From Planctomycetota bacterium (GTDB lineage: Bacteria > Planctomycetota > Phycisphaerae > Phycisphaerales > SM1A02): a stretch of 64,000 nt of DNA. Within the stretch, counting starts at the first letter, position 1; each line of letters starts with the position of its first letter. The DNA lies in assembly GCA_016872915.1 (NCBI GenBank), contig VGYQ01000001.1:46926-110925 (forward strand), given 5' to 3'. A program made the position numbers and the translations under genes. The notes under the pieces are model-generated. The model searched no databases. It had not been told where the DNA came from and saw nothing but the letters and a program-made list of their open reading frames with translations. Shown here one piece after another: positions 1-64,000 of the stretch.

Positions 1-124
1 TTGGAAAGCCACGTCGCCCTACCAGACCGCTCAGCCCCCGCGCATACGCCAGCGTCAGTGCGGCGAGCGGCAACAGCAACCAGAGATCAAGAGTCCAGCG
101 CGCCGCGCCAGCGAGTGCGTTCAC
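1..124 (-). CDS. Partial CtaG-like (caa3-type) cytochrome oxidase assembly protein, 5' end only
   Basis: This reading frame starts at a GTG that overlaps the stop codon of the upstream cytochrome b/c gene (GTGA) and runs off the left edge after 41 codons. The visible N-terminus is VNALAGAARWTLDLW followed by a hydrophobic helix and a short 'YARGLSGLVGRRG' stretch. A Trp-rich start, one membrane helix and a 'YxRGxxxL' motif are what I would expect at the N-terminus of CtaG/Caa3-type assembly proteins, which help build the copper centres of haem-copper oxidases. The position at the end of an oxidase operon agrees. It is too short for the ORF track, and the assignment from 41 residues is tentative. 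Confidence 0.5.
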   Translation of the reverse strand, partial: MNALAGAARWTLDLWLLLPLAALTLAYARGLSGLVGRRGFP

Positions 125-1632
125 TGCGATCCAACCGCCACGGGCGTCACCACTTCGCCGGGCATGCGCTGCACCGGGAGCGGCAGCTGTGCGCCCGGGA
201 TCACTGCAGGCGCCTCGAACTCAGGTCTGAGCGTGGACAGGAACGACACGAGCGCAGTCATCTGCGCACTATCGAGATTGCGCCCGAATGCCGGCATGTT
301 GCCATCCCCCTGTTGGATTTGCCGCATCAATTGGTCCGGGGTCATTCGGGTCGCGATCGCATCGAGTGCGGGGCCCCGTTCTCCACCGAGCCCATCAAGC
401 GAATGACAGTTGCGGCACTGTGCAAACTGAAAGACATTGGCCCCCTGTACTTCAAGCGGTGTTCGACCCGCCAGGAAATGCTCGGGCGTCGGCAGCGCGG
501 ACCACGCGTTCATCACGGGCGACCATGGGCTCGTCTTGCCCTCCCAAGTCAGTGCCGCGACTGCCATGACTGCAAGCGAGGCAATGAGCACCATGCCGGG
601 TCGCCGGCTCGGCGCGCGCTCGCCAGCATTGGCGAAGAACGGCACGGCCACCAGCGCCAGCACACCGACCAGAGGTGCAACCAGCATCACGGCGGTCTCC
701 GATGCCGGAGGCAGCAAACTGACAGCGCCAAAGATCCAGAGGAACGGGTAGTCCGGGCGCGGATTCGTATCGATCAACGTTGGATCGGGTTGCCCGCCGG
801 GGCCGAAGGGTCCATAGACGGCTGCGAGCACGACCAGCAACACCAAACACGCGCCGCAGAACACCATGTCGCGCTGAGCTGCGTCGGGGTAGAAGGGAAC
901 GCCATCTTTCTCCATGCGCTGCTCGTACTCCGCTCGGTACGTCGCCGGCTCCACCGTTGCGCCAACCTTCGGCATCTCGCTGATGCCATTCTTCATGATG
1001 AGTGCGAGATGCAATCCGATCAAACCGAGCGCCGCACCGGGCAGCACGAAGACATGCAGCGCGAAGAAACGGCTGAGCGTTTCACCGCCGATGATCGGGC
1101 CTCCCAGGAGCAGCCCGCGCACTTGATTGCCGATCACTGGAATGCGGTCGGCGATGGATGCACCGATGCCAAGTCCCCAATACGCGTCTTGATCCCAGCG
1201 CATCACCTGACCTGTGAAGGCAAGTGCGAGCACCGTGAAGAGCAGGAAGACACCTGTCACCCAGTTCAGTTCGCGCGGGAACTTGTAAGACGCATGCAGA
1301 AACACTTGCAGCATGTGGATCGCCATCATCACGACCATCGCGTTGCTCGACCATCCGTGCAGCGCGCGCAGCATCCAACCGAAAGGCACCTCCTCGTCGA
1401 TGTATCGAAGACTCTCCCAAGCCTCCGCCGCACTCGGTGCGTAGAGCGTTGCCAGGCACACACCGGTCACGAGCTGGATCGTGAAGAACATCAGCGTTGC
1501 ACTGCCGAAGACGTACCACCACTTCGCGTTTCGTGGTACGTGATGCGTCAAGAGCGGCGCGAGAAAAGCAACAGCGCCCGTCCGGGCTTCGACCCAATCG
1601 ATCGCCATGCCAACCACTCGTGGCGGTTTCAC
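121..1632 (-). CDS. Cytochrome b (b6 + subunit IV type) fused to a C-terminal cytochrome c domain
   Basis: This is the membrane core of a bc-type quinol:cytochrome c oxidoreductase. I chose the GTG at 1632 (503 aa) because it overlaps the Rieske stop as GTGA and has GGAG 8 nt upstream; ATG at 1608 is the alternative, while the ORF-track start would overlap the Rieske gene by 70 bp. Haem b ligand pairs are H92/H106 (13 residues between) and H193/H208 (14 between), the b6-like spacing. A 'PREL' motif follows helix B. The subunit-IV-like half carries 'PDYP' (about residues 273-276) where PEWY is expected at the quinol-oxidation site. The C-terminus holds a class I cytochrome c with CRNCH near residues 386-390 and a 'MPAFG' axial Met. 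It sits between the Rieske gene and the ctaG-like gene. Confidence 0.93.
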   Translation of the reverse strand: MKPPRVVGMAIDWVEARTGAVAFLAPLLTHHVPRNAKWWYVFGSATLMFFTIQLVTGVCLATLYAPSAAEAWESLRYIDEEVPFGWMLRALHGWSSNAMVVMMAIHMLQVFLHASYKFPRELNWVTGVFLLFTVLALAFTGQVMRWDQDAYWGLGIGASIADRIPVIGNQVRGLLLGGPIIGGETLSRFFALHVFVLPGAALGLIGLHLALIMKNGISEMPKVGATVEPATYRAEYEQRMEKDGVPFYPDAAQRDMVFCGACLVLLVVLAAVYGPFGPGGQPDPTLIDTNPRPDYPFLWIFGAVSLLPPASETAVMLVAPLVGVLALVAVPFFANAGERAPSRRPGMVLIASLAVMAVAALTWEGKTSPWSPVMNAWSALPTPEHFLAGRTPLEVQGANVFQFAQCRNCHSLDGLGGERGPALDAIATRMTPDQLMRQIQQGDGNMPAFGRNLDSAQMTALVSFLSTLRPEFEAPAVIPGAQLPLPVQRMPGEVVTPVAVGSQ

Positions 1633-2213
1633 GTGGACTGCTCCATTCCTGGCAGGTGCCCCGCCTCGATCATCAGATTGCCTCCGTCGATCTTCCATGG
1701 ATACTCAAACAGCCCTCGGGGGGGCGGTCCTGCGGCGCGCGAACCATCCTCGTAGTACGCCCCACCATGACAGGGGCACATGAACAGTCGCGACTGCGCG
1801 AACCACCGCACGGGGCAACCAAGGTGGGCACAGTTCACCGCGAACACCTGATACTTCCCCGGGCTGATGCAGCGGACCCAACAAGCAGTCTTCGCCGCAT
1901 CACCATCCGTCGGTTGACGAATCGGGCTCAGGAAGGTGGCAAATCGAGTCTGTCCAGCGGGAAACGCGTCGGCACTGCCAAGTGAAACCCATGCGCTCGC
2001 CTGTCGCCGTGCGGGCGCAAGGAGGGTTCCCAGAATCGGGACGGCTGCGATGGCGCCACCGACCCCAAGAAGGACCGCACCGAAGCGGAACATAAATCCG
2101 CGGCGCGCATCCTGCTTGGCGGTCCTCTCGGCGCAGCCGCAATTGACGCAGGGTTTCTCATCACCGCCCCGCGCGGGCGAGTGAGCACCAGGATCTTGAA
2201 TTCGGTCACTCAT
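1629..2213 (-). CDS. Rieske [2Fe-2S] iron-sulfur protein of the bc complex
   Basis: This 194-aa protein accepts electrons from quinol at the outer quinol site and passes them to cytochrome c. An N-terminal membrane anchor spans about residues 41-65. The cluster motifs are CAHLGC (128-133) and CPCHGG (146-151), giving two Cys and two His ligands plus the disulfide cysteines. Before the anchor lies an unusual cytoplasmic segment 'PCVNCGCAERT', with three closely spaced Cys that do not belong to the Rieske fold. The start overlaps the stop of the diheme cytochrome gene (ATGA), and the stop overlaps the GTG of cytochrome b, so translation is probably coupled along the operon. Confidence 0.95.
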   Translation of the reverse strand: MSDRIQDPGAHSPARGGDEKPCVNCGCAERTAKQDARRGFMFRFGAVLLGVGGAIAAVPILGTLLAPARRQASAWVSLGSADAFPAGQTRFATFLSPIRQPTDGDAAKTACWVRCISPGKYQVFAVNCAHLGCPVRWFAQSRLFMCPCHGGAYYEDGSRAAGPPPRGLFEYPWKIDGGNLMIEAGHLPGMEQST

Positions 2214-2908
2214 GGCTTTAGCTCCGACATGCTGCGTGGCCGCTGCGAAGAAAGATAGGCAACGACATCTGCCACTTCCACCGTGGTCAGCCCATTCGGA
2301 CGGCCGGGCATCGGCTCATTCCACGCGGGACTTCCGAGCGCCTTGCGTCCGGCCACCACTGCGGTCCACAGTCCCTGATCTGAAATGAGGCGCAGATACA
2401 TGGGATCGGTCACACTGCCTGCCGACCCGCCGACACCGTGGCAACCAGCGCACGCGACATCGAACACGGACTTTCCGTTGCTTGCGTTGCCCGCCACGAG
2501 CGTGCCCGAGATCTCCGGGGACTTCTGTGCTCCGCCGCCCCACAGCGCGCGCATACCCCGCGTGAGCGCGCTTGCCTGCGCGGGGGTGAATGGTCCACCG
2601 CCCGAAAGACCGAATGCAGGCATCAGCATCCCTTGTCCCTCGAGCACCCCGCGCGTCACCTGTTCATCGGAGGCGGCACGCCAGTAAGCGCTGTCCATCA
2701 GTGGAACGGCCGCGCCCACAGCCCCTTGGGCGTGACAACCCCGACAACTGGTGTTGAAGACCTCCACAGTCCACTCGGGCGAACCCTCCTGCGCGGACTG
2801 TGCGGCCTTGGGTCGACCAGGCAACCGGTCGCATGCAGTCGCTGGAATCAGAGCGATTCCACCCGCAAGGAGAGCGCTCATCATCAGCCGTGAGCGGATC
2901 GCACTCAT
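2210..2908 (-). CDS. Diheme cytochrome c lipoprotein of the bc/caa3 operon
   Basis: This 232-aa exported cytochrome has two CXXCH haem sites, CRGCH (55-59) and CAGCH (153-157), each followed by a 'MPAFG'- or 'MPGRP'-type Met loop. The N-terminus has an Arg-containing n-region, a hydrophobic core and 'PATAC', which reads as a lipobox, so the protein is probably lipid-anchored outside the inner membrane. It likely moves electrons between the Rieske/cytochrome b pair and the caa3 oxidase, or acts as a cytochrome c1 equivalent; no separate c1 is visible. Both ends overlap neighbouring genes by 4 bp. Confidence 0.9.
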   Translation of the reverse strand: MSAIRSRLMMSALLAGGIALIPATACDRLPGRPKAAQSAQEGSPEWTVEVFNTSCRGCHAQGAVGAAVPLMDSAYWRAASDEQVTRGVLEGQGMLMPAFGLSGGGPFTPAQASALTRGMRALWGGGAQKSPEISGTLVAGNASNGKSVFDVACAGCHGVGGSAGSVTDPMYLRLISDQGLWTAVVAGRKALGSPAWNEPMPGRPNGLTTVEVADVVAYLSSQRPRSMSELKP

Positions 2909-3747
2909 GATTCGCCTCCCCGCTCAATGCCCAGTCGCTGAGCCAGTGAGCGTCCACGCATGGCGGGAACTCGCTCGCGCGTGCTTGTCCACCAACCGCA
3001 CGCGATGCCGAATGCCACTTGGCTCGCGATGAACCACGGCCATGAGATGTAGTCCTGCAACGCCGGATTCACGGTGGCAATCGTTGCCCACACGACACCG
3101 CTCATGATCACGGGGATCACCACGGCACCGGCAAGCAGCGGACGGTTGGCCGCAATCGGAAGCGCCGTCGAATAGAGCGCACCGACCGCCAGCGAAAGCA
3201 GCAGATGGATCACGACCGCAACAGCGAACCAACCCCCATGAAACGCCCGCAGCGTTTCGAGATCGCTCCCTTCCACACCAGGAATCAGCACACCGACGAG
3301 CAGGTTGATCGGCATCCACACACTGCCATGGGTGACAACTCCCCACGTGCACGCCACCACGGCCATCGCAGCGCCACCCAGCAGACCGCCACGAATGCCC
3401 ACGTTCATCGGATGCACTTCCGCTGGATAGGAGGGACGCTCGCGCGCTTCACGCACGGGAACACGGAAGTCCGCTTCGGGCGCAGCGTGCGCACGCGCAG
3501 GAATCTCCTCGAGCCTCTCTTGGGGGAACACGCTCCGAAACCACACCACAAGCCCGACCACAAGAATGACCACGCCACACGCCAAGACCCAGAGGTTTGT
3601 GACCAGCGCGGCGGCGACGAGCGTCACTCCCGCCGCCGTAACAAGCGGACCTGATGTGGGCTCTGGAATCGCTTTCGCATATGGCACTCGATCCGCGCCG
3701 TCTTGCGCGGATTCTGCAGTGCTGTGACTTGGAGTATGGTCGGTCAT
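2905..3747 (-). CDS. Multi-pass membrane protein of the oxidase operon, function unknown
   Basis: I start this protein at ATG 3747 (280 aa, MTDHTPSH...), which has GAGG upstream; the longer ORF-track start would overlap coxC. A polar N-terminus is followed by two close membrane helices, a short soluble linker, then about four more helices in the second half. The operon position, between coxC and the diheme cytochrome, is where small oxidase subunits (subunit IV-like) or bc-complex accessory proteins are often found. I do not recognise a catalytic motif or haem site, and assign only a probable role in assembly or stabilisation of the bc-caa3 machinery. Confidence 0.75.
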   Translation of the reverse strand: MTDHTPSHSTAESAQDGADRVPYAKAIPEPTSGPLVTAAGVTLVAAALVTNLWVLACGVVILVVGLVVWFRSVFPQERLEEIPARAHAAPEADFRVPVREARERPSYPAEVHPMNVGIRGGLLGGAAMAVVACTWGVVTHGSVWMPINLLVGVLIPGVEGSDLETLRAFHGGWFAVAVVIHLLLSLAVGALYSTALPIAANRPLLAGAVVIPVIMSGVVWATIATVNPALQDYISWPWFIASQVAFGIACGWWTSTRERVPAMRGRSLAQRLGIERGGES

Positions 3748-3755
3748 GATGTGCC

Positions 3756-4355
3756 TCAGCGTCCGATCACATAGACGGTCACGAACACAACGACCCAAAC
3801 CGCGTCCACGAAGTGCCAGTACCAACTGACCATATCCACCGCATGCGCATGCGACCGCCGAACGCGACCGCCGATCCCGAAAAGCAGGATTCCCGACAGC
3901 ATCGCAAGCCCGACCACCACATGCAGCAGGTGAAGTCCGACAAGCGAGTAGAACGAGCTGCCGAACAGATTGGTCGAGAGGAACAGGCGGTCATCCGTCA
4001 TCAAACCGCTCCACTCGCGCACGGTTCCTGCCACGAAGAATGCGCCGAGGAGCACGGTGCAGAGGAGCCACCGAAGGAACGCGCCATTCCTGCCGTGCTC
4101 GAGCGCGCGCACAGCGAGCACAACGGTCCATGAACTCGACAGCAGCGCCACAGAGTTGACGATCACTGGCGCGAGATCGAGCACATCGCGAGGCTGGGGT
4201 CCGCTTGCGCTCTTGCCGATGAAGAACAGGTACGCGACAACGAAGGTCAGGAAGATGCAACTCTCGACCAGGATCAGGCAGACAATGCCGACCTTGCCAC
4301 GGCTCGGTCGCCACACATGCGGCATCGGCGGAAGTCGTGTTGCGATTGGGGTCAT
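3756..4355 (-). CDS. coxC: Cytochrome c oxidase subunit III
   Basis: This is a 199-aa, five-helix short form of haem-copper oxidase subunit III. The start is ATG 4355, overlapping the coxA stop as ATGA; the 284-aa track ORF is extended upstream into coxA. Typical subunit III features are visible: 'KVGIVCLILVES' in the first helix, 'FYSLVGLHLLHVVVGL' with the conserved His pair, and a C-terminal 'SWYWHFVDAVWVVVF'. It lies between coxA and the 280-aa membrane protein and is part of the caa3-type oxidase. Confidence 0.95.
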   Translation of the reverse strand: MTPIATRLPPMPHVWRPSRGKVGIVCLILVESCIFLTFVVAYLFFIGKSASGPQPRDVLDLAPVIVNSVALLSSSWTVVLAVRALEHGRNGAFLRWLLCTVLLGAFFVAGTVREWSGLMTDDRLFLSTNLFGSSFYSLVGLHLLHVVVGLAMLSGILLFGIGGRVRRSHAHAVDMVSWYWHFVDAVWVVVFVTVYVIGR

Positions 4356-6034
4356 CCGCGCGCCTCCGGAGATGGGTCGGGGTCCTGCGGGTTCGCGATA
4401 TCCCACAGCGGGCGTGCGGAGCCGACAGTCGGGATGCGATCGAAGTTCCACTCGGGCGGAGGACTGCTCGTGGCCCACTCGAGCGTCCATGCGTTCCACG
4501 GATTGTTGCCGGCAGGCTTGCCGCGCAGCAGGGAGTGAACCACATTCCAAAGGAAGAGCAGAATCGCGACTGCCTGCAGCGCCACACCCGCAGACGAAAG
4601 CAAATTCCACAGATCAAGACCGCGGTCGGGCTGAAAGGTGTAGATGCGACGCGGCATGCCGAGAATGCCGGACACATGCATCGGCAGGAACGTCAGGTTG
4701 AAACCGAGGAACAGGATCCAGAAGAACCAGCTTCCAAGCCGTTCGCTCAGCATGCGTCCGGTTGCCTTCGGGAACCAATAGAAGATCGCGCCGAAGATGC
4801 CAAATACCGTTCCGCCAAAGAGCACATAGTGGAAGTGTGCCACGACGAAGTAGCTGTCGGAGAGCTGCCAATCGAAGGGCACCACCGCGAGCATGATGCC
4901 TGTGAGACCGCCGAAGGTGAACATCGCGAGGAACCCTGTCGCAAACAGCATCGGCGTCGCAAAGTGGATGCGTCCACCGAGCATCGTTCCAAGCCACGTG
5001 AAGATCTTGATCCCCGTCGGTACTGCGATCAGGAATGTGGACGCTGCGAAGAACGAATTGAGTTCAGGGGAAAGCCCAAGCGCGAACATGTGATGCGCCC
5101 AGACACCAAGCGAAATGAACCCGATCGCCACGGTCGCTGCGACCATCAGCGAGTAGCCGAAGACGATCTTGCGACTGAAGACGGGCACGATCTCGTTCAG
5201 GAATCCGAACGCAGGAAGCACCAGGATGTACACCTCCGGGTGACCAAAGAACCAGAAGAGATGCTGCCAAAGCACTGCCGAGCCGCCCTGCTCCGTGTCG
5301 AAGAAGTGCGCGCCAAGCGAGCGGTCGAGCAGCAGCATCGCCTGCGCGCCCGTCAGCACGGGAACGGCGATCAGCACGAGCACGCTGGTCACGAGCATCA
5401 TCCATGGGAAGAGCGGCATGCGCAGAAGCGTCATGCCAGGGCAGCGCATGACGAGGATCGTGGCGATCAGATTGATCGCCGTGATGATGCTGCCGAAACC
5501 GCTCACCATGATGCCCAAAATCCAGTAGTCCGTTGAGTTGCCGGGCGAGTAGGTGCGCGACGTCAGGGGCGCGTAGGCAAACCAGCCCACATCCGGTGCC
5601 GCAGAAGTGCCGTAGAGCCCCTGTGCGCCGATGTAGGAGTAATAGAGCAGCAGCGCTCCGAAAACGAAGAGCCACAAGCCGAACGCATTCAACCGCGGGA
5701 AGGCCATATCGCGCGCTCCAACCATCAAAGGCACGAGATAGTTGCCCATTCCAAGCAGGATCGGCATGCCCACGAGGAACACCATGGTGGTGCCATGCAT
5801 CGTGAACAGCTGATTGAAGGTCGTGGGATCGATGAGTTGCGATCCGGCCCGTGCCAGTTGCGCGCGCATCGCAGCGGCCTCCAACCCGGCGACAAGGAAG
5901 AACACCAGCCCGAACCCCACATACATCATGCCCAGCCGCTTGTGATCCACGGACACCACCCACGAGTGCACGCGTGCACCGAGTGTCATTGAACTCGGGA
6001 GTGCTTCAACGTCTGCGTGTCCGGCGATTGCCAT
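4352..6034 (-). CDS. coxA: Cytochrome c oxidase subunit I
   Basis: This is the catalytic subunit of an aa3/caa3-type oxidase, reducing O2 to water while pumping protons. The chosen start is ATG 6034 (560 aa); the track ORF adds 44 residues that overlap coxB. Haem-copper ligands are visible: the low-spin haem His in 'MHGTTMVF', the CuB ligands in 'GHPEVYILVLP' (including the cross-linked His-Tyr pair) and 'WAHHMF', and the haem His pair in 'HFHYVLFG'. It has about twelve membrane helices. It follows coxB by 23 bp and is translationally coupled to coxC. Confidence 0.97.
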   Translation of the reverse strand: MAIAGHADVEALPSSMTLGARVHSWVVSVDHKRLGMMYVGFGLVFFLVAGLEAAAMRAQLARAGSQLIDPTTFNQLFTMHGTTMVFLVGMPILLGMGNYLVPLMVGARDMAFPRLNAFGLWLFVFGALLLYYSYIGAQGLYGTSAAPDVGWFAYAPLTSRTYSPGNSTDYWILGIMVSGFGSIITAINLIATILVMRCPGMTLLRMPLFPWMMLVTSVLVLIAVPVLTGAQAMLLLDRSLGAHFFDTEQGGSAVLWQHLFWFFGHPEVYILVLPAFGFLNEIVPVFSRKIVFGYSLMVAATVAIGFISLGVWAHHMFALGLSPELNSFFAASTFLIAVPTGIKIFTWLGTMLGGRIHFATPMLFATGFLAMFTFGGLTGIMLAVVPFDWQLSDSYFVVAHFHYVLFGGTVFGIFGAIFYWFPKATGRMLSERLGSWFFWILFLGFNLTFLPMHVSGILGMPRRIYTFQPDRGLDLWNLLSSAGVALQAVAILLFLWNVVHSLLRGKPAGNNPWNAWTLEWATSSPPPEWNFDRIPTVGSARPLWDIANPQDPDPSPEARG

Positions 6035-6057
6035 CGTGTGTCTCGTTTCTCTTCCGT

Positions 6058-7113
6058 TCAGTGCAGCGATGAAAGGTAATCCACCAACGCATCGAGTTCG
6101 GGATCCGTCAATTGCAGGCTCGGCATGTTGCACCCAGGCTTCAACTGCTGCGGATCGACGAGCCACGCCCGCAGGGTGTCGCGATTCAGAGGCGCCATGC
6201 CAGCGGCGATCGTTTCACGGCTCATGAGGTGAGTCAGATTGGGCCCGAACGCGCCCGCACTCGATCCGTCGATCGCGTGGCAGTTCATGCAGGCAAGACG
6301 CAGGAACACGGCGCGGCCTGCGGCAAAGGATGGATCCTCGCGCGCTGGTGCGATCTGCGCACGACGCCAGGACTCGAACTGAGTTTCATCCACGGCCCGC
6401 ACGCGAAGCAGCATGTTGGCGTGTTGCGTTCCGCAGTACTCGGCACACTGCCCGAGATAGGTGCCCGCCTTTTCTGCCTCAAACCACGTGTTGTTGAATC
6501 GACCAGGCACAACATCCGTTTTGCCATTGAGTGCTGGCACCCACCACGAGTGAATCACATCCGCGGATGCAAGTCGAAGCCACACGGGACGCCCGACCGG
6601 CACGATGAGTTCATTTGCCGTCACGACCGATCGGCCGCCGTCTTCATCTGCAATGCGGTACTCCCACCACCACTGATGGCCGATGACATCGACCGCAAGC
6701 GCACCCTCGGGCGGTTCGGTTCGCTGCACATCCTTGATGGTTCGCACCGTCGCCAAGGCCAACACAAAAACGATCACCAGCGGGATAACCGTCCACGCCA
6801 GTTCGATTGGATTACTTCCAAACACTTGCACAGGCTCACCTCGCTCGCCTGCGCGGCGGCGATAACGGATGATCGCCCACAGCAGTGCGCCCTCGACCAC
6901 GATGAAGATCGCGGCGCAGATTCCCACGACGAGCGCGGCGAGCGAATGAATCTCTCGCGCGGGTGGACTCACAGGCGTCAGGATGCTGGTGCTCTGCATT
7001 TGCGCCTCGCCCGTCGGCGCACAGAGTGGCGCCACATCCGCACCAGCTGCGGTGCATGCAAGCAATACTGTCACGTTCAGCGCGATGCCAAAGTGTCTTG
7101 TCAGCGTTGCCAT
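6058..7113 (-). CDS. coxB: Cytochrome c oxidase subunit II with fused C-terminal cytochrome c (caa3 type)
   Basis: This subunit accepts electrons through the CuA centre. The start is ATG 7113 (351 aa); the longer track start is a TTG. An N-terminal signal sequence is followed by two membrane helices, then a cupredoxin domain with 'WWWEY', the CuA ligand His in 'HSWWVP' and 'CAEYCGTQHANM'. The C-terminal extension is a cytochrome c with CMNCH, so this is a caa3-type oxidase carrying its own electron entry domain. It is the first gene of the minus-strand operon and has no strong Shine-Dalgarno sequence. Confidence 0.96.
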   Translation of the reverse strand: MATLTRHFGIALNVTVLLACTAAGADVAPLCAPTGEAQMQSTSILTPVSPPAREIHSLAALVVGICAAIFIVVEGALLWAIIRYRRRAGERGEPVQVFGSNPIELAWTVIPLVIVFVLALATVRTIKDVQRTEPPEGALAVDVIGHQWWWEYRIADEDGGRSVVTANELIVPVGRPVWLRLASADVIHSWWVPALNGKTDVVPGRFNNTWFEAEKAGTYLGQCAEYCGTQHANMLLRVRAVDETQFESWRRAQIAPAREDPSFAAGRAVFLRLACMNCHAIDGSSAGAFGPNLTHLMSRETIAAGMAPLNRDTLRAWLVDPQQLKPGCNMPSLQLTDPELDALVDYLSSLH

Positions 7114-7220
7114 ACAGAGGGGCCTAAAAAAAGACAGCGAGACGATAACGGGCAAGACTCCGCTTGTCGAGGCAGTCGTTCAGAGAAAGCGCACTTCGCT
7201 ATCCTGTCCACCTTCCACAC

Positions 7221-7306
7221 GCCGGCGTGGCGGAACTGGCAGACGCGATGGACTCAAAATCCATTGGGGCTCACACCTCGTGCAGGTTCGATTCCTGTCG
7301 CCGGTA
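7221..7306 (+). tRNA. tRNA-Leu (anticodon CAA)
   Basis: This 86-nt class II tRNA has acceptor arms GCCGGCG / CGCCGGT (first pair G-T), discriminator A, T-arm GCAGG-TTCGATT-CCTGT and the anticodon loop CTCAAAA, giving CAA. A long variable arm agrees with Leu. CCA is not encoded. It stands alone between the oxidase operon and guaB, on the strand opposite to both. Confidence 0.95.
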
Positions 7307-7330
7307 CTTGCGGGGCGCAGGGATGCGCAC

Positions 7331-8812
7331 TCAATGCTCGCCATTGACTCCTCGCGAGTAATTCGGAGATTCCTTCGTGATCTGTATGTCGTGGGGATGA
7401 TTCTCCACAACGGTCGCAGCCGTCACTTGGACGAAGCGAGCCTGCGTTCGTAGCTCCTCAAGCGTTGCGCATCCGCAATAGCCCATTGCACTCCGGAGCC
7501 CCCCCACCATCTGGTAGACGAAATCCGCGAGAGATCCGCGGTAGGGCACCCGCCCCTCCACCCCTTCTGGAACAAACTTGCGCGAACTGGCTTGGCTGTA
7601 GCGGTCCGCGCTCCCGGCCGACATGGCGCCCTCACTGCCCATGCCCCGGTACGCCTTGAATCGCCGATTGCTGTGGAGGACAAGTTCCCCGGGACTCTCA
7701 TCGAGTCCCGCGAAGAGTCCGCCCATCATCACGCTGCTTGCCCCGGCCGCAATTGCCTTTGCGATGTCGCCCGAGAGTCGGATCCCGCCGTCACCGATGA
7801 CAGGAACCCCGGCCGACTCAGCCACAGATACCGCATTCAGAATGGCAGTGATCTGCGGCACCCCAACGCCAGTTACGACGCGCGTGGTGCAGATCGAGCC
7901 TGGTCCAATGCCAACCTTGACGGCGTCCGCGCCCGCATCGATCAGCGCCTTTGCACCCTCTGCCGTTGCAATATTGCCTGCGATCACCTCGATGGACCCG
8001 TGCCGCTTCTTCAGTTCGCGCACGGTTTCAATGACATTGGCACTGTGACCATGCGCCGTATCAACGACAATCACATCCACTTCTGCAGCAATCAGCGCCG
8101 CCGCGCGATCGAACTGTCGAACACCCATGGACGCACCCACGCGCAGACGCCCGCGTTCATCACGGCACGCACGCGGGAATCGGCGGGTGTTGTCGATATC
8201 TCGCATGGTGACAAGCCCCGTCAAGCGCCCCTGGGGATCCACAAGAGGAAGTTTTTCCACTCGTGCCTTGATCATGATCGCCTCCGCTTCCTCAAGCGTC
8301 GTTGCAGGCGTGCCTGTCACGAGCGTGCGGGCCGTCATGGTCTGCGCGACACTTGCGCTCTCGGCCTGCTTCGCAACGAAGCGCATATCACGCCGAGTCA
8401 GGATTCCAACGAGCTTGCCGCGGCGGGTTCCATCCTCTGTTACGGGAAAACCACTGACCCCCTGCTCGCTCATCAACGCAAGTGCGCGCCCGATCGACTC
8501 GTTTGGGCTCAGCGTCACTGGGTCGACGATGACCCCATTCTCGCTGCGCTTCACTTTCGCCACTTCGGCAGCTTGCTGCTCGGGCGACATGTTTTTATGG
8601 ATGATGCCGATCCCCCCCTCCTGTGCAAGCGCACGGGCCAAGGGCGCCTCGGTCACCGTGTCCATCGGGGCAGAAACAATTGGGAGATGAATCGAAATGC
8701 GCCGGGTCAGGCGGGTCGACGTGTCGACTTGGTCAGGGACGACGTTGCTGAACCGCGGCAGCAACAGGACATCATCGAAGGTGATGCCATCCTGGATGAT
8801 CTTGGGCTCCAT
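7331..8812 (-). CDS. guaB: Inosine-5'-monophosphate dehydrogenase
   Basis: This 493-aa enzyme oxidises IMP to XMP with NAD+, the committed step of GMP synthesis. The N-terminal 'TFDDVLLLP' and 'SAPMDTVTE' motifs, two CBS domains (about residues 95-205) and the catalytic loop '[15 protein letters not shown]' with the active-site Cys are present, followed by '[11 protein letters not shown]' and the flap 'GMGSEGAM'. Length is normal for the family. It is monocistronic as far as can be seen, divergent from the PilT-like gene (95 bp apart) and convergent with tRNA-Leu. Confidence 0.98.
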
Positions 8813-8907
8813 TGGGAGATGATGCCCGACCCGAGTGCCGCCGTCAAGGCTGCTGCGTGGGTAATCCTGCTACGCTGTCGTGCCACCAGCAAGGAAAGCA
8901 TGCAACC

Positions 8908-10047
8908 GTGAGCGTTTCGCGAAAAGAACTCATCACCCCTGTTCCCACCGATTCCCGCGGTACACAAGCGGGCGAGGGGCGCAAGGCATGGAACTCTTGG
9001 TTGGCCGCCATCATCAAGGTGGAAGGCAGCGATCTCATCGTGAAGGCTGGGTTGCCTCCTCGCATCCGATTTCGCGGTGCGCTGAAGGATCTCACGTCAC
9101 CGCCAGTGACTGAGGACCTGATGTTTCAGGTGGCGAAGGACATCCTTGATCCGAACCAACTCGATCACTTCCGTCGCAACGGCTCGATGGACTTTGCGTT
9201 CGACTTCGATCAGGGGCGTCGTTTCCGAGTGAATCTGTTTATGGCCCGCGGCAGACCGGCCGTGGCTGCCCGACTGATTACGAGCCGGATCAAGACCTTC
9301 GAGGAACTCGGGCTGCGTCCGAGCCTTGGTGATATCTCCATGGCCGCGCAGGGACTCATCCTCTTCTCTGGCGTGACGGGATCGGGCAAGAGCACCTCGA
9401 TCGCCGCGATGCTTCAGTACGTCAATGAACGCAAGAAGGTGCACATCGTCACCATCGAGGATCCGATCGAATACATCTTCACCGATGTCAAGGCGACCAT
9501 CAATCAGCGCGAGATCGGCATTGACTGCACGAACTTTGACGACGCACTGCGCGCACTGGTGCGCGAGAATCCCGACATCTGTCTCGTCGGCGAAATGCGC
9601 GACTACGAAACCTTTGAAGCTGCGGTCCGCGCTGCCGAGACAGGGCACCTGGTGTTCGGCACCATCCATGCCTCAAGCGCGTGGCAGACGTTCGGACGTA
9701 TCTACGATCTCTTCCCCGAAAGCGAGCGAGAACAGATTCGGAAGTTGCTCGCCTACAACTTGCGGGCGATCATCTACCAGAAGTTGCTGCCCACGCTGAA
9801 GCCTGAGATCGCCCGCGTGCCGGCTCTGGAGATTCTGCTCAATACTCCGATCGTGCAAAAGTACATCCTCGATGCGCGAGAGGGAGATCTTCTGGAGATC
9901 ATCAAGGCCGGGAAGGATGAAGGCATGATCGACTACACCTCTGCGCTCGTGGAACTCGTCGAAAGCGAGATGGTCCACCAGCGAGTGGCGATCGAATCGA
10001 CGCCGCGCCCCGAGGAACTCCAGATGCGCCTCAAAGGAATCACCTGA
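8908..10047 (+). CDS. PilT-like secretion/twitching ATPase
   Basis: I place the start at GTG 8908 (379 aa), preceded by AAGGAAA; the track start 32 codons upstream lacks support. The protein has a complete PilT/GspE-family ATPase core: Walker A GVTGSGKST, Asp box 'IEDPIEY', Walker B 'ICLVGEMRD', His box 'TGHLVFGTIHAS' and the 'IRKLLAYNLRAIIYQKLLP' helix typical of PilT retraction ATPases. It should form a hexameric ATPase at the cytoplasmic membrane. No pilin, PilC/GspF or secretin gene is nearby. It is followed 38 bp later by a degenerate GspE-like gene, so the two may form a hetero-oligomer (inference). Confidence 0.93.
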   Translation: MSVSRKELITPVPTDSRGTQAGEGRKAWNSWLAAIIKVEGSDLIVKAGLPPRIRFRGALKDLTSPPVTEDLMFQVAKDILDPNQLDHFRRNGSMDFAFDFDQGRRFRVNLFMARGRPAVAARLITSRIKTFEELGLRPSLGDISMAAQGLILFSGVTGSGKSTSIAAMLQYVNERKKVHIVTIEDPIEYIFTDVKATINQREIGIDCTNFDDALRALVRENPDICLVGEMRDYETFEAAVRAAETGHLVFGTIHASSAWQTFGRIYDLFPESEREQIRKLLAYNLRAIIYQKLLPTLKPEIARVPALEILLNTPIVQKYILDAREGDLLEIIKAGKDEGMIDYTSALVELVESEMVHQRVAIESTPRPEELQMRLKGIT

Positions 10048-10085
10048 ATCACCCGCCCAGCGCGATCGCTGCGGCGATTGCGCTG

Positions 10086-11861
10086 GTGCGTCACCACACA
10101 CGATCGAACGACCGACTCTCCGTGCAACCCTCTGTCCACTATCTGATCTCCATCTACAAGCCGCTGCTGCTTTTTGCCGCCGCGCTTCCCTTCGCATGGG
10201 TGATCTCAACTGTGGTGGAGCAGGACGCTCGGCGGCGGCGTTTCATGCCGGATGTGTGGGCTGGCATCAATCTCGCAACGCTGGCCCTCGGCATTGCATG
10301 CGTCCTCTTCATCAAGTGGTTCTGGCTCGGCTTCCCCTTGATGCTGCTGCTCTTTTGTGGTGCACTCACTGGTTACTGGAAGTATCGCGATAAACGCCTT
10401 CCCCCTGCGGAGCGCTTCGACCTGCTCACGGGGAAGTGGGCTGCCGCCATCGCATCGCGGAAGGCACGGAAGGCGCTCGGTGAAGTCACGGCTGTGTTCC
10501 AAGATGCCAAGGGCAACCGGCTGCAGCCTCCTTCGCGCGAGGATCCGATGCTGCCGGTGCATCTGGCCGCCGAACAAATCGTCGTCCCGTCACTGCCTGC
10601 ACGTGCCTCGAGAGTCGAGATGGTTCCTGGTGCGCAGGAACACACCGTTGTTCGGGTCGTCGACACAATCCGCAGCAAAGTGTCCACGCTCCCCAGCGCC
10701 GAGTCAGACAAAGTGATCGATTACTTCAAGAAGGCGGCAGGGTTGGACGTCAAGGAGCGCCGAAAGCGTCAAGTGGCGACACTCGGAATGCGCGCTGGCG
10801 AAAGCGTTCAGATGTTTCGACTCACCACCTGGGGAACGTCCGCGGGACAGTCGCTGCGCCTGGAACATGACCGCGAGAAGCAACTGACAAAGAAACTGGA
10901 TGAGATGGGGTTCCTCCAATCCCAGTTGCAGGCCCTGCGGGATGCGACGGACAAGATCGCAGGCGGTGTCGTCCTGGTTGCAGTTCCGCCCGGGAATGGC
11001 TTGACAACACTTGGGCTCGCCCTTTTGCAACGACACGATCCCTACACGATGGACATCAAGACCGTCGAAAAGGTTGTTGAGCGAAGACTTGAGGGAATTA
11101 CGCACAACGAGTGGCTCCCTGGAGTCGATGGCACCGATTACGCCACAACTGTTCAGTCGGTCGTACGACGTGGGCCCAATGTGCTGCTCGTCTCTGATCT
11201 GGCAGAGCCGGGTTTGGCGCCGGTTCTGGTGAACCCGAACAGTGCGAACACGATCTTTTACGCCTTAGTGCCTGCGGAAAGCGGCGCAGCGGCACTTGCG
11301 CTCTATTTGAAGTCCGCCGGTGATAAAGCTGCCGCTGCGAAGGCGCTCCGCGCCATCGTGGCTGGTCGTGCCGTGCGACTGCTCTGCAAGCAGTGTCGAC
11401 AGCCATTTACCGCAACCGAAGCGCAGGCCAAACGTCTCGGCGCACCGGATGGCAAGACGCCAACGCTGTACAAGATGGGTGGCCAGATTCAGATCAAGAA
11501 TCAGATCGTGCCTTGCCCCGAATGCCAAGGCACTGGATTCGTCGGAGTGACCGGCGCCTATGAAGTTCTTCGGCCCGATGAACGAGCGATCGAGTTGATG
11601 GTGGCCGGCGATGTCGTCAATGCGTATCAGCAGATGCGGCGCGCGCATCGCGCGCCGACCGCGCAGGAGGCTGCCTTGATCAAGGTTCGATCGGGCGAGA
11701 CAAGCCTTGACGAGGTGGCTCGCGCATTCGCCCCACGCGTTGCTGCATCAAAGACGACGAGCACGGCTCGCCCTGCTTCGGCACCATCTCCAGGGACTCC
11801 AAGTCCGCCGACCAAGTCGCCGCAAGCAGCGCGCCCACCGGCAAAGGGAGGCAAGCCATGA
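10086..11861 (+). CDS. Membrane-anchored GspE/PilB-like protein with degenerate ATPase motifs
   Basis: This 591-aa protein (GTG start 10086; GTG 10122 is an alternative) begins with two or three membrane helices within residues 20-100, unlike soluble GspE/PilB. The C-terminal half aligns in order with the GspE ATPase, but the motifs are broken: Walker A reads VPPGNGLTT (Lys replaced by Leu), Walker B reads NVLLVSDLAE, and the His box reads 'NTIFYALVP'. The zinc-binding module CKQC...CPEC and the 'GTGFVGVTGAYEVL' signature of GspE/PilB are kept. It is therefore likely a pseudo-ATPase with a structural or regulatory role. It is in an operon with the intact PilT-like gene and a CvpA-like gene. 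Confidence 0.88.
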   Translation: MRHHTRSNDRLSVQPSVHYLISIYKPLLLFAAALPFAWVISTVVEQDARRRRFMPDVWAGINLATLALGIACVLFIKWFWLGFPLMLLLFCGALTGYWKYRDKRLPPAERFDLLTGKWAAAIASRKARKALGEVTAVFQDAKGNRLQPPSREDPMLPVHLAAEQIVVPSLPARASRVEMVPGAQEHTVVRVVDTIRSKVSTLPSAESDKVIDYFKKAAGLDVKERRKRQVATLGMRAGESVQMFRLTTWGTSAGQSLRLEHDREKQLTKKLDEMGFLQSQLQALRDATDKIAGGVVLVAVPPGNGLTTLGLALLQRHDPYTMDIKTVEKVVERRLEGITHNEWLPGVDGTDYATTVQSVVRRGPNVLLVSDLAEPGLAPVLVNPNSANTIFYALVPAESGAAALALYLKSAGDKAAAAKALRAIVAGRAVRLLCKQCRQPFTATEAQAKRLGAPDGKTPTLYKMGGQIQIKNQIVPCPECQGTGFVGVTGAYEVLRPDERAIELMVAGDVVNAYQQMRRAHRAPTAQEAALIKVRSGETSLDEVARAFAPRVAASKTTSTARPASAPSPGTPSPPTKSPQAARPPAKGGKP

Positions 11862-13528
11862 TCCTCAACGTGCTGGTGCTTGGGGCGATCGGATTCATCG
11901 CCTATTGGTGGATCAGTCAAGGCGCGCTGAGCGCGGTTCTGCACTGCCTCTGCGTGATCGTCGCCGGTGCATTGACGTTCGCTGTGTGGGAGCCGATCGT
12001 TGTCAACGGGCTGCTCAACGGCGGCACCTTCGACAATTACGCATGGGGCCTGACCTTCGGGCTCGTCTTCGCGGTGCTTCTCCTGATCCTTCGCGTGGCA
12101 AGTGACAAACTTGTTCCGTTTGATATCCCCCTGCAGAGGTACGTCAGCATGGCGATCGGTGCGGTGGCGGGAGTTGCGTCCGGCGTGCTGACGGTGGGCA
12201 TCCTCCTGATCGCATGCGGGTTCATCCAAGGGCCCATCGACCTGCTCGAGTTCACGGGGTACGCGCGTGATCCGAAGAATCAGGGGCAACCCGCGCCACT
12301 CGCCAAACTCTGGGTCGATGCACCGAAACTCACTGAGACATTTTACGCAACGGTCTCTCGGGGAGGCCTGTCACCGGCGGGGAGAAACTCACTCGCTTCA
12401 AGCCAACCGGAACTGGCAAGGATGGCGCTCAGTCTGCACAAAGACACTTTCAAGAGGGGCGATGCGCGAACCACCATCGCACCCGACTCTGTCACTGGCC
12501 TTGAACTGGTCTTTGATCCAACAGGCGGCACCAACGGTGCTGGGGTGTATGCCGTGAAGTTCACGGTCGACACAAAGGCGTTCGATCAGGGACAGTTCAT
12601 CTTGTCGTCGGCGCAGGCTCGCTTGGCGGACGCATCCTCGCAGCCGAAGGTGATGTTCCCGCGCAAGTTCAATCAGCCGATGGAAGATGGTTCCACGCGC
12701 ACGTATTCCTTCGAAGACACCGGCAACTATGCAACGACCCCGCCCGCGCAGCAGTCCGGCACATTCGTACTGCTGTTTGACGCGCCATCGAGTGGGCCAG
12801 CGAGTGGCAATGCACCCAAGGGTGAAATGAACTTTTTCTTGAAGGGGCTGCGATATACGTTCAAAACGATTCCCATTGAAAACGGTGGTCTCGCCCGCTT
12901 GACGGGCAGCGACACAGGGCTGACAGCGCCCGCAATCGATGTGGTCAAGGAGGGTGGTGGGTTCGTCTTCAATGCGCAGGAGTTTGTTGCGGTCGTCAAC
13001 ACACTGCGCCCCGTGTCGCTCAGCACAAACGATGTGAAGTCGCTGCAGTTCAAGACCACAGATGGCGGCAACTTCATCTCCGGAGGTATCAGCAGCTTTC
13101 CAAAGGGTGCTGCCACTGCGATCTCGAGGAGCCTGGTTGTCAAGGGATTCCTCTGCCAGCCGGGAACGACAATCGTGATGGTGGATGTCTCGCGCGGGAA
13201 GGGTGGCATGGACATTTGGGGAGATCGGAATCCGAAGGTGAAGGACACCGTCGACAGTGCCCCACTCGAACTCGTGGACAAGCGCGGCAAGGGGTTCCGG
13301 CCGGTTGGTTATGTGTGGGAACGCCAGTCCGATGTCGAAATCTGCTTCGAGCCAACCAAGCCGTTTGCCACTGTGGCGTCCCTGCCCCCGCAACCAAGTT
13401 CCGGCGAAAACACGCTGCGGCTTGTCTTTATTGTGCCAATCGGGTCCGAAATCGTCGGTTTGCGAGTGGGCAAGATTTCGGTTGCCACTTGCGATTTGAA
13501 GGCTGGAGAGGCTCGGGCGGATTACTGA
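11858..13528 (+). CDS. CvpA-like membrane protein with a large C-terminal extracytoplasmic domain
   Basis: This 556-aa protein starts at ATG 11858 with a strong AGGGAGG site and overlaps the upstream stop (ATGA). The first about 130 residues form four hydrophobic helices with the spacing and 'GAVAGVASG' turn seen in CvpA/colicin V production proteins. The remaining about 420 residues are soluble and unrecognised; a segment around 'TRTYSFEDTGNYATTPP' and several beta-rich stretches suggest an extracytoplasmic domain. Family CvpA proteins are usually 150-250 aa, so the fusion is unusual. Operon context ties it to the PilT-like/pseudo-GspE pair. Confidence 0.8.
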   Translation: MILNVLVLGAIGFIAYWWISQGALSAVLHCLCVIVAGALTFAVWEPIVVNGLLNGGTFDNYAWGLTFGLVFAVLLLILRVASDKLVPFDIPLQRYVSMAIGAVAGVASGVLTVGILLIACGFIQGPIDLLEFTGYARDPKNQGQPAPLAKLWVDAPKLTETFYATVSRGGLSPAGRNSLASSQPELARMALSLHKDTFKRGDARTTIAPDSVTGLELVFDPTGGTNGAGVYAVKFTVDTKAFDQGQFILSSAQARLADASSQPKVMFPRKFNQPMEDGSTRTYSFEDTGNYATTPPAQQSGTFVLLFDAPSSGPASGNAPKGEMNFFLKGLRYTFKTIPIENGGLARLTGSDTGLTAPAIDVVKEGGGFVFNAQEFVAVVNTLRPVSLSTNDVKSLQFKTTDGGNFISGGISSFPKGAATAISRSLVVKGFLCQPGTTIVMVDVSRGKGGMDIWGDRNPKVKDTVDSAPLELVDKRGKGFRPVGYVWERQSDVEICFEPTKPFATVASLPPQPSSGENTLRLVFIVPIGSEIVGLRVGKISVATCDLKAGEARADY

Positions 13529-13533
13529 CCATC

Positions 13534-13553
13534 TTGGCCCCCCCGCCGGCCAA
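13534..13553 (+). terminator. Possible terminator-like hairpin after the CvpA-like gene
   Basis: A perfect 6-bp inverted repeat TTGGCC / GGCCAA with an 8-nt C-rich loop lies a few bases after the stop codon. There is no T-run after it, so it may be only a stabilising 3' hairpin. Confidence 0.25.
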
Positions 13554-13595
13554 GCACAGGTGCCAACGCAAAAGTTGCCGCCCTCTGCGAAAGTT

Positions 13596-13614
13596 CCGGT
13601 CAAATTATGACCGG
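13596..13614. promoter_or_regulatory. Perfect inverted repeat, candidate operator
   Basis: CCGGTCA-AATTA-TGACCGG forms a perfect 7-bp inverted repeat around a 5-nt AT-rich spacer, about 175 bp upstream of the first Cys-rich exoprotein gene. Two half-sites separated by about one helical turn fit a dimeric regulator. No gene lies between it and the exoprotein, so it may act on that promoter. No T-run follows, which argues against a terminator. Confidence 0.4.
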
Positions 13615-13790
13615 TTGGATTTGCCTCACCCGCGATCCTCGATAGATTATGGGAAGAGGGGCTTTGTCGCCCCGGTTGCGGGTTGTTGGGTCAAAGTGCA
13701 CAAGCATGATGCTGAAGCAGTTGATCTTGTCTCCCCTCGACGGCCGTTGAATGTTTGGTTCTCGTGAACACCAAATTTGGAGAAAGATCA

Positions 13791-16499
13791 ATGCTGAACA
13801 ATCGAACTTCGTGGGTAGTGGCGTGGACGATGACTGCATGTACGGCAGCCATCGCGCACGCTCAAGGCGGTGCATCGTGTACTGCGGCCGTGCCTGCATC
13901 CGTCGGCGATAACGCATACAACAACGCGGGCGCAACGGTCGATGTCGACTACGCAGGGCTGTGCGACATGGGCCAGTTTGGCACCGACACAAACTTCAAC
14001 ACGGTCTGGTTCAAGTGGACCGCGACCGCGAGCGACACCTTCACGCTCTCGACTTGCAACACCGCTGGTGGCGTGGATACGCGCCTCTCGGTGCAAACAG
14101 GTTGCACCGCCGACACTGTGGTCGCGTGCAATGATGACGGTGCGGGGTGCGCTCAATACTCAAGCAAACTGACGTTCTCCGCAACATCTGGAACGCTGTA
14201 TTACATCGCCGTTGGCGTGTATAGCGCGACGACTGCGGGTGGTCCCGGGACGATGGCGCTCACACAGGGCGACGGTGGTGGCGGCGGTGGCGGCGGTGGC
14301 GGCGGCGGCGACTGCTGCGTTGGGAACCCCGGCACGACCTGCTGCTCCGACGCGGAGTGCTGTGCCACGGTGTGTGCGGAGGATCCCTACTGCTGCAATA
14401 CCGAATGGGATCAGATCTGCGCCAATCAGGCCGTCCAATTATGCTCCGCATGCGGCGGCGGCGGCGGCGGCGGCGGCGGTTGTGGCTCAGGCGGCGACTG
14501 CTGCACTGCGAACCCTGGTACGGCTGGCTGCGCGGATCAAACATGCTGCGAAACCGTGTGTGCCACGGACCCCTTCTGCTGCGATACCGAATGGGATCAG
14601 TTCTGCGCCAGTGGTGCTGCGACTCTCTGCGAGGCGTGCGGCGGCGGAAGCTGCGAGGTCCCCGATGGCTCGCAGACCGAACTGGAGGCATGCGGTGACG
14701 ACTCGAACGGCGGCTGCAACGGCGGCGGCGCAAACGAGCCACTGAACTCACTGAATGGTTCGGTGGGCGGCACCTTCTATGCATCCACCACGATGCGCGA
14801 CACCGACTGGTACAGCTTCACAGTCACCAGCGGAACGCAGGTATCACTGTCTCTCTTCAGCAACCTGCCGTCGTTCTGTGCGATCGTCGACAACCCAGGC
14901 TGCTCCATCGTGGGCTCGGTCAGCACGGGCAACTGCCCGAGCACTCTGTCCGTGTGCGTCGGCCCTGGCGACTACTACGTGGTGTGCCTCCCCAGCCAGT
15001 TCATCGAACTGCCTTGCGGCGGTGCTCTCGGTAACGACTACACGCTCAACGTGACGTCGACCACGTGCGAATTCACACCTCCTGCAGGCGACAGCTGCGC
15101 GGCTCCCGCTCCGGCAGTGATCGGCAGCAATGCCTTCGACAACTCCAATGCTGGCACGGAGTACGGCGAGGTGACCTGCGGTTTCGGAGGCGCGCCGTTC
15201 ACGAAGGATGTGTTCTACTCGTTCGCGGTGACCGCCGCGGATGACTACACCTTCGAGACCTGCACGGCCGGTACGTTCGATACCGGCATCGAAATTTGGA
15301 CAGACTGTCCTAACAAGGGTGGTTCGATGTTGGCATGCAACGATGACGGTGTTGGCTGCCCGAACTTCTCGTCGCTCTTGAGCGCATACCTGGATGTTGG
15401 TAACTACATCATCCGGGTGGGTGGCTGGCAGGGCGATACAGGTGCTTCCTCGCTGGAGATTTCTCAGGGTGCGCCAGTCGGTCCTGAGAACGACAACTGC
15501 AGTGATGCCATTCCCGCGGTTGTGGGCAGCAATTCGTTCGATAACACGGGCTCAACGACGGACGGGCCAAACCCGACCGACGCTTCCTGCGGCACCTTCG
15601 GTGGCAGTTTCTACAACGATGTGTGGTTCAACTTCGCTGCTCCCGCAACTGCAACCTTCAAGGTTTCGCTGTGCGATGGCGCGTCGTTCGACACTCGCAT
15701 CGACATCTATGCAGACTGCAACTTTGGTGTGCCCGTTGCATGCAACGACGACTCGTGCGAGGTGCAGTCTGAATTGACCTTCCCGGCCACTTCGGGCACC
15801 ACTTACAAGATTCGTATCGGTGCGTACGGCGCGGCCGGCTTCGGAAGCGGCACCTTCGTCATCACAAACGAGGGTGGCGGTGGTGGTGGCGGTGGTGGTG
15901 GTGGTGGTGGCGGCCAAGGTCTCACCTGCGCGAATCCACTCACGCTGAATGCGGGTGCGAACCCCTTCACGCGTGCGGGCGCGACAGTCGACCTCGACTA
16001 CACGGGTCTTTGCGACATGGGACAGTTTGGTACGGACATCAACTACAACTGTGTGTTCTATACCTTCTCCCCTGCACAGAGCGGTCTTTACACCTTCTCG
16101 ACATGCAACACGGCAAATCATGACACACGATTGTCGATCCAGACATCGTGCGAAGCGAGCACTGTGGTCGCATGCAATGATGACGGTGCGGGGTGCGCAA
16201 CCTTCACGTCCATCATGACTGCAACGCTCCAGTGCGGTGTCAATTACGTCGTCGCAGTTGGTGGTTATTCAGCGACCACTCCGCTTGGCACTGGCACACT
16301 CGATGTGTCCGTGGCAGGTGGACAGCCGTGTTCACCTGCGTGTCCGGCAGACTTCGACAACAACGGGGTTGTGGGCGGCACTGACCTCACGATCCTGCTC
16401 GGCGCATGGGGTGCGGCTGGTGGCGACCTGAACGGCGACAATACGACGTCAGGCACTGACCTCACGATCCTGCTCGGCGCGTGGGGCAACTGCCAGTAA
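13791..16499 (+). CDS. Secreted modular Cys-rich protein with C-terminal dockerin-like EF-hand repeats
   Basis: This 902-aa protein starts at ATG 13791 after GGAGAA and has a signal peptide ending at 'AIAHAQ'. Its order is: a beta domain with 'ACNDDGAGC' (PPC-like); a 12-Gly linker; a Cys-rich module 'GDCCVGNPG...'; a 9-Gly linker; a second Cys-rich module; two or three more PPC-like domains with 'ACNDDGxGC'; a 14-Gly linker; a last PPC-like domain very close to the first; and two EF-hand-like repeats 'CPADFDNNG...TDLTILLGAWG' at the extreme C-terminus. It is probably extracellular or cell-surface attached. The first and last domains share a 39-nt stretch with one mismatch. Function unknown. 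Confidence 0.9.
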   Translation: MLNNRTSWVVAWTMTACTAAIAHAQGGASCTAAVPASVGDNAYNNAGATVDVDYAGLCDMGQFGTDTNFNTVWFKWTATASDTFTLSTCNTAGGVDTRLSVQTGCTADTVVACNDDGAGCAQYSSKLTFSATSGTLYYIAVGVYSATTAGGPGTMALTQGDGGGGGGGGGGGGDCCVGNPGTTCCSDAECCATVCAEDPYCCNTEWDQICANQAVQLCSACGGGGGGGGGCGSGGDCCTANPGTAGCADQTCCETVCATDPFCCDTEWDQFCASGAATLCEACGGGSCEVPDGSQTELEACGDDSNGGCNGGGANEPLNSLNGSVGGTFYASTTMRDTDWYSFTVTSGTQVSLSLFSNLPSFCAIVDNPGCSIVGSVSTGNCPSTLSVCVGPGDYYVVCLPSQFIELPCGGALGNDYTLNVTSTTCEFTPPAGDSCAAPAPAVIGSNAFDNSNAGTEYGEVTCGFGGAPFTKDVFYSFAVTAADDYTFETCTAGTFDTGIEIWTDCPNKGGSMLACNDDGVGCPNFSSLLSAYLDVGNYIIRVGGWQGDTGASSLEISQGAPVGPENDNCSDAIPAVVGSNSFDNTGSTTDGPNPTDASCGTFGGSFYNDVWFNFAAPATATFKVSLCDGASFDTRIDIYADCNFGVPVACNDDSCEVQSELTFPATSGTTYKIRIGAYGAAGFGSGTFVITNEGGGGGGGGGGGGGGQGLTCANPLTLNAGANPFTRAGATVDLDYTGLCDMGQFGTDINYNCVFYTFSPAQSGLYTFSTCNTANHDTRLSIQTSCEASTVVACNDDGAGCATFTSIMTATLQCGVNYVVAVGGYSATTPLGTGTLDVSVAGGQPCSPACPADFDNNGVVGGTDLTILLGAWGAAGGDLNGDNTTSGTDLTILLGAWGNCQ
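14275..14310 (+). repeat. GGN trinucleotide tract encoding 12 glycines
   Basis: Twelve consecutive GGT/GGC codons link the first PPC-like domain to the first Cys-rich module. Slippage in threes would change linker length without a frameshift. Confidence 0.9.
14454..14480 (+). repeat. GGC tract encoding 9 glycines
   Basis: Eight GGC codons and one GGT separate the two Cys-rich modules. It is the purest of the three tracts and the one most prone to slippage. Confidence 0.9.
15873..15914 (+). repeat. GGT/GGC tract encoding 14 glycines
   Basis: Fourteen glycine codons, mostly GGT, precede the final PPC-like domain. Confidence 0.9.
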
Positions 16500-16531
16500 A
16501 GTTTGCCTGTTACTTCTGATTTGTAGTCAAT

Positions 16532-16567
16532 CCCCCTCGGCGCTCTTGGCCGAGGGGGTTTTCTTTC
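16532..16567 (+). terminator. Rho-independent terminator of the first exoprotein gene
   Basis: A perfect 10-bp stem CCCCCTCGGC / GCCGAGGGGG with a 7-nt loop is followed by TTTTCTTT, 32 bp after the stop codon. It separates the two exoprotein genes into different transcription units. Confidence 0.88.
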
Positions 16568-16586
16568 CATTTTGCAAATCACACTG

Positions 16587-16615
16587 TTGGAGATTGGATT
16601 GACTGCGGCTAAATT
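16587..16615 (+). promoter_or_regulatory. Putative sigma-70-type promoter of the second exoprotein gene
   Basis: TTGGAG and TAAATT are separated by 17 bp, placing a start site about 20 bp before the ATG at 16640. It lies just after the terminator of the preceding gene. Confidence 0.4.
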
Positions 16616-16639
16616 GCAGAGTTCTCCGAAAGGACAATC

Positions 16640-18379
16640 ATGCATCAGCGGGCGTGCCACTACTCCACCGATCGTCACTCGCAGGTGCTTGGCATCGTGG
16701 CGCTTTCCGTGCGGGCAGTGCTTGCATGCGTGCTCGGTCTTTTGACAGCGCCATGTGTGTGCGCACAGACCTGTCCGAGTGCCGCCACCGGAAACTGTTT
16801 CACACCGCATCCAACACCGGGCTGCCAAGATCCGACTTGTTGCGCAGCGGTATGCCAGGTCGATTCCTTTTGTTGCACAACGACCTGGGATGGTCAGTGC
16901 GCGGTGATTGCAGGCTCGGTGTGCCAGCCACCCCCACCCGTGAACTGCGGGGCAGCGGGGCTCGGAGATTGCTTTGTCGCACACAGCACCCCTGGCTGCA
17001 ATGTTCCATCGTGCTGTAGCAGTGTGTGCGAGCTCTTGCCCACCTGCTGCTCTGTCACTTGGGATGCAACGTGCGTCAGTTCTGCGTTTCAGCTGTGCCC
17101 ACCCGTGTGCGTCCCACAGTGTCCACCCAACTCGAGCACGGAGATCGAAAACTGTGACACAAGTGGATTTGGGAATGACCCCTGTCCGCTCGGCACTGCA
17201 GGGTCGGGGTTCCAGAGCCTTGTCGCGAACAAAGCGATGTGTGGAGACATCAAGTTCGTTTCCGCGCCAGGTTCCACCGTGGGCGTTCCAGAGCGCGATG
17301 CGTTTCGCATCACGCTGCCGGATCCAGATGGGAACGGGCAGGCACGCGTCTCGCTCAGTCTTCTTGCCGAACGCGGGACCGCTGATTCTGGCACGGTACC
17401 GCTGTTCGTTGCACTGATCCGAAATGCGTGTGATGGACTGCAGACGGCGGTACTGCACGCGCAGATCGTCGATTGCCAATCCGCATCTGTGCAGGGCTGC
17501 GTCCCTGCAGGCGATTGGCTTGCCGTGGTCGCGCGCGGAAGCTACCCCTTGCCCGAAACCTACCCATTCAATTGTCTGAGTGGTGTCCAGTCCTACGTCC
17601 TGACGGCTAGTTGGAATGACCAGTGTGGAAGTGCGTGCGGGACAAGTGGAAACTGCTACGCCGTCCATTCAACTCCAGGTTGCGCTGACTCATCGTGCTG
17701 CAATTCAGTGTGTGCAGCTTTCCCCGATTGCTGCAGCGAGTCGTGGGACCAATCGTGTGTTACGAGTGCTCTTACCGTCTGCTCCCCAACGAACCCGGCC
17801 AACGACACCTGCGCAAGTGCCATGCCACTGGGACTTGGCTCGGCGAATTTCGCCCTTGTAACTGCGACGCCATCTTCGATCGCTGCTCCGAGTGATTGTC
17901 TTGCAACTGGGCAGTCGCTTGGTCGCGACGTCTGGTATCGACTGCGTGGGCTCCGCGGAGAGGTCACGGTCACCACATGCGGACCCGGGACCTTCGACTC
18001 GGCGCTCCTCCTCTACGGCAATACGTGTCCGACCAGCCCGGCGAGCGCCGTTGCATGCGGCAACAGCAATCCAGATTGCACCCAGAATACGTCGAGCGCT
18101 GTCCTGAACTTCAACGCCACCTGCGGAGAGGAGTACTTGCTGCGCGTGGCCGGGGTTGGGACAGTGCAAGGCGGCGGGACACTGACGATCACCGCGGCCT
18201 TGCCCGCATGTGTTGCATGCGCCGCGGATCTGAATGGAGATTCACAAGTCAACGGTTCAGATCTGACGGCACTTCTGTCGGCATGGGGTGCAACGGGTGC
18301 CGCGGACATCAATGGTGATGGGGTTGTCAGCGGTGCTGACTTGACCGAACTGCTTTCGCGGTGGGGTGCCTGTCCCTGA
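16640..18379 (+). CDS. Secreted Cys-rich protein with three Cys modules and C-terminal dockerin-like repeats
   Basis: This 579-aa protein has GAAAGGA upstream of the ATG and a signal peptide with a long n-region ending near 'CVCAQ'. Three copies of the Cys module are seen: 'GNCFTPHPTPGC', 'GDCFVAHSTPGC' and 'GNCYAVHSTPGC', each continuing with CC..VC....CC...WD..C......C. Between the second and third is a PPC-like domain, and another ('NDTCASAMPL...') follows the third. The C-terminus has two EF-hand-like repeats 'ADLNGDSQVNGSDLTALLSAWG' / 'ADINGDGVVSGADLTELLSRWG' and ends at ACP. It is a paralogue in architecture of the upstream protein, with the modules reshuffled. Probably extracellular; function unknown. 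Confidence 0.9.
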   Translation: MHQRACHYSTDRHSQVLGIVALSVRAVLACVLGLLTAPCVCAQTCPSAATGNCFTPHPTPGCQDPTCCAAVCQVDSFCCTTTWDGQCAVIAGSVCQPPPPVNCGAAGLGDCFVAHSTPGCNVPSCCSSVCELLPTCCSVTWDATCVSSAFQLCPPVCVPQCPPNSSTEIENCDTSGFGNDPCPLGTAGSGFQSLVANKAMCGDIKFVSAPGSTVGVPERDAFRITLPDPDGNGQARVSLSLLAERGTADSGTVPLFVALIRNACDGLQTAVLHAQIVDCQSASVQGCVPAGDWLAVVARGSYPLPETYPFNCLSGVQSYVLTASWNDQCGSACGTSGNCYAVHSTPGCADSSCCNSVCAAFPDCCSESWDQSCVTSALTVCSPTNPANDTCASAMPLGLGSANFALVTATPSSIAAPSDCLATGQSLGRDVWYRLRGLRGEVTVTTCGPGTFDSALLLYGNTCPTSPASAVACGNSNPDCTQNTSSAVLNFNATCGEEYLLRVAGVGTVQGGGTLTITAALPACVACAADLNGDSQVNGSDLTALLSAWGATGAADINGDGVVSGADLTELLSRWGACP

Positions 18380-18384
18380 CGATC

Positions 18385-19878
18385 TCACTGTGCTTTCGGC
18401 GTGTCCTCGAGCAACTGTTTCAGCGCTCGCCGGATGATCTTGCCGGTTGGATTGCGTGGCAGCGGATCGAGATGACGGATGTCCCGTGGAACCTTGAACT
18501 GCGGCAAGTGCTCACGACACCATGCGCGAAGTGCGGCGGCATCAAATGATTCGCCCTCTTTGCACTCGACAAATGCAATCGGAACCTCGCCCCGCGAGGG
18601 ATCCGCTGCGCCAATGCAGGCGCTTGCCTTCACCGTCGGATGCCGATCAAGTACCTCTTCGATCTCGCGAGGGAACACGTTCTCGCCACCGATGATCAGC
18701 ATCTCTTTCAGCCGACCCGTAATGAAGAGGTGCCCATCCGAATCGATACGCCCGATGTCGCCCGTCTTGAAGAATCCCTCTGCATCAAAGGCTGCAGCAG
18801 TCTCCTCCGCAAGATTCCAGTAGCCCTGCATCACATTCGGCCCCTTGATGCGGATTTCACCTTCACCCTGAGCGGTCACATCGGATCCATCCGCGGCCAC
18901 GATTCGCTCCTGAACGCCATCAAGGGCGCGGCCCACGCTGCGCTCGCGCCACTCCTCGGGCAAGCACCAGTTGCAGACGGGCGCAGTTTCAGTGAGCCCA
19001 AAGCCCTCGCAGATCCGCTTGCCGAATCGCTCTTGGAATCCATCCGCCACCGCTTGTGGCAGCGGCTCGCCGCCACTGACGACAAAGCGGAGCGAACTCA
19101 GATCGGCGGCGGTTGCGTCCTTGACGGTTCGGAGTGCGCCGTACATGGAAGGAATCGCCACCATCACGGAGGGGCGGTGGCTCCTCGCGAGTTCAAAGAT
19201 GCGCTTGGGAACGAAGCGCGCCGAGTAGACAACCTTGCAGCCGAGCGCAAGCGGCAGCAGCGTCATGACGGTCACCCCCATCGAGTGGAACTGTGGCAGG
19301 ACGCCGAGCAGAACATCCTGCGGATTGAAGCGCGCACGACCGATGATCTGTGCGATGTTCGCGGCGAAGTTGCCCGCCGTCAGCATCACGCCCTTTGGCT
19401 TTCCGCTCGTCCCCGACGTGTAGAGCAGCATGGCAAGGCGATCAGCAGGCATGGGACGTGATCGACGGATGGGCGGCAAACCGCCGAACGAGAGCTTCTC
19501 CAGTTGCAACGCTTGAACGCCTTCCGGAAGTCCACCCACAAAGTCGAGCATCGGTCCGACGGTGATGCAGAGATCCAGCCCCGCGTCACGGCACACATGC
19601 TCCAGATCCGAGCGCGAGAGCAAGTAGTTGAGTGGTACGGCTGTTTTTCCAAGCGACCAAACAGCCATCAAGGCAGCCGGAAAGAGCCCCGAGGTTGGCA
19701 CCATGATGCCGATGCGCTCGCGTGTTGAGAGCCGTTCCACATGCCGTGCGATATGCCACGCGACCACTTGAAGTTCATAGGCGCGCCAGGTGCGTTGGTC
19801 GTCCACGATCGCTTGACGGAAGGGTCGGCGAAGAAGGTTCCACTGGATTTGTCGGAGCAGGTGCATGCTTGTGGACAT
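18385..19878 (-). CDS. AMP-dependent acyl-CoA/acyl-ACP ligase
   Basis: This ANL-superfamily enzyme (497 aa from ATG 19878; ATG 19866 also possible) adenylates a carboxylic acid and transfers it to a thiol. The P-loop 'LLYTSGTSGKPKGVM', the 'GFGLTETAPV' motif, 'FFKTGDIG' with the adenosine-contacting Asp, and C-terminal 'NPTGKIIRR' with the catalytic Lys are all present. The substrate is probably a fatty acid, as the overall pattern resembles medium/long-chain ligases. The long track ORF overlaps the divergent SPOR lipoprotein, whose start is only 24 bp away. Confidence 0.92.
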   Translation of the reverse strand: MSTSMHLLRQIQWNLLRRPFRQAIVDDQRTWRAYELQVVAWHIARHVERLSTRERIGIMVPTSGLFPAALMAVWSLGKTAVPLNYLLSRSDLEHVCRDAGLDLCITVGPMLDFVGGLPEGVQALQLEKLSFGGLPPIRRSRPMPADRLAMLLYTSGTSGKPKGVMLTAGNFAANIAQIIGRARFNPQDVLLGVLPQFHSMGVTVMTLLPLALGCKVVYSARFVPKRIFELARSHRPSVMVAIPSMYGALRTVKDATAADLSSLRFVVSGGEPLPQAVADGFQERFGKRICEGFGLTETAPVCNWCLPEEWRERSVGRALDGVQERIVAADGSDVTAQGEGEIRIKGPNVMQGYWNLAEETAAAFDAEGFFKTGDIGRIDSDGHLFITGRLKEMLIIGGENVFPREIEEVLDRHPTVKASACIGAADPSRGEVPIAFVECKEGESFDAAALRAWCREHLPQFKVPRDIRHLDPLPRNPTGKIIRRALKQLLEDTPKAQ

Positions 19879-19902
19879 GGAAACGCACACTACGATAGCG
19901 GC

Positions 19903-20787
19903 GTGCACGGATGCACCCGACGACTGAAAACGATGGCAGCGGCGCTGCTTCTCGTAACCACCGGCTGTGAAACCACGCCGCCAGCAAACAGTTTTTCCAC
20001 TGCCGTATCGCGCTACGAAGAGGGGCGATATGAAATGGCGCTCAGCGCTGGACAGGCCGCTGCGCGCAGCGATGACTCGACGCTCGCGTCGCAAGGCGCA
20101 CTCGTGGCAGGCATGAGTGCCTTCAAACTAGGGCAGATTGACTTGGCTGAACGTCTCGCGCAGAAAGCGTGCGCTTCACCGCAGCAGGAGACGGCCGGGT
20201 CTGGTTGGGTGCTGCTTGGTGACATCCGTTTGTCGCAGCGGCGTTCAAGCGAGGCGGCGGCGTGTTTCGAAAAGGCAGCAGCTCGATTGACTGGGGCAGA
20301 TTCTGCCCGCGCAAGCGAGTGCGCAGCGCGTGCGCGTGGGCTCGTCGGCGCTGCTGCAACCATGGCAAGCGAGCCTGCCCGCGCAGATGCAGGCGCGGTC
20401 GAAAAGGTCATAGCCGATGACGATGCATCAACGGTATCCAGTTCCCCGTCAGTGCAGCCGAAAGTAGCGGCATCCCCCACGGCACCAGTCAGCGCCCCTT
20501 CCAAGCCGACTTCACCATCGACGCCAGTGATCGCTTTGCGTGAGTACACGATCCGTGCAGGTAGCTACCAATCGGCGGACGCTGCGCGGAAGCGTGCAGA
20601 GTCACTGTCCGGCGATCTGAAGCGGGCCAAAGCACCCCCTGCTCGCGTTGACACGATCACCACGGTCAAGGGTGACACGCTCTTTGCCGTGCGAATCGGA
20701 TCGTGGGCCACGCGGGCCGATGCGGAGCGAGTCATGAACACAATCGGTCGCCGCGATCTGCTGGTTGGCGCAATCACCCCCGACTGA
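19903..20787 (+). CDS. Lipoprotein with TPR-like region and C-terminal SPOR domain
   Basis: The start GTG 19903 gives a 294-aa protein with a clean lipoprotein signal (lipobox 'VTTGC'); ATG 19933 is an alternative. After the Cys come alpha-helical repeats of TPR type (roughly residues 35-150), an Ala/Pro/Ser-rich linker, and a C-terminal SPOR domain ('YTIRAGSY...FAVRIGSWATRADAERVM'). SPOR domains bind denuded peptidoglycan at division sites, so a cell-envelope role is likely. It is divergent from the acyl ligase and convergent with the haemoglobin gene. Confidence 0.85.
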   Translation: MHGCTRRLKTMAAALLLVTTGCETTPPANSFSTAVSRYEEGRYEMALSAGQAAARSDDSTLASQGALVAGMSAFKLGQIDLAERLAQKACASPQQETAGSGWVLLGDIRLSQRRSSEAAACFEKAAARLTGADSARASECAARARGLVGAAATMASEPARADAGAVEKVIADDDASTVSSSPSVQPKVAASPTAPVSAPSKPTSPSTPVIALREYTIRAGSYQSADAARKRAESLSGDLKRAKAPPARVDTITTVKGDTLFAVRIGSWATRADAERVMNTIGRRDLLVGAITPD

Positions 20788-20814
20788 CCAATCGGGCGAA
20801 TGCCCCCCTCCTGC

Positions 20815-21228
20815 CTAGCTTTCGCTGTTCATGAGGAATGTTGCTGTGTGTGCAAAGTACTGCCGCATGACCGTTCGATCCGGCTCCGGGATGGCCGCAT
20901 CTTCGAGCGCTCCTTCCATCGCGGCTACCCAAGCATTGCGCTCGGCAAACCCGATGGAATAGGGCGCATGTCGCATGCGCAGTCTTGGGTGTCCCTTGCG
21001 TTCGCTGTATGTCGTCGGTCCGCCAAAGTACTGAATCAGAAATTCCGCCTGGTTGCGAATCGGCTCCTCAAGATCCGCAGGAAAGATTGGACGAAGCAGC
21101 GTGTCGCGCTCGATGCGACCGTAGAACGCGCGTGCGATCCGCCAGAATGCCTCAGCACCGAGCCGTCCATAGAGCGAGTGCGGGTGCAATGGTGCAGCAG
21201 ATTCGCCATGTGTTGTTTCCAAGCTCAT
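20815..21228 (-). CDS. glbO: Truncated haemoglobin, group II (GlbO-like)
   Basis: This 137-aa protein has the 2/2 globin pattern: 'FYGRIERDTLLRPIFP', 'FLIQYFGGPTTYSERKGHPRLRMRHAPYSI' region with the proximal His, and the Trp of 'RNAWVAAM', which is characteristic of group II. It binds haem and O2 and is probably involved in O2 or NO/redox handling. It starts at ATG 21228, only 17 bp from the divergent exported protein, so the promoters overlap the coding regions. Confidence 0.93.
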   Translation of the reverse strand: MSLETTHGESAAPLHPHSLYGRLGAEAFWRIARAFYGRIERDTLLRPIFPADLEEPIRNQAEFLIQYFGGPTTYSERKGHPRLRMRHAPYSIGFAERNAWVAAMEGALEDAAIPEPDRTVMRQYFAHTATFLMNSES

Positions 21229-21245
21229 GCGTTTATCCTAGGGAC

Positions 21246-22250
21246 GTGCTGAACCTCGCTGCCATCCTGATCACGCTGGCTGTGTCCCTGCAACAAGATG
21301 CCGCACCGATGGTGGGCGGAAGAACTGTTCCTCCATCGCTGCTTCGGCCTCTGCCATCCACAGGTGCCGTACCGCTGGCGATCGATCCATCGATCCTGCA
21401 ATCCACGGATGGAAGTGATGGGCAGTCGTATGAACGCTCAGCCAAGGATTTCATTCGCACGCGTTTTGGATCGCGGCGCGGTTTGATCCGGTCCACCAAT
21501 CTGAAGCAGTTTTCGCAGTGGACCGTACCGGCGTCCTGGCAAGCATTGTGGGATGCGATGCAGGATCAGCACGATGATGTGAAGCTTGCATTCTTCGATC
21601 ACTTGACGACACAAGGAGACATCGGTGAGGCGATGCTTGCCAAGATCGCGATCAAGGCGACGGACACTGCAATTCGCCACGAGGCGACGCGCCGCATACG
21701 TCGTCCAGCCTGCGATGCAGTGGTTGCTGTCATCGACCTCGGCTTGCGGGATCAACGTCATGTCGTGGCGAATCAGGCTGGTCTGCTCGCGGGAAAGGTG
21801 GATGCCTTTGCGGTCATTCCGGCACTGATCTTCGCCCAAGCCACTGCCGATGAGAAGAAGAACGATGGCGATCTTGCATGGATCGCCATCGGCTCACAGA
21901 TCAGTTACGTCGCGAATGTGCAGGCGGTCGTCGGTGATGGTGCGGCGGCATTTACCCCCGTGATCAGCAACCTCCAAACGGGCGTTTTGATGCGTGTTCA
22001 GGATGCGATGGTGTACAACTATCGATCGGATGCGCACCAGTCGCTCGTCACGCTGACCACGCGCGACTTTGGTCAGTCCACAGCGGACATGGGCTGGGAC
22101 ATCAAGCGCTGGTGGCGCTGGTTCAACGAGGTCTATGTCCCCTTCAAGCAGGCGCGTGCGGCAGCGGCTGCTTCGGTACCAACGCCGGCAGTGCCACCAG
22201 TGCCAGAGCCGCCGGCGTCTGCCCAAACCGCCCCTGCGAGCAACAAGTAA
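21246..22250 (+). CDS. Exported protein with HEAT-like helical repeats, unknown function
   Basis: The likely start is GTG 21246 (334 aa), which begins a short hydrophobic signal segment ('LNLAAILITLAVSL'). The body is alpha-helical with repeated 'IRHEATRRI...VVAVIDLGL' style pairs that look HEAT-like, and it ends in a Pro/Ala-rich tail. AGGGA lies only 1-2 nt before the GTG, so the start is not certain. Its last 118 bp overlap, in antisense, the 3' end of the class V aminotransferase gene. I do not recognise a function. Confidence 0.7.
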   Translation: MLNLAAILITLAVSLQQDAAPMVGGRTVPPSLLRPLPSTGAVPLAIDPSILQSTDGSDGQSYERSAKDFIRTRFGSRRGLIRSTNLKQFSQWTVPASWQALWDAMQDQHDDVKLAFFDHLTTQGDIGEAMLAKIAIKATDTAIRHEATRRIRRPACDAVVAVIDLGLRDQRHVVANQAGLLAGKVDAFAVIPALIFAQATADEKKNDGDLAWIAIGSQISYVANVQAVVGDGAAAFTPVISNLQTGVLMRVQDAMVYNYRSDAHQSLVTLTTRDFGQSTADMGWDIKRWWRWFNEVYVPFKQARAAAAASVPTPAVPPVPEPPASAQTAPASNK

Positions 22251-23404
22251 TCCTGAGGAGTGTTGTAGGCCTGCGCGCTCACACGCAGATGCCACCGACC
22301 ACCCCAATCGATGATGGGTGCTTCGATGCGGTGCGTCGCATAGACATGCGCTTGGTACTCGCTGGCAGATGCGAACCGAGATCGTGTACCGGCCGGCAGT
22401 GGGACGGTCGCCATCGAACCGAGCATGGCCCCATCAAGAGGCGAGAGCGGTTCCACATGCCATGCACCACACAACATCTCGTGAGCCCACCGCGCCAGGG
22501 CAATATTTCGCCGCGCCAGTGATGAGGCGCTCGGACCACCCGAAGCAATGAAGTCGAGAGCCGCAGGAATGGAGAGCCATGCAGAAAAGTCGCGTGTTCC
22601 CTGCCAGTCCGCTTCAAGTGCCAGACCGTTTCCGTACGGATGGCTCGTGGTCTCCGGATGAGTCCAAGGCAGAACGCGCGGGTTGGCAACGAGAAACGCG
22701 CAGCCTCGCGGCGCACACACCCACTTGTGCAAATTCCCCGTGTACCAATCGCAGTCGATGGAATCGACATCGAGATCGAGCATCCCGGGCGCATGGGCTC
22801 CATCCACAAGACACAGCACACGTGCGGCACGGCAGTCCGCTGCGATTTCTGCCACCGGGAACCGAAGCGCCGTTGGGCTCGTGATATGGTCGACAATCAC
22901 GAGTCGCGTTCGGGCATTGATCGCACCGCGGAATCGTCTGCGAACTTCATCTGGTCCACGGAGGGGAAGCGGAATGTCCACAACAACAGCCTCGCATCCG
23001 AACCGCTCACACTGTGCCTGTACGGCTTGCCGCACCGCGTTGTATCCGTGGTTGGAGAGGATGATCTGATCACCCTTGCGCCAGTCGATGCTGCGGAGCA
23101 CCGATCCCACGCCCGCCGTCGCGTTTGTGACAAGCCCCATTCGCTCCGGGTGGGTCCCAAGGAACGCAGCGAGCCGTTCCCGAACTGCAAGGAGCCTTGC
23201 AGGCATCTTTCTGGCAAGCATTTCCACGGGCTGCGCTTCGATCTCTGCCAGGAAGGCCTGTTGGACGGCTGAAACGGGCTTTGGAACCGATCCAAACGAT
23301 CCGTGGTTCAGGAAGACCACCTCTTGGGAGAGGCTGAAGGAGTCTGCCAGAGGGCTCCTGAAGGCCGCCGCTGAGTCGGTTGGAGGGATAAAAGTCGTCG
23401 CCAC
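22133..23404 (-). CDS. Class V PLP-dependent enzyme (isopenicillin-N-epimerase-like aminotransferase)
   Basis: This 423-aa protein has the class V fold pattern: 'FLNHGSFGSVPKPV' at the N-terminus, 'TNATAGVGSVL', 'VDGAHAPG' with the PLP-contacting Asp and His, and the Schiff-base Lys in 'WYTGNLHKWVCAPRG'. These match the isopenicillin N epimerase/cysteine-desulfurase-like branch. Substrate unknown. The Ala/Gly-rich C-terminal tail overlaps the convergent exported-protein gene by 118 bp. Confidence 0.9.
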   Translation of the reverse strand: MATTFIPPTDSAAAFRSPLADSFSLSQEVVFLNHGSFGSVPKPVSAVQQAFLAEIEAQPVEMLARKMPARLLAVRERLAAFLGTHPERMGLVTNATAGVGSVLRSIDWRKGDQIILSNHGYNAVRQAVQAQCERFGCEAVVVDIPLPLRGPDEVRRRFRGAINARTRLVIVDHITSPTALRFPVAEIAADCRAARVLCLVDGAHAPGMLDLDVDSIDCDWYTGNLHKWVCAPRGCAFLVANPRVLPWTHPETTSHPYGNGLALEADWQGTRDFSAWLSIPAALDFIASGGPSASSLARRNIALARWAHEMLCGAWHVEPLSPLDGAMLGSMATVPLPAGTRSRFASASEYQAHVYATHRIEAPIIDWGGRWHLRVSAQAYNTPQDYLLLAGAVWADAGGSGTGGTAGVGTEAAAAARACLKGT

Positions 23405-23463
23405 GGAAAAATCCTATCGAAAAAGTTGCCAAAACCATCCTCTGGACTCGAACCGAACATATA

Positions 23464-23480
23464 CCTTACGAAATGTAAGG
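23464..23480. promoter_or_regulatory. Perfect inverted repeat CCTTAC-N5-GTAAGG, candidate operator
   Basis: Six-base arms CCTTAC and GTAAGG flank GAAAT in the short AT-rich gap between the class V enzyme start (23404) and the plus-strand ORF start (23513). The location between divergent genes, upstream of lexA, fits a regulator binding site. It does not match the LexA boxes of Proteobacteria or Firmicutes that I know. Confidence 0.4.
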
Positions 23481-23512
23481 CGAACAAACCCCTACCGCCG
23501 ATACCAAACACC

Positions 23513-24244
23513 ATGGTTGCCCAGAACATCAAAGTGCCATACTCGGACGCTTCCCAACTGCTCGCGCCACTCCCGCGCCTGACACCCAACCGCGCAGAGT
23601 CCGCAGCACGATCATTCCAAGAGAGCGCTGAACCCTTGGTCTGTACCGGTCCCGGTGGAGACTTTGTGACCAACGTCCTCAGCGATGACGATGGGAACCT
23701 CGTGGCATTTCGTGTGCCGTGTGCGGGTCGAATAGCTGCCTCGATGGCTCGAATTGTCGAGCAGCCAGTGGACTGGCTCGAGCGACTCCTGGGACTCGAT
23801 GCGCGGTGGTCCGCCCACAGCGTGCAAGAGCTTGGTGATCTCACACCGCCCGTGCGGAGTGGATGCGCAGCCACACATTCACCGAGAACGGAACACAATG
23901 GTTCAGTGGCCGGGCAAGGTGTCTACGCCTACCGGCGCGCCGCAGCCACACTGAACTCAGATGCACATTCGGGGAACACAGTCTCCCCCCGCCATACCGC
24001 CCAGTCGATTGCAGCCGCGCATGCGGCAGAAAGGCCCAAAGGGACCGATGAATCTAACGCCCAAGCAGATGCGGATCTTCCAGTTTGTTCGCCAGTATCG
24101 AACGGCGAACGGTTGGTCGCCGACGCTTCAAGAAATCGCAGACGAGCTGCAGGTCAGCAAGGTCACCGTGTTCGAGCATGTCGAGGCTCTCGTCATGAAG
24201 GGAGCACTGCGCCGGGACGCGAACAAGGCTCGCTCTTTATCTGA
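23513..24244 (+). CDS. Uncertain ORF upstream of lexA
   Basis: From ATG 23513 this frame encodes 243 aa. Codon use in the first about 170 codons looks coding-like ('GGDFVTNVLSDDDGNLVAF', 'QPVDWLERLLGL'), but no known domain or good ribosome site is visible. The last 197 bp overlap lexA in another frame and look like shadow sequence, so the true 3' end is doubtful; a frameshift or an expressed but fast-evolving gene are both possible. It is the only candidate gene in the 640-bp stretch before lexA. Confidence 0.35.
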   Translation: MVAQNIKVPYSDASQLLAPLPRLTPNRAESAARSFQESAEPLVCTGPGGDFVTNVLSDDDGNLVAFRVPCAGRIAASMARIVEQPVDWLERLLGLDARWSAHSVQELGDLTPPVRSGCAATHSPRTEHNGSVAGQGVYAYRRAAATLNSDAHSGNTVSPRHTAQSIAAAHAAERPKGTDESNAQADADLPVCSPVSNGERLVADASRNRRRAAGQQGHRVRACRGSRHEGSTAPGREQGSLFI

Positions 24245-24665
24245 GGTCGAAGATGCCGTGCCTCCCGATGAGGCGCATGGTTTGTCGTTCCCCCTGCTCG
24301 GCCGGATCGCCGCCGGGATGCCTATTGAGCGCTGTGCTCAGGATGAGAAGGTTCAGCTCGAGGAGATCTTTGGCCCGTCCACGGCACGGCGCGGCGAGAT
24401 GTTTGCCCTGCAAGTGGAGGGGGAATCGATGCGTGATGAGGGAATCCTTCCTGGCGACTATGTCATTGTGGAACGCCGTTCAACGGCCCGCAACGGCGAG
24501 CGTGTTGTCGCCTTGCTGCAGGACGGCGAGACAACGCTCAAGACGTACTACAAGCAGAAAGATGGATCGATACGGTTGCAACCCGCGAACGAGGCATTCG
24601 AACCCATCATTGTGCGGGACTGCACCATTCAGGGCGTGGTCGTCGGCGTTCTCCGTCGCTACTGA
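24048..24665 (+). CDS. lexA: LexA repressor / S24-family autopeptidase
   Basis: This 205-aa protein (ATG 24048, AAGGGA upstream) represses the SOS regulon and self-cleaves when bound to RecA filaments. The N-terminal winged helix starts 'MNLTPKQMRIFQFV' with 'SPTLQEIADEL'. The Ala-Gly cleavage site is in 'GRIAAGMPIE', the catalytic Ser in 'VEGESMRDEGI' and the Lys in 'TTLKTYYKQ'. Length is normal. It is convergent with trpA, and no recognisable canonical LexA box lies immediately upstream. Confidence 0.96.
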   Translation: MNLTPKQMRIFQFVRQYRTANGWSPTLQEIADELQVSKVTVFEHVEALVMKGALRRDANKARSLSEVEDAVPPDEAHGLSFPLLGRIAAGMPIERCAQDEKVQLEEIFGPSTARRGEMFALQVEGESMRDEGILPGDYVIVERRSTARNGERVVALLQDGETTLKTYYKQKDGSIRLQPANEAFEPIIVRDCTIQGVVVGVLRRY

Positions 24666-24739
24666 CCTCTCGGCCGAGCCTGACAGGACCCTCCCAAGAT
24701 GCTCGCGAGGCGCTGTGGTCCAAGCAACCGCCGTGCGTG

Positions 24740-25555
24740 TCAGCGATGGGTTGCCGACTTCGGCGGATGCTGAGCGAGGCCGACTGCGAGTTCGCGCGTG
24801 AACGAAACGGCTGCCGCCACGGGATCCACCGCCGACTCCATCCGACGAACGAGCGCGCTACCCACAATGGCCCCATCCGCGTGTGCAGTCACAGCGGACA
24901 CATGCGAAGCGCTTGAGACACCAAACCCCGCAGCAATCGGAAGGTTGGTGTGCGTGCGTATTCGCGCAACGGATGCTTCGATTTGCGGCGCTGTATCGCG
25001 CTCTCCAGTCAGCCCTGCCCGTGCCAAGAGGTACACAAACTGGCGGCAGTGGCGAACAATCTCACGGACTCGCATGTCACTGCTGCCCGGTGCCACGAGA
25101 AGACCCAGTGCCAATTGGAGGCGATCACAATGCTCTGCAACGGAGCCTGCATCTGCGGTGTCGATATCGGGAAGGATCACGCCATCTATTCCGCTCTTGG
25201 CTGCCTGCGAGAGGAATGTGGCCGGGCCGATTCTCGACACGATCGACCAGCTGACCATCGCGATGATTCCCCCCTCAGTCCGCGCTCGTGCAGCCGCCAC
25301 CATCTCAAACGCCGCACTCGGCGTCACTCCATCTTGAAGCGCTCGATGCATGCTTGCAGCGATCACTGGACCGTCTGCGATGGGATCGCTAAACGGAATA
25401 CCAACCTCGACGAGTGCTGCACCAGCCTGGTGCATGCCGACGATCGCCGCAGCCGTCGCATCACGTGTCGGATGACCCGCCGTCACGAATGGCATCAACG
25501 CGGTTCGCCCTTCACGGTGCAACGAGGCAAAGATGTTCGCAACGCGCCCACTCAC
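24740..25555 (-). CDS. trpA: Tryptophan synthase alpha chain
   Basis: TrpA cleaves indole-3-glycerol phosphate to indole and glyceraldehyde 3-phosphate. I start at GTG 25555 (271 aa), which aligns with the usual TrpA N-terminus ('ANIFASLHREGRTALMPF'); the track start is a TTG 17 codons earlier. The catalytic Glu and Asp are in 'ALVEVGIPFSDPIADGP', and phosphate-binding glycines in 'GFGVSS' and 'GAIVGSALV' are present. No trpB or other trp genes are in the window, so the pathway is dispersed. Confidence 0.95.
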   Translation of the reverse strand: MSGRVANIFASLHREGRTALMPFVTAGHPTRDATAAAIVGMHQAGAALVEVGIPFSDPIADGPVIAASMHRALQDGVTPSAAFEMVAAARARTEGGIIAMVSWSIVSRIGPATFLSQAAKSGIDGVILPDIDTADAGSVAEHCDRLQLALGLLVAPGSSDMRVREIVRHCRQFVYLLARAGLTGERDTAPQIEASVARIRTHTNLPIAAGFGVSSASHVSAVTAHADGAIVGSALVRRMESAVDPVAAAVSFTRELAVGLAQHPPKSATHR

Positions 25556-25641
25556 GCCGGCAAGGGTACGCCCCGCCTCCTGCGCGAGCGAGACGCGGTC
25601 CACCAACGCCGCCCTTCCGCAAGGGGGCGATGGGTCCGAAT

Positions 25642-25715
25642 TGGGGCGGCCGGGATTCGAACCCGGGTCACACCGATTATGAGTCGGGGGCTCTGGACCG
25701 CTGAGCTACCACCCC
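25642..25715 (-). tRNA. tRNA with CAT anticodon (elongator Met or Ile2)
   Basis: This 74-nt tRNA has acceptor GGGGTGG / CCGCCCC (one G-T pair), discriminator A, T-arm CCGGG-TTCGAAT-CCCGG and anticodon loop CTCATAA, giving CAT. The first pair is G-C, so it is not an initiator tRNA. Whether it is elongator Met or the lysidine-modified Ile2 cannot be decided by eye; the GACTCATAATC context resembles Ile2. Confidence 0.93.
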
Positions 25716-25835
25716 CTTCCAAGGAGACTACTTCCGAGAAGCGATTTGCACTGCGTAGGGCAAGTCGAGAAGCCGATCCCACCCTTTCGATATTCCTGAC
25801 TTGCCCATGGTCAGATTCGCTGCCACAATAGACAT

Positions 25836-26132
25836 GTGCTGACGGTCATGCACCCACTCCTCATCACCATGCTTCTGATGGCTGCAGCCATTGGCTGCCC
25901 TGTAGCTGCGTCTGTGACGCACTGCATGATGCAGACACACGAGGTGCTTTCCGATTCAGTCCGTGAGAGCCCACAGGCGCGGATCCATTCGGACCGCCGT
26001 GGCTCTGCTTCAGAACAATATGGGGTCTCTGTCGCTTCGACTGTCGCAGGTCGCGAACAGTCCGATGAACCGAGCACACGGCGCATAGCGCTGCTGCACT
26101 TCGCGGCAAATCCTCCGCCGATGGGCGCTTGA
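25836..26132 (+). CDS. Small putative exported protein
   Basis: This 98-aa ORF starts at GTG 25836 (or ATG 25848) with a signal-peptide-like run 'LLITMLLMAAAIGCPVAA' and a polar remainder without a known domain. There is no clear ribosome site. A weak TTGCCC-N17-CACAAT promoter would start transcription at about the start codon. It fills the gap between the CAT tRNA and secA. Confidence 0.4.
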   Translation: MLTVMHPLLITMLLMAAAIGCPVAASVTHCMMQTHEVLSDSVRESPQARIHSDRRGSASEQYGVSVASTVAGREQSDEPSTRRIALLHFAANPPPMGA

Positions 26133-26232
26133 TCCGACGGGCGCACTGCGCCTGCCGTGACCGCGTCCTTCATGGACTTGGACCCAGAGGGCTCTGAGTC
26201 TCACAACACCTTCGTTTCAAATCGAGCAAACA

Positions 26233-29200
26233 ATGCCTATTCCAGTCATCGACTTCATCGTCCGCAAGACATTCGGCACCCAGAACCAGCGCATGGTGCG
26301 GCGTTACCTGCGCATCGTCGATCAGGTGAATGCCTTGGAGCCCCAGTACGCAGCTCTCGAAGATGCAGAACTTCGCGCCATGACCGAGACCTTCCGCACG
26401 CGGATTGATGGGGGTGAAAAGCTGCTCGCATTGCTGCCTGAGATTTTTGCCTGCGCGCGCGAGGCAATGGACCGCGCCGTCGGTATTCGAAACGTCTTCA
26501 ATCCTGCCACTGGCTTCGATCCGAACCAACTGCCTGATGCGGCTCGTGCGGACTACCTGAAGACTCGCGCCATCATGGAGGCCAGTTCCCCCCGTGAGCC
26601 CATCGGCGATCTGCTCGGCTGCACAGACTTGATCGCAGGCTGGCAGTTCATCGACATTCCGATTTCCGTGTACGCAGCCGTGCGCCAGTTGCTGCCCGAA
26701 AGCCGCCCCCCGTTTCGAGCACGCCCCTTTGATGTGCAACTCATTGGTGGCATCGTGCTCAGTGAGGGTCGCATCGCGGAAATGAAGACGGGCGAAGGCA
26801 AGACGATTGTTGGTCCCCTTGCGTGCTATCTCGCCGCGTGTGAGCGCAAACAGGTCCATGTCGTCACCGTGAACGACTATCTGGTGCAGCGCGATCGAGA
26901 CTGGACATTCCCCTTCTTCCGAGCGCTCGGACTGACTGTGGGCGCCATCCATCCAATGCATCAGCAGCCACTCTCGCAAAAGATCGAAGCCTATCGCTGC
27001 GATGTGGTCTATGGAACGACCAGCGAGTTTGGCTTCGACTACCTGCGCGACAACATGAAACTGCGTGCGGCCGACCAGGTGCAGCGGAGTCGGCACTTCG
27101 CGATCGTCGACGAGGTGGACTCCATCCTCATCGACGAGGCGCGCACGCCGCTGATCATTTCTGGCCCCGCTCACAATCAGCAGCCGCGTTACGAACTGGC
27201 AAATCGCCTCGCGATTCACCTCACCGCGCGACAGCGGGAGTGGCAAGCGGCAGACGAGCGAGTCCAACACTGCCGGGCTCAGATCGCAGGGTGCGAAGGC
27301 GATATCCGCAACGCCCGCGACAAGGCATCCGTTCCCGCAATCAAGAAGCGCATGGATGAAGCACGCACACAGCTGCCTCAGCTTGAGCGGGATCGCGATC
27401 GCTTCACGCAGTACTACGAACTGGAGCTGGATAAGAAGCGTGCAACCATGACCCATGAAGGAATCGAGGAGGCGCAGCGCGAAGCCAAGATCGGTTCGTT
27501 CTACGTTGGCGAGAACATGGATATGCCGCATCTGCTGGAGCAGGCAGTCCGTGCACATGCGGTGTACACACGCGACCGCGACTATGTGGTCGCACCCGAT
27601 GGCGATGGTCAGATGGGTGTTGTCATCGTTGATCAGAACACGGGGCGCAAGATGGTGGGTCGTCAGTGGAGCGATGGCTTGCACCAGGCGGTCGAGGCGA
27701 AGGAAGGCGTGCGGATCATGGAAGAGACGCAGACGATGGCCACCATCACCATTCAGAACTATTTCAAGCTCTACAAACGCCTTTCTGGCATGACGGGAAC
27801 CGCGGATACGGAAGCCACTGAATTCCATGAGATCTATGGGCTCTCCGTCGTATCGATTCCGACCAATGTCCCGGTGGTACGCATTGATCGCCAAGATCTC
27901 GTCTTCATCTCGCAGAAGGACAAATGGGAACGAATCGTCGATGAGGTCAAGCAGATCCACGAGACGGGCGCACCTGTGCTGGTTGGAACGACGAGCGTGG
28001 AAAAGAGTGAGATGCTCAGTCGCATGCTGACCGAGCGCCACGGGATCAAGCACGAAGTCCTCAACGCGAAGCAGCATGAGCGTGAGGCCGACATCATCAC
28101 GAAAGCGGGACAGATCGGTGCCGTGATGATCGCCACCAATATGGCCGGGCGTGGCACGGACATCAAACTCGGCCGCATGGACGCCGCCAGTTTGCTCGAG
28201 CATTGGAAGCGCTGCGATATCGCGCCGCGGGCTGCCGAGATTGGACAGGGCGAAGAAGCCTGCCTCGCCGCGGTGTGGCGCCACTTGGCGCAGCGACTTC
28301 TGAAGCTCCCTGCAAACGAGACTGCCAAGGCGAATCCGGACGAGCTGCGAGTGCGGTTGATGCGCCATTGGGCAGAGGAACTGGGCATGCCCGCCAAGAA
28401 GGCTGGCAGTCTTGCTGTGCCAGCACTTGAGAAGGAACTGGATGCAGCCGGTTGGAAGCTGCACCGACTCGCCTTCGCAGAGTCTGTCGAGCGCCTTGGC
28501 GGACTGCACGTCGTCGGAACGGAGCGACACGAAAGCCGTCGCATCGACAACCAGCTCCGCGGGCGGTCTGGTCGTCAAGGTGACAATGGCCTGTCCCGTT
28601 TCTATCTGGCTCTCGATGATGAACTCATGAAGATGTTTGCGGGCAAGACCACCCTCAATGTGCTGAGCAGCATGGGCATGCGCGAAGGGGATGCGATCGA
28701 GGCACCGATGCTCTCGCGTGCCGTCGAAAAGGCGCAGCGAAAGGTGGAGGAGCGAAACTTTCAAATCCGCAAGGCAATTCTGGACTACGACGAACCGCTG
28801 GAGTTCCATCGTCGCGACTTCTATGGACGTCGTCAGCCCGTGCTGGAGGGGCGTGATATTCGTGGCGTCATCTTCAGCTTCCTTGACGAGGCTGTTGCCG
28901 ATGCTGCACGAACCCACCTTTCGCCCCTCCACGCCCCGAAGGCGATCTCGCAGTGGGTCTGGGAGTCCTTCGGTGTGCTGATCGAGCCTGAGCGGTTCAA
29001 GGGCAAGGACCGTGATGAGGTACTGAAGGCCATTCGAACCGATACACCCGAGGAGGCATCGTCACACATTCAAGTGACGATGGGCGAGTACATCCCTGAG
29101 GAGTCCGATCCAGCAGACTGGGATCGAGCGGGTCTTATCGACTGGGCTCAGAAGGCGTACGGTGTTGCCCTGACGGACTCGATCATCGACGAAAGTGGTC

Positions 29201-30414
29201 GACAGGGTGTCACACAAATGCTTGAGGAGGCAGCGATGCGGCGCTTTGAGGCGATCGATCTCTCGCCGCTCGAGCCATACCTGCAGCCCGGCTACGGTGC
29301 CCGCGAACTGGCCGCATGGACTGAGCGAATGATCGGTGCGCCGGTCTCGCTCGATGAGCTCGCGCGAGCGCGCGATGCGGTGGATGCCACCCGCATTCTG
29401 CGGGAGGTCATCCGAGCGCAGTATCGACGGCGCGAGCTGGAGTATCCGATCGACTTCGCCATTGAGTTTGTGAATATCAACTTTCAGGCACACCCGGAGA
29501 TGGCGCTCAATCAGTTCTGCATTTGGGTTCGTGGACGGTACGAACTGCAGTGGACTCCGCAGACGCTTCCATCTTCCAACCCGACCGAGCTGCGCACGAT
29601 GCTTGTGGAGGAAGCCAAGCGCTGGGACGCGGCACGGATCAATGAGCGTGTGCAGCGCATCCTTCAGGAAGTCCGCGGAGCGATTGGAGAGCGCGCAGCA
29701 GATCCGTCGGCCTTCCGTCCTGCTTTGGAGCAGTGGATGCGGCAAACGCTTCTTGTTCCGATCACCGATTTGCAGCGACCTGACTTTGAGCGCGATTCGG
29801 AGACATTTCTGCGTGAACGTCTCACCACGTTGCTTCGGGAGGAGCTCGAGCAGTTCGAACGCTTCATGTTGCTGCAGATCCTCGATCAGGGTTGGAAGGA
29901 GCATCTGCACTCGATGGATCAAATCCGTGATTCGATCTCCTTCCGCTCCTTCAGCCAGCGTGATCCGCGCATCGAATTCAAGAAGGAAGCATCGCGCCTC
30001 TTCCAGGAAATGCTGGGCACCGTTCGTGAGCGTGTTGCAGATCTTGCATTCAAGGGCAAACTGGCACCGCAGCCACTCCGACCTCCTCCCGGTGCAATCA
30101 CGCAGCAACCGGCGCCCCCCGTGGCCGCCTCGACGGGCGAAGGTGTGGAGCGCGCCGAGCAGTCGTCCAGCACGCAGCCGGAGGAAGACGCGATCCGCGC
30201 AAGTGAGCCGACGCAGGCGCAAGAACGCGACATCGCCATCGCCGAACGCGCAGGTGCCGCTGCGCCTGGGCGCACTGCCGCTGCGGTCGCGGCAGGCGGG
30301 CAGCCACCCGTGCGCAAGGCACCCGTGGTCACAGGTCCAATGGCAGTTGGTCGAAACGAGCCGTGCCCATGTGGATCGGGCAAGAAGTTCAAGCAGTGCT
30401 GCGGCAAGCGGTGA
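26233..30414 (+). CDS. secA: Preprotein translocase ATPase SecA, enlarged form
   Basis: SecA drives preproteins through SecYEG. At 1393 aa it is about 500 residues longer than E. coli SecA. Visible parts: Walker A MKTGEGKT (184-191), 'TTSEFGFDYLRDNM', DEAD-type 'DEVDSILIDEARTPL', PPXD with 'TGRKMVGRQWSDGLHQAVEAKE', 'MTGTADTEATEF', NBD2 with 'TNMAGRGTDIKLG' and 'RRIDNQLRGRSGRQGD', 'LDQGWKEHLHSMD' in the scaffold, and a C-terminal zinc motif CPCGSGKKFKQCC. Extra material lies before Walker A (about 88-160), as a coiled coil in PPXD (about 320-385), after NBD2 motif V, and as about 250 residues in the helical wing/scaffold, plus a Pro/Ala-rich linker before the zinc motif. Confidence 0.97.
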   Translation: MPIPVIDFIVRKTFGTQNQRMVRRYLRIVDQVNALEPQYAALEDAELRAMTETFRTRIDGGEKLLALLPEIFACAREAMDRAVGIRNVFNPATGFDPNQLPDAARADYLKTRAIMEASSPREPIGDLLGCTDLIAGWQFIDIPISVYAAVRQLLPESRPPFRARPFDVQLIGGIVLSEGRIAEMKTGEGKTIVGPLACYLAACERKQVHVVTVNDYLVQRDRDWTFPFFRALGLTVGAIHPMHQQPLSQKIEAYRCDVVYGTTSEFGFDYLRDNMKLRAADQVQRSRHFAIVDEVDSILIDEARTPLIISGPAHNQQPRYELANRLAIHLTARQREWQAADERVQHCRAQIAGCEGDIRNARDKASVPAIKKRMDEARTQLPQLERDRDRFTQYYELELDKKRATMTHEGIEEAQREAKIGSFYVGENMDMPHLLEQAVRAHAVYTRDRDYVVAPDGDGQMGVVIVDQNTGRKMVGRQWSDGLHQAVEAKEGVRIMEETQTMATITIQNYFKLYKRLSGMTGTADTEATEFHEIYGLSVVSIPTNVPVVRIDRQDLVFISQKDKWERIVDEVKQIHETGAPVLVGTTSVEKSEMLSRMLTERHGIKHEVLNAKQHEREADIITKAGQIGAVMIATNMAGRGTDIKLGRMDAASLLEHWKRCDIAPRAAEIGQGEEACLAAVWRHLAQRLLKLPANETAKANPDELRVRLMRHWAEELGMPAKKAGSLAVPALEKELDAAGWKLHRLAFAESVERLGGLHVVGTERHESRRIDNQLRGRSGRQGDNGLSRFYLALDDELMKMFAGKTTLNVLSSMGMREGDAIEAPMLSRAVEKAQRKVEERNFQIRKAILDYDEPLEFHRRDFYGRRQPVLEGRDIRGVIFSFLDEAVADAARTHLSPLHAPKAISQWVWESFGVLIEPERFKGKDRDEVLKAIRTDTPEEASSHIQVTMGEYIPEESDPADWDRAGLIDWAQKAYGVALTDSIIDESGRQGVTQMLEEAAMRRFEAIDLSPLEPYLQPGYGARELAAWTERMIGAPVSLDELARARDAVDATRILREVIRAQYRRRELEYPIDFAIEFVNINFQAHPEMALNQFCIWVRGRYELQWTPQTLPSSNPTELRTMLVEEAKRWDAARINERVQRILQEVRGAIGERAADPSAFRPALEQWMRQTLLVPITDLQRPDFERDSETFLRERLTTLLREELEQFERFMLLQILDQGWKEHLHSMDQIRDSISFRSFSQRDPRIEFKKEASRLFQEMLGTVRERVADLAFKGKLAPQPLRPPPGAITQQPAPPVAASTGEGVERAEQSSSTQPEEDAIRASEPTQAQERDIAIAERAGAAAPGRTAAAVAAGGQPPVRKAPVVTGPMAVGRNEPCPCGSGKKFKQCCGKR

Positions 30415-30434
30415 GCAGGATGCGATTGGATCGC

Positions 30435-30440
30435 TATACT
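30435..30440 (+). promoter_or_regulatory. Putative -10 element (TATACT) for tRNA-Lys
   Basis: TATACT lies 12 bp before the mature tRNA. The matching -35 region overlaps the secA stop codon and is weak (TGAGCA), so the tRNA may also be read from secA. Confidence 0.3.
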
Positions 30441-30452
30441 TTTGCGCTTCCT

Positions 30453-30525
<73 letters not shown>

Positions 30526-30580
30526 TTATGCGGTTCGGGGCGTCCGTGGGGCGCCCCTGTGCCAAGCCCCGGGTTACCGC

Positions 30581-31483
30581 TTGAGCGGTCATCGCCCATT
30601 CTGGAGCCCATCGGCGTTTGCAGGTCTTTTTGCCTGCGTGCTGTTGGCCTTTGTTGTCACCGTGCTTCTCCGCCAAGGGGAACAAGGACTCGCAGCGCTC
30701 ACGGCAGTTGCAGGCGGAGCGGTACTCGCAGCGACAATTGGCATCGCTCGCATGCTTGCGCAGCTCTCCACGATGCCCTCGGCAATTCTGCAAGCGGGCA
30801 ACGAGGCACTCCGCGGCGTCTCCGAATGGTTTGCCGGGATTCTGAAGCCTCGCATCGACATCTCAAGTGCGGTGCTTGCGGGAGTTCAGAGATTCGAGTC
30901 GCACGGGAAACTCGTCGTCGGGTCCCTTCGTGTGGATGTCCTTTCCCAAAGAGTGGAGTCTGGCCCGATTGGAACCGTGCTTGGCCAAGCCATCGCTCGC
31001 GATGTCGGAATCCAGTACTTCATCCCGCTGGCCAGCATGGACCCCAGTTGGTTCACATGGGCATTTACCCTCAACCGAACGACGGGCGAACGCAGTATTG
31101 CCATCCAATGCACGATTCCACCTCCGCAGGTCGACCCCGAGTTCATCGCGGTCGACGAAGCCCGAGTCGAAACGCTGTGCATCGGTTCTGGTCTTCAAGG
31201 CCTGAATCCCTTCAGCGGCAAGCATGAACTCGTTGCGAAGGCGAGGTCGGAACTCCGCGAGCGGGCAATCGACATCGCCCGTCGGCCGGAGAGTCTTCTC
31301 GCTGCAGAACGGATGACACGCGATCACATCGAACGTATTGTTCAGTCGATCGCACAAAGTCTTTTTGAAACCCGCACCGGAACTGCTCCCGTGATCCTTG
31401 TCACCGTGTGCTTCGCTCCCACGGACGCACGTTCGCTCAGCGCACAAGGAGCGCCAGCACTCCCGACAACACCAACGCGATAA
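30581..31483 (+). CDS. Membrane-anchored hypothetical protein
   Basis: This 300-aa ORF starts at TTG 30581; there is no better start that keeps the first membrane helix. Two N-terminal helices (about 13-32 and 37-58) are followed by a soluble alpha/beta region with 'KLVVGSLRVDVL', conserved-looking 'QYFIPLASMD' and a helical C-terminus. The pattern loosely recalls DUF4230-type anchored proteins, but I cannot name the family. Its 3' end overlaps the convergent zinc-ribbon gene by 47 bp. Confidence 0.7.
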   Translation: MSGHRPFWSPSAFAGLFACVLLAFVVTVLLRQGEQGLAALTAVAGGAVLAATIGIARMLAQLSTMPSAILQAGNEALRGVSEWFAGILKPRIDISSAVLAGVQRFESHGKLVVGSLRVDVLSQRVESGPIGTVLGQAIARDVGIQYFIPLASMDPSWFTWAFTLNRTTGERSIAIQCTIPPPQVDPEFIAVDEARVETLCIGSGLQGLNPFSGKHELVAKARSELRERAIDIARRPESLLAAERMTRDHIERIVQSIAQSLFETRTGTAPVILVTVCFAPTDARSLSAQGAPALPTTPTR

Positions 31484-31709
31484 GCGCAAGCGCCAACAGG
31501 AACAACATTCGAACGGGACGCACCGCTTTCGCCCTGCCTGCACTCTCATCCGAAAAGACGAACGCACGACAGTGGGGACAGATGTCGACATCCTCGTAAA
31601 TTCGATGGCCGCACTCCTGGCAACGTGTATCGACGGGGCGTGAGAAGCGAGCGATATCCTCGGCAGACGGACCATCATCGCGCTCGTCAAATGAATCATC
31701 CCGTTGCAT
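31437..31709 (-). CDS. Zinc-ribbon protein with C-terminal membrane anchor
   Basis: This 90-aa protein has a rubredoxin-like zinc ribbon 'CQECGHRIYEDVDICPHC' and a single C-terminal membrane helix after a basic stretch. The size and layout resemble small tail-anchored zinc-ribbon proteins of unknown role. It is divergent from the redoxin gene. Confidence 0.78.
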   Translation of the reverse strand: MQRDDSFDERDDGPSAEDIARFSRPVDTRCQECGHRIYEDVDICPHCRAFVFSDESAGRAKAVRPVRMLFLLALALIALVLSGVLALLVR

Positions 31710-31756
31710 GACGATGTCGTCATACCATGGCGAGGCGCACCCTCACAATCCCCTTT

Positions 31757-32326
31757 ATGGCACTCACTCCATCCACCATGGTTCCACTGGGCTCTCCATG
31801 CCCGGACTTCCGTCTTGCAGATGTCCTCACCGGACGCTCGATTGCACGCTCTGACTTTGCCGGGCGCCCCCTTCTGGTGATGTTTATCTGTAACCACTGC
31901 CCTTACGTCATTCATGTGCAGGAAGAACTCGCGCGTCTTGGGCGCGATGCCGCCGCGCATGGCATCGGCATCGTTGGCATCTGCTCGAATGATGTCCGAA
32001 CGCACCCGATGGATGGGCCTGCAGAGATGAAGGCGACGGCTCTCGAACACTCGTGGACATTCCCGTATCTGCACGATGAATCGCAGGCAGTGGCCCGCGC
32101 ATTTGATGCGGCTTGCACACCAGATTTCTTCCTGTACGCACGCGATCACACTCTCGCGTACCGCGGGCAACTCGACGACAGCAGACCAGGGAGCCCGAAG
32201 GCGGTCACAGGAGCCGATCTGCGCGAAGCAATCTCTTGTGTGGTGGAGGGAAGACCACTGCCGAGCATGCAGCGCCCCTCGATGGGATGCAACATCAAGT
32301 GGAAGTCGTCAGGCACGTCAACGTGA
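31757..32326 (+). CDS. Thioredoxin-like / AhpC-TSA family redoxin
   Basis: This 189-aa protein (ATG 31757 preferred, since family members start close to 'MVPLGSPCPDF') has a peroxiredoxin-like fold with the active-site motif 'FICNHCPYV', i.e. CxxC in the order CNHC, followed by 'GICSNDV' and 'TPDFFLYARD'. This is the pattern of cytosolic 'thioredoxin family proteins' close to peroxiredoxins. It is likely a thiol oxidoreductase; substrate unknown. ATG 31727 is an alternative start. Confidence 0.88.
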   Translation: MALTPSTMVPLGSPCPDFRLADVLTGRSIARSDFAGRPLLVMFICNHCPYVIHVQEELARLGRDAAAHGIGIVGICSNDVRTHPMDGPAEMKATALEHSWTFPYLHDESQAVARAFDAACTPDFFLYARDHTLAYRGQLDDSRPGSPKAVTGADLREAISCVVEGRPLPSMQRPSMGCNIKWKSSGTST

Positions 32327-32388
32327 TCAGGCGTCACGCGAGGGCGCAAGATGCCTGCTCCTTCGCGGCACACAGACGATCAATCGAA

Positions 32389-32462
32389 CGAGGCGGACGG
32401 GGCTCGAACCCGCAACCACCGGCGTGACAAGCCGGTACTCTAACCAATTGAGCTACCGCCCC
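32389..32462 (-). tRNA. tRNA-Asp (anticodon GTC)
   Basis: This 74-nt tRNA has acceptor GGGGCGG / CCGCCTC, discriminator G as expected for Asp, anticodon stem CCGGC / GCCGG and loop TTGTCAC, giving GTC. It is on the same strand as polA and 83 bp downstream of it. Confidence 0.96.
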
Positions 32463-32545
32463 AAACCATTCCGCTGATCAGCGCGAGGCTCTTTCAGCGG
32501 AGGGAGAATGGTAGCGGGAGGCTCCCCGGAGTCAACTCATCAAAC

Positions 32546-35476
32546 TTAAGAGGCATCGAACCAGTTGATGCCGTGCGAGGACTCGACAACAAGCGGAACC
32601 TTGAGTTGCGCAGCGGATTCCATCTCCTGCACTACCCAAGACTGCACTGTGACGAGTTGCGCTTTCGGGACCTCAAACACCAACTCATCGTGAATCTGAA
32701 GCAACATTCGCGTACCCGAATACTGCGCGATCCCACGGTGAATGTTCACCATCGCCGCTTTCATAATGTCGGCAGCACTGCCCTGCACCACGGAATTGAT
32801 CGCCATGCGCTCGCCGAGAGCACGCTCCGCCCCATTCGGTGAAAGCACCTGGGGTACTGCGCGGCGCCGGCCCTCCATCGTCGCGACCCAACCATGCTCC
32901 TTCGCGTGGGACACGCATTCACGCAGGAATCCATCGATCCGGCTGAAGCGTGCGCGGTATCCCTCGATGATCTCCTTGGCGCGAGCGGGTGTCGTTCCGC
33001 CACCGAGACGACGCGCGAGGCCCCATGGGGTGATGCCATAGATGATCCCGAAATTCACCATCTTGGCACCGCTGCGCTGCTCCGGAGTGACGCAGGACGG
33101 GTCAATGCCATGAACTTCTGCGGCGACGGCCGTGTGGATATCGACCGATCGCTCAAACGCTGCGATCATGGCAGGATCCTCGGACAGATGGGCGAGCACG
33201 CGAAGTTCAATCTGCGAGTAATCACAGGACAGCAACTCACATGCAGGCGGGGCTACAAATGCCCTGCGGACTTCGCGCCCGACATCCGTGCGTATCGGAA
33301 TATTCTGCATGTTCGGATCGCTTGATGACAGACGGCCTGTTGCGGTCCCGGTTTGGTGGAACGACGCATGAATCCGGCCTGTCGTCGGCTCGATGGACAC
33401 TTTGAGCGCCTCGAGATACGTGCCAACGAGCTTTCGCAGTTTGCGGTACTCAATCATCTGTGCCGGCAGTTCGCTCCGTACCGATGGATCGGATGCGAGT
33501 TTTTCAAGCACCTCGATGCCTGTGCTCCATCCACCCTGTGTTCGCTTTCCAGAACGAAGGCCAAGTCCAGGTTGATCATCATCAGGCTGATTGAAAAGCA
33601 CGGCAGACAACTGTTTCGGGCTGTCTGGATTGAACGGATGCGGGGAAGCCTCGATGATCTGTGTGCGAAGCCCATCGGCAATGCGCGAGAGTTGGTCGCA
33701 CTGGCGTTCGAGTTCTGGCTTGTCCACCAGGATGCCGTTCCACTCCAGATCTGCAAGCACTGTCACCAGCGGCATCTCCAGTGTGCGGTAAAACTCACCA
33801 AGCCCCGCAGCATCGACTCTGCTCGTCAGGTGGCGGTCGAGACGTCCCGCGATATCGGCATCTTCGGCTGCATATGGAACGGCATCTCCAAGCGCCACCT
33901 GATCGAATGTCCTCTGGAGAGTTCCAGATCCAACCAGATCACTGAATGCGATGCAGGTGTAGCCAAGTTGGCTTTGCGCGAGTCCATCAAGCCCATGACT
34001 CGAGCGAGAAGAATCGAGAACATAGGAGGCGATCATCGAATCGCCGACGAGTCCGGCAACTTCGATGCCAGATCCGCGAAGCACCTGCAGATCAAACTTG
34101 GCGTTGTGGGCGACCTTCTGCACACTGGCGTCTTCAAGGAACGGCTTCAGGAGCCGTATGACCGTCTCGGTGTCACAGTGGCTCTCTGCCTCGGGTGATC
34201 GGCATGGGATGTAGACACCCTGCCCTTCACGCCACGAGAGGCTGACACCGCACAACCGAGCCGTCACCGTTCGAAGCGAATCCGTCTCGGTATCGAAAGC
34301 AACACGCACGCCATGCTGGGCTGCCGCCCGGGCAGCAAGCAGTGCACTTTCGATCTCACTTGGAGTACGGAGACATTCATAACCCGCGTGATAGGCCGTG
34401 CGCTCCATGGCCGGAGGCGACAACACACCCTCCCTCGGACTCCCGAATGCTGCAAAGAGCGGTGCATCCACTTCCTCTGCAATGGCCTTCTTCCGGCGGT
34501 TCGGTGCAGCCGAGCGCGGTGCGGCAGGCACAAGAGGTGATAGGCGCAGTTCTGGAGTTGACGCAGGCGCTCCTGGTACCCCCGAGAGCAGCGAGTCCAC
34601 TTCGCTCTTCAGCCGACCAAACCCAAGTTGACGGAGCAGTTCGTCGACCTGGTGGCGATCCGCGCGGGAGAAATCCAGTCGGAGCGAATCCAATTCAACC
34701 GAAACATCGCAGTCATCTTTGAGAGCCACCAGCCGCCTTGAGAGATCGAGTGCCGCTTTCCCCCTTTCGATCGCCTCACGCCGCTTCGGCGTGAGCTGAT
34801 CCAAATGGGCAAGCAGCCCATCGAGCGAGCCGTAGGTCGTGATGAGTTGGGCGGCAGTCTTGATTCCAATGCCGGCGACGCCAGGAATGTTGTCCGAGGC
34901 ATCGCCCATGAGGGCAAGCATGTCCGCAACTTGTGCAGCGCGAATGCCCTTCGACTCGAAGAGTTCGTCGGGACCGACATCCGTTCCGGCTTGCGGATCG
35001 AAGAGCGTGGTTCGCTCATCCACCAACTGCGCCAGGTCCTTATCGCGTGAAACGATGCGCACGCGTAGGTTCGGATGCTCACGCCGCACTCGCCGCGCAA
35101 TCGTGGCAATCACATCATCCGCTTCGACGGACTCGACTGCGTACACAGGGATTCCGAGCAGACGCACAAACTGCAGGCATCGCTCGACCTGACTGCTGAA
35201 ATCGAGCGGCGCCGGCTGGCGATTTGCCTTGTATTCCGGATAGATCTGCGAGCGAAATGTTCGGTCGTCCCCGGCGGCATCGATCACGAGCGCCACGAAC
35301 CCAGGCCTCCGCTCGCGCAACAGTTTCGCAAGCATCGACACAAATCCGTACACCATGTGCGTCGGTTCGTTCGTCACCGAGCTCGACATACCGCCGCGAA
35401 TGGCGTAGTACGCGCGAAAAAACTGCGCGTGCCCATCAATGAGGTACAGCGTTCCTGGATCGGACGCTTCTTCCAT
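32546..35476 (-). CDS. polA: DNA polymerase I
   Basis: This 976-aa protein (ATG 35476; two GTG codons precede it) has all three PolA domains. The N-terminal 5' nuclease carries 'LYLIDGHAQFFRAYYAI' and 'GDASDNIPGV'. The 3'-5' exonuclease keeps its metal ligands in 'FDTETDSL', 'AHNAKFDLQVL' and 'YAAEDADIAGRL', so proofreading is probably active. The polymerase has 'TATGRLSSSDPNMQNIPIR', 'DYSQIELRVLAHLS', 'RSGAKMVNFGIIYG' and 'LQIHDELVFE'. It acts in Okazaki-fragment maturation and repair. Confidence 0.97.
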   Translation of the reverse strand: MEEASDPGTLYLIDGHAQFFRAYYAIRGGMSSSVTNEPTHMVYGFVSMLAKLLRERRPGFVALVIDAAGDDRTFRSQIYPEYKANRQPAPLDFSSQVERCLQFVRLLGIPVYAVESVEADDVIATIARRVRREHPNLRVRIVSRDKDLAQLVDERTTLFDPQAGTDVGPDELFESKGIRAAQVADMLALMGDASDNIPGVAGIGIKTAAQLITTYGSLDGLLAHLDQLTPKRREAIERGKAALDLSRRLVALKDDCDVSVELDSLRLDFSRADRHQVDELLRQLGFGRLKSEVDSLLSGVPGAPASTPELRLSPLVPAAPRSAAPNRRKKAIAEEVDAPLFAAFGSPREGVLSPPAMERTAYHAGYECLRTPSEIESALLAARAAAQHGVRVAFDTETDSLRTVTARLCGVSLSWREGQGVYIPCRSPEAESHCDTETVIRLLKPFLEDASVQKVAHNAKFDLQVLRGSGIEVAGLVGDSMIASYVLDSSRSSHGLDGLAQSQLGYTCIAFSDLVGSGTLQRTFDQVALGDAVPYAAEDADIAGRLDRHLTSRVDAAGLGEFYRTLEMPLVTVLADLEWNGILVDKPELERQCDQLSRIADGLRTQIIEASPHPFNPDSPKQLSAVLFNQPDDDQPGLGLRSGKRTQGGWSTGIEVLEKLASDPSVRSELPAQMIEYRKLRKLVGTYLEALKVSIEPTTGRIHASFHQTGTATGRLSSSDPNMQNIPIRTDVGREVRRAFVAPPACELLSCDYSQIELRVLAHLSEDPAMIAAFERSVDIHTAVAAEVHGIDPSCVTPEQRSGAKMVNFGIIYGITPWGLARRLGGGTTPARAKEIIEGYRARFSRIDGFLRECVSHAKEHGWVATMEGRRRAVPQVLSPNGAERALGERMAINSVVQGSAADIMKAAMVNIHRGIAQYSGTRMLLQIHDELVFEVPKAQLVTVQSWVVQEMESAAQLKVPLVVESSHGINWFDAS

Positions 35477-35521
35477 CACCACGCGTTCAGCTCCGACCGG
35501 TTGGGAGAACTTCCCGAACGC

Positions 35522-36856
35522 TCAGCTTTTGCCACCAAGCGCCTTCAGGACTTCCGCCTTCAGGGTTTCGGTCAGATTTGCATCAAAACCTTGGTGCACG
35601 GCGACCACCTTGCCATCGGTGCCAATCACCACGGTGGCGGGGATTCCATCGAAGCCGTACTGCTTGATGACATCACCCTTGATGTCGTCGAGGAACGTGA
35701 AGCAGAACTTGTTCTTGTTCCAATACTCCTTGGACTTGGCAAGCGCGCCATCGCCGCGTTCCCATACGTTGATCCCAAACACGGCAGCATTGGTCTTTGA
35801 CTCCGTGACCCACTTCGCGAGCGCATCGATCGTGGGCAAGCCCTTGCGGCAAGGCCCGCACCATGTCGCCCAGAAATCGATGACCACAACCTTGCCGCGC
35901 AGTGAAGCGAGATCAACCTCGGCGCCATTGTTGTCCATCAACTTGAATGTCGGCGCCTCCCCACCGACAGCGATCGCTTCTGGACGTGAGGGCGTCAGGT
36001 CACTGAGACCATCCACTGCCTTGCGCTTGCCTGCATCAAATGCAATCGGCTTTTCCAACTTGTCCGACAGGGTCGGGTTCAAAGTAAAGTCGATCGCGAA
36101 GCGGATACCGGGGGGAGCACCTGGAGGCGCCATGACAAGCGAGAGCGACTTCACAAGCGCGGTCTTTGGATCCGACACAATCTTCAGATCACTCTCGTCC
36201 TTACCTGCCAGCAGGATCTCAGCCGTTCCATCCTTCTCCTGATAGCCGGCAACCTTGGTGAACATTCCACCACCGAAACTGAAGGCTTCAACGGCCTTCC
36301 CTTCCGAGCTGCCTCGGAGTGCAAGATGGGGACAAGGGAACTCGATCCCATCAAGCTTCGTCTGCAGCGTGTTGACAACCGTTCCGTCGAGTGCGACCTT
36401 CACAAACTTGTCGTCTACCTGCTCATCGGCGAAGTAGACGTTGCCCCCCGTCGACACCATCGTCATGGTGCCAGCTGTGATCTCCATGTCCTGGCCCCCG
36501 CCCAGGCGAATCGACATTGAGTCCTTCTGCTCGCCACCAGGCAGCTTCACAGTCCACGCGACCGTATCGCTGATTGCGGGTGCGGTGCGGTACTTGGCGG
36601 CGATCTTCTCGAGGAGCGCCGTGCCTGCTTGGATGGCCTCTGGGGTCTTTGCGGTCTCTGGAAAACTCTCACCGTTCAGCGGAGCCTTGGGGAACATCTG
36701 AGCCAACGCTGCTTCATCGATCGGAGCGTTCAGCATCTGATCCTCAGGGACCTGCTCTGGTGCGGCTTGTGCAGGCTTTGCGGCGGGCTCCTGCGCCAAT
36801 GAGGAGGAAGTCACGAAACAAAGAGTGAGAGTGATCGAACCAAGCAGTCGGGTCAT
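35522..36856 (-). CDS. Exported TlpA-like thioredoxin with N-terminal DUF2092-like domain
   Basis: This 444-aa protein starts at ATG 36856 (AAGGA upstream), overlapping the folK stop as ATGA; the track start extends through folK. A signal peptide ends near 'SSLAQE'. Residues about 80-300 form a beta-rich domain similar in style to LolA/DUF2092 proteins ('FSFGGGMFTKVAGY'). The C-terminal TlpA-like thioredoxin domain contains 'VVIDFWATWCGPCRKGLP' and the cis-Pro in 'GIPATVVI'. It is likely a periplasmic thiol-disulfide oxidoreductase. Confidence 0.9.
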   Translation of the reverse strand: MTRLLGSITLTLCFVTSSSLAQEPAAKPAQAAPEQVPEDQMLNAPIDEAALAQMFPKAPLNGESFPETAKTPEAIQAGTALLEKIAAKYRTAPAISDTVAWTVKLPGGEQKDSMSIRLGGGQDMEITAGTMTMVSTGGNVYFADEQVDDKFVKVALDGTVVNTLQTKLDGIEFPCPHLALRGSSEGKAVEAFSFGGGMFTKVAGYQEKDGTAEILLAGKDESDLKIVSDPKTALVKSLSLVMAPPGAPPGIRFAIDFTLNPTLSDKLEKPIAFDAGKRKAVDGLSDLTPSRPEAIAVGGEAPTFKLMDNNGAEVDLASLRGKVVVIDFWATWCGPCRKGLPTIDALAKWVTESKTNAAVFGINVWERGDGALAKSKEYWNKNKFCFTFLDDIKGDVIKQYGFDGIPATVVIGTDGKVVAVHQGFDANLTETLKAEVLKALGGKS

Positions 36857-37410
36857 GATGATCCTTTGGAGAGGTTGTGAGAGCGCTGGTGCCTCTCGTG
36901 GTGAGTGTCCAACGGTTGCCTCGGCCGCCACATGACGATGCCGGAGCTTTCCGCTGCGCAGGGGCTCAATGCTAACAGAGACCCGGTGACGGGATGACGG
37001 AGGTTCGGCGCAATCTCCAAGAGTGGCACGAGCACAAAAACCCGATCCATCAAGCGCGGATGCGGAACGTGAACATCCGCCTCGCGCCAAATGGACTCGC
37101 CGTGCAGCAGCAAGTCGAGATCGATCGTGCGCGGCGCATTTCGCTCCGAGTCGATCCGGATGCGTCCAAGCCGCCGCTCTACCTCGAGCAGTCCCCGAAG
37201 AAGTTCTGGCGCGGAAAGAGCCGTGTTGACGGCCAGCGCGCCATTGAGATACCTCGGTTGCGGCGGACCAACTGGATCGGTTTCATACAGTGCACTTGCC
37301 TGAACGACCTTCACCCCCTCAAGTCGGTCGATGGCAGCCACCGCGGCATCAATGGTTGCCGCGCGGTCACCCAAGTTCGAACCAAGCCCGATGTAAGCGG
37401 TGACGCTCAC
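36853..37410 (-). CDS. folK: 2-amino-4-hydroxy-6-hydroxymethyldihydropteridine pyrophosphokinase
   Basis: HPPK transfers pyrophosphate from ATP to hydroxymethyl-dihydropterin in folate synthesis. The start is GTG 37410 (185 aa), overlapping the cinA stop as GTGA; the 277-aa track ORF is a false extension. 'AYIGLGSNLGDR', 'YETDPVGPPQPRYLNGA', the 'RTIDLDLLLHG' metal/ATP motif and 'VPHPRLMDRVFVLVPL' are all present. It is the middle gene of cinA-folK-thioredoxin. Confidence 0.95.
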   Translation of the reverse strand: MSVTAYIGLGSNLGDRAATIDAAVAAIDRLEGVKVVQASALYETDPVGPPQPRYLNGALAVNTALSAPELLRGLLEVERRLGRIRIDSERNAPRTIDLDLLLHGESIWREADVHVPHPRLMDRVFVLVPLLEIAPNLRHPVTGSLLALSPCAAESSGIVMWRPRQPLDTHHERHQRSHNLSKGSS

Positions 37411-38717
37411 GCGCGCACATTCTGCGTGGGGCGTTCCCACAGCAGCGGAACATCGCCGTTCCCAAGTGCCGCAAGGCGAACCCACTGCAGTGAGACCCTT
37501 GCGATGCGCTCCCGCACGGTATCGCGGTCGCCGAGGAGTTGGAAACTTCGAGCCTTGGTGACAACTGGTGCCTCGCCAGTCCCACGGTCGCACAATCCAA
37601 CCCAAACCAACCCGACGGGCTTTTCGGCACTGCCCCCTTCCGGACCTGCGACCCCTGTCACACTGAGTCCAAATCGACACTTGCACTTGTCCGCTGCGCC
37701 CTCAGCAAGTGCGCGCGCCACTTCCTCACTGACGGCACCGTGCTTCGCCAACAAGGCAGGTGAGACGCCACACAGTTCTTGCTTGAGTTCATTCGAATAC
37801 GTGATGAAACCCCCGGCAAACCAGCAACTCGACCCAGGCACGGAAGTGACGAACGCCCCCACACCACCACCCGTGCAACTCTCTGCCACTGCGAGCATCG
37901 CGTTCTCACGCCGCAGGACTTCGCCGAGTGCGGCAGGGAGCGTCAGCCCATCACGGCCGAAGGCATAAGGAGCCCACGCCCGCTCCACTTCCTGCACGGC
38001 GCGCTCAAGAGCCCCATCCGTTGCTGCCACTCCCATGGCACGGATCCGTGCGGTCACGACGGCACCGCTCGCTGTGGTGCCCACGAGGGGATTGGTCCCA
38101 CGCTCCATGAGCGGTCGGATCAGTTGCGCGGCAGCACTTTCCGGGAGCCCACATGAGTGAACGCTTGCGGTTGCGATCTGCAGGCCACCCGCGCGGGCGG
38201 TGATGCCAAGCACTGCAGGTGCGACGACATCATGAAACATCGGGCGCATCTCATTTGGCGGCCCAGGGAGCAGGAACACCTCTGACTGCCCGAGGCGGGC
38301 CGCGATGCCGGGCGCCGTGCCATGGGGATTGTCGATGCAGCGCGTGCCAGATGGTCGCAGCGCTTGCTTCCGGTTCATCACAGGCATCGGTCTTCCGCGT
38401 CGTCGATAGACATCAAGCAGGTTCTGGAGTGCCCTGCCATCCTCCTCGAGTTCCACTCCAAGTGCATCGGCGAGGGCCTCGCGCGATAGATCATCATCCG
38501 TTGGACCGAGGCCACCAGTGACGACCACAAGTGCGCCACGGGATGCCATTTCCCGAAGGGCTGAACAAATCGCCAGACGATCATCAGCGACCGTGCGATG
38601 TTCGTTCACCATCAGTCCCAGTTTCAGGAGTTCGGCGGATAGCCATCCGCCGTTGCGCTCCGTGATCTGTCCAAGCACTAACTCGTCGCCGATCGAAAGA
38701 ACTGCTGCTGTGGGCAT
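37407..38717 (-). CDS. cinA: CinA-family nicotinamide-nucleotide amidase / competence-damage protein
   Basis: From ATG 38717 this protein is 436 aa. The N-terminal MoCF-binding/COG1058 domain has 'AVLSIGDELVLGQITERNG' and 'VVVTGGLGPTDDD'; the C-terminal amidase domain has 'VAESCTGGGVGAFVTSVPG', 'FITYSNELK' and 'GLSVTGVAGPEGG'. CinA enzymes deamidate NMN and hydrolyse ADP-ribose in NAD recycling. It is first in its operon and 39 bp from divergent pyrF. Confidence 0.95.
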   Translation of the reverse strand: MPTAAVLSIGDELVLGQITERNGGWLSAELLKLGLMVNEHRTVADDRLAICSALREMASRGALVVVTGGLGPTDDDLSREALADALGVELEEDGRALQNLLDVYRRRGRPMPVMNRKQALRPSGTRCIDNPHGTAPGIAARLGQSEVFLLPGPPNEMRPMFHDVVAPAVLGITARAGGLQIATASVHSCGLPESAAAQLIRPLMERGTNPLVGTTASGAVVTARIRAMGVAATDGALERAVQEVERAWAPYAFGRDGLTLPAALGEVLRRENAMLAVAESCTGGGVGAFVTSVPGSSCWFAGGFITYSNELKQELCGVSPALLAKHGAVSEEVARALAEGAADKCKCRFGLSVTGVAGPEGGSAEKPVGLVWVGLCDRGTGEAPVVTKARSFQLLGDRDTVRERIARVSLQWVRLAALGNGDVPLLWERPTQNVRA

Positions 38718-38756
38718 TCGGTCGGAAGCGTAACTGCGAATCGGTAGCATTTGATC

Positions 38757-39629
38757 ATGCCTCTCGGACGGCAACATCCGGCCGATTCTTTGCTGAAAGC
38801 CATTGATGCAATGGGCGCGCCGGTGTGCGTGGGATTGGATCCAGTGCTGGAGCGCATCCCTTCGGAGGTTCGGATTGGCACACCTGCGGCGTCTGTTGCA
38901 CGCTTTAGCCTAGGCATCATCGACGCCGTGCGTGGCATTGTTCCTTGCATCAAGGTGCAGGCGGCCTGCTTTGAGCGGTACGGGGCCGATGGGTTCAAAG
39001 CGCTCGAAGAAGTCATGGTTGCCGCCAAAGCCGCAGGACTTCTGACGATTTTGGACGCAAAGCGAGGTGATATCGGCATATCCGCCGAGCACTATGCGGC
39101 GGCACTGTTTGGGCACTTTTCGGCAGATTGGTGCACGGTGAACGCCTATCTTGGAATCGATGGGGTCACTCCCTTCCTGGCCCACGGCGGGGTATTTGCC
39201 CTCGTGCGGACATCCAATCCAGCATCGGATGCGCTGCAATCGCTGCAACTAACCGATGGGCGTTCGGTGGCCGAAGCGGTTGCATCGCTCGTGGCTGCCA
39301 CAGGTGCACAATCCATCGGTACATCTGGATTCAGCAGTCTTGGAGCAGTCGTTGGAGCAACCAAAGCGCAGGATGCAACGTCACTACGCGCAGTCATGCC
39401 TCAACAGCTGTTCTTGGTGCCTGGGTATGGCGCACAGGGCGGTACGGCTGATGATGTGCGCCGCTGCTTCCGTCCCGATGGCAAAGGCGCCATTGTGACG
39501 GCAAGCCGAAGCGTGATCTATCCGACTTGCGACGATGGGGAGCATTGGAAAAGTGCCGTGGAGCGGGCCGCGCGAACATTTGCTGCAGAGATACGCGCGG
39601 TCTGTTGCGCTGCAGCGTCACAGCCATGA
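38757..39629 (+). CDS. pyrF: Orotidine 5'-phosphate decarboxylase (type 2)
   Basis: This 290-aa enzyme makes UMP from OMP. The type 2 signatures 'CVGLDPVLERIP', 'TILDAKRGDIGISAEHYA' with the catalytic Lys-Asp pair, and 'VPGYGAQGG' near the phosphate site are visible. ATG 38757 is chosen over the TTG two codons earlier. Its stop overlaps the start of the solute-binding protein gene (ATGA). Confidence 0.96.
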   Translation: MPLGRQHPADSLLKAIDAMGAPVCVGLDPVLERIPSEVRIGTPAASVARFSLGIIDAVRGIVPCIKVQAACFERYGADGFKALEEVMVAAKAAGLLTILDAKRGDIGISAEHYAAALFGHFSADWCTVNAYLGIDGVTPFLAHGGVFALVRTSNPASDALQSLQLTDGRSVAEAVASLVAATGAQSIGTSGFSSLGAVVGATKAQDATSLRAVMPQQLFLVPGYGAQGGTADDVRRCFRPDGKGAIVTASRSVIYPTCDDGEHWKSAVERAARTFAAEIRAVCCAAASQP

Positions 39630-41212
39630 GCCGACTCGCCACGGGAATCTCTGTCGCTGCGGTCGTTGGGCTCGCGCTCGCGCCAACACTCCTGTACCGA
39701 GGCGAGGAACCGGCAGCAGTCGGACGAATTGTTGTGGTGGTCAGCCCGCACAATGAGCAGATCCGTTATGAGTTTTCCATCGGATTTGCAAGGTGGCACA
39801 AGGAGCATTTCGGCGAACCGGCGGAAGTCCTTTGGAACACTCCGGGTGGAACAACAGAGATTCGTCGCATGCTTGTTGCGCAGACGGAGGCAGCTCTCCA
39901 AGATGGCACCTCCGTTGGTGGACAGGCAGACATTCTGTTTGGCGGCGGCAGCTACGAATTCGATTCCCTTGTGAAGCCTGTCACCGTCGCGGGTGATCCG
40001 CCGCGAAGCGCCACTGTCTTGGCGCCATGTGAGTGGGTCACGCCCCAAATGCTTGACCAGTGGTACGGGGCCAATGATGTCGGCGGCAAGAGGATCTACG
40101 ATCCACAGTTGTACTGGTTCGGTGCTGCATTCAGCACATTCGGCATCATTGCAAACACGCTCCGTTGCCAAGAGATTGGGATTGATCCGCCATGCCGATG
40201 GGAGGATCTTGCGCAGCCTGCATTGTTTGGCAGCGTGATACTGGTGAACCCATCCCAGAGCGGATCAGTTGCAACAGCTTTTGAGACGATTCTCCAGCGG
40301 CTTGAGTGGACTCGCGGCTGGCAAGTGTTGCGCCGCACAGCCGCGAACTCGAATCACATCATCGCGTCGAGCACCGTGGTTCCAACGAAGGTTGGCAACG
40401 GCGAGTCCGCCGCTGGTATCGCCATCGACTTCTATGGTCGTTATCAGGTGCAGGCCCTCGCGGATGCTGCAGTGAAAACCGGGATCGATTCGATTGCGCG
40501 ACTCCAGTTTGTCGCACCGGCGGGCGAAAGTGTGATCGACCCAGACCCCGTTGCGGTTCTCCGCGGCGCGCCAAACCCCGAAATGGCTCGGCGATTCGTG
40601 GAGTTCTGTATGTCGGTCGATGGACAATTGTTGTGGCAGGTGGCGCCGGGCGATGAGAAGGCCTGCGGCCATCCGCGCCCCGTTCGCTACGCGCTGCGAC
40701 GTCTGCCCTCGAGGCGAGCGGTCTATGCCTGTTGCAGTGAATGCTTTGTCGACAAGATCAATCCGTTCGGTGAGCCGCCGATGCCTGCGACAAACCCCAA
40801 CTACCGCGACTTCGTATCGACCCTGTTCCTGCCCATGGCAATGAGCCACACCCGCCTGCTGCAGGATGCGTGGAAACGAATCATCTCGCACCCCGGATAT
40901 CCAGCAGGCAGTGCCGTTGTCAGCGCCGCAGATGTGTCTGATCCACAACTCAAGCGGTGGCTCGAGGCCTTCGACGCAATGCCGACTGCACCCGCGCCCG
41001 ATGGCACCGAGCTCCACCTGGGTCAACAGGCGGATATCGCTGCGGTTCGGGCGGGTTGGCTCAAGAGCGGATTCAAGGATCGGGGTCTGTGGGAGGAGCG
41101 TGATGATCCCCGCACCCTGCTGCGCCGCCGCTTTTCGGCATTCTTTGAAAAGCAGTACCAATCGATCCTTGACGATGCAGAACCTTCCGGTTCACGGTCG
41201 GAGGGTGGATGA
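39626..41212 (+). CDS. Membrane-anchored or exported ABC-type solute-binding protein (Fe3+/AfuA-like)
   Basis: This 528-aa protein (ATG 39626) has an N-terminal hydrophobic segment and then a periplasmic-binding-protein fold of the iron/sugar class: 'RIVVVVSPHNEQIRYEFSIGF', 'ADILFGGGSYEF', 'FSTFGIIANT' and 'PDPVAVLRGAPNPEMARRFVEF'. It is longer than usual (about 330-350 aa), with an extra about 170 residues at the C-terminus. No permease or ATPase partner is adjacent. It is translationally coupled to pyrF and to the DUF971 gene. The ligand is unknown. Confidence 0.82.
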   Translation: MSRLATGISVAAVVGLALAPTLLYRGEEPAAVGRIVVVVSPHNEQIRYEFSIGFARWHKEHFGEPAEVLWNTPGGTTEIRRMLVAQTEAALQDGTSVGGQADILFGGGSYEFDSLVKPVTVAGDPPRSATVLAPCEWVTPQMLDQWYGANDVGGKRIYDPQLYWFGAAFSTFGIIANTLRCQEIGIDPPCRWEDLAQPALFGSVILVNPSQSGSVATAFETILQRLEWTRGWQVLRRTAANSNHIIASSTVVPTKVGNGESAAGIAIDFYGRYQVQALADAAVKTGIDSIARLQFVAPAGESVIDPDPVAVLRGAPNPEMARRFVEFCMSVDGQLLWQVAPGDEKACGHPRPVRYALRRLPSRRAVYACCSECFVDKINPFGEPPMPATNPNYRDFVSTLFLPMAMSHTRLLQDAWKRIISHPGYPAGSAVVSAADVSDPQLKRWLEAFDAMPTAPAPDGTELHLGQQADIAAVRAGWLKSGFKDRGLWEERDDPRTLLRRRFSAFFEKQYQSILDDAEPSGSRSEGG

Positions 41213-41556
41213 ACAGCGACCTCCCACCTCGGCACATTGAACTGCGCCGAAGCGAAGGACTCGCCGTCGTTTGGGCGGATGGCCACGAGTCGTTCTTTCC
41301 AGTCGCATTCCTGCGGCGACTGTCACCGAGCGCTGATGCGCGCGCAGTGCGCGAAGCGCTCGCCGTAAACCCACTGACGGTGCTTCCTTCGTCGGCTGGA
41401 CATGGACCGCTGCGGGCCGACGCTGCTGAAATGGTCGGCAACTACGCGCTTCGCATCACCTTCAGCGATGGGCACTCCACTGGACTGTTCTCTTGGCGGT
41501 ATCTGCGCGAGATTGATCCGTCGGGACCCTCCACGATCAGGGACAATCGCCCATGA
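41209..41556 (+). CDS. DUF971 protein (gamma-butyrobetaine hydroxylase-like N-terminal domain)
   Basis: This 115-aa protein matches the stand-alone DUF971 pattern: 'IELRRSEGLAVVWADGHESFFPVAFLRRLSPSADAR' and 'NYALRITFSDGHSTGLFSWRYLREI'. The family is linked by others to Fe-S or Mrp-type proteins, but the role here is not known. Start and stop overlap the flanking genes by 4 bp each. Confidence 0.9.
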   Translation: MNSDLPPRHIELRRSEGLAVVWADGHESFFPVAFLRRLSPSADARAVREALAVNPLTVLPSSAGHGPLRADAAEMVGNYALRITFSDGHSTGLFSWRYLREIDPSGPSTIRDNRP

Positions 41557-42083
41557 ACGTGCCGCATAGCGCGTACGTTGTGTGTGAAGAAGATCCGATG
41601 GCGCCCCGCACTCTCGCCGCACCCGCTGTCCTTGGCGTTCCAAACGGTGCGTTTACTGCTGGACTACGGGTTGGATCGGATGGACTGAGCCAGACCGTCG
41701 CGCATGTCAGCAATGTCACTTACCTGCGCTGGATAGACCGACTCGCGGAGCTGCACGGCGAGTCTCATGGCTGCTCGCGGAGCGCACTTGCGGCGCGTGG
41801 CGTCATGTGGTTCGTGGCGCGTCACGAAATCGACTACACGGCAGAAGCCCATGCAGCCGACATGCTCGGCTGTGCAACATGGACCGTTCAATTGGGGCAC
41901 ACTTCACTCTTACGGCGCAGTGTGATCTGGAATATGGCGAGGGGTGCGGAGGTTTGTCGAGCGATCAGCCGCTGGGCGTTCATCGATCTTGCGACGCGCA
42001 AACCTGTTCGCATCGATGCGTTGCAGGTGACTGCGCTCCAACCACCTGCAACAAGTGGCGAGCGGACAGGCAGCCGGCGCTGA
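41553..42083 (+). CDS. Hotdog-fold acyl-CoA thioesterase (4HBT family)
   Basis: This 176-aa protein shows the YbgC/4HBT pattern: 'SQTVAHVSNVTYLRWIDRLAELH' with the HVxNxxY signature, 'GVMWFVARHEIDYTAEAHAADML' and a final beta-strand region. It hydrolyses an acyl thioester; the substrate is not evident. It is the last gene of the pyrF operon, followed by a terminator. Confidence 0.88.
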   Translation: MNVPHSAYVVCEEDPMAPRTLAAPAVLGVPNGAFTAGLRVGSDGLSQTVAHVSNVTYLRWIDRLAELHGESHGCSRSALAARGVMWFVARHEIDYTAEAHAADMLGCATWTVQLGHTSLLRRSVIWNMARGAEVCRAISRWAFIDLATRKPVRIDALQVTALQPPATSGERTGSRR

Positions 42084-42222
42084 ATGCGCAGTGCGATTTG
42101 TTGAAGAACTTTCGCGCAAATCGCCGATAGCCCCCACTGAGGGAGTTGCGACGTTTCCCGCACAACAACCAGTCAAAGTCCCGCACCCCGTGGTGTGGCT
42201 TCCATCATCTTTCTCCCCTCCG

Positions 42223-42260
42223 CCCTGTCGACCAAAGTTACGTCGGCAGGGTTTTTCTTT
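42223..42260 (+). terminator. Rho-independent terminator of the pyrF operon
   Basis: CCCTGTCGAC pairs with GTCGGCAGGG (10 bp with one G-T pair) around a 9-nt loop and is followed by TTTTTCTTT. Confidence 0.88.
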
Positions 42261-42292
42261 CTTCCATGCTTTCCGTGACACTCCGGCAACAC

Positions 42293-42321
42293 TTGACCCC
42301 TCGCAACCGTATCCGTACCTT
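42293..42321 (+). promoter_or_regulatory. Putative promoter of the small lipoprotein gene
   Basis: TTGACC, 17 bp, then TACCTT. The predicted start of transcription falls at about 42328, i.e. at the ATG (42329), so the mRNA may be leaderless. No Shine-Dalgarno sequence precedes the ATG, which agrees. Confidence 0.45.
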
Positions 42322-42328
42322 GAATGTC

Positions 42329-42547
42329 ATGAAGAACTCCCTCGCCGTTACCGTGCTTGCTTCGTGCATCGCGCTCTGCGCGTGTGGTCCCGATTCGAGC
42401 GCCACCAATGATCCAGAGGCTTCAAACGCAAAGCCGGAAGGCTCAGCGAAAATCTCGGACAGCTCAGCTTCGAAGATCGGTGTCACGTCATCGAATGACG
42501 CCGTCACCAACGCGCAGGAAGCAGCGAACAAGAAAAAGAAGCAATAA
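42329..42547 (+). CDS. Small Ser/Ala-rich lipoprotein
   Basis: This 72-aa ORF begins MKNSLAVTVLASCIALCACGPDSS, a lipoprotein signal with Cys in 'ALCACG'. The mature part is Ser/Asn/Ala-rich, predicted disordered, and ends in a Lys cluster 'NKKKKQ'. The track ORF is extended 61 codons upstream across the terminator. Function unknown. Confidence 0.7.
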   Translation: MKNSLAVTVLASCIALCACGPDSSATNDPEASNAKPEGSAKISDSSASKIGVTSSNDAVTNAQEAANKKKKQ

Positions 42548-42600
42548 GTTGTTCAGGGACTCTTCCCCTGTTCCATCAGGTTTCGGGATGAGCCTTCCAC

Positions 42601-43800
42601 TCAGCCTGCCGTAAGCACTTGCCGAATGACTTCGAGTCCTTCGGCGAGTTTTGCTTCAGGGGCAGCAAAGCTGATTCGAAAGTGCGTGTCGCGTGTGCTG
42701 AACACATTTCCGGGGACCACGATCAGTCGGTGATCCACGGCTCGCCGTGCGAAGGTCGCACCGCTTCCTCCACCGCGTTCCGTGACGGGAATGAACGCAT
42801 AGAACGCCCCCTGGGGAACCACAATGTCGACCACTCCGCGAAGTGCATCGACCACCATGTCGCGTCGACGCACGTAACGCTCGAGCAGGGGCGTCAGATC
42901 GACGTTATAACACTCTGCGGCAGCGATCTGCAGCGGAGTGGGCGCGCAGACAAACAGGTACTGCTGCAGCTTCGCCATGTGCTGAATGAGAGCCTTTGGT
43001 CCCGCCGCATATCCAAGACGCCAGCCTGTGCAACCATAACTCTTGCCGAATCCCCGCACCAACAACAGCGATGGATTCCCGCGTGCAGCCGAGGGACAGC
43101 GCCCGCCCTCCCGAGCATCGGGAAAAGTGAACGCGTCATAAATCTCGTCCGCGACCAGAAGCACATTGCGGTCCCGGCAGAGTCGCGCGAGATCCTCGAG
43201 CTCACGCTGCGTCAAGACCACACCACACGGGTTACTCGGCGAGTCCATGATCACCATCTTGGTGCGCGGCGTCAGCAGGCGTTCCACCCGTGCCGCAGTC
43301 ATACGGAAGTCGGGATAGGTATCGCAAAACACGCATTGCCCCCCTGCCACCTTCACCATCTGCGGATAAGCAACGAAGTACGGATCGGGCATGATCACTT
43401 CGTCGCCCGGGGCAATGGTTGCGAAAATGGCAAGTGCAAGCGCGCCCGTTGTTCCCGAAGTGACAATGAGATCACTCCCCGCCTTCTCCGTCCATCCAAC
43501 ATCTGCCGTCAGATGCGCCCAGATGGTGTTCCGAAGCTCTGGCACGCCCTGGGTCAGCGAGTACCCATTCCGATTGTCCTCAATCGCACGAATCGCGGAC
43601 TGCTTGACGCGCTCGTCGACCGGAAAATCTGGCTGACCAATGGACAGGTTGATCGGATCCTTCAGCGACGCGCCAAGTTCAAAGGCGCGGCGAATACCAG
43701 AGGCATCGATGGACTTCGTCCGATCCGTGATCAGACGATCAACATCGAGCCCCCCCGTATCAGTGTCCGCATCAAGGGCCGCCTGGCCGGGCCGCGACAT
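42601..43800 (-). CDS. Class I/II pyridoxal-phosphate aminotransferase
   Basis: This 399-aa enzyme (ATG 43800, 1 bp after the small basic protein stop) has the fold-type I pattern: 'NLSIGQPDFPV', 'VTSGTTGALALA', 'MDSPSNPCGVVL', 'VADEIYDAF', the Schiff-base Lys in 'VRGFGKSYGCTGWRLGY', and the C-terminal Arg in 'HFRISFA' that binds the carboxylate. It is close to aspartate/aromatic aminotransferases; substrate not determined. Confidence 0.93.
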   Translation of the reverse strand: MSRPGQAALDADTDTGGLDVDRLITDRTKSIDASGIRRAFELGASLKDPINLSIGQPDFPVDERVKQSAIRAIEDNRNGYSLTQGVPELRNTIWAHLTADVGWTEKAGSDLIVTSGTTGALALAIFATIAPGDEVIMPDPYFVAYPQMVKVAGGQCVFCDTYPDFRMTAARVERLLTPRTKMVIMDSPSNPCGVVLTQRELEDLARLCRDRNVLLVADEIYDAFTFPDAREGGRCPSAARGNPSLLLVRGFGKSYGCTGWRLGYAAGPKALIQHMAKLQQYLFVCAPTPLQIAAAECYNVDLTPLLERYVRRRDMVVDALRGVVDIVVPQGAFYAFIPVTERGGGSGATFARRAVDHRLIVVPGNVFSTRDTHFRISFAAPEAKLAEGLEVIRQVLTAG

Positions 43801-43801
43801 C

Positions 43802-44053
43802 TCACTTCTTCTTGCCAGCGTCCGGCTTCGCGGCTGCTGCGCCATCGGCGGCGGGGGCGGCTGCTTCCTTCTTCGGCTTCTTGGCGACTGCCGCCTTGAT
43901 CGAACGCACCTTCGGAAGTCCAAGTGCCGTGTTCTTCGCCATGTCGAACTTCTCAACCTCGGTCAGCTTTGCGACACGTTCTGCGCGCGTGAGCACGTTT
44001 CGGTGCTGATTGAGTGCTCCGGACTTCTGCTTCAGACTGGAATGAATGCTCAT
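43802..44053 (-). CDS. Small basic protein (planctomycete/verrucomicrobial/chlamydial family)
   Basis: This 83-aa protein begins 'MSIHSSLKQKSGALNQHRNVL' and continues 'TRAERVAKLTE' and 'GLPKVRSIKA', the hallmarks of the short basic family (I recall it as TIGR04137) widely present in Planctomycetes, Verrucomicrobia and Chlamydiae, possibly ribosome-associated. Here it has an extra Ala/Lys-rich tail. Its start overlaps the SPOR-like gene stop (ATGA). It is a useful taxonomic marker for the window. Confidence 0.85.
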   Translation of the reverse strand: MSIHSSLKQKSGALNQHRNVLTRAERVAKLTEVEKFDMAKNTALGLPKVRSIKAAVAKKPKKEAAAPAADGAAAAKPDAGKKK

Positions 44054-44685
44054 GTCGGGCCTTTGAATAGCTTGGGGTAAAAATCTCGAAAGTCACCGTT
44101 ACCTCGACCGAGCGCTTTCCACTTTGCGCCGACCGACCGGATGTCGACCTCCAGGGCCTTCACCGCGGGTCCCCCGCGGTCGTCCCACCCGAAACCAGGT
44201 TGGACAAACACGAGGAATCGAGCATTATTGCTTGGAACCGCGATTGCATCAAGCCCTTGACCACGACAAAAGGCAACCATTTCGGATGCGCGGTCGAGAG
44301 AAATGCCATCAGCGAGGATGAAATAGTTGAATCCTGCGCGTCTTGGATCCCCTTCTGGGGCTGGGCCAAGCCCGCTCAGCGCAGGTGCAAAACGCGGCGC
44401 CCCCTGGACTTCAGGCGCCATGGCCGGGGATACCGCAGCTGGAGGCATGAGCGGATCAGCCGTGCGCGCTGTGACAAGGGCGGCGTCTGCACGTTGTTGG
44501 TCGAGAGATCGGAGCCCGGCCTGATAGCCAAGCGACCAGAGCGCATAGCCACCGCCAACAAGGCATACGAGTGCCACCAGCAACACGCCAAGAGGCATGC
44601 GAAGCGAGCGAGCACCGCTTGGGCCAGCGCTGGCTCCCGATCGGCGAGCTTCGTACAACGTGGATGGTTGCTTCGACAGTGCCAT
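44050..44685 (-). CDS. Single-pass membrane protein with SPOR-like C-terminal domain
   Basis: From ATG 44685 this protein is 211 aa: a basic cytoplasmic segment, one membrane helix ('PLGVLLVALVCLVGGGYAL'), a Pro/Ala-rich linker and a C-terminal alpha/beta domain ('FNYFILADGISLDRASEMVAFCRGQGLDA...'). The last part has the size and beta-alpha-beta layout of a SPOR domain but not a clear signature. The track ORF is extended into acpS. Confidence 0.65.
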   Translation of the reverse strand: MALSKQPSTLYEARRSGASAGPSGARSLRMPLGVLLVALVCLVGGGYALWSLGYQAGLRSLDQQRADAALVTARTADPLMPPAAVSPAMAPEVQGAPRFAPALSGLGPAPEGDPRRAGFNYFILADGISLDRASEMVAFCRGQGLDAIAVPSNNARFLVFVQPGFGWDDRGGPAVKALEVDIRSVGAKWKALGRGNGDFRDFYPKLFKGPT

Positions 44686-44701
44686 AGGTGCCGAAAGACT
44701 A

Positions 44702-45118
44702 TCAGTCAGCTGCCGATTCGGACAAGGCAAGAACACTCGCGACAGCAAATCCACCCGCATGCGAAAGTGACACCATCCAGGTTCGGATGCCCTGCTGCTC
44801 CGCAATGCTGCAGACTTCGCCTGAAACCCGCAGACTTGGCGCACCAGACGGCAGCGTGACAACTTCGATATCCGTCCAACACATCCGGCTTCGAAGTCCA
44901 GTCCCGATCGCTTTCAGCGTTGCCTCCTTCGCGGCGAATCGCGCCGCGAGCCTCTCCGCCCTGCGCAGCCCAATCGCCTCCGCGGCCTGCTGCTCATGCG
45001 CCGTGAACACACGCGCGAGGAACGCTTCCCCATGATCAGCCAACATCCGCTCGATACGCGAAATCTCGACGAGATCGATGCCATGTCCTACCACACCACC
45101 TCTCCCGGTCACCTTCAT
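44702..45118 (-). CDS. acpS: Holo-[acyl-carrier-protein] synthase
   Basis: AcpS transfers 4'-phosphopantetheine from CoA to acyl carrier protein. The 138-aa protein starts at ATG 45118, overlapping the upstream stop (ATGA). The Mg2+ ligands are in 'GHGIDLVEISRIER' (Asp) and 'RFAAKEATLKAIG' (Glu), and 'VSLSHAGGFAVASVL' closes the fold. Confidence 0.95.
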   Translation of the reverse strand: MKVTGRGGVVGHGIDLVEISRIERMLADHGEAFLARVFTAHEQQAAEAIGLRRAERLAARFAAKEATLKAIGTGLRSRMCWTDIEVVTLPSGAPSLRVSGEVCSIAEQQGIRTWMVSLSHAGGFAVASVLALSESAAD

Positions 45119-45897
45119 GAACTGTGCTCCTCTGGCCACAGCGCACGAACGCGCTCCAGTCCGGCTCGCGGTTGGATCCAGTTGCGTGCATCAGCAACAG
45201 GAGAGCGTTGAAAGCCAGCACCTGCAAGCGCCAGCACATATTCACTGAGCGGTAGGCGCGCCCCGTCTGCCTCCCCCGGTGGTGCTCGCATTCCCGAGTG
45301 CAACATATCCACGACGCGCGCCGCGCGCAGTCTCGGGCCGCAGCGAACCACACTTGCCACAGGATCGTGACCAAGTGACAGAAGCATCGCCGGATCAATG
45401 CCGACGCCGATCGGGTCATCCGTCATAGCTTCCCACGCCCCGGTCACTGCATCGCGTCCGTGATCCGCCACCTCGACTCCAGCGTGCGCAGCCGCGCTGC
45501 TGATCTGGGTGCGTACCTCACGAAGGATCTGGGCATTCGCATCGGTCTGCTCGGGCAGTCCCGTCGAAACCGTCACCCGTCCGAGATCCGCTGCCAATCC
45601 AACGGCGTGTCGAAGCGCATCGACTGCGCGATCGGCATGGGATGGATGAGCGAAGTGATCGGGTGGAATCCAGAGATCGAGACCGGCACAGCGCATCTCG
45701 AGGCGTCGAAGACGAACGGAGAGATCGCGGCGCGAACTGGCATCGAGTTCCCGGGGGCGCATCCCGGGCTGGGTCGCAGACAATTGCACCGCACGAAACC
45801 CAAGCGAACGCAACTGCTCAAGCCCGGCAACTGGATCATCCCCAAGCGGCGCCAACGTCGCAGCGAGGGGAGGCATCAGTCGGATCGCGCTCAGCAT
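45115..45897 (-). CDS. Xylose-isomerase-like TIM-barrel protein (sugar phosphate isomerase/epimerase family)
   Basis: The 260-aa protein starts at ATG 45897. It has 'GLEQLRSLGFRAVQLSATQPG', a run of alternating strands and helices, 'GVEVADHGRDAV', 'GVGIDPAMLLSLGHDP' and 'VVDMLHSG', which together suggest a shortened AP-endonuclease-2/xylose-isomerase-like barrel. The usual Glu/His metal set is not fully clear. It is coupled to acpS and 33 bp from divergent nth. Confidence 0.7.
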   Translation of the reverse strand: MLSAIRLMPPLAATLAPLGDDPVAGLEQLRSLGFRAVQLSATQPGMRPRELDASSRRDLSVRLRRLEMRCAGLDLWIPPDHFAHPSHADRAVDALRHAVGLAADLGRVTVSTGLPEQTDANAQILREVRTQISSAAAHAGVEVADHGRDAVTGAWEAMTDDPIGVGIDPAMLLSLGHDPVASVVRCGPRLRAARVVDMLHSGMRAPPGEADGARLPLSEYVLALAGAGFQRSPVADARNWIQPRAGLERVRALWPEEHSS

Positions 45898-45930
45898 CGT
45901 TTGGAAGGCTATCGTCTTCTGAGTCGAACC

Positions 45931-46659
45931 ATGCCATCCAAGCGGTCCCCAGTACGAAAGACGCCCGCGCAGCGCAAGCGAGCAGCACAACTGCTTGGAG
46001 CGTTGCGTCGGCGCTACCCAGAGGCACGGTGTGCACTCGAAGCCAATGCACCACATGAACTGCTGATTGCCACCATCCTCTCAGCACAGGCCACCGACGC
46101 ATCCGTCAACAGGGCAACTCCTGCGCTGTTCCGCGCATTCCCGACGATCTCGGCGTTTGCAGCTGCGTCTCCTGCAGATGTCGAGCCCTTCGTTCGAACC
46201 ATCAACTTCTGGCGCAACAAGTCGCGTTCCATTGTGGAGACCGCTCGGACACTTCAGCGCGACTTTGGCGGTGAAGTACCGCGCAGCATGGACGCGCTCT
46301 TGACGCTCCGCGGCGTGGCGCGCAAGACGGCCAATGTCGTCCTGGGAAACGCGTTCGGCATGCAGGAGGGTGTGGTCGTCGATACGCACGTGGCTCGTTT
46401 GTCCAAGCGGATGCGTCTCACGCGGCATACCGATCCTGTCAAAGTGGAGCGCGATTTGATGGCCCTGTTCGTGCCAAGCAGTTGGTGCGAACTCTCCCAC
46501 CTGCTGATCTCACATGGCCGAGCTGTCTGCAGAGCACGCGGAGACACGTGTGCGAACGACTCCATTTGCCGTCGCTATTGCAGCGGCGCCGGCAGTGCGA
46601 CGACGGCTCCATCAGCCCGACGTCGCACTCGCGGCACCCGCGCCAACACCGCTCGTTGA
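45931..46659 (+). CDS. nth: Endonuclease III (DNA glycosylase/AP lyase)
   Basis: The real start is ATG 45931 (242 aa); the track ORF begins inside the divergent gene. Nth removes oxidised pyrimidines. The helix-hairpin-helix with the catalytic Lys is 'LLTLRGVARKTANVVLGNAF' and the catalytic Asp is in 'VVVDTHVARL'. The C-terminal cluster reads CRARGDTCANDSICRRYC, i.e. C-x6-C-x5-C-x3-C instead of the usual C-x6-C-x2-C-x5-C. A basic tail overlaps the convergent lipoprotein gene by 48 bp. Confidence 0.94.
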   Translation: MPSKRSPVRKTPAQRKRAAQLLGALRRRYPEARCALEANAPHELLIATILSAQATDASVNRATPALFRAFPTISAFAAASPADVEPFVRTINFWRNKSRSIVETARTLQRDFGGEVPRSMDALLTLRGVARKTANVVLGNAFGMQEGVVVDTHVARLSKRMRLTRHTDPVKVERDLMALFVPSSWCELSHLLISHGRAVCRARGDTCANDSICRRYCSGAGSATTAPSARRRTRGTRANTAR

Positions 46660-48177
46660 AGCCTCATCTGAGTCATCGGCAGCGCCCCTTGGACTGCTGC
46701 TGATCGGCTGCCACAACACGACCCCCATGCCACCAAACAGACTGACCCAACTCGCTCCATCATCGGTGCGCCGCGCAAAAATGTTCGTCACTGGTCCCTG
46801 AAGTCGCACTCGGGCAACGCGAATCATCGACCCGTTCACACGGCGCCAGACATCGATGCCATCATCGTGACCGATCCACAGATCGTTGCCAACGGTGACC
46901 ACAGTTCGCGCGAGACTGCCCTGCGGCATCTGAAGCACTTGCCGCTGCCCCTTGTCTTCCACAATCACTCGAGGCGCGACTTCGATCGTGAACGCATCAG
47001 TGTCTGCACCCTCGATGAGTGCCTTCCCGAATGCGCCCTCGATTGTCGCGTTCGGCGGGTTCATCGTTTGGATGGGATTTGTCGAGGGCTCACAACTGCC
47101 GCCGGTCATGTACAGCCAGTTCCCTTCTGGGCTCCCTGCCACGATGCGGCGACCATCCGACAGGACTCTTTCAAGCCGCCCTGCTTCACGAGTCGTTGCG
47201 AAGAATTCATCCCCCGCTCCGCGCGCATCTGCTTCGCGCCGGTACAGCGATCGCCCGAATGTCCCAGCGATGAGGTAGGTATTCGGCCCAACGAATGCCG
47301 CATCAATCGCGCCTCGAACACGAATGGGTGGCAGTGCGGATAGTCCATCGGCATCGATGCGCCAGACCCCAATTTGTTCCGCTGTGATCGCCCACAACTC
47401 GCCCTGAATACATCGAAGGTGACTCACTTGCCCAGGCAATACCTCACCGGCAAGTTCATGCAGGTCACCATTCAGAACTCCAATTCGCGCTTCTGTTTTT
47501 CCTTGCACAACACAGCCGTATCGTCGATCGACGGTCCCACGGCCTGTGCCAACCGTGGGAAGCGGCACGAGCATCGTTGCTGATCCGAGCACACTGCCAT
47601 CACTGAGTCGAACGATCTCGCCACTGCGCGTTGTCACTGGACCAGAGGCGGTACCAACCACTCTGCCACACACGGTGCCGCTGGCAAGGAATCGTTCGCC
47701 CGTATCGACTCGAACCACCCCGCCCAGACCGCTGACATAGATCGCGCCATCCACGCTCGACACACTTTCCGGGCGCAGACCAAGGACCTTCTCGCTCATC
47801 GACTCAATCACCATGGGCGACCGAGGATTCGAGATATCGATACGAAGAACGGAAGTGCGGTCGAGCACAGCCACGAGGTCGCTGCCATGTCCGACCATGT
47901 CCACGAGTGCGCCAGACTTTCCTGGCATCGCACAGACCAGTTTTGCAAGCACACTTCCGTTCTGGGGATCGAGCACCAAGAGTGTTGCCCCAAAGCCCTG
48001 AAACACACTGTCGCGATAGACAAGCGTGCACCAATGCGATCCGCCGACAGAATGGGAACAGACGAGATCTTTCGGTCGTGTGTCGAGCCGATTGATCGGT
48101 GTGTAGTCACTGACGCATGCACTCAGGAGCACTCCCGCCCCCGCGGCCATACGAAGCAGGCATTTCAGCAGACACAT
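46612..48177 (-). CDS. Beta-propeller-like lipoprotein, unknown function
   Basis: This 521-aa protein has a lipoprotein signal ('LLSACVSD') and a series of about 40-60-residue beta repeats such as 'LLVLDPQNGSVLAKLVC', 'LRIDISNPRSPMVIES' and 'VWRIDADGLSAL', typical of LVIVD/WD-like propellers. Several Cys residues could form disulfides. It is probably attached to a membrane and exposed outside the cytoplasm. No catalytic motif is recognised. Confidence 0.8.
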   Translation of the reverse strand: MCLLKCLLRMAAGAGVLLSACVSDYTPINRLDTRPKDLVCSHSVGGSHWCTLVYRDSVFQGFGATLLVLDPQNGSVLAKLVCAMPGKSGALVDMVGHGSDLVAVLDRTSVLRIDISNPRSPMVIESMSEKVLGLRPESVSSVDGAIYVSGLGGVVRVDTGERFLASGTVCGRVVGTASGPVTTRSGEIVRLSDGSVLGSATMLVPLPTVGTGRGTVDRRYGCVVQGKTEARIGVLNGDLHELAGEVLPGQVSHLRCIQGELWAITAEQIGVWRIDADGLSALPPIRVRGAIDAAFVGPNTYLIAGTFGRSLYRREADARGAGDEFFATTREAGRLERVLSDGRRIVAGSPEGNWLYMTGGSCEPSTNPIQTMNPPNATIEGAFGKALIEGADTDAFTIEVAPRVIVEDKGQRQVLQMPQGSLARTVVTVGNDLWIGHDDGIDVWRRVNGSMIRVARVRLQGPVTNIFARRTDDGASWVSLFGGMGVVLWQPISSSPRGAADDSDEASTSGVGAGAASATSG

Positions 48178-48212
48178 GTCGAAAGCGTAGCGGACGGTGC
48201 TAGGATCGAAGG

Positions 48213-48527
48213 ATGGCCCAAGGACGGATCGAACTGCTTCAGAAAATGCTCGAGCAAGACCCCGGCGACTCGTTTTGCTGCTATGGGATGGCGCAGGAGT
48301 ATCTCAAGCTGGGCGACATTGACAATGCCGTGGCTTGGTTTGACCGCACCCTTGCATCCGATCCCGAGCACTGCTACGCCTACTTTCACAAGGCGCGGGC
48401 CCTCGAAATGGGCGGCCGATTGACGGAGGCACAGGCAACTCTGCGAACCGGACTTGAGCGAGCCCGCATCCAGGGCGATTCGCATGCCATCGGTGAATTG
48501 CAGGGATACCTCGGGCAGCTCGAATGA
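48213..48527 (+). CDS. TPR-repeat protein
   Basis: This 104-aa cytoplasmic protein consists of about two to three tetratricopeptide repeats ('DPGDSFCCYGMAQEYLKLGDIDNAVAWFDRTL', 'AYFHKARALEMGGRLTEAQATLRTGL'). It is 35 bp from the divergent lipoprotein gene and overlaps recX by ATGA. A protein-binding role is likely; partner unknown. Confidence 0.88.
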   Translation: MAQGRIELLQKMLEQDPGDSFCCYGMAQEYLKLGDIDNAVAWFDRTLASDPEHCYAYFHKARALEMGGRLTEAQATLRTGLERARIQGDSHAIGELQGYLGQLE

Positions 48528-49195
48528 CGCTCGCTCGTCGCACCAACCGGCAGAAAGCATCGATGATCGAGCGCATCGCAACGGATCCAAAGGATCCGCG
48601 GCTTGCGCGCATTCTGGTCGCGGGCGGCAAGCGGGCGGTGGCGATTGTTGGCCGCGAGACACTCGCGGCCCTTGGGGTGCGAGAGGGCATTCGGTGGACC
48701 GCACAGTTGGAGACGCGTGTCCACCGTGCGCAGCAAGAGCGCGAGGCACGGTCGTATGCGCTTGCCATGCTTGCTCGGGCGAGTCAGAGTGCGGAGTCCA
48801 TTCGACGCGCCCTTGTGCGTCGCCGATTTGCCCAGGACATCGTTGAGCGCACGGTCGCTTCGCTCGTTGCCGATCGGTGGATTGATGAGGAAGCGCACGC
48901 GGCGCTTCGCGCGGACCGACTGGCCGCATCGCGGCCGGGCGCCTGCGAAACCTATCTGACGGAAGCACTGGGAAGTGAGGGAATCACCGAGTCACTGGCT
49001 CTTCGAGAAGCTCGGAGAGTCGCCGGCAGCGCCGAATCTGCTGCACGCGCGCTCTCGCTTGCTCGTTCGGCGCTGCAGCGCCGCGGACGCCGTACTCCGC
49101 TCGCAGTTGCCCAGTCGCTGGCGCGAAAAGGATTTGACCCATCTATCATCGTCAATGCCATGCGGCGTGAAGGATTCGACTGCGATGCGGAGTGA
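48524..49195 (+). CDS. recX: RecX regulatory protein
   Basis: This 223-aa protein has the three-helix RecX repeats: 'SYALAMLARASQSAESIRRALVRRRFAQDIVERTVASL', 'WIDEEAHAALRADRL' and a C-terminal repeat ending 'LARKGFDPSIIVNAM'. RecX modulates RecA filaments. recA is not in the window. It overlaps the TPR gene (ATGA) and, by 11 bp, the following lipoprotein gene. Confidence 0.88.
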   Translation: MTLARRTNRQKASMIERIATDPKDPRLARILVAGGKRAVAIVGRETLAALGVREGIRWTAQLETRVHRAQQEREARSYALAMLARASQSAESIRRALVRRRFAQDIVERTVASLVADRWIDEEAHAALRADRLAASRPGACETYLTEALGSEGITESLALREARRVAGSAESAARALSLARSALQRRGRRTPLAVAQSLARKGFDPSIIVNAMRREGFDCDAE

Positions 49196-49751
49196 AATCA
49201 TCGGCGGGTCTTATGCGTCGCTTGCTGCACTCACGGCGAGCCTTCTCACTGGATGTACGGGGCACCTGAATCAGAGTAATGGAATCGACGGAATCGGTTC
49301 AGGAGCGCTGCCCGCACTGCAGTCATCCACACAAACATCGCTCGCTGATCCAACTCCATCCGTGATCGGCCTGGATCGTCGAAACTGGCATCTCATGATG
49401 GTGGCTCTTCCGCGCGGTCAGGTTCAGGTGCAGCCGACCTACTCCGAGGATCCAACGATTGTTCGGGGCACCGCGCGCGTCGATGGCATCTATCCAAATG
49501 CATCGACCGCACTGGATGGAGGGTCGAATGGGGGCCAACTCGTCATCGAGGGTGTGGTGCAGCCCTTCTGGCCAACCGTGCTGTTCGTTGCTGCGCCGGT
49601 TCGTATGGCGAGTGGTGATCCCCCAGGCAAGATCCAGCAGCAGCCCAGAACCGGCTTTCAATTGGTTCCAATTGCCGCGGATGGGCAGCCGATCTGGGAT
49701 CACGGGACTTGGACGTGGGTCGAAAGACCAGCTGCGCCAGAGGCGCCATGA
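49185..49751 (+). CDS. Hypothetical lipoprotein
   Basis: From ATG 49185 this is a 188-aa protein with AAGGA upstream and the lipobox 'SLLTGC'. The mature part contains 'RRNWHLMMVALPRGQVQVQPTY' and 'PFWPTVLFVAAPVRM' beta segments and no known domain. The first 11 bp overlap recX. The track ORF begins about 70 codons too early. Confidence 0.75.
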   Translation: MRSEIIGGSYASLAALTASLLTGCTGHLNQSNGIDGIGSGALPALQSSTQTSLADPTPSVIGLDRRNWHLMMVALPRGQVQVQPTYSEDPTIVRGTARVDGIYPNASTALDGGSNGGQLVIEGVVQPFWPTVLFVAAPVRMASGDPPGKIQQQPRTGFQLVPIAADGQPIWDHGTWTWVERPAAPEAP

Positions 49752-49793
49752 CACACCCCGTTCCCTGACCTGACGCCCCCTGTTTAGACAGCC

Positions 49794-50918
49794 ATGACAT
49801 CGCAGCCGATTCAACCTGTGCGTGCCCTCCTTCGGCCCATTCGCATCGGCGCTCTTGATGCACCCAACCGTGTGCTCATGGCACCGCTCACGCGCTGCCG
49901 CGCGCCGAACCATGTGCCGACGCCGCTGATGGCTGAGTACTACGCACAGCGAGCAAGTGCGGGACTGATTATCGCCGAAGCCACGATGGCGATGGCGGAA
50001 GGATCTGCTTTCAACAATGAACCGGGCATCCATACGGTCGAGCAGATCGCAGGCTGGCGAGTCGTGACCGACCGAGTGCACGCCGCTGGCGGACGAATCT
50101 TTTTGCAACTCTGGCATGGTGGACGAACATGCCATCCACTGCTGAACAGTGGTCGACAACCCATTGCACCGAGTGCAATCGCAATCACATCCAATCCATT
50201 CCGTGGTCCAGATGGCCCCGTGCCGCATGCCTTGCCGCGTGCCGTCGAAGATTCGGAGATTCCTGGCATTGTCGCTGGCTTTGCGACCGCGACCCGACAT
50301 GCACGTGATGCGGGCTTTGATGGAGTCGAACTCCATGGTGCAAACGGTTACCTGATCGACCAGTTCACTCGCGACGGCTCGAACCATCGAACCGGCCCCT
50401 ACGGTGGTCCCGCATCGCACAGGATTCGCTTCGCGTGCGAAATCGTGGAGGCAGCTTGTGCTGCATGGGAACCTGGGCGCGTTGGCCTGCGGATCTCCCC
50501 GCTTGGCAGCGGCAACAGCATGAGCGATAGCGATCCTGTCGGTACCTACACACTGCTGGCGCAAGCTGTCAGCCGAATCGGCATCGCCTACCTCCATGTC
50601 CTGCGCGCCGACTTCATGGGTGTGCAGAAGGCTGATGTCCTCACCCCACTTCGCAAAGCCTTCCGCGGAACACTTGTATCGAACATGGGCTACACGACCG
50701 ACGATGCCGAGCAGGCGATCGAGTCAGGAGCCGTGGATGCCGTGGCATTCGGACGCGCCTTCCTTGCAAATCCCGACCTCCCAGAGCGCATTCGCCTCGG
50801 TGCCGAGTGGAATGCACCGAATGACAAGACGTTCTACGGCGGAGGTGCGGAGGGCTTGACGGACTATCCCTTTCTGACAAAGGCGCAGCGCGAAGCGGCG
50901 CTTCAAGGTGTTCAATGA
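49794..50918 (+). CDS. Old Yellow Enzyme family alkene reductase
   Basis: This 374-aa flavoenzyme reduces activated C=C bonds with NAD(P)H. The FMN-barrel pattern includes 'APNRVLMAPLTRCRA', 'LWHGGRTCHP', 'DAGFDGVELHGANGYLIDQF', 'RTGPYGG' and the phosphate-binding 'VDAVAFGRAFLANPDL'. It is closest in style to NemA-like reductases. It overlaps the rhodanese gene by ATGA. Confidence 0.94.
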   Translation: MTSQPIQPVRALLRPIRIGALDAPNRVLMAPLTRCRAPNHVPTPLMAEYYAQRASAGLIIAEATMAMAEGSAFNNEPGIHTVEQIAGWRVVTDRVHAAGGRIFLQLWHGGRTCHPLLNSGRQPIAPSAIAITSNPFRGPDGPVPHALPRAVEDSEIPGIVAGFATATRHARDAGFDGVELHGANGYLIDQFTRDGSNHRTGPYGGPASHRIRFACEIVEAACAAWEPGRVGLRISPLGSGNSMSDSDPVGTYTLLAQAVSRIGIAYLHVLRADFMGVQKADVLTPLRKAFRGTLVSNMGYTTDDAEQAIESGAVDAVAFGRAFLANPDLPERIRLGAEWNAPNDKTFYGGGAEGLTDYPFLTKAQREAALQGVQ

Positions 50919-51298
50919 GTGATGGTGCGAAAGACATTCCCGCAGGACTGCCACCCGGTTACCCATTTCAGCGTGACTGGGAGATAGCGCCGCGCGAGTT
51001 GAAGGCGCTTCTTGATCAGGGTGCTCCGGTCGTTGTGATCGATGTGCGCACCGAAGCAGAGCGTGCTCTCGCGCACATCGACGGCACGATGCATGTTCCG
51101 CTTGCCGAACTACCGACGCGTATCCCCGATTTACGCAAGCATGACGGCGACCGCATTGTGGTGCATTGTCATCATGGCATGCGCAGCTTGAAGGCGACGG
51201 AACTGCTTCGTCAAGCGGGCTTTGATGATGTGCGGAGTCTTGCAGGTGGGATCCACCTCTGGAGCATGGACATCGATCCAGCAGTCCCCGCTTACTGA
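50915..51298 (+). CDS. Rhodanese-domain sulfurtransferase
   Basis: This single-domain 127-aa protein has 'VVVIDVRTEAERALAHIDGTMHVPL' and the active-site loop 'VVHCHHGMRS' with the persulfide-carrying Cys, then 'SLAGGIHLWSMDIDP'. It is coupled to the alkene reductase gene. Confidence 0.93.
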   Translation: MSDGAKDIPAGLPPGYPFQRDWEIAPRELKALLDQGAPVVVIDVRTEAERALAHIDGTMHVPLAELPTRIPDLRKHDGDRIVVHCHHGMRSLKATELLRQAGFDDVRSLAGGIHLWSMDIDPAVPAY

Positions 51299-51371
51299 CC
51301 CACCGAGTTGCAGTGCCGGCCCATGCATACGGTGTGCCCCTCCGGAGCGACCGTTGCCACAATCACATGAA

Positions 51372-51443
51372 AGCGGGCGAAGGGATTTGAACCCTCGACA
51401 TTCGGCATGGAAGGCCGACGCTCTACCGCTGAGCTACGCCCGC
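51372..51443 (-). tRNA. tRNA-Gly (anticodon TCC)
   Basis: This 72-nt tRNA has a perfect acceptor GCGGGCG / CGCCCGC, discriminator T as expected for bacterial Gly, anticodon stem TCGGC / GCCGA and loop CTTCCAT, giving TCC. Confidence 0.96.
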
Positions 51444-51508
51444 GAGACCGATCAGAGTCTACCTGAGGACCGCGCACGCGTGCGTAGAGCATGCGTACTT
51501 GCCGAGGC

Positions 51509-52855
51509 TTACGTTGCCGCCAGAAGGCGCTCCACGTACTTGATGTCGTGCGTGGCGTTGACAAACAGCTCCTCGCGAAGCAGGCGCTCGTACAAAGGGA
51601 TCGTGGTCTTGATCGGTCCAACCTTGAACTCTGCAAGCGCGCCGAGCGAGCGGCGAATGCACTGCTCCCGAGTTGGCGCATGGACGATCAACTTCCCAAC
51701 CATTGAGTCATAGTTGGTCGGCACGCGATATCCGGCGCGGACATGGCTGTCGAGCCGAATGCCAGGGCCACCGGGCGCGGTCCATGTCTCCACAAGACCC
51801 GCCTGCGGCATGAAGTTGCGAGCTGGATCTTCCGCATTGATGCGAAACTCCATGGCATGCCCGTGAATACGGATGTCCGACTGCTTGTACGGCAAGCGCT
51901 CGCCCGCCGCAACGCGGATACCCGTCTGCACAATGTCAACGCCCGTGATTGCTTCCGAGATCGGATGCTCAACCTGTACCCGCGTATTCACTTCAAGCAT
52001 GTAGAAGTTCTGACTGCGATCCATCAAGAACTCGCATGTCGCGGCACCTGCGTACTTCGCTTGTCGGATGAGTTCGGCTGCGGATTCGCACACCTTCTCG
52101 CGCTTTGCCGGATCGACTCCAGGCGCAGGTGCCTCTTCGATGAGTTTCTGGTGTCGGCGCTGGCTCGAGCAATCTCTCTCGTACAGATGCACCGAGTTGC
52201 CATGCTTATCGCCGATCACTTGCACTTCAAAGTGGCGCGCGAGCTCAAGATACTTTTCGACGAACACCATTGGATTTCCGAATGCTGCCGCGGCTTCTTG
52301 GCGAGCCTGTTCGATGCCCTGACGCAGTCCAGCCTCATCATGCGCAATTCGCATGCCGCGTCCACCCCCACCGCCTGCAGCCTTCACAATGACGGGGAAA
52401 CCGATGTCCTTGGCGACCTGAACGGCCTCGTCGATGTCCTCGATGCCTCCCTCCGTACCTGGAAAGATCGGCGTTCCCGCCTTCTTGGCGAGTCGCTTGC
52501 AGTTGACTTTGTCGCCAAGCGCCGACATGGCTTCTGGACTTGGGCCAATGAACTCAAATCCACTGTCGCGGCAGACTTCCGCAAAGTGTGCGTTCTCAGA
52601 GAGGAACCCGTAGCCAGGATGAATGGCGTCTGCATGCGATATCTCCGCAGCCGCAATGATGCGATCGATGCGGAGATAGGAGTCTTTGCTCGGCGGCGGA
52701 CCAATGCAGACCGCCTGCGCGGCTTGCTCGAGCCACGGGCCCCCCGCATCGGCGGATGAGTACACGCACACCGGCTCTATTCCAAGTTCACGGCATGCTC
52801 GGATGATGCGCAGCGCTATCTCGCCGCGATTGGCAATCAAGACTCGCTTGAACAT
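51509..52855 (-). CDS. accC: Acetyl-CoA carboxylase, biotin carboxylase subunit
   Basis: This 448-aa enzyme carboxylates biotin on BCCP with ATP and bicarbonate. 'KRVLIANRGEIALRIIRAC', 'HPGYGFLSENA', the Gly-rich ATP lid 'AAGGGGGRGMRI', 'FVEKYLELARHFEVQV' and 'MLEVNTRVQVEHP' with the catalytic residues are present. It follows accB by 5 bp. Confidence 0.98.
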   Translation of the reverse strand: MFKRVLIANRGEIALRIIRACRELGIEPVCVYSSADAGGPWLEQAAQAVCIGPPPSKDSYLRIDRIIAAAEISHADAIHPGYGFLSENAHFAEVCRDSGFEFIGPSPEAMSALGDKVNCKRLAKKAGTPIFPGTEGGIEDIDEAVQVAKDIGFPVIVKAAGGGGGRGMRIAHDEAGLRQGIEQARQEAAAAFGNPMVFVEKYLELARHFEVQVIGDKHGNSVHLYERDCSSQRRHQKLIEEAPAPGVDPAKREKVCESAAELIRQAKYAGAATCEFLMDRSQNFYMLEVNTRVQVEHPISEAITGVDIVQTGIRVAAGERLPYKQSDIRIHGHAMEFRINAEDPARNFMPQAGLVETWTAPGGPGIRLDSHVRAGYRVPTNYDSMVGKLIVHAPTREQCIRRSLGALAEFKVGPIKTTIPLYERLLREELFVNATHDIKYVERLLAAT

Positions 52856-52860
52856 GAAGA

Positions 52861-53364
52861 TCAGCTCGGTCGGATCAGGAAGAGCTTCTGACCAAACTCA
52901 ACCGCCTGTCCATTTTTTACAAGCACCTTGGCGATCGTGCCCGATCGTTCTGCCTTGATTTCGTTGAAGATCTTCATCGCCTCAAGCAAACACACAACCG
53001 AGTTTGCATCGACCGTCATTCCCACGGTAGCCAACGGTGGCTTGTCTGGTCCCGATGCGGCATAGAACGTTCCCACCATTGGGCTCTCAATCGCCTCGAG
53101 CCCTGCCTCATCCTGTGACGTGCCGGATGCCGTGCCTGACTTGGAGGTTGCGGCTGTGTTCGTTGCGGCGGGCGATGCGGCGCCAACTTGCCCAGCCGAC
53201 ACCGCGGGTGCGAGCGGCGCCCCGTTATGCACCACCTGAGGTGCCACCAGCGTGGTCTGCCTGCGGATCGTGGCCTGCTCATCCTTGTCCCGGAGATCGA
53301 GTTCCATCAGGTCATTTTCAACCATCAGGCGAACCAACTCCTTCAACTTTCGGATGTCCATCAT
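52861..53364 (-). CDS. accB: Biotin carboxyl carrier protein of acetyl-CoA carboxylase
   Basis: From ATG 53364 (or the next ATG) this is a 167-aa protein: '[18 protein letters not shown]' helix, an Ala/Thr/Ser-rich linker, and a biotinyl domain with '[13 protein letters not shown]' and the biotinylated Lys in 'EAMKIFNEI' (usually EAMKMMNEI). A perfect inverted repeat abuts the start codon. accB-accC is an operon; accA and accD are not in the window. Confidence 0.95.
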
Positions 53365-53386
53365 GGTTTGCAGAGCATAGCAAACC
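53365..53386 (-). promoter_or_regulatory. Perfect inverted repeat abutting the accB start codon
   Basis: GGTTTGC-N8-GCAAACC (7-bp arms) ends directly before the accB ATG on the minus strand and covers the place where a ribosome site would be; no Shine-Dalgarno sequence is visible there. It could be an operator for a dimeric regulator or an mRNA hairpin limiting initiation. Confidence 0.5.
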
Positions 53387-53461
53387 GAGTAGATCGGCGC
53401 AGAACGCCCCACGATCGAAACAATTCATCCCCAACAGCTGTAGCAGCGATTCTGTCCGAAA

Positions 53462-54178
53462 TCAGGCTGGCTGCCGTAGGGAAACTGGCGGTCCGAGCAC
53501 CTCTGCGAGAAGAATCCCTTGGCGGAGTCCAGACCGTGTTGTAAAGGCAGATCGTAGGGGACTTGAGAGAGGCAGCGCGGGAACGGCGCTTGTCTTCACA
53601 GACGGGGTGGCCGCAGTTGTGTCCCTTGGTCGCCGACCGCTGAGCGCGCCCTCGTGAATCTGCTTGGACCGCTCACGAAGGTAGGTGGCAGTGGCTTCAC
53701 CCACAAAATCTTCTTCATCCGAGGTCGCAGCAACTGAAGAGTCAAACGCGCCTGTCGTTCCAGGAAAAACGGCGCGCGCCTCGACGACCGCAGTGTCCCC
53801 GCGTTCTTCCTTGAAACCAGAGTTGACATCCGCCGCCGCGTCCGACCACTGGCGTCGGAGCGCTGCAACCACGTCCGTGGGGGCATCTTCCGCAAACTGA
53901 TCGATCCGCCGCTTCATTTCCTCCAAGTAACTCCGCGTAGCCGGGGCGGCTGAAACACCCTGCGTGACGGGCGGTACGGGCGGCGCACTCCTGTTGGGCA
54001 TTGCAATAATTGGAGGCGCCTTCACCTGAGCAATCCGTGCCACTCCCGGTGGGGATGTCTGTGCTCCCTCCAAGCGCGCCTTTGCTTCCTTTGCCTTCTT
54101 CTCTCCCTGCTTTGCCGCCATGCGGATGACTGCCTGCAGGACAAACACAACAAATAAGATGATCGTGCCTGTTGTCAT
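53462..54178 (-). CDS. N-terminally membrane-anchored hypothetical protein
   Basis: From ATG 54178 this is 238 aa: one N-terminal membrane helix ('TGTIILFVVFVLQAVIRM'), a Lys/Glu/Ala-rich helix, a Pro-rich segment and a short helical region ('RSYLEEMKRRIDQFAEDAPTDVVAALRRQW'), otherwise low complexity. No domain is recognised. It lies between the importer ATPase gene and accB on the same strand. Confidence 0.72.
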   Translation of the reverse strand: MTTGTIILFVVFVLQAVIRMAAKQGEKKAKEAKARLEGAQTSPPGVARIAQVKAPPIIAMPNRSAPPVPPVTQGVSAAPATRSYLEEMKRRIDQFAEDAPTDVVAALRRQWSDAAADVNSGFKEERGDTAVVEARAVFPGTTGAFDSSVAATSDEEDFVGEATATYLRERSKQIHEGALSGRRPRDTTAATPSVKTSAVPALPLSSPLRSAFTTRSGLRQGILLAEVLGPPVSLRQPA

Positions 54179-54194
54179 GACTGCGTCTTGAAGT

Positions 54195-54935
54195 CTATGC
54201 GCCGCGCGGCAACTGCAATGCGAGTGAACCCGATCTGGCAAGAAACTCGCAGCCAAACGCTGAAGACAGCGTGCTGGGCTGAAGGACGCTCGTGGAGGGC
54301 CCGAAGGCCAGCAAGCGTCCGCCGTCGAGAAGCGCTATGTCATCAGCCCACTGGTCCGCGAGCGCAAGATCGTGGACTGCAGCAATCACGACCCCACCCT
54401 TTCGACAGCGGCGGCGCAGCGCTTGGATCACTCGAACAGCCTCGGCTGGGTCGAGATTCGCCAGCGGTTCGTCGAGCACAAGCAACCCGCCGTCCGGATG
54501 CTGCCGAAGCGCACGCGCAACGATGCAGCGCTGCTGCTCGCCACCCGACAACTCATGGAATCGTCTGCTCGCGAGCGGTTCGAGAGCAAGTTCGTGCAGC
54601 AACTCCTCTGCCGACACGCTCGCCGCACCATGCACGGCACCCAACTCGATCACATCGCGAACGGTCACATCGATGGCAAGCATCGACCGCTGCGCCACCC
54701 ATGCCACACATCGCGCACGCTGCGCAGGCGCGATGGCGCTTGTCTCCCTGCCGCACCACTGCACCGAACCATCCATCGGCGCACGCAGCCCCGCCGCAAG
54801 CCGGAGCAGTGAACTTTTGCCACTGCCGTTCCTGCCAATCAGAAGGCAGGTACGACCGACTTCCACCTGCATCGTCACCGAATGGAGAACGCGCCGCTGT
54901 GAGTACGCAAAGGAAGCATTTCGAATCGTCAGCAT
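54195..54935 (-). CDS. ABC transporter ATPase, FecE/BtuD type
   Basis: From ATG 54935 this is 246 aa, overlapping the permease stop by 7 bp. Walker A 'IGRNGSGKSSLLRLAAGL', signature 'ELSGGEQQRCIVARAL', Walker B 'LLVLDEPLANLD' and the switch His in 'AAVHDLALA' are intact. It powers the importer formed with the next two genes. Confidence 0.94.
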   Translation of the reverse strand: MLTIRNASFAYSQRRVLHSVTMQVEVGRTCLLIGRNGSGKSSLLRLAAGLRAPMDGSVQWCGRETSAIAPAQRARCVAWVAQRSMLAIDVTVRDVIELGAVHGAASVSAEELLHELALEPLASRRFHELSGGEQQRCIVARALRQHPDGGLLVLDEPLANLDPAEAVRVIQALRRRCRKGGVVIAAVHDLALADQWADDIALLDGGRLLAFGPSTSVLQPSTLSSAFGCEFLARSGSLALQLPRGA

Positions 54936-55945
54936 GACCAGTCTCCACGGCGCAGGCGCGCTGATCGCAGCATCAGCAGGAATACAGGTCCACCCACGAG
55001 TGCAGTCAGCACACCGATCGGCAGGCGACCGCTCCCAAAGTCGATTCCTTGCCGGATCGCATCGCTCCACACCAAAATCGCAGCACCTGCGACAGCACTT
55101 GCGGGCACAAGGGCACCATGGAGTCCACCCAGCAGTGCGCGCGCCAGATGTGGCGCCATGAACCCGATGAAGGCGACCGGGCCGCACAGTGCAACACTGG
55201 CGGCAGCGAGTGCTCCAGCACCGACAAACATTTGGATACGCAGCGGTGCAACGGCAACTCCCAGGCTCTCTGCTTCCTCATCCCCCGCACTTGCAAGATC
55301 AAGATTGCGCGACTTCCACAACGCCATGAGCAGCACAAGGACGAGAATCACGACTGTATTCCACCAGGGAATGGCCCTCGGGAGTTCTGGAACTTGCCCC
55401 ATGAACCAACTCCACAGTTCACCGCGGCTTGTCGGCGGCATCATGGACTGCAGGAGCAGCGTGATTGCACCACACATGCTCGCCACAACGGTTCCAGCAA
55501 GGACAAGCGTGAGCGGATCCAAGACTCCACCGCGACGACCAAGGACAAAAACCACAAACAAGACGCCAACTGCACCAATCGTTCCTGGTAGCAGTGCATC
55601 AGGCCCCAGGAACATGGCTGCAGTACCTGCGGCGGCGAACGGCAACCAAGCCGCAATCGTTGCGCCGAGTCCAGCGCCCGCGGAGAGTCCCAAAATGAAT
55701 GGCGAAGCGAGCGGATTCCGAAGCAGTGCTTGCAGCAAGAGACCGCTGAGACCCAGCGCAGCCCCGGCCGCCATACCAGACTTCACCGCACCCAGTCGAA
55801 GGGAGATGATCCCTGGCTCAGGAACTCCAAACAACCAGTTTCCAGTGCTCGGATCACGTCCGATCAGGAGTCTTGCCGCGACTCCTATGAGTAGCGCAGC
55901 ACTGAGCGCAATCCATGCCCAACCCTTGGAACGAAATCGGATCAT
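54929..55945 (-). CDS. ABC transporter permease, FecCD/BtuC family
   Basis: This 338-aa protein has about nine to ten membrane helices and the family marks 'LGLSGLLLQALLRNPLASPFILGLSAGAGLGA', 'AGDEEAESLGV' and 'CGPVAFIGFMAPHLAR', plus 'RLPIGVLTALVGGPVFLLML' at the C-terminus. Such permeases import siderophores, haem or cobalamin. Confidence 0.94.
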   Translation of the reverse strand: MIRFRSKGWAWIALSAALLIGVAARLLIGRDPSTGNWLFGVPEPGIISLRLGAVKSGMAAGAALGLSGLLLQALLRNPLASPFILGLSAGAGLGATIAAWLPFAAAGTAAMFLGPDALLPGTIGAVGVLFVVFVLGRRGGVLDPLTLVLAGTVVASMCGAITLLLQSMMPPTSRGELWSWFMGQVPELPRAIPWWNTVVILVLVLLMALWKSRNLDLASAGDEEAESLGVAVAPLRIQMFVGAGALAAASVALCGPVAFIGFMAPHLARALLGGLHGALVPASAVAGAAILVWSDAIRQGIDFGSGRLPIGVLTALVGGPVFLLMLRSARLRRGDWSC

Positions 55946-56823
55946 GGCACCTGAACCTCAGAAGCCAAACGCGAACGCATCCGGAGCAACGATTCTGTGA
56001 TTCCCCCACCGGGCTGAAGGAGCGCGGGCTCATCCAGTCGGACAACCTTTGCGCCGCCAGCGGTCGGTGTGTCAAAGCGCGCATCTGTCATCTGCCGACC
56101 AAGCAGAATGACGATGTCTGGGTTGGTCCGAAGCAGATCCTCATTGCCGAGTGATTGATACCCCACACGCTCAAGCGCAGGGGCGAAGCCCTGGGCCTGC
56201 AACACTTCCATGAGATAGGACTCCGTGCCAAAGGCAAGCAGATCGGCCCCCTCTTCACCACAGACAACCGCAAGCACTCGCTTGCCCGCTGAACCAGGAA
56301 GGGGTGCAACTGCTGCATCGAAAGCTGCACCAAGGCGACTGGCCTCGCGTTGCATTTGCAGACGCCTTTCTTCCGAACAAAGGGGCATACAGACTGTCGA
56401 CACATCCTTGACCGCCCGTCGGCAGTCTGCGAGCGTTGCGAGTGGAATAGGCACCACCGACCAACCATGGGCTTGGGCAAGTTCAACCAGTGCTGATGGA
56501 ATCCCCTGCGCAGCGGGCTGCACAAAGATCACTGTTGGCTTTGCCCGCACGAGTGCTTCTGCGTCAACATCCAGAAGTGTGCCAACAGCCGGCGTGTTTG
56601 GCGCCCCGACACACCAAGGCGTTCTGCCGACAAGAAGATCTTCGGCACCGAGAGCGGCAAGTGTTGCAGTGACTCCGGGGGAAAGGGACACCACACGTGC
56701 GGTATCTGGCGCATCAGCGACGGGCGGTAACGCTGATTCGGAGCGTTCACACCCTGCACCGAGAAGTCCAAGCAGCAGCACAAGACATGTGGACGATCGA
56801 GCCAACTCGGCGAAGAGACTCAC
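55942..56823 (-). CDS. ABC transporter solute-binding lipoprotein, BtuF/FecB type
   Basis: This 293-aa lipoprotein (lipobox 'LLGAGC') has the class III binding-protein pattern: 'RVVSLSPGVTATLAALGAEDLLVG', 'ALVRAKPTVIFVQ', a long bridging helix and 'NPDIVILLG'. The segment 'TPWCVGAPNTPAVG' sits where cobalamin binders have their 'D(Y)P..V' motif; iron-chelate or B12 uptake are the likely roles. The stop overlaps the permease start (ATGA). It is 22 bp from the divergent coiled-coil gene. Confidence 0.9.
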   Translation of the reverse strand: MSLFAELARSSTCLVLLLGLLGAGCERSESALPPVADAPDTARVVSLSPGVTATLAALGAEDLLVGRTPWCVGAPNTPAVGTLLDVDAEALVRAKPTVIFVQPAAQGIPSALVELAQAHGWSVVPIPLATLADCRRAVKDVSTVCMPLCSEERRLQMQREASRLGAAFDAAVAPLPGSAGKRVLAVVCGEEGADLLAFGTESYLMEVLQAQGFAPALERVGYQSLGNEDLLRTNPDIVILLGRQMTDARFDTPTAGGAKVVRLDEPALLQPGGGITESLLRMRSRLASEVQVP

Positions 56824-56845
56824 GGGGGGCTACATTAGCGCAGCG

Positions 56846-57553
56846 ATGGGTTGGTGGAACGCTCTGAAATCAACGCTCGGAATCGCATCCCGCGAAAGCA
56901 TGCCTCCACACGAGGTGCTTGATCGCGCGCCCACGCAGTCGATGCCCGTGATTCGTCCCTCGGAGTCCAGTGGGAGCACGAGCGACCTTCCCGCGGAACT
57001 GCGGGCGCAGGTTGCCGAACATGCGCGTTCGCAGCAGCAGTTGCAAGCGATGCTGACAACGCTTGCCAACACGATGCAGGCAATGCCGCAGCTTGCCAAG
57101 CAGCAGGCGCAAGTGCTCGAAACGCTGCTCGATCAATCTGCGCGCGCACGCCAGCGCGATCAGACGATGGAACGAAATCTGACGCAACTGGCAGATGGGG
57201 CGAACCAGCAGACGCAGACGCTCGGATTGGTGCAGCAGCAACTCGATCTGAATCACGAGGTGAGCCTTCGTGTGGCGGACAGCATGAAGGAAGTCTCGGG
57301 AGCCATCGGGACCTTCGCCACTTCCAGTGAGCGTCAATCACGTGCGCTCGAGAGCCTGGTGCAGGCGACGCAGCGACGCGTGGCGCAATCGGATCGCCTC
57401 GAACGGTCACTGCAGTTCTGGCTCGCCGCTGTGGCACTTATTTGCACCGTGGCCATGTTGTATGGAGTCTGGTCTGCATCGAAGGGCCCTGTCGTGATCG
57501 CGATGCCCGTTCCTGAGCAGTCCACGACTACGACTCCGCAGACGCAGCCCTGA
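56846..57553 (+). CDS. Coiled-coil protein with C-terminal membrane helix
   Basis: From ATG 56846 this is 235 aa. Residues about 50-190 are Gln/Leu/Ala-rich heptads ('AEHARSQQQLQAMLTTLANTMQ', 'LGLVQQQLDLNHEVSLRVADSM') predicted to form a long coiled coil, followed by a membrane helix ('SLQFWLAAVALICTVAMLYGVW') and a short Thr/Pro tail. Function unknown. The track ORF begins far upstream inside the divergent gene. Confidence 0.78.
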   Translation: MGWWNALKSTLGIASRESMPPHEVLDRAPTQSMPVIRPSESSGSTSDLPAELRAQVAEHARSQQQLQAMLTTLANTMQAMPQLAKQQAQVLETLLDQSARARQRDQTMERNLTQLADGANQQTQTLGLVQQQLDLNHEVSLRVADSMKEVSGAIGTFATSSERQSRALESLVQATQRRVAQSDRLERSLQFWLAAVALICTVAMLYGVWSASKGPVVIAMPVPEQSTTTTPQTQP

Positions 57554-57577
57554 CATGACCATCGGACGCGAGGTGCC

Positions 57578-59413
57578 TCAGGTCGCAGTTGCTTCGCTGC
57601 CCTGCATCTGGCTGCGCACTAGCCGTTGATACACGCTGCAGCGGTCCAGCAACTGCGGATGCGTTCCCACATCGACAATGCGCCCCTTCTCCATCACGAC
57701 GATGCGATCTGCCGAAAGCATCGTGGAGAGTCGGTGCGCCACGGTCAAGGTTGTGCGCGAATGGCTGATCTCTGCGAGCGCCTGTCCGATCTGTTGTTCA
57801 CTCTCGGCATCAATCTGACTCGTCGCCTCATCCAGAATCAGGATGGCCGGGTCTCGCAGGAGCGCCCGGGCAATCGCAAGCCGTTGCCGCTGCCCACCCG
57901 AAAGGCTTGCCCCCTGCTCGCTGATGGCGCCGTCCAGCCCACCCGCAAGCCGAAGCACGAATGACTCGGCATGGGCGCGGCGCGCCGCGTCGACAAGTTG
58001 CTCGCGCTGCACACCTGGCATGCCGAGCGAAATGTTCTCCGCCACTGAGCCTTGGATCAGGACCGACTCCTGCGTGACCACGCCGATTTGGCGGCGCACA
58101 CTGGAGATGGTGGACTGCGCGATATCGACCCCATCAATTCGAATGCGTCCCGAACAAGGATCAAGGAGACGCGGCAGCATCGACAGCAATGTGGTCTTTC
58201 CACAGCCATTGGGTCCCACGAACGCAATATGTTCACCAAAGGTGATGTCAAGAGTCACCCCTTCCACCGCAGGCTCGTCCGCCCCTGGATACGTGAAGGA
58301 CACCTGCTCGAATGAAATCTTGGCGCGGTGACGTGGCAAATGGACGAGCGTTTCAGAGCGCCGCGGCTCCTCCTTCAAGGCAAGCATCTCCTTCAAACGA
58401 TCCGCCGCTGCGCCTGCCGCTTGGATGTCGATCGCGAAACTCACGAGCGGACGCACCGATGCGGCCGCCACTGCGAGCGAACCGAGGGAGAGCACGAAGC
58501 GGTCAAAGCTGAGCGTTCCTCGAAGAATCTCGCGCACGGCAAACGCCGCGAGACCGAGCGCGGTGAGGATCGTGAGGGTTTCGACGAGGGGACCTGCGAG
58601 ACTCTGAGCAACGCGCGCCCGCAGCGACTCGCGGACAACGCCATCATTCGCGCGGCGAAACCTTCCTGTCATGGCGGACTCCGCCGTCGCAGTCTTCACC
58701 ATGCGCAGTCCACTCAGTGCCTCGGTCGTCACCCGAAGCAGCACCGCTTGCTGCATGAGTGCACCCTTGTTGCCGCGCCGAACACGCTTTCCGCTCTTTC
58801 GAAGCACCACGCCGAAGATGGGGCCCGCGATCGCCGCCACAAGCACCACGCGCCAGTCGATCAGAACGGCCGCGGCGAATGCCGCGATTGCCTTCGTGAT
58901 CTGCGCAGTCGCTTTACCCGTGAGCGTCATAAAGCCGCCCACAAGTTCGCCCGTGTCACGAATGACTCGACTTGCACACTCCGCGGGTCCGAGCCGCATC
59001 ACCTCACGCAGCGGAAGCCGCATCGCGTGACGGAACACATCGAGGCGGATCCGCGCCACCACTTCAGTGCACAGGCTGAAACTTGTTACCTGATGCAGAT
59101 AGTTCGCGGCAGCACCAAGCAGGGTGAGTACAGCCACGCCAGACAAAATCAGCAGGACTCCGGCGAACGGATCAGCCGGGAGGCGCTCCACAACGGGGGC
59201 TGGAATGCGAATCCATGGATGTGTTTGATTGACGTCCACGGCAAGCGCCTGAAGCGACTTGCCACCTTCACCGAGTATCAACTTCAGGATCGGGACAAGG
59301 CTGAGAAGTCCGATCCCGAGGCCGGCAGCTGAGAGAGCGGCGAAGAGCAGCGTCCACGTCAGGCGCGCAGGACGATCGAGCAGTCGCCTTGCAAAGTGGA
59401 AGAACGCGCCCAT
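57578..59413 (-). CDS. ABC exporter, MsbA/lipid-A-exporter-like (TMD-NBD half transporter)
   Basis: This 611-aa protein has six membrane helices in the first about 330 residues and an NBD with Walker A 'VGPNGCGKTTLLSMLP', signature 'SLSGGQRQRLAIARALL', Walker B 'AILILDEATSQID' and the H-loop 'TLTVAHRLST'. It should act as a homodimer that flips or exports lipids, peptides or drugs. It begins 16 bp after aroA on the same strand. Confidence 0.94.
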   Translation of the reverse strand: MGAFFHFARRLLDRPARLTWTLLFAALSAAGLGIGLLSLVPILKLILGEGGKSLQALAVDVNQTHPWIRIPAPVVERLPADPFAGVLLILSGVAVLTLLGAAANYLHQVTSFSLCTEVVARIRLDVFRHAMRLPLREVMRLGPAECASRVIRDTGELVGGFMTLTGKATAQITKAIAAFAAAVLIDWRVVLVAAIAGPIFGVVLRKSGKRVRRGNKGALMQQAVLLRVTTEALSGLRMVKTATAESAMTGRFRRANDGVVRESLRARVAQSLAGPLVETLTILTALGLAAFAVREILRGTLSFDRFVLSLGSLAVAAASVRPLVSFAIDIQAAGAAADRLKEMLALKEEPRRSETLVHLPRHRAKISFEQVSFTYPGADEPAVEGVTLDITFGEHIAFVGPNGCGKTTLLSMLPRLLDPCSGRIRIDGVDIAQSTISSVRRQIGVVTQESVLIQGSVAENISLGMPGVQREQLVDAARRAHAESFVLRLAGGLDGAISEQGASLSGGQRQRLAIARALLRDPAILILDEATSQIDAESEQQIGQALAEISHSRTTLTVAHRLSTMLSADRIVVMEKGRIVDVGTHPQLLDRCSVYQRLVRSQMQGSEATAT

Positions 59414-59429
59414 CCAACAAGGGAGGCTA

Positions 59430-60749
59430 TCAGGAGACGCAGCCGGTCAACTGATGCAAGTCGCGCCAAAATGCCGGATAGCTCTTTGACACGCAAGCAG
59501 GGTTCGCGATCGAGATACCAGGCCGTGCCAGCCCGAGCACAGCAAATGACATGGCGACGCGATGATCACCGCGGGGATCGATCAAGACAGGAGTGGCCCG
59601 CGCACGATCGGGATGAACGGTGATTGAATTCTCGGTTGACTCAATGCCACACCCTGCTCGCGCGAGTTCCTCAGCCATCACATGGACTCGATCGGACTCC
59701 TTGACCTTCAACGTCTCGAGCCCACGGATTCGAGTCGGTCCCTTGGCAAGCGAGGCAACTGCTGTGAGACACAGCGCTCCATCCGGCCAGCGCGATGCAT
59801 CAATATCGATGCCACGCCAGATGGATGTCCCTTCGACGCCGATACCCGTGGTGCTCGAGCATTCCGACGCCCCCATGGAAACAAGGGCAGCGAGGCAAGC
59901 CACATCTGGTTGCTTGGAATTGCGGGGAAGACCCCGAATCAGAACCCTTGCATCGGGAACGATGGCAGCCGCTGCGAGAAAATAGGCGGCACTGCTGGCG
60001 TCGACTTCAACTTTCATCGATGCAGCACGCAACTCGGTTCGCGGAACTGTGATGCGGAGGAGCTTCCCTGCACCATCCCGTTGCACCTGGACGGGAACGC
60101 CCCACTTTTCCAGCGCATGAATTGTCAGTTCAACATAGGAAGGACTTGTCAGCGAATCGGCTCCCACGATCAGGTCAACGCCGCGTTCGAGCCGCGGTGC
60201 AAGAAGCAGCACGGCCGACACAAACTGGCTTGAAGCAGTCCGCCCAACTGTGAGTGCGCCGCCAAGGGGCATCTCGCCGCCACCCACACGAACGGGAAGC
60301 CGCCCCTCATCTTCGAGGTAGTCAATCTTCGCGCCGAGCGTGCGCAGCATCTCGATTCCCTCGGAGACGGGACGCTCTCGCATTCGCGCACTCCCGTCAA
60401 TCGTGATTGGCTTCCGCGCCAGCGTCGCCAGCGCGATCATGAAGCGTGTGGGCGTTCCACCATCACCAAGGGTGACGCTCGAACCTCCCGGCAACCGTCC
60501 AGTGCCCTCGACTTCCACACAGGAATCCTCTCGACGCACCGTTGCCCCCGATGCGCGAAGCGCGTCCATGAAACGGTTCGTGTCATCTGCGTGAAGGGGT
60601 TCCTCAAGCCGCGTGCAACCCTCCGAAAGCGCAGCCAACATCAGGAAGCGGTTCGTCTCGCTCTTGGAGCCAGGTGGCGTGACCTCGCCACGGAACGGGC
60701 GTGGTGCCGGGATGATCGACACCTTTTCAGACTTCTGTACTGTGGTCAT
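59430..60749 (-). CDS. aroA: 3-phosphoshikimate 1-carboxyvinyltransferase (EPSP synthase)
   Basis: This enzyme joins PEP and shikimate-3-phosphate in the shikimate pathway. ATG 60749 (439 aa) is chosen; a TTG at 60761 overlaps the Cpn10 stop. 'TPPGSKSETNRFLMLAALSEG', 'RPVSEGIEMLRTLGAKI', 'VSAVLLLAPRL', 'LKVKESDRVHVMAEEL' and 'DPRGDHRVAMSFAVLGL' are conserved. The substrate loop usually reading GNAGT/GNSGT-xxR is 'GDGGTPTRF' here. Confidence 0.95.
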   Translation of the reverse strand: MTTVQKSEKVSIIPAPRPFRGEVTPPGSKSETNRFLMLAALSEGCTRLEEPLHADDTNRFMDALRASGATVRREDSCVEVEGTGRLPGGSSVTLGDGGTPTRFMIALATLARKPITIDGSARMRERPVSEGIEMLRTLGAKIDYLEDEGRLPVRVGGGEMPLGGALTVGRTASSQFVSAVLLLAPRLERGVDLIVGADSLTSPSYVELTIHALEKWGVPVQVQRDGAGKLLRITVPRTELRAASMKVEVDASSAAYFLAAAAIVPDARVLIRGLPRNSKQPDVACLAALVSMGASECSSTTGIGVEGTSIWRGIDIDASRWPDGALCLTAVASLAKGPTRIRGLETLKVKESDRVHVMAEELARAGCGIESTENSITVHPDRARATPVLIDPRGDHRVAMSFAVLGLARPGISIANPACVSKSYPAFWRDLHQLTGCVS

Positions 60750-60757
60750 TGCCGCCG

Positions 60758-61093
60758 TCAATCTCCCGCCGAGGACGCTGCACGAAACACCGCGACGACA
60801 TCCTCTATCGGCACAACGTACAGGCGATTGTCGCCCTCGAAATCCACTGGGATCGCATGCTTTGGATGAAACAGCACACGGTCGTAACGCTCCACCGAGT
60901 AATCAGGATCACGTTCGACCTGCGCACTCACCGCCACGACGCGCCCCGTGAGAGTCGGAATCTCCATTTTGTCTGGGAGATGAATGCCAACCTTCGTGAT
61001 TTTCTTATCTTCGTCCTTTCGTATCAGGACTCGCTTGCCAACGGGCTCCACCGTTTCGAGCCGCTTGCTTCCTTCTTTCGGGCGCTGTGTCAA
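60758..61093 (-). CDS. Cpn10/GroES-family co-chaperonin-like protein
   Basis: This 111-aa protein has a Cpn10 pattern: 'PVGKRVLIRKDEDKK' at the N-terminus, 'GIHLPDKMEIPTLTGRVVAVS' with a mobile-loop-like stretch, 'YDRVLFHPKHAIPVDFEGD' and 'YVVPIEDVVAVF'. An extra about 14 residues precede the fold. No groEL is next to it; it sits upstream of aroA, so it may be a second, specialised GroES or a Cpn10-like protein with another role. Confidence 0.8.
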   Translation of the reverse strand: MTQRPKEGSKRLETVEPVGKRVLIRKDEDKKITKVGIHLPDKMEIPTLTGRVVAVSAQVERDPDYSVERYDRVLFHPKHAIPVDFEGDNRLYVVPIEDVVAVFRAASSAGD

Positions 61094-61135
61094 CGGATCA
61101 CACTCCTTGGTTTGGCCTCAGCAGCTCCAGTGCGT

Positions 61136-61294
61136 TCAGTCGTTTGGTGCCGGGAAGCCCTGTGGCGACTCGAGCGGCTTTGGATCACCCGCCGTGCACA
61201 TGATCACCAGAAAGACGGTGGCAATCGCCAACAGGATTCCAACAATGATTCCGAGTTTGCGGCCAACATTGGACGGCGAGGGAGTCGCATTCAT
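61136..61294 (-). CDS. 52-aa single-pass membrane protein (absent from the ORF track)
   Basis: ATG 61294 opens a 52-codon frame: MNATPSPSNVGRKLG, a hydrophobic helix 'IIVGILLAIATVFLVIM', then a short Pro-rich outside tail ending 'FPAPND'. Codon use and the single clean helix suggest a real gene. It lies 42 bp upstream of the Cpn10-like gene on the same strand and 26 bp from divergent hpd. Function unknown. Confidence 0.65.
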   Translation of the reverse strand: MNATPSPSNVGRKLGIIVGILLAIATVFLVIMCTAGDPKPLESPQGFPAPND

Positions 61295-61320
61295 GAAGCG
61301 TGTGAGGATAGCATTTCGTC

Positions 61321-62523
61321 ATGGCTTCCATCAGCACCCACACCCAGTCCGCTGCGGCGGGCGCCACCGATCCACTCACACTCATCGATGTGGATCATGT
61401 CCGCTTCTACGTCGCAAATGCCAAACAGTCGGCGTTCTTCTACGCGCACGCCTTTGGCTTTCAGGTGGAGCAGATCGCCGACCTCACAACCGGCTCACGT
61501 GACAGCGCCCAGTACCTGCTGACCCAGGGCAACATCCGCCTGCTGTTGGAGACGCCGCTTGCGTCCACACATCCGTCCGCGGACGAAGTCAAACTGTACG
61601 GCGACGGCATCAAGGACATCGCGCTGACCGTCTTCGATGCCGAACGGGCGTGGGAACAGGCTGTTCGAAATGGTGGCCAGTCCGCGTATGAGCCGCGAAC
61701 GGTCAGTGATGGCACAGGGTCGGTCACGATGGCTGGCATCCGTACCTACGGACGCGTTGTGCACTCGTTTGTCAGTCGGCGCGGAGCGTTCGACCTGCCC
61801 GCGCTGAAGCAGGGTGGGCTCTTCTCGCCGGGGTTCCGCCGCATCGAGGGCTTCGCGCTCAATGAGTACAACCGCCAGAACCCCTGCGGCTTGAAGTTCG
61901 TGGACCACTGCGTGGGCAATGTGGAACTTGGCAAGATGAACCACTGGGTGCAGTGGTACGAGGATGTGCTCGGCTTCGCCATGTTCAAGCACTTCGATGA
62001 CAAGGACATCGCCACCGACTATTCCGCGCTGATGAGCAAGGTGATGGCATCTGGCAACCATCTGATCAAGATGCCGATCAATGAGCCAGCTCCGGGCAAG
62101 CGAAAGAGCCAGATTCAGGAGTATCTGGAGTGGCACAACATGACGCCGGGCATCCAGCACTTGGCGCTGCGGACCGATGATGAACTCCGCAGCGTGGCTG
62201 AACTGCGCAAGCGTGGCGTGGATTTCCTCGCCATCCCGCAGACGTACTACGAGTCGGTGTGGGAGCGGGTGAACGGCATGCTGACAAAGCATGGTCACGA
62301 GGCAGTCAAGGAGGAGCATCAGCGGGTACGAGACCTTGGCATCCTTGTGGACGCCGACGAGGAGGGGTACCTGCTCCAGCTCTTCACGAAGCCCCTGCAG
62401 GACCGCCCGACACTCTTCTTCGAGATTATCTGCCGTCGAGGCAGCCAATCCTTCGGCAAGGGCAACTTCAAGGCACTCTTTCAAGCCCTTGAAGCAGAGC
62501 AAGAGCGTCGAGGCAATATGTGA
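61321..62523 (+). CDS. hpd: 4-hydroxyphenylpyruvate dioxygenase
   Basis: This 400-aa Fe(II) enzyme converts 4-hydroxyphenylpyruvate to homogentisate in tyrosine breakdown. Two VOC domains are visible. The metal ligands are His in 'KFVDHCVGNVELG', His in 'PGIQHLALRT' and Glu in 'TLFFEIICRRG'. The C-terminal gate helix is 'GSQSFGKGNFKALFQALE'. Length fits the longer HPPD type. No hmgA is visible nearby. Confidence 0.95.
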   Translation: MASISTHTQSAAAGATDPLTLIDVDHVRFYVANAKQSAFFYAHAFGFQVEQIADLTTGSRDSAQYLLTQGNIRLLLETPLASTHPSADEVKLYGDGIKDIALTVFDAERAWEQAVRNGGQSAYEPRTVSDGTGSVTMAGIRTYGRVVHSFVSRRGAFDLPALKQGGLFSPGFRRIEGFALNEYNRQNPCGLKFVDHCVGNVELGKMNHWVQWYEDVLGFAMFKHFDDKDIATDYSALMSKVMASGNHLIKMPINEPAPGKRKSQIQEYLEWHNMTPGIQHLALRTDDELRSVAELRKRGVDFLAIPQTYYESVWERVNGMLTKHGHEAVKEEHQRVRDLGILVDADEEGYLLQLFTKPLQDRPTLFFEIICRRGSQSFGKGNFKALFQALEAEQERRGNM

Positions 62524-62556
62524 TTTGCGTGGCGGGTGGCTATTCTCGTCAGGGGA

Positions 62557-64000
62557 ATGGCTCACACAGATCCTCCGAAGAACGCAGACGACCCACAGCC
62601 CGACCGTGATCCTTTTGAAGGTCTCGGCTCGGATGATCTGAACCTTGACCTCGATCTGCCTGAACTGGACAGTGTGGACGGCGAGGAGGTGGTGGAGGCG
62701 CCAAACGTCAGCGACCCGCAACCCAGCCCCGCTCCTGGAGCAAAGGCCGAACCAGCTCTGAATGCGTCTGTCGAGGGGCGACGGCCTCGTGGAAGGCGCA
62801 CGTCTCTGGTCATCGCCCTCGCCGCAAGCTTGATGCTGCTCCTGCCGCTTGGCTGGCTCGGCTGGGCGTTCATGCAGGACCGGAGCGAACTCGATGGGAT
62901 CGACTCGAGTCTGGACTCCGCACGCAACGCTGCTGAGCGGACGAGTGATGCGCCGGAAGATGGACCAGAGCGTCAAGCGGCGCAGGCACTCGTATCAAGA
63001 ATCAACGCCATCGACTCCGCCGGGTGGTGGGACAGGGTCGTCATTCGCCTCATTGCAGCGGATGACATCAGTCGACTGAAGTCAGAGGCTGGCGAATTGA
63101 CCGGGCTGCTGAGCCGGCGAAGCGCAAATCGTGCTTGGTGGCGGGAACGCATGGCAAAGCTCGATGAAGAACTCGCGGCAAACGAGCGAACAATCGCCCA
63201 AGTGGAGGCAGTCAAGGAGGAGTTGGCGACGCCCCCACTGCCACACGACGGCGATGGCGGCGTCAGCCAAGAGGCCATCGCCGCGACACAGGGAAAGATC
63301 GATACCGCTCTTGCAGAGTTGGTTCAGCTCCAAGCGCAGGCAGTCGCTGTGTTCGCAACGGCGGCACAATCCGCGGGTGCCATCGACACTCTGGACGATC
63401 TGACCGCACTGAATGCAGCCATCGATGCCGAGACGGCCATCGATCGGCGCCCACCCGAACTCGCGCAAGCCAAAGAAGCCGCGCAACGTGCAGTCGCCGC
63501 GGCGCGCGACGTTCTTGAACGCCGCGACGCTGTGCTCAAGGATCTCGAAGACCTTCAGGAGAGCGCCACTTCGCTTGACCGCGAACTGGCGGAGTCGTCT
63601 GCAGTACAGGAGCTCGAGAGTCGACTCGCAGCGATTTCGTTCGATGACTCCGACCCACGATTTCAACCCTGTGCCGCGCCAAGGACAGCCGCGCAGTTCG
63701 CCATCGATCAGGCGCGAACCGGAATTACAGCGCGTGACGCTGCCCTGTTGTGGCTGCAAGGTTGGCTGAAGAGGGTGAATGAAGCGCCCGACCTTGAGGG
63801 CCTTCTTGCAGATCTGCAGCAGTTTGAAGGCGAGACACCCCCCGCCTCGGAACTTCAGGTGGTTCAGAGCGCATCACTGGACTTTGCGGCGCGTGTCAGA
63901 AGTCGCACAGAAGAACTCGTGATCGAAAAGGCAGAGCGCGAGGCATCTCTTGCCCGTGCTGCCGCATGCGCTGCACGGCTTGAGAGCTTTGCATCTGCTT
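62557..64000 (+). CDS. Large coiled-coil membrane protein, 3' end beyond the window
   Basis: The frame from ATG 62557 is open to the window edge (481 codons), so it is missing from the ORF track. It begins with an acidic, Pro-rich cytoplasmic region ('MAHTDPPKNADDPQPD'), has one membrane helix about residue 85-105 ('SLVIALAASLMLLLPLGWLGW') and continues as a long Ala/Glu/Arg-rich coiled coil ('ERMAKLDEELAANERTIAQVEAV'). Function unknown; a structural envelope role is plausible. Confidence 0.85.
   Translation, partial: MAHTDPPKNADDPQPDRDPFEGLGSDDLNLDLDLPELDSVDGEEVVEAPNVSDPQPSPAPGAKAEPALNASVEGRRPRGRRTSLVIALAASLMLLLPLGWLGWAFMQDRSELDGIDSSLDSARNAAERTSDAPEDGPERQAAQALVSRINAIDSAGWWDRVVIRLIAADDISRLKSEAGELTGLLSRRSANRAWWRERMAKLDEELAANERTIAQVEAVKEELATPPLPHDGDGGVSQEAIAATQGKIDTALAELVQLQAQAVAVFATAAQSAGAIDTLDDLTALNAAIDAETAIDRRPPELAQAKEAAQRAVAAARDVLERRDAVLKDLEDLQESATSLDRELAESSAVQELESRLAAISFDDSDPRFQPCAAPRTAAQFAIDQARTGITARDAALLWLQGWLKRVNEAPDLEGLLADLQQFEGETPPASELQVVQSASLDFAARVRSRTEELVIEKAEREASLARAAACAARLESFASA

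Follow-up and report, generated by a model that had tools for sequence, protein, structure and literature searches.

The bc complex encoded in the window is probably (we put the chance at about 0.7) a working low-potential menaquinol:cytochrome c oxidoreductase in which the Trp and Tyr of the PEWY motif are dispensable, as judged from what has been conserved among its relatives. The two aromatics of PEWY, Trp and Tyr, are retained in most relatives described so far and commonly count among the catalytic hallmarks of quinol oxidation; in the cytochrome b of this complex the Qo motif reads PDYP. The window is the whole stretch of DNA that was analysed, 64,000 nt from an uncultivated Planctomycetota bacterium (SM1A02; GCA_016872915.1, contig VGYQ01000001.1, positions 46,926 to 110,925 of the forward strand). 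The cytochrome b gene is the last of seven in a minus-strand operon with the order ctaC, ctaD, ctaE, membrane protein, di-haem cytochrome c, Rieske protein and cytochrome b-c. The features, in window positions, are as follows.

121–1698, minus strand: cytochrome b with a C-terminal mono-haem cytochrome c, 525 aa (Pfam Cytochrome_B, 1.3e-47; Cytochrome_CBB3, 1.7e-12)
745–756, minus strand: Qo motif PDYP, residues 315–318, at the PEWY position (from sequence, phmmer alignment and relatives)
1177–1215, minus strand: cd1 segment TGQVMRWDQDAYW, residues 162–174, with Gln164 and Arg167 for the usual Tyr and Pro (clade-invariant)
1629–2213, minus strand: Rieske protein, CAHLGC...CPCHGG, Ser replaced by Gly beside the cluster, low-potential type (Pfam Rieske, 3.4e-7)
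2210–2908, minus strand: di-haem cytochrome c with two CxxCH (weak likeness to actinobacterial QcrC, below cut-off)
2905–3825, start codon approximate, minus strand: multi-pass membrane protein, 306 aa (conserved operon position; no family match)
3756–4610, start codon approximate, minus strand: ctaE, cytochrome c oxidase subunit III (Pfam COX3, 1e-17)
4352–6166, start approximate and probably an internal ATG, minus strand: ctaD, cytochrome c oxidase subunit I (COX1, 2.3e-157; TIGR02891 above cut-off)
6058–7155, minus strand: ctaC, subunit II fused to cytochrome c, caa3 type (COX2, 1.3e-25; Cytochrom_C, 1e-12)

Most flanks from Planctomycetota, Acidobacteriota and Verrucomicrobiota that were examined kept the seven-gene order; in the flanks of two Bacteroidota (Aureivirga) the operon's membrane protein and di-haem cytochrome c had no match. 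The membrane protein, for which neither Pfam nor NCBIfam returned a match, is a conserved part of the bc-caa3 operon in three phyla and is a possible supercomplex subunit. A tRNA-Leu (CAA) on the plus strand (7221–7307) lies immediately upstream of the operon and opposite to it in orientation, and open reading frames called across it (e.g., 6112–7347, plus strand) were set aside as spurious mechanical calls.

The reading of PDYP for PEWY within NPRPDYPFLW, made in the earlier note, was confirmed; the motif codons take up 12 bases within the span 700–830 that the note had marked. The phmmer alignment set 'rpdypflwifgav' on the mammalian 'kpewyflfayail' in gap-free register, and a check of the 525-aa sequence for a PEWY equivalent elsewhere found no PEWY-like motif. 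The AlphaFold2 model of the cytochrome b-c protein (mean pLDDT 76.7), in which a helix begins at residue 317, matched solved bacterial and mitochondrial bc1/bcc cytochromes b (6nin, 7q21; Foldseek, E ~1e-13). The genome bin, a 108-contig assembly, held no second cytochrome b, hence none with a normal motif. That PDYP stems from misalignment, a pseudogene or an assembly artefact is scarcely credible: nothing speaks for it beyond the oddity itself and the 108 contigs of the assembly; the frame is open, the PEWY register is gapless, and PDYP was carried by 19 distinct proteins (the window's included) from separate assemblies, so that sequencing error is ruled out.

Variation of the motif was followed in 107 distinct proteins of at least 40% identity, the window's protein included. 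The named relatives come mostly from Planctomycetota metagenome-assembled genomes (many titled Phycisphaerae) and Acidobacteriota, with a few from Verrucomicrobiota and Aureivirga. Pro315 and Asp316 were invariant in all 107; residues 317–318 took 20 different pairs, and Trp-Tyr was missing in 94. The replacement of Trp and Tyr is real and, as the earlier note had it, unusual; most of these relatives share it. The commonest motifs were PDYP (19), PDFW and PDWY (13 each), PDGL (12) and PDFY (8), followed by PDYA, PDLP and PDFF (6 each) and PDFP (5). The window's genus has PDYP throughout, and the motif was also seen in one Acidobacteriota genome. An even draw across the order that includes Granulicella (80 genomes) yielded 30 fetched loci, a few of them shared with the set of 107, and Trp-Tyr was present in 0/30; PDFA and PDYF were each found in 10 and PDFF in 4, with others including one PDYP. 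Kao & Hunte (2014) reportedly listed PEWY, PDWY, PVWY and PPWF, and noted distinct patterns in acidophiles. The suggestion that PDYP might prove common and well described in this clade held for its first part only; it is common, but no published description was found in the literature searched, and within that searchable part of the literature the clade-wide loss of both aromatics appears to be undescribed.

On a 104-tip tree (a quick tree with long branches, whose root came from a chosen outgroup) the full motif requires 24 changes and the Trp-Tyr / non-Trp-Tyr state at least two; the direction from Trp-Tyr to its absence rests on that root. Positions 317 and 318 require 15 changes each, which ranks them at about the 64th percentile among 366 columns, and positions 315 and 316 require none, so that in this lineage the two aromatic positions change about as often as a typical column. 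Among the PDYP proteins, whose pairwise identities start at 61%, all four Pro codons were used at residue 318, which argues that the residue is maintained there. A compensating aromatic elsewhere in the protein (e.g., F71) was considered and rejected, because the column differences are confounded by descent and W321 also occurs in most PDWY members. By keeping Pro-Asp while varying the aromatics, this large natural lineage separates what is essential at this site (the Pro and the acid) from what depends on context, and cautions that a PEWY string is a poor judge of Qo function.

The redox centres are intact. The haem ligands H114, H128, H215 and H230, as expected for two bis-His haems, were invariant in the 107 relatives, as were the c-haem site C428xxCH432 and M468. 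Rieske genes were found for 105 of the 107, all 105 with intact 2Fe-2S ligands, and 103 of the 105 encode Gly for Ser beside the cluster. This Ser to Gly exchange next to the cluster lowers the potential. Asp316 and CPCHGG together have the form of a menaquinone-type (PD), low-potential bc complex; the Pro and acid of the Qo motif expected in a bc complex are in place (P315, D316), and the aromatics typical of motif positions 3 and 4 (Trp, Tyr/Phe) are replaced by YP. Position 3 is not strictly defining, because the Corynebacterium glutamicum bcc complex has Pro-Asp-Val-Tyr (PMC8795186); loss of the Trp alone is therefore already known, and 'PD' is by the same example an ordinary menaquinone-type motif. 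The earlier note was correct as to the Asp-for-Glu substitution, but its view of Asp as an odd partial substitute does not stand, since Pro-Asp is normal for this type.

The different quinone that the earlier note considered is unlikely. The menD gene scored over cut-off in the window's genome and was present in 11/13 genomes of the genus, and the futalosine pathway was rejected as quinone source as mqnA/D were missing in all 13; menD and the Rieske Ser to Gly exchange point to menaquinone, which, read from the genes, the organism most likely makes. Granulicella mallensis, an aerobe, has MK-8 as its major quinone (PMC3910553), and the G. mallensis locus in our set (L035; the strain sequenced was X5P3, not the type strain) carries PDFA. 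The lineage without a fixed Trp-Tyr includes aerobic Acidobacteriota using menaquinone, and culturable members such as this species make the Trp/Tyr question testable.

Among characterised systems, the actinobacterial bcc-aa3 complex (C. glutamicum QcrB) is alike in its Asp at the second Qo position, menaquinol, Rieske protein, di-haem cytochrome c and linked oxidase, and an actinobacterial bcc was the top Foldseek match. The window's cytochrome b differs from it in an extra fused c haem, in the additional loss of the Qo Tyr, and in a Gln at the equivalent of Tyr153, the cd1 residue that binds stigmatellin in C. glutamicum (PMC8795186); its di-haem cytochrome c is only distantly alike, and the protein scored 117 bits against the actinobacterial bcc family NF050120 (cut-off 500), which places it outside that family. 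Cytochrome b6 gave the best score for the N-terminal half, and the D-helix ligands H215 and H230 have 14 residues between them, as in b6f; in contrast to b6/b6f the window's protein is one polypeptide fused to cytochrome c, and in the alignment with b6 Val63 falls at the position of the haem-ci Cys. With proteobacterial and mitochondrial bc1 (PEWY) it shares fold and haem ligands, but its motif has E to D, W to Y and Y to P, and its Rieske protein is of low-potential type. As aligned with Rhodobacter capsulatus, the Tyr147 position is Gln and the Tyr302 position is Phe (Phe323, Phe in most of the 107 relatives). The R. capsulatus proton network comprises E295, H276, D278 and Y147 (PMC10583091), for which the alignment gives Asp316, a variable residue, mostly Asp305, and Gln164 as the lineage equivalents.

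A Q-cycle would then run in a bc complex encoded together with its own caa3 oxidase. Menaquinol would sit against Pro315 in the Qo site. Of its two electrons, one would reach the oxidase by way of the low-potential Rieske cluster, the di-haem cytochrome c and the fused c haem, and the second would travel via haems bL and bH to a Qi site; protons would leave via the Rieske His and Asp316. Early in the lineage the cd1 Tyr and Pro may have been replaced by Gln and Arg, and the Trp-Tyr half of the motif may afterwards have been freed from constraint; such a release would lead different genera to hold different pairs (YP in the window's).

The bc complex is not the sole quinol:cytochrome c route in this organism, as its genome also encodes alternative complex III in full (ActD family match; NrfD, multi-haem cytochrome c and a fused Mo/FeS protein), and growth would therefore be no proof of bc activity. 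Downstream of the alternative complex III operon (L165, 1587–14875, on contig C3 of the window's genome, G000) come Sco and a second caa3 oxidase; this operon is separate from the bc-caa3 operon. Alternative complex III might do the bulk of the quinol oxidation, with the bc complex auxiliary, slow or leak-tolerant, so that a Trp and Tyr that would aid speed or limit superoxide were lost under weak selection for Qo efficiency. We consider this unlikely, though a rival to be taken seriously given how nearly all these genomes carry NrfD/ActC. The presence of an entire alternative complex III operon that has a caa3 oxidase of its own agrees with it, as does NrfD in 143/151 genomes of the family and in 9/9 named genomes tested, with and without Trp-Tyr alike; NrfD is not specific to alternative complex III, which is itself proven only in the window's genome. 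However, the PDWY-keeping Aureivirga and Gemmatales genomes likewise contain NrfD, and co-occurrence therefore fails to split the two states, and many membrane-domain, haem and Rieske residues are invariant. A link between Trp-Tyr loss and the presence of alternative complex III was accordingly dropped as not separable, NrfD being near universal. No cytochrome bd that might serve as alternative oxidase was found in the 13 genus genomes.

The cd1 segment is a second signature, absent from the earlier note, that bears on the note's question of altered Qo chemistry. Gln164 and Arg167 (TGQxxR) were invariant in 107/107 relatives and in 30/30 Acidobacteriota draws; by alignment they occupy the R. 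capsulatus Tyr147 and Pro150 positions, and the lineage has TGQxxR(W/F)D where TGYxxPWD is usual, which is perhaps a better lineage marker than PDYP. PDWY members already carry GQxxR, so the cd1 change probably preceded the loss of Trp-Tyr. We scanned 21 further same-phylum cytochrome b loci with a pattern allowing Tyr, Gln, Phe or His and located the segment in 19, all of which had Tyr (TGY or SGY) followed by P, R or V.

GQxxR and PDxx might together represent a re-designed Qo site with a different quinol-binding geometry or proton route, in which, for example, Gln164 and Arg167 replace the Tyr hydrogen bond, perhaps to suit a modified menaquinone or a different poise. The invariance of Gln164 and Arg167, the TGY/SGY of other same-phylum cytochromes b and the stigmatellin-binding Tyr of C. 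glutamicum are in its favor; the ordinary MK-8 of one member species is against it, and we regard a re-design of this kind as quite improbable. A possible, if doubtful, wider reading is that a bc-caa3 lineage crossing Planctomycetota, Acidobacteriota and Verrucomicrobiota has re-designed its Qo site so that the cd1 Gln and Arg take over the role of the Tyr and of the PEWY aromatics; it would then bifurcate electrons from menaquinol without Tyr147, Tyr297 or Tyr302 (R. capsulatus numbering).

The same-phylum comparison loci mostly had PEWY or a close form, and the three with TGYLLR had no PEWY-like string. In these three (L071, L072 and L076), which form another cytochrome b group, the cd1 segment reads TGYLLRWDER and (V/A)EEW lies close to the Qo position.
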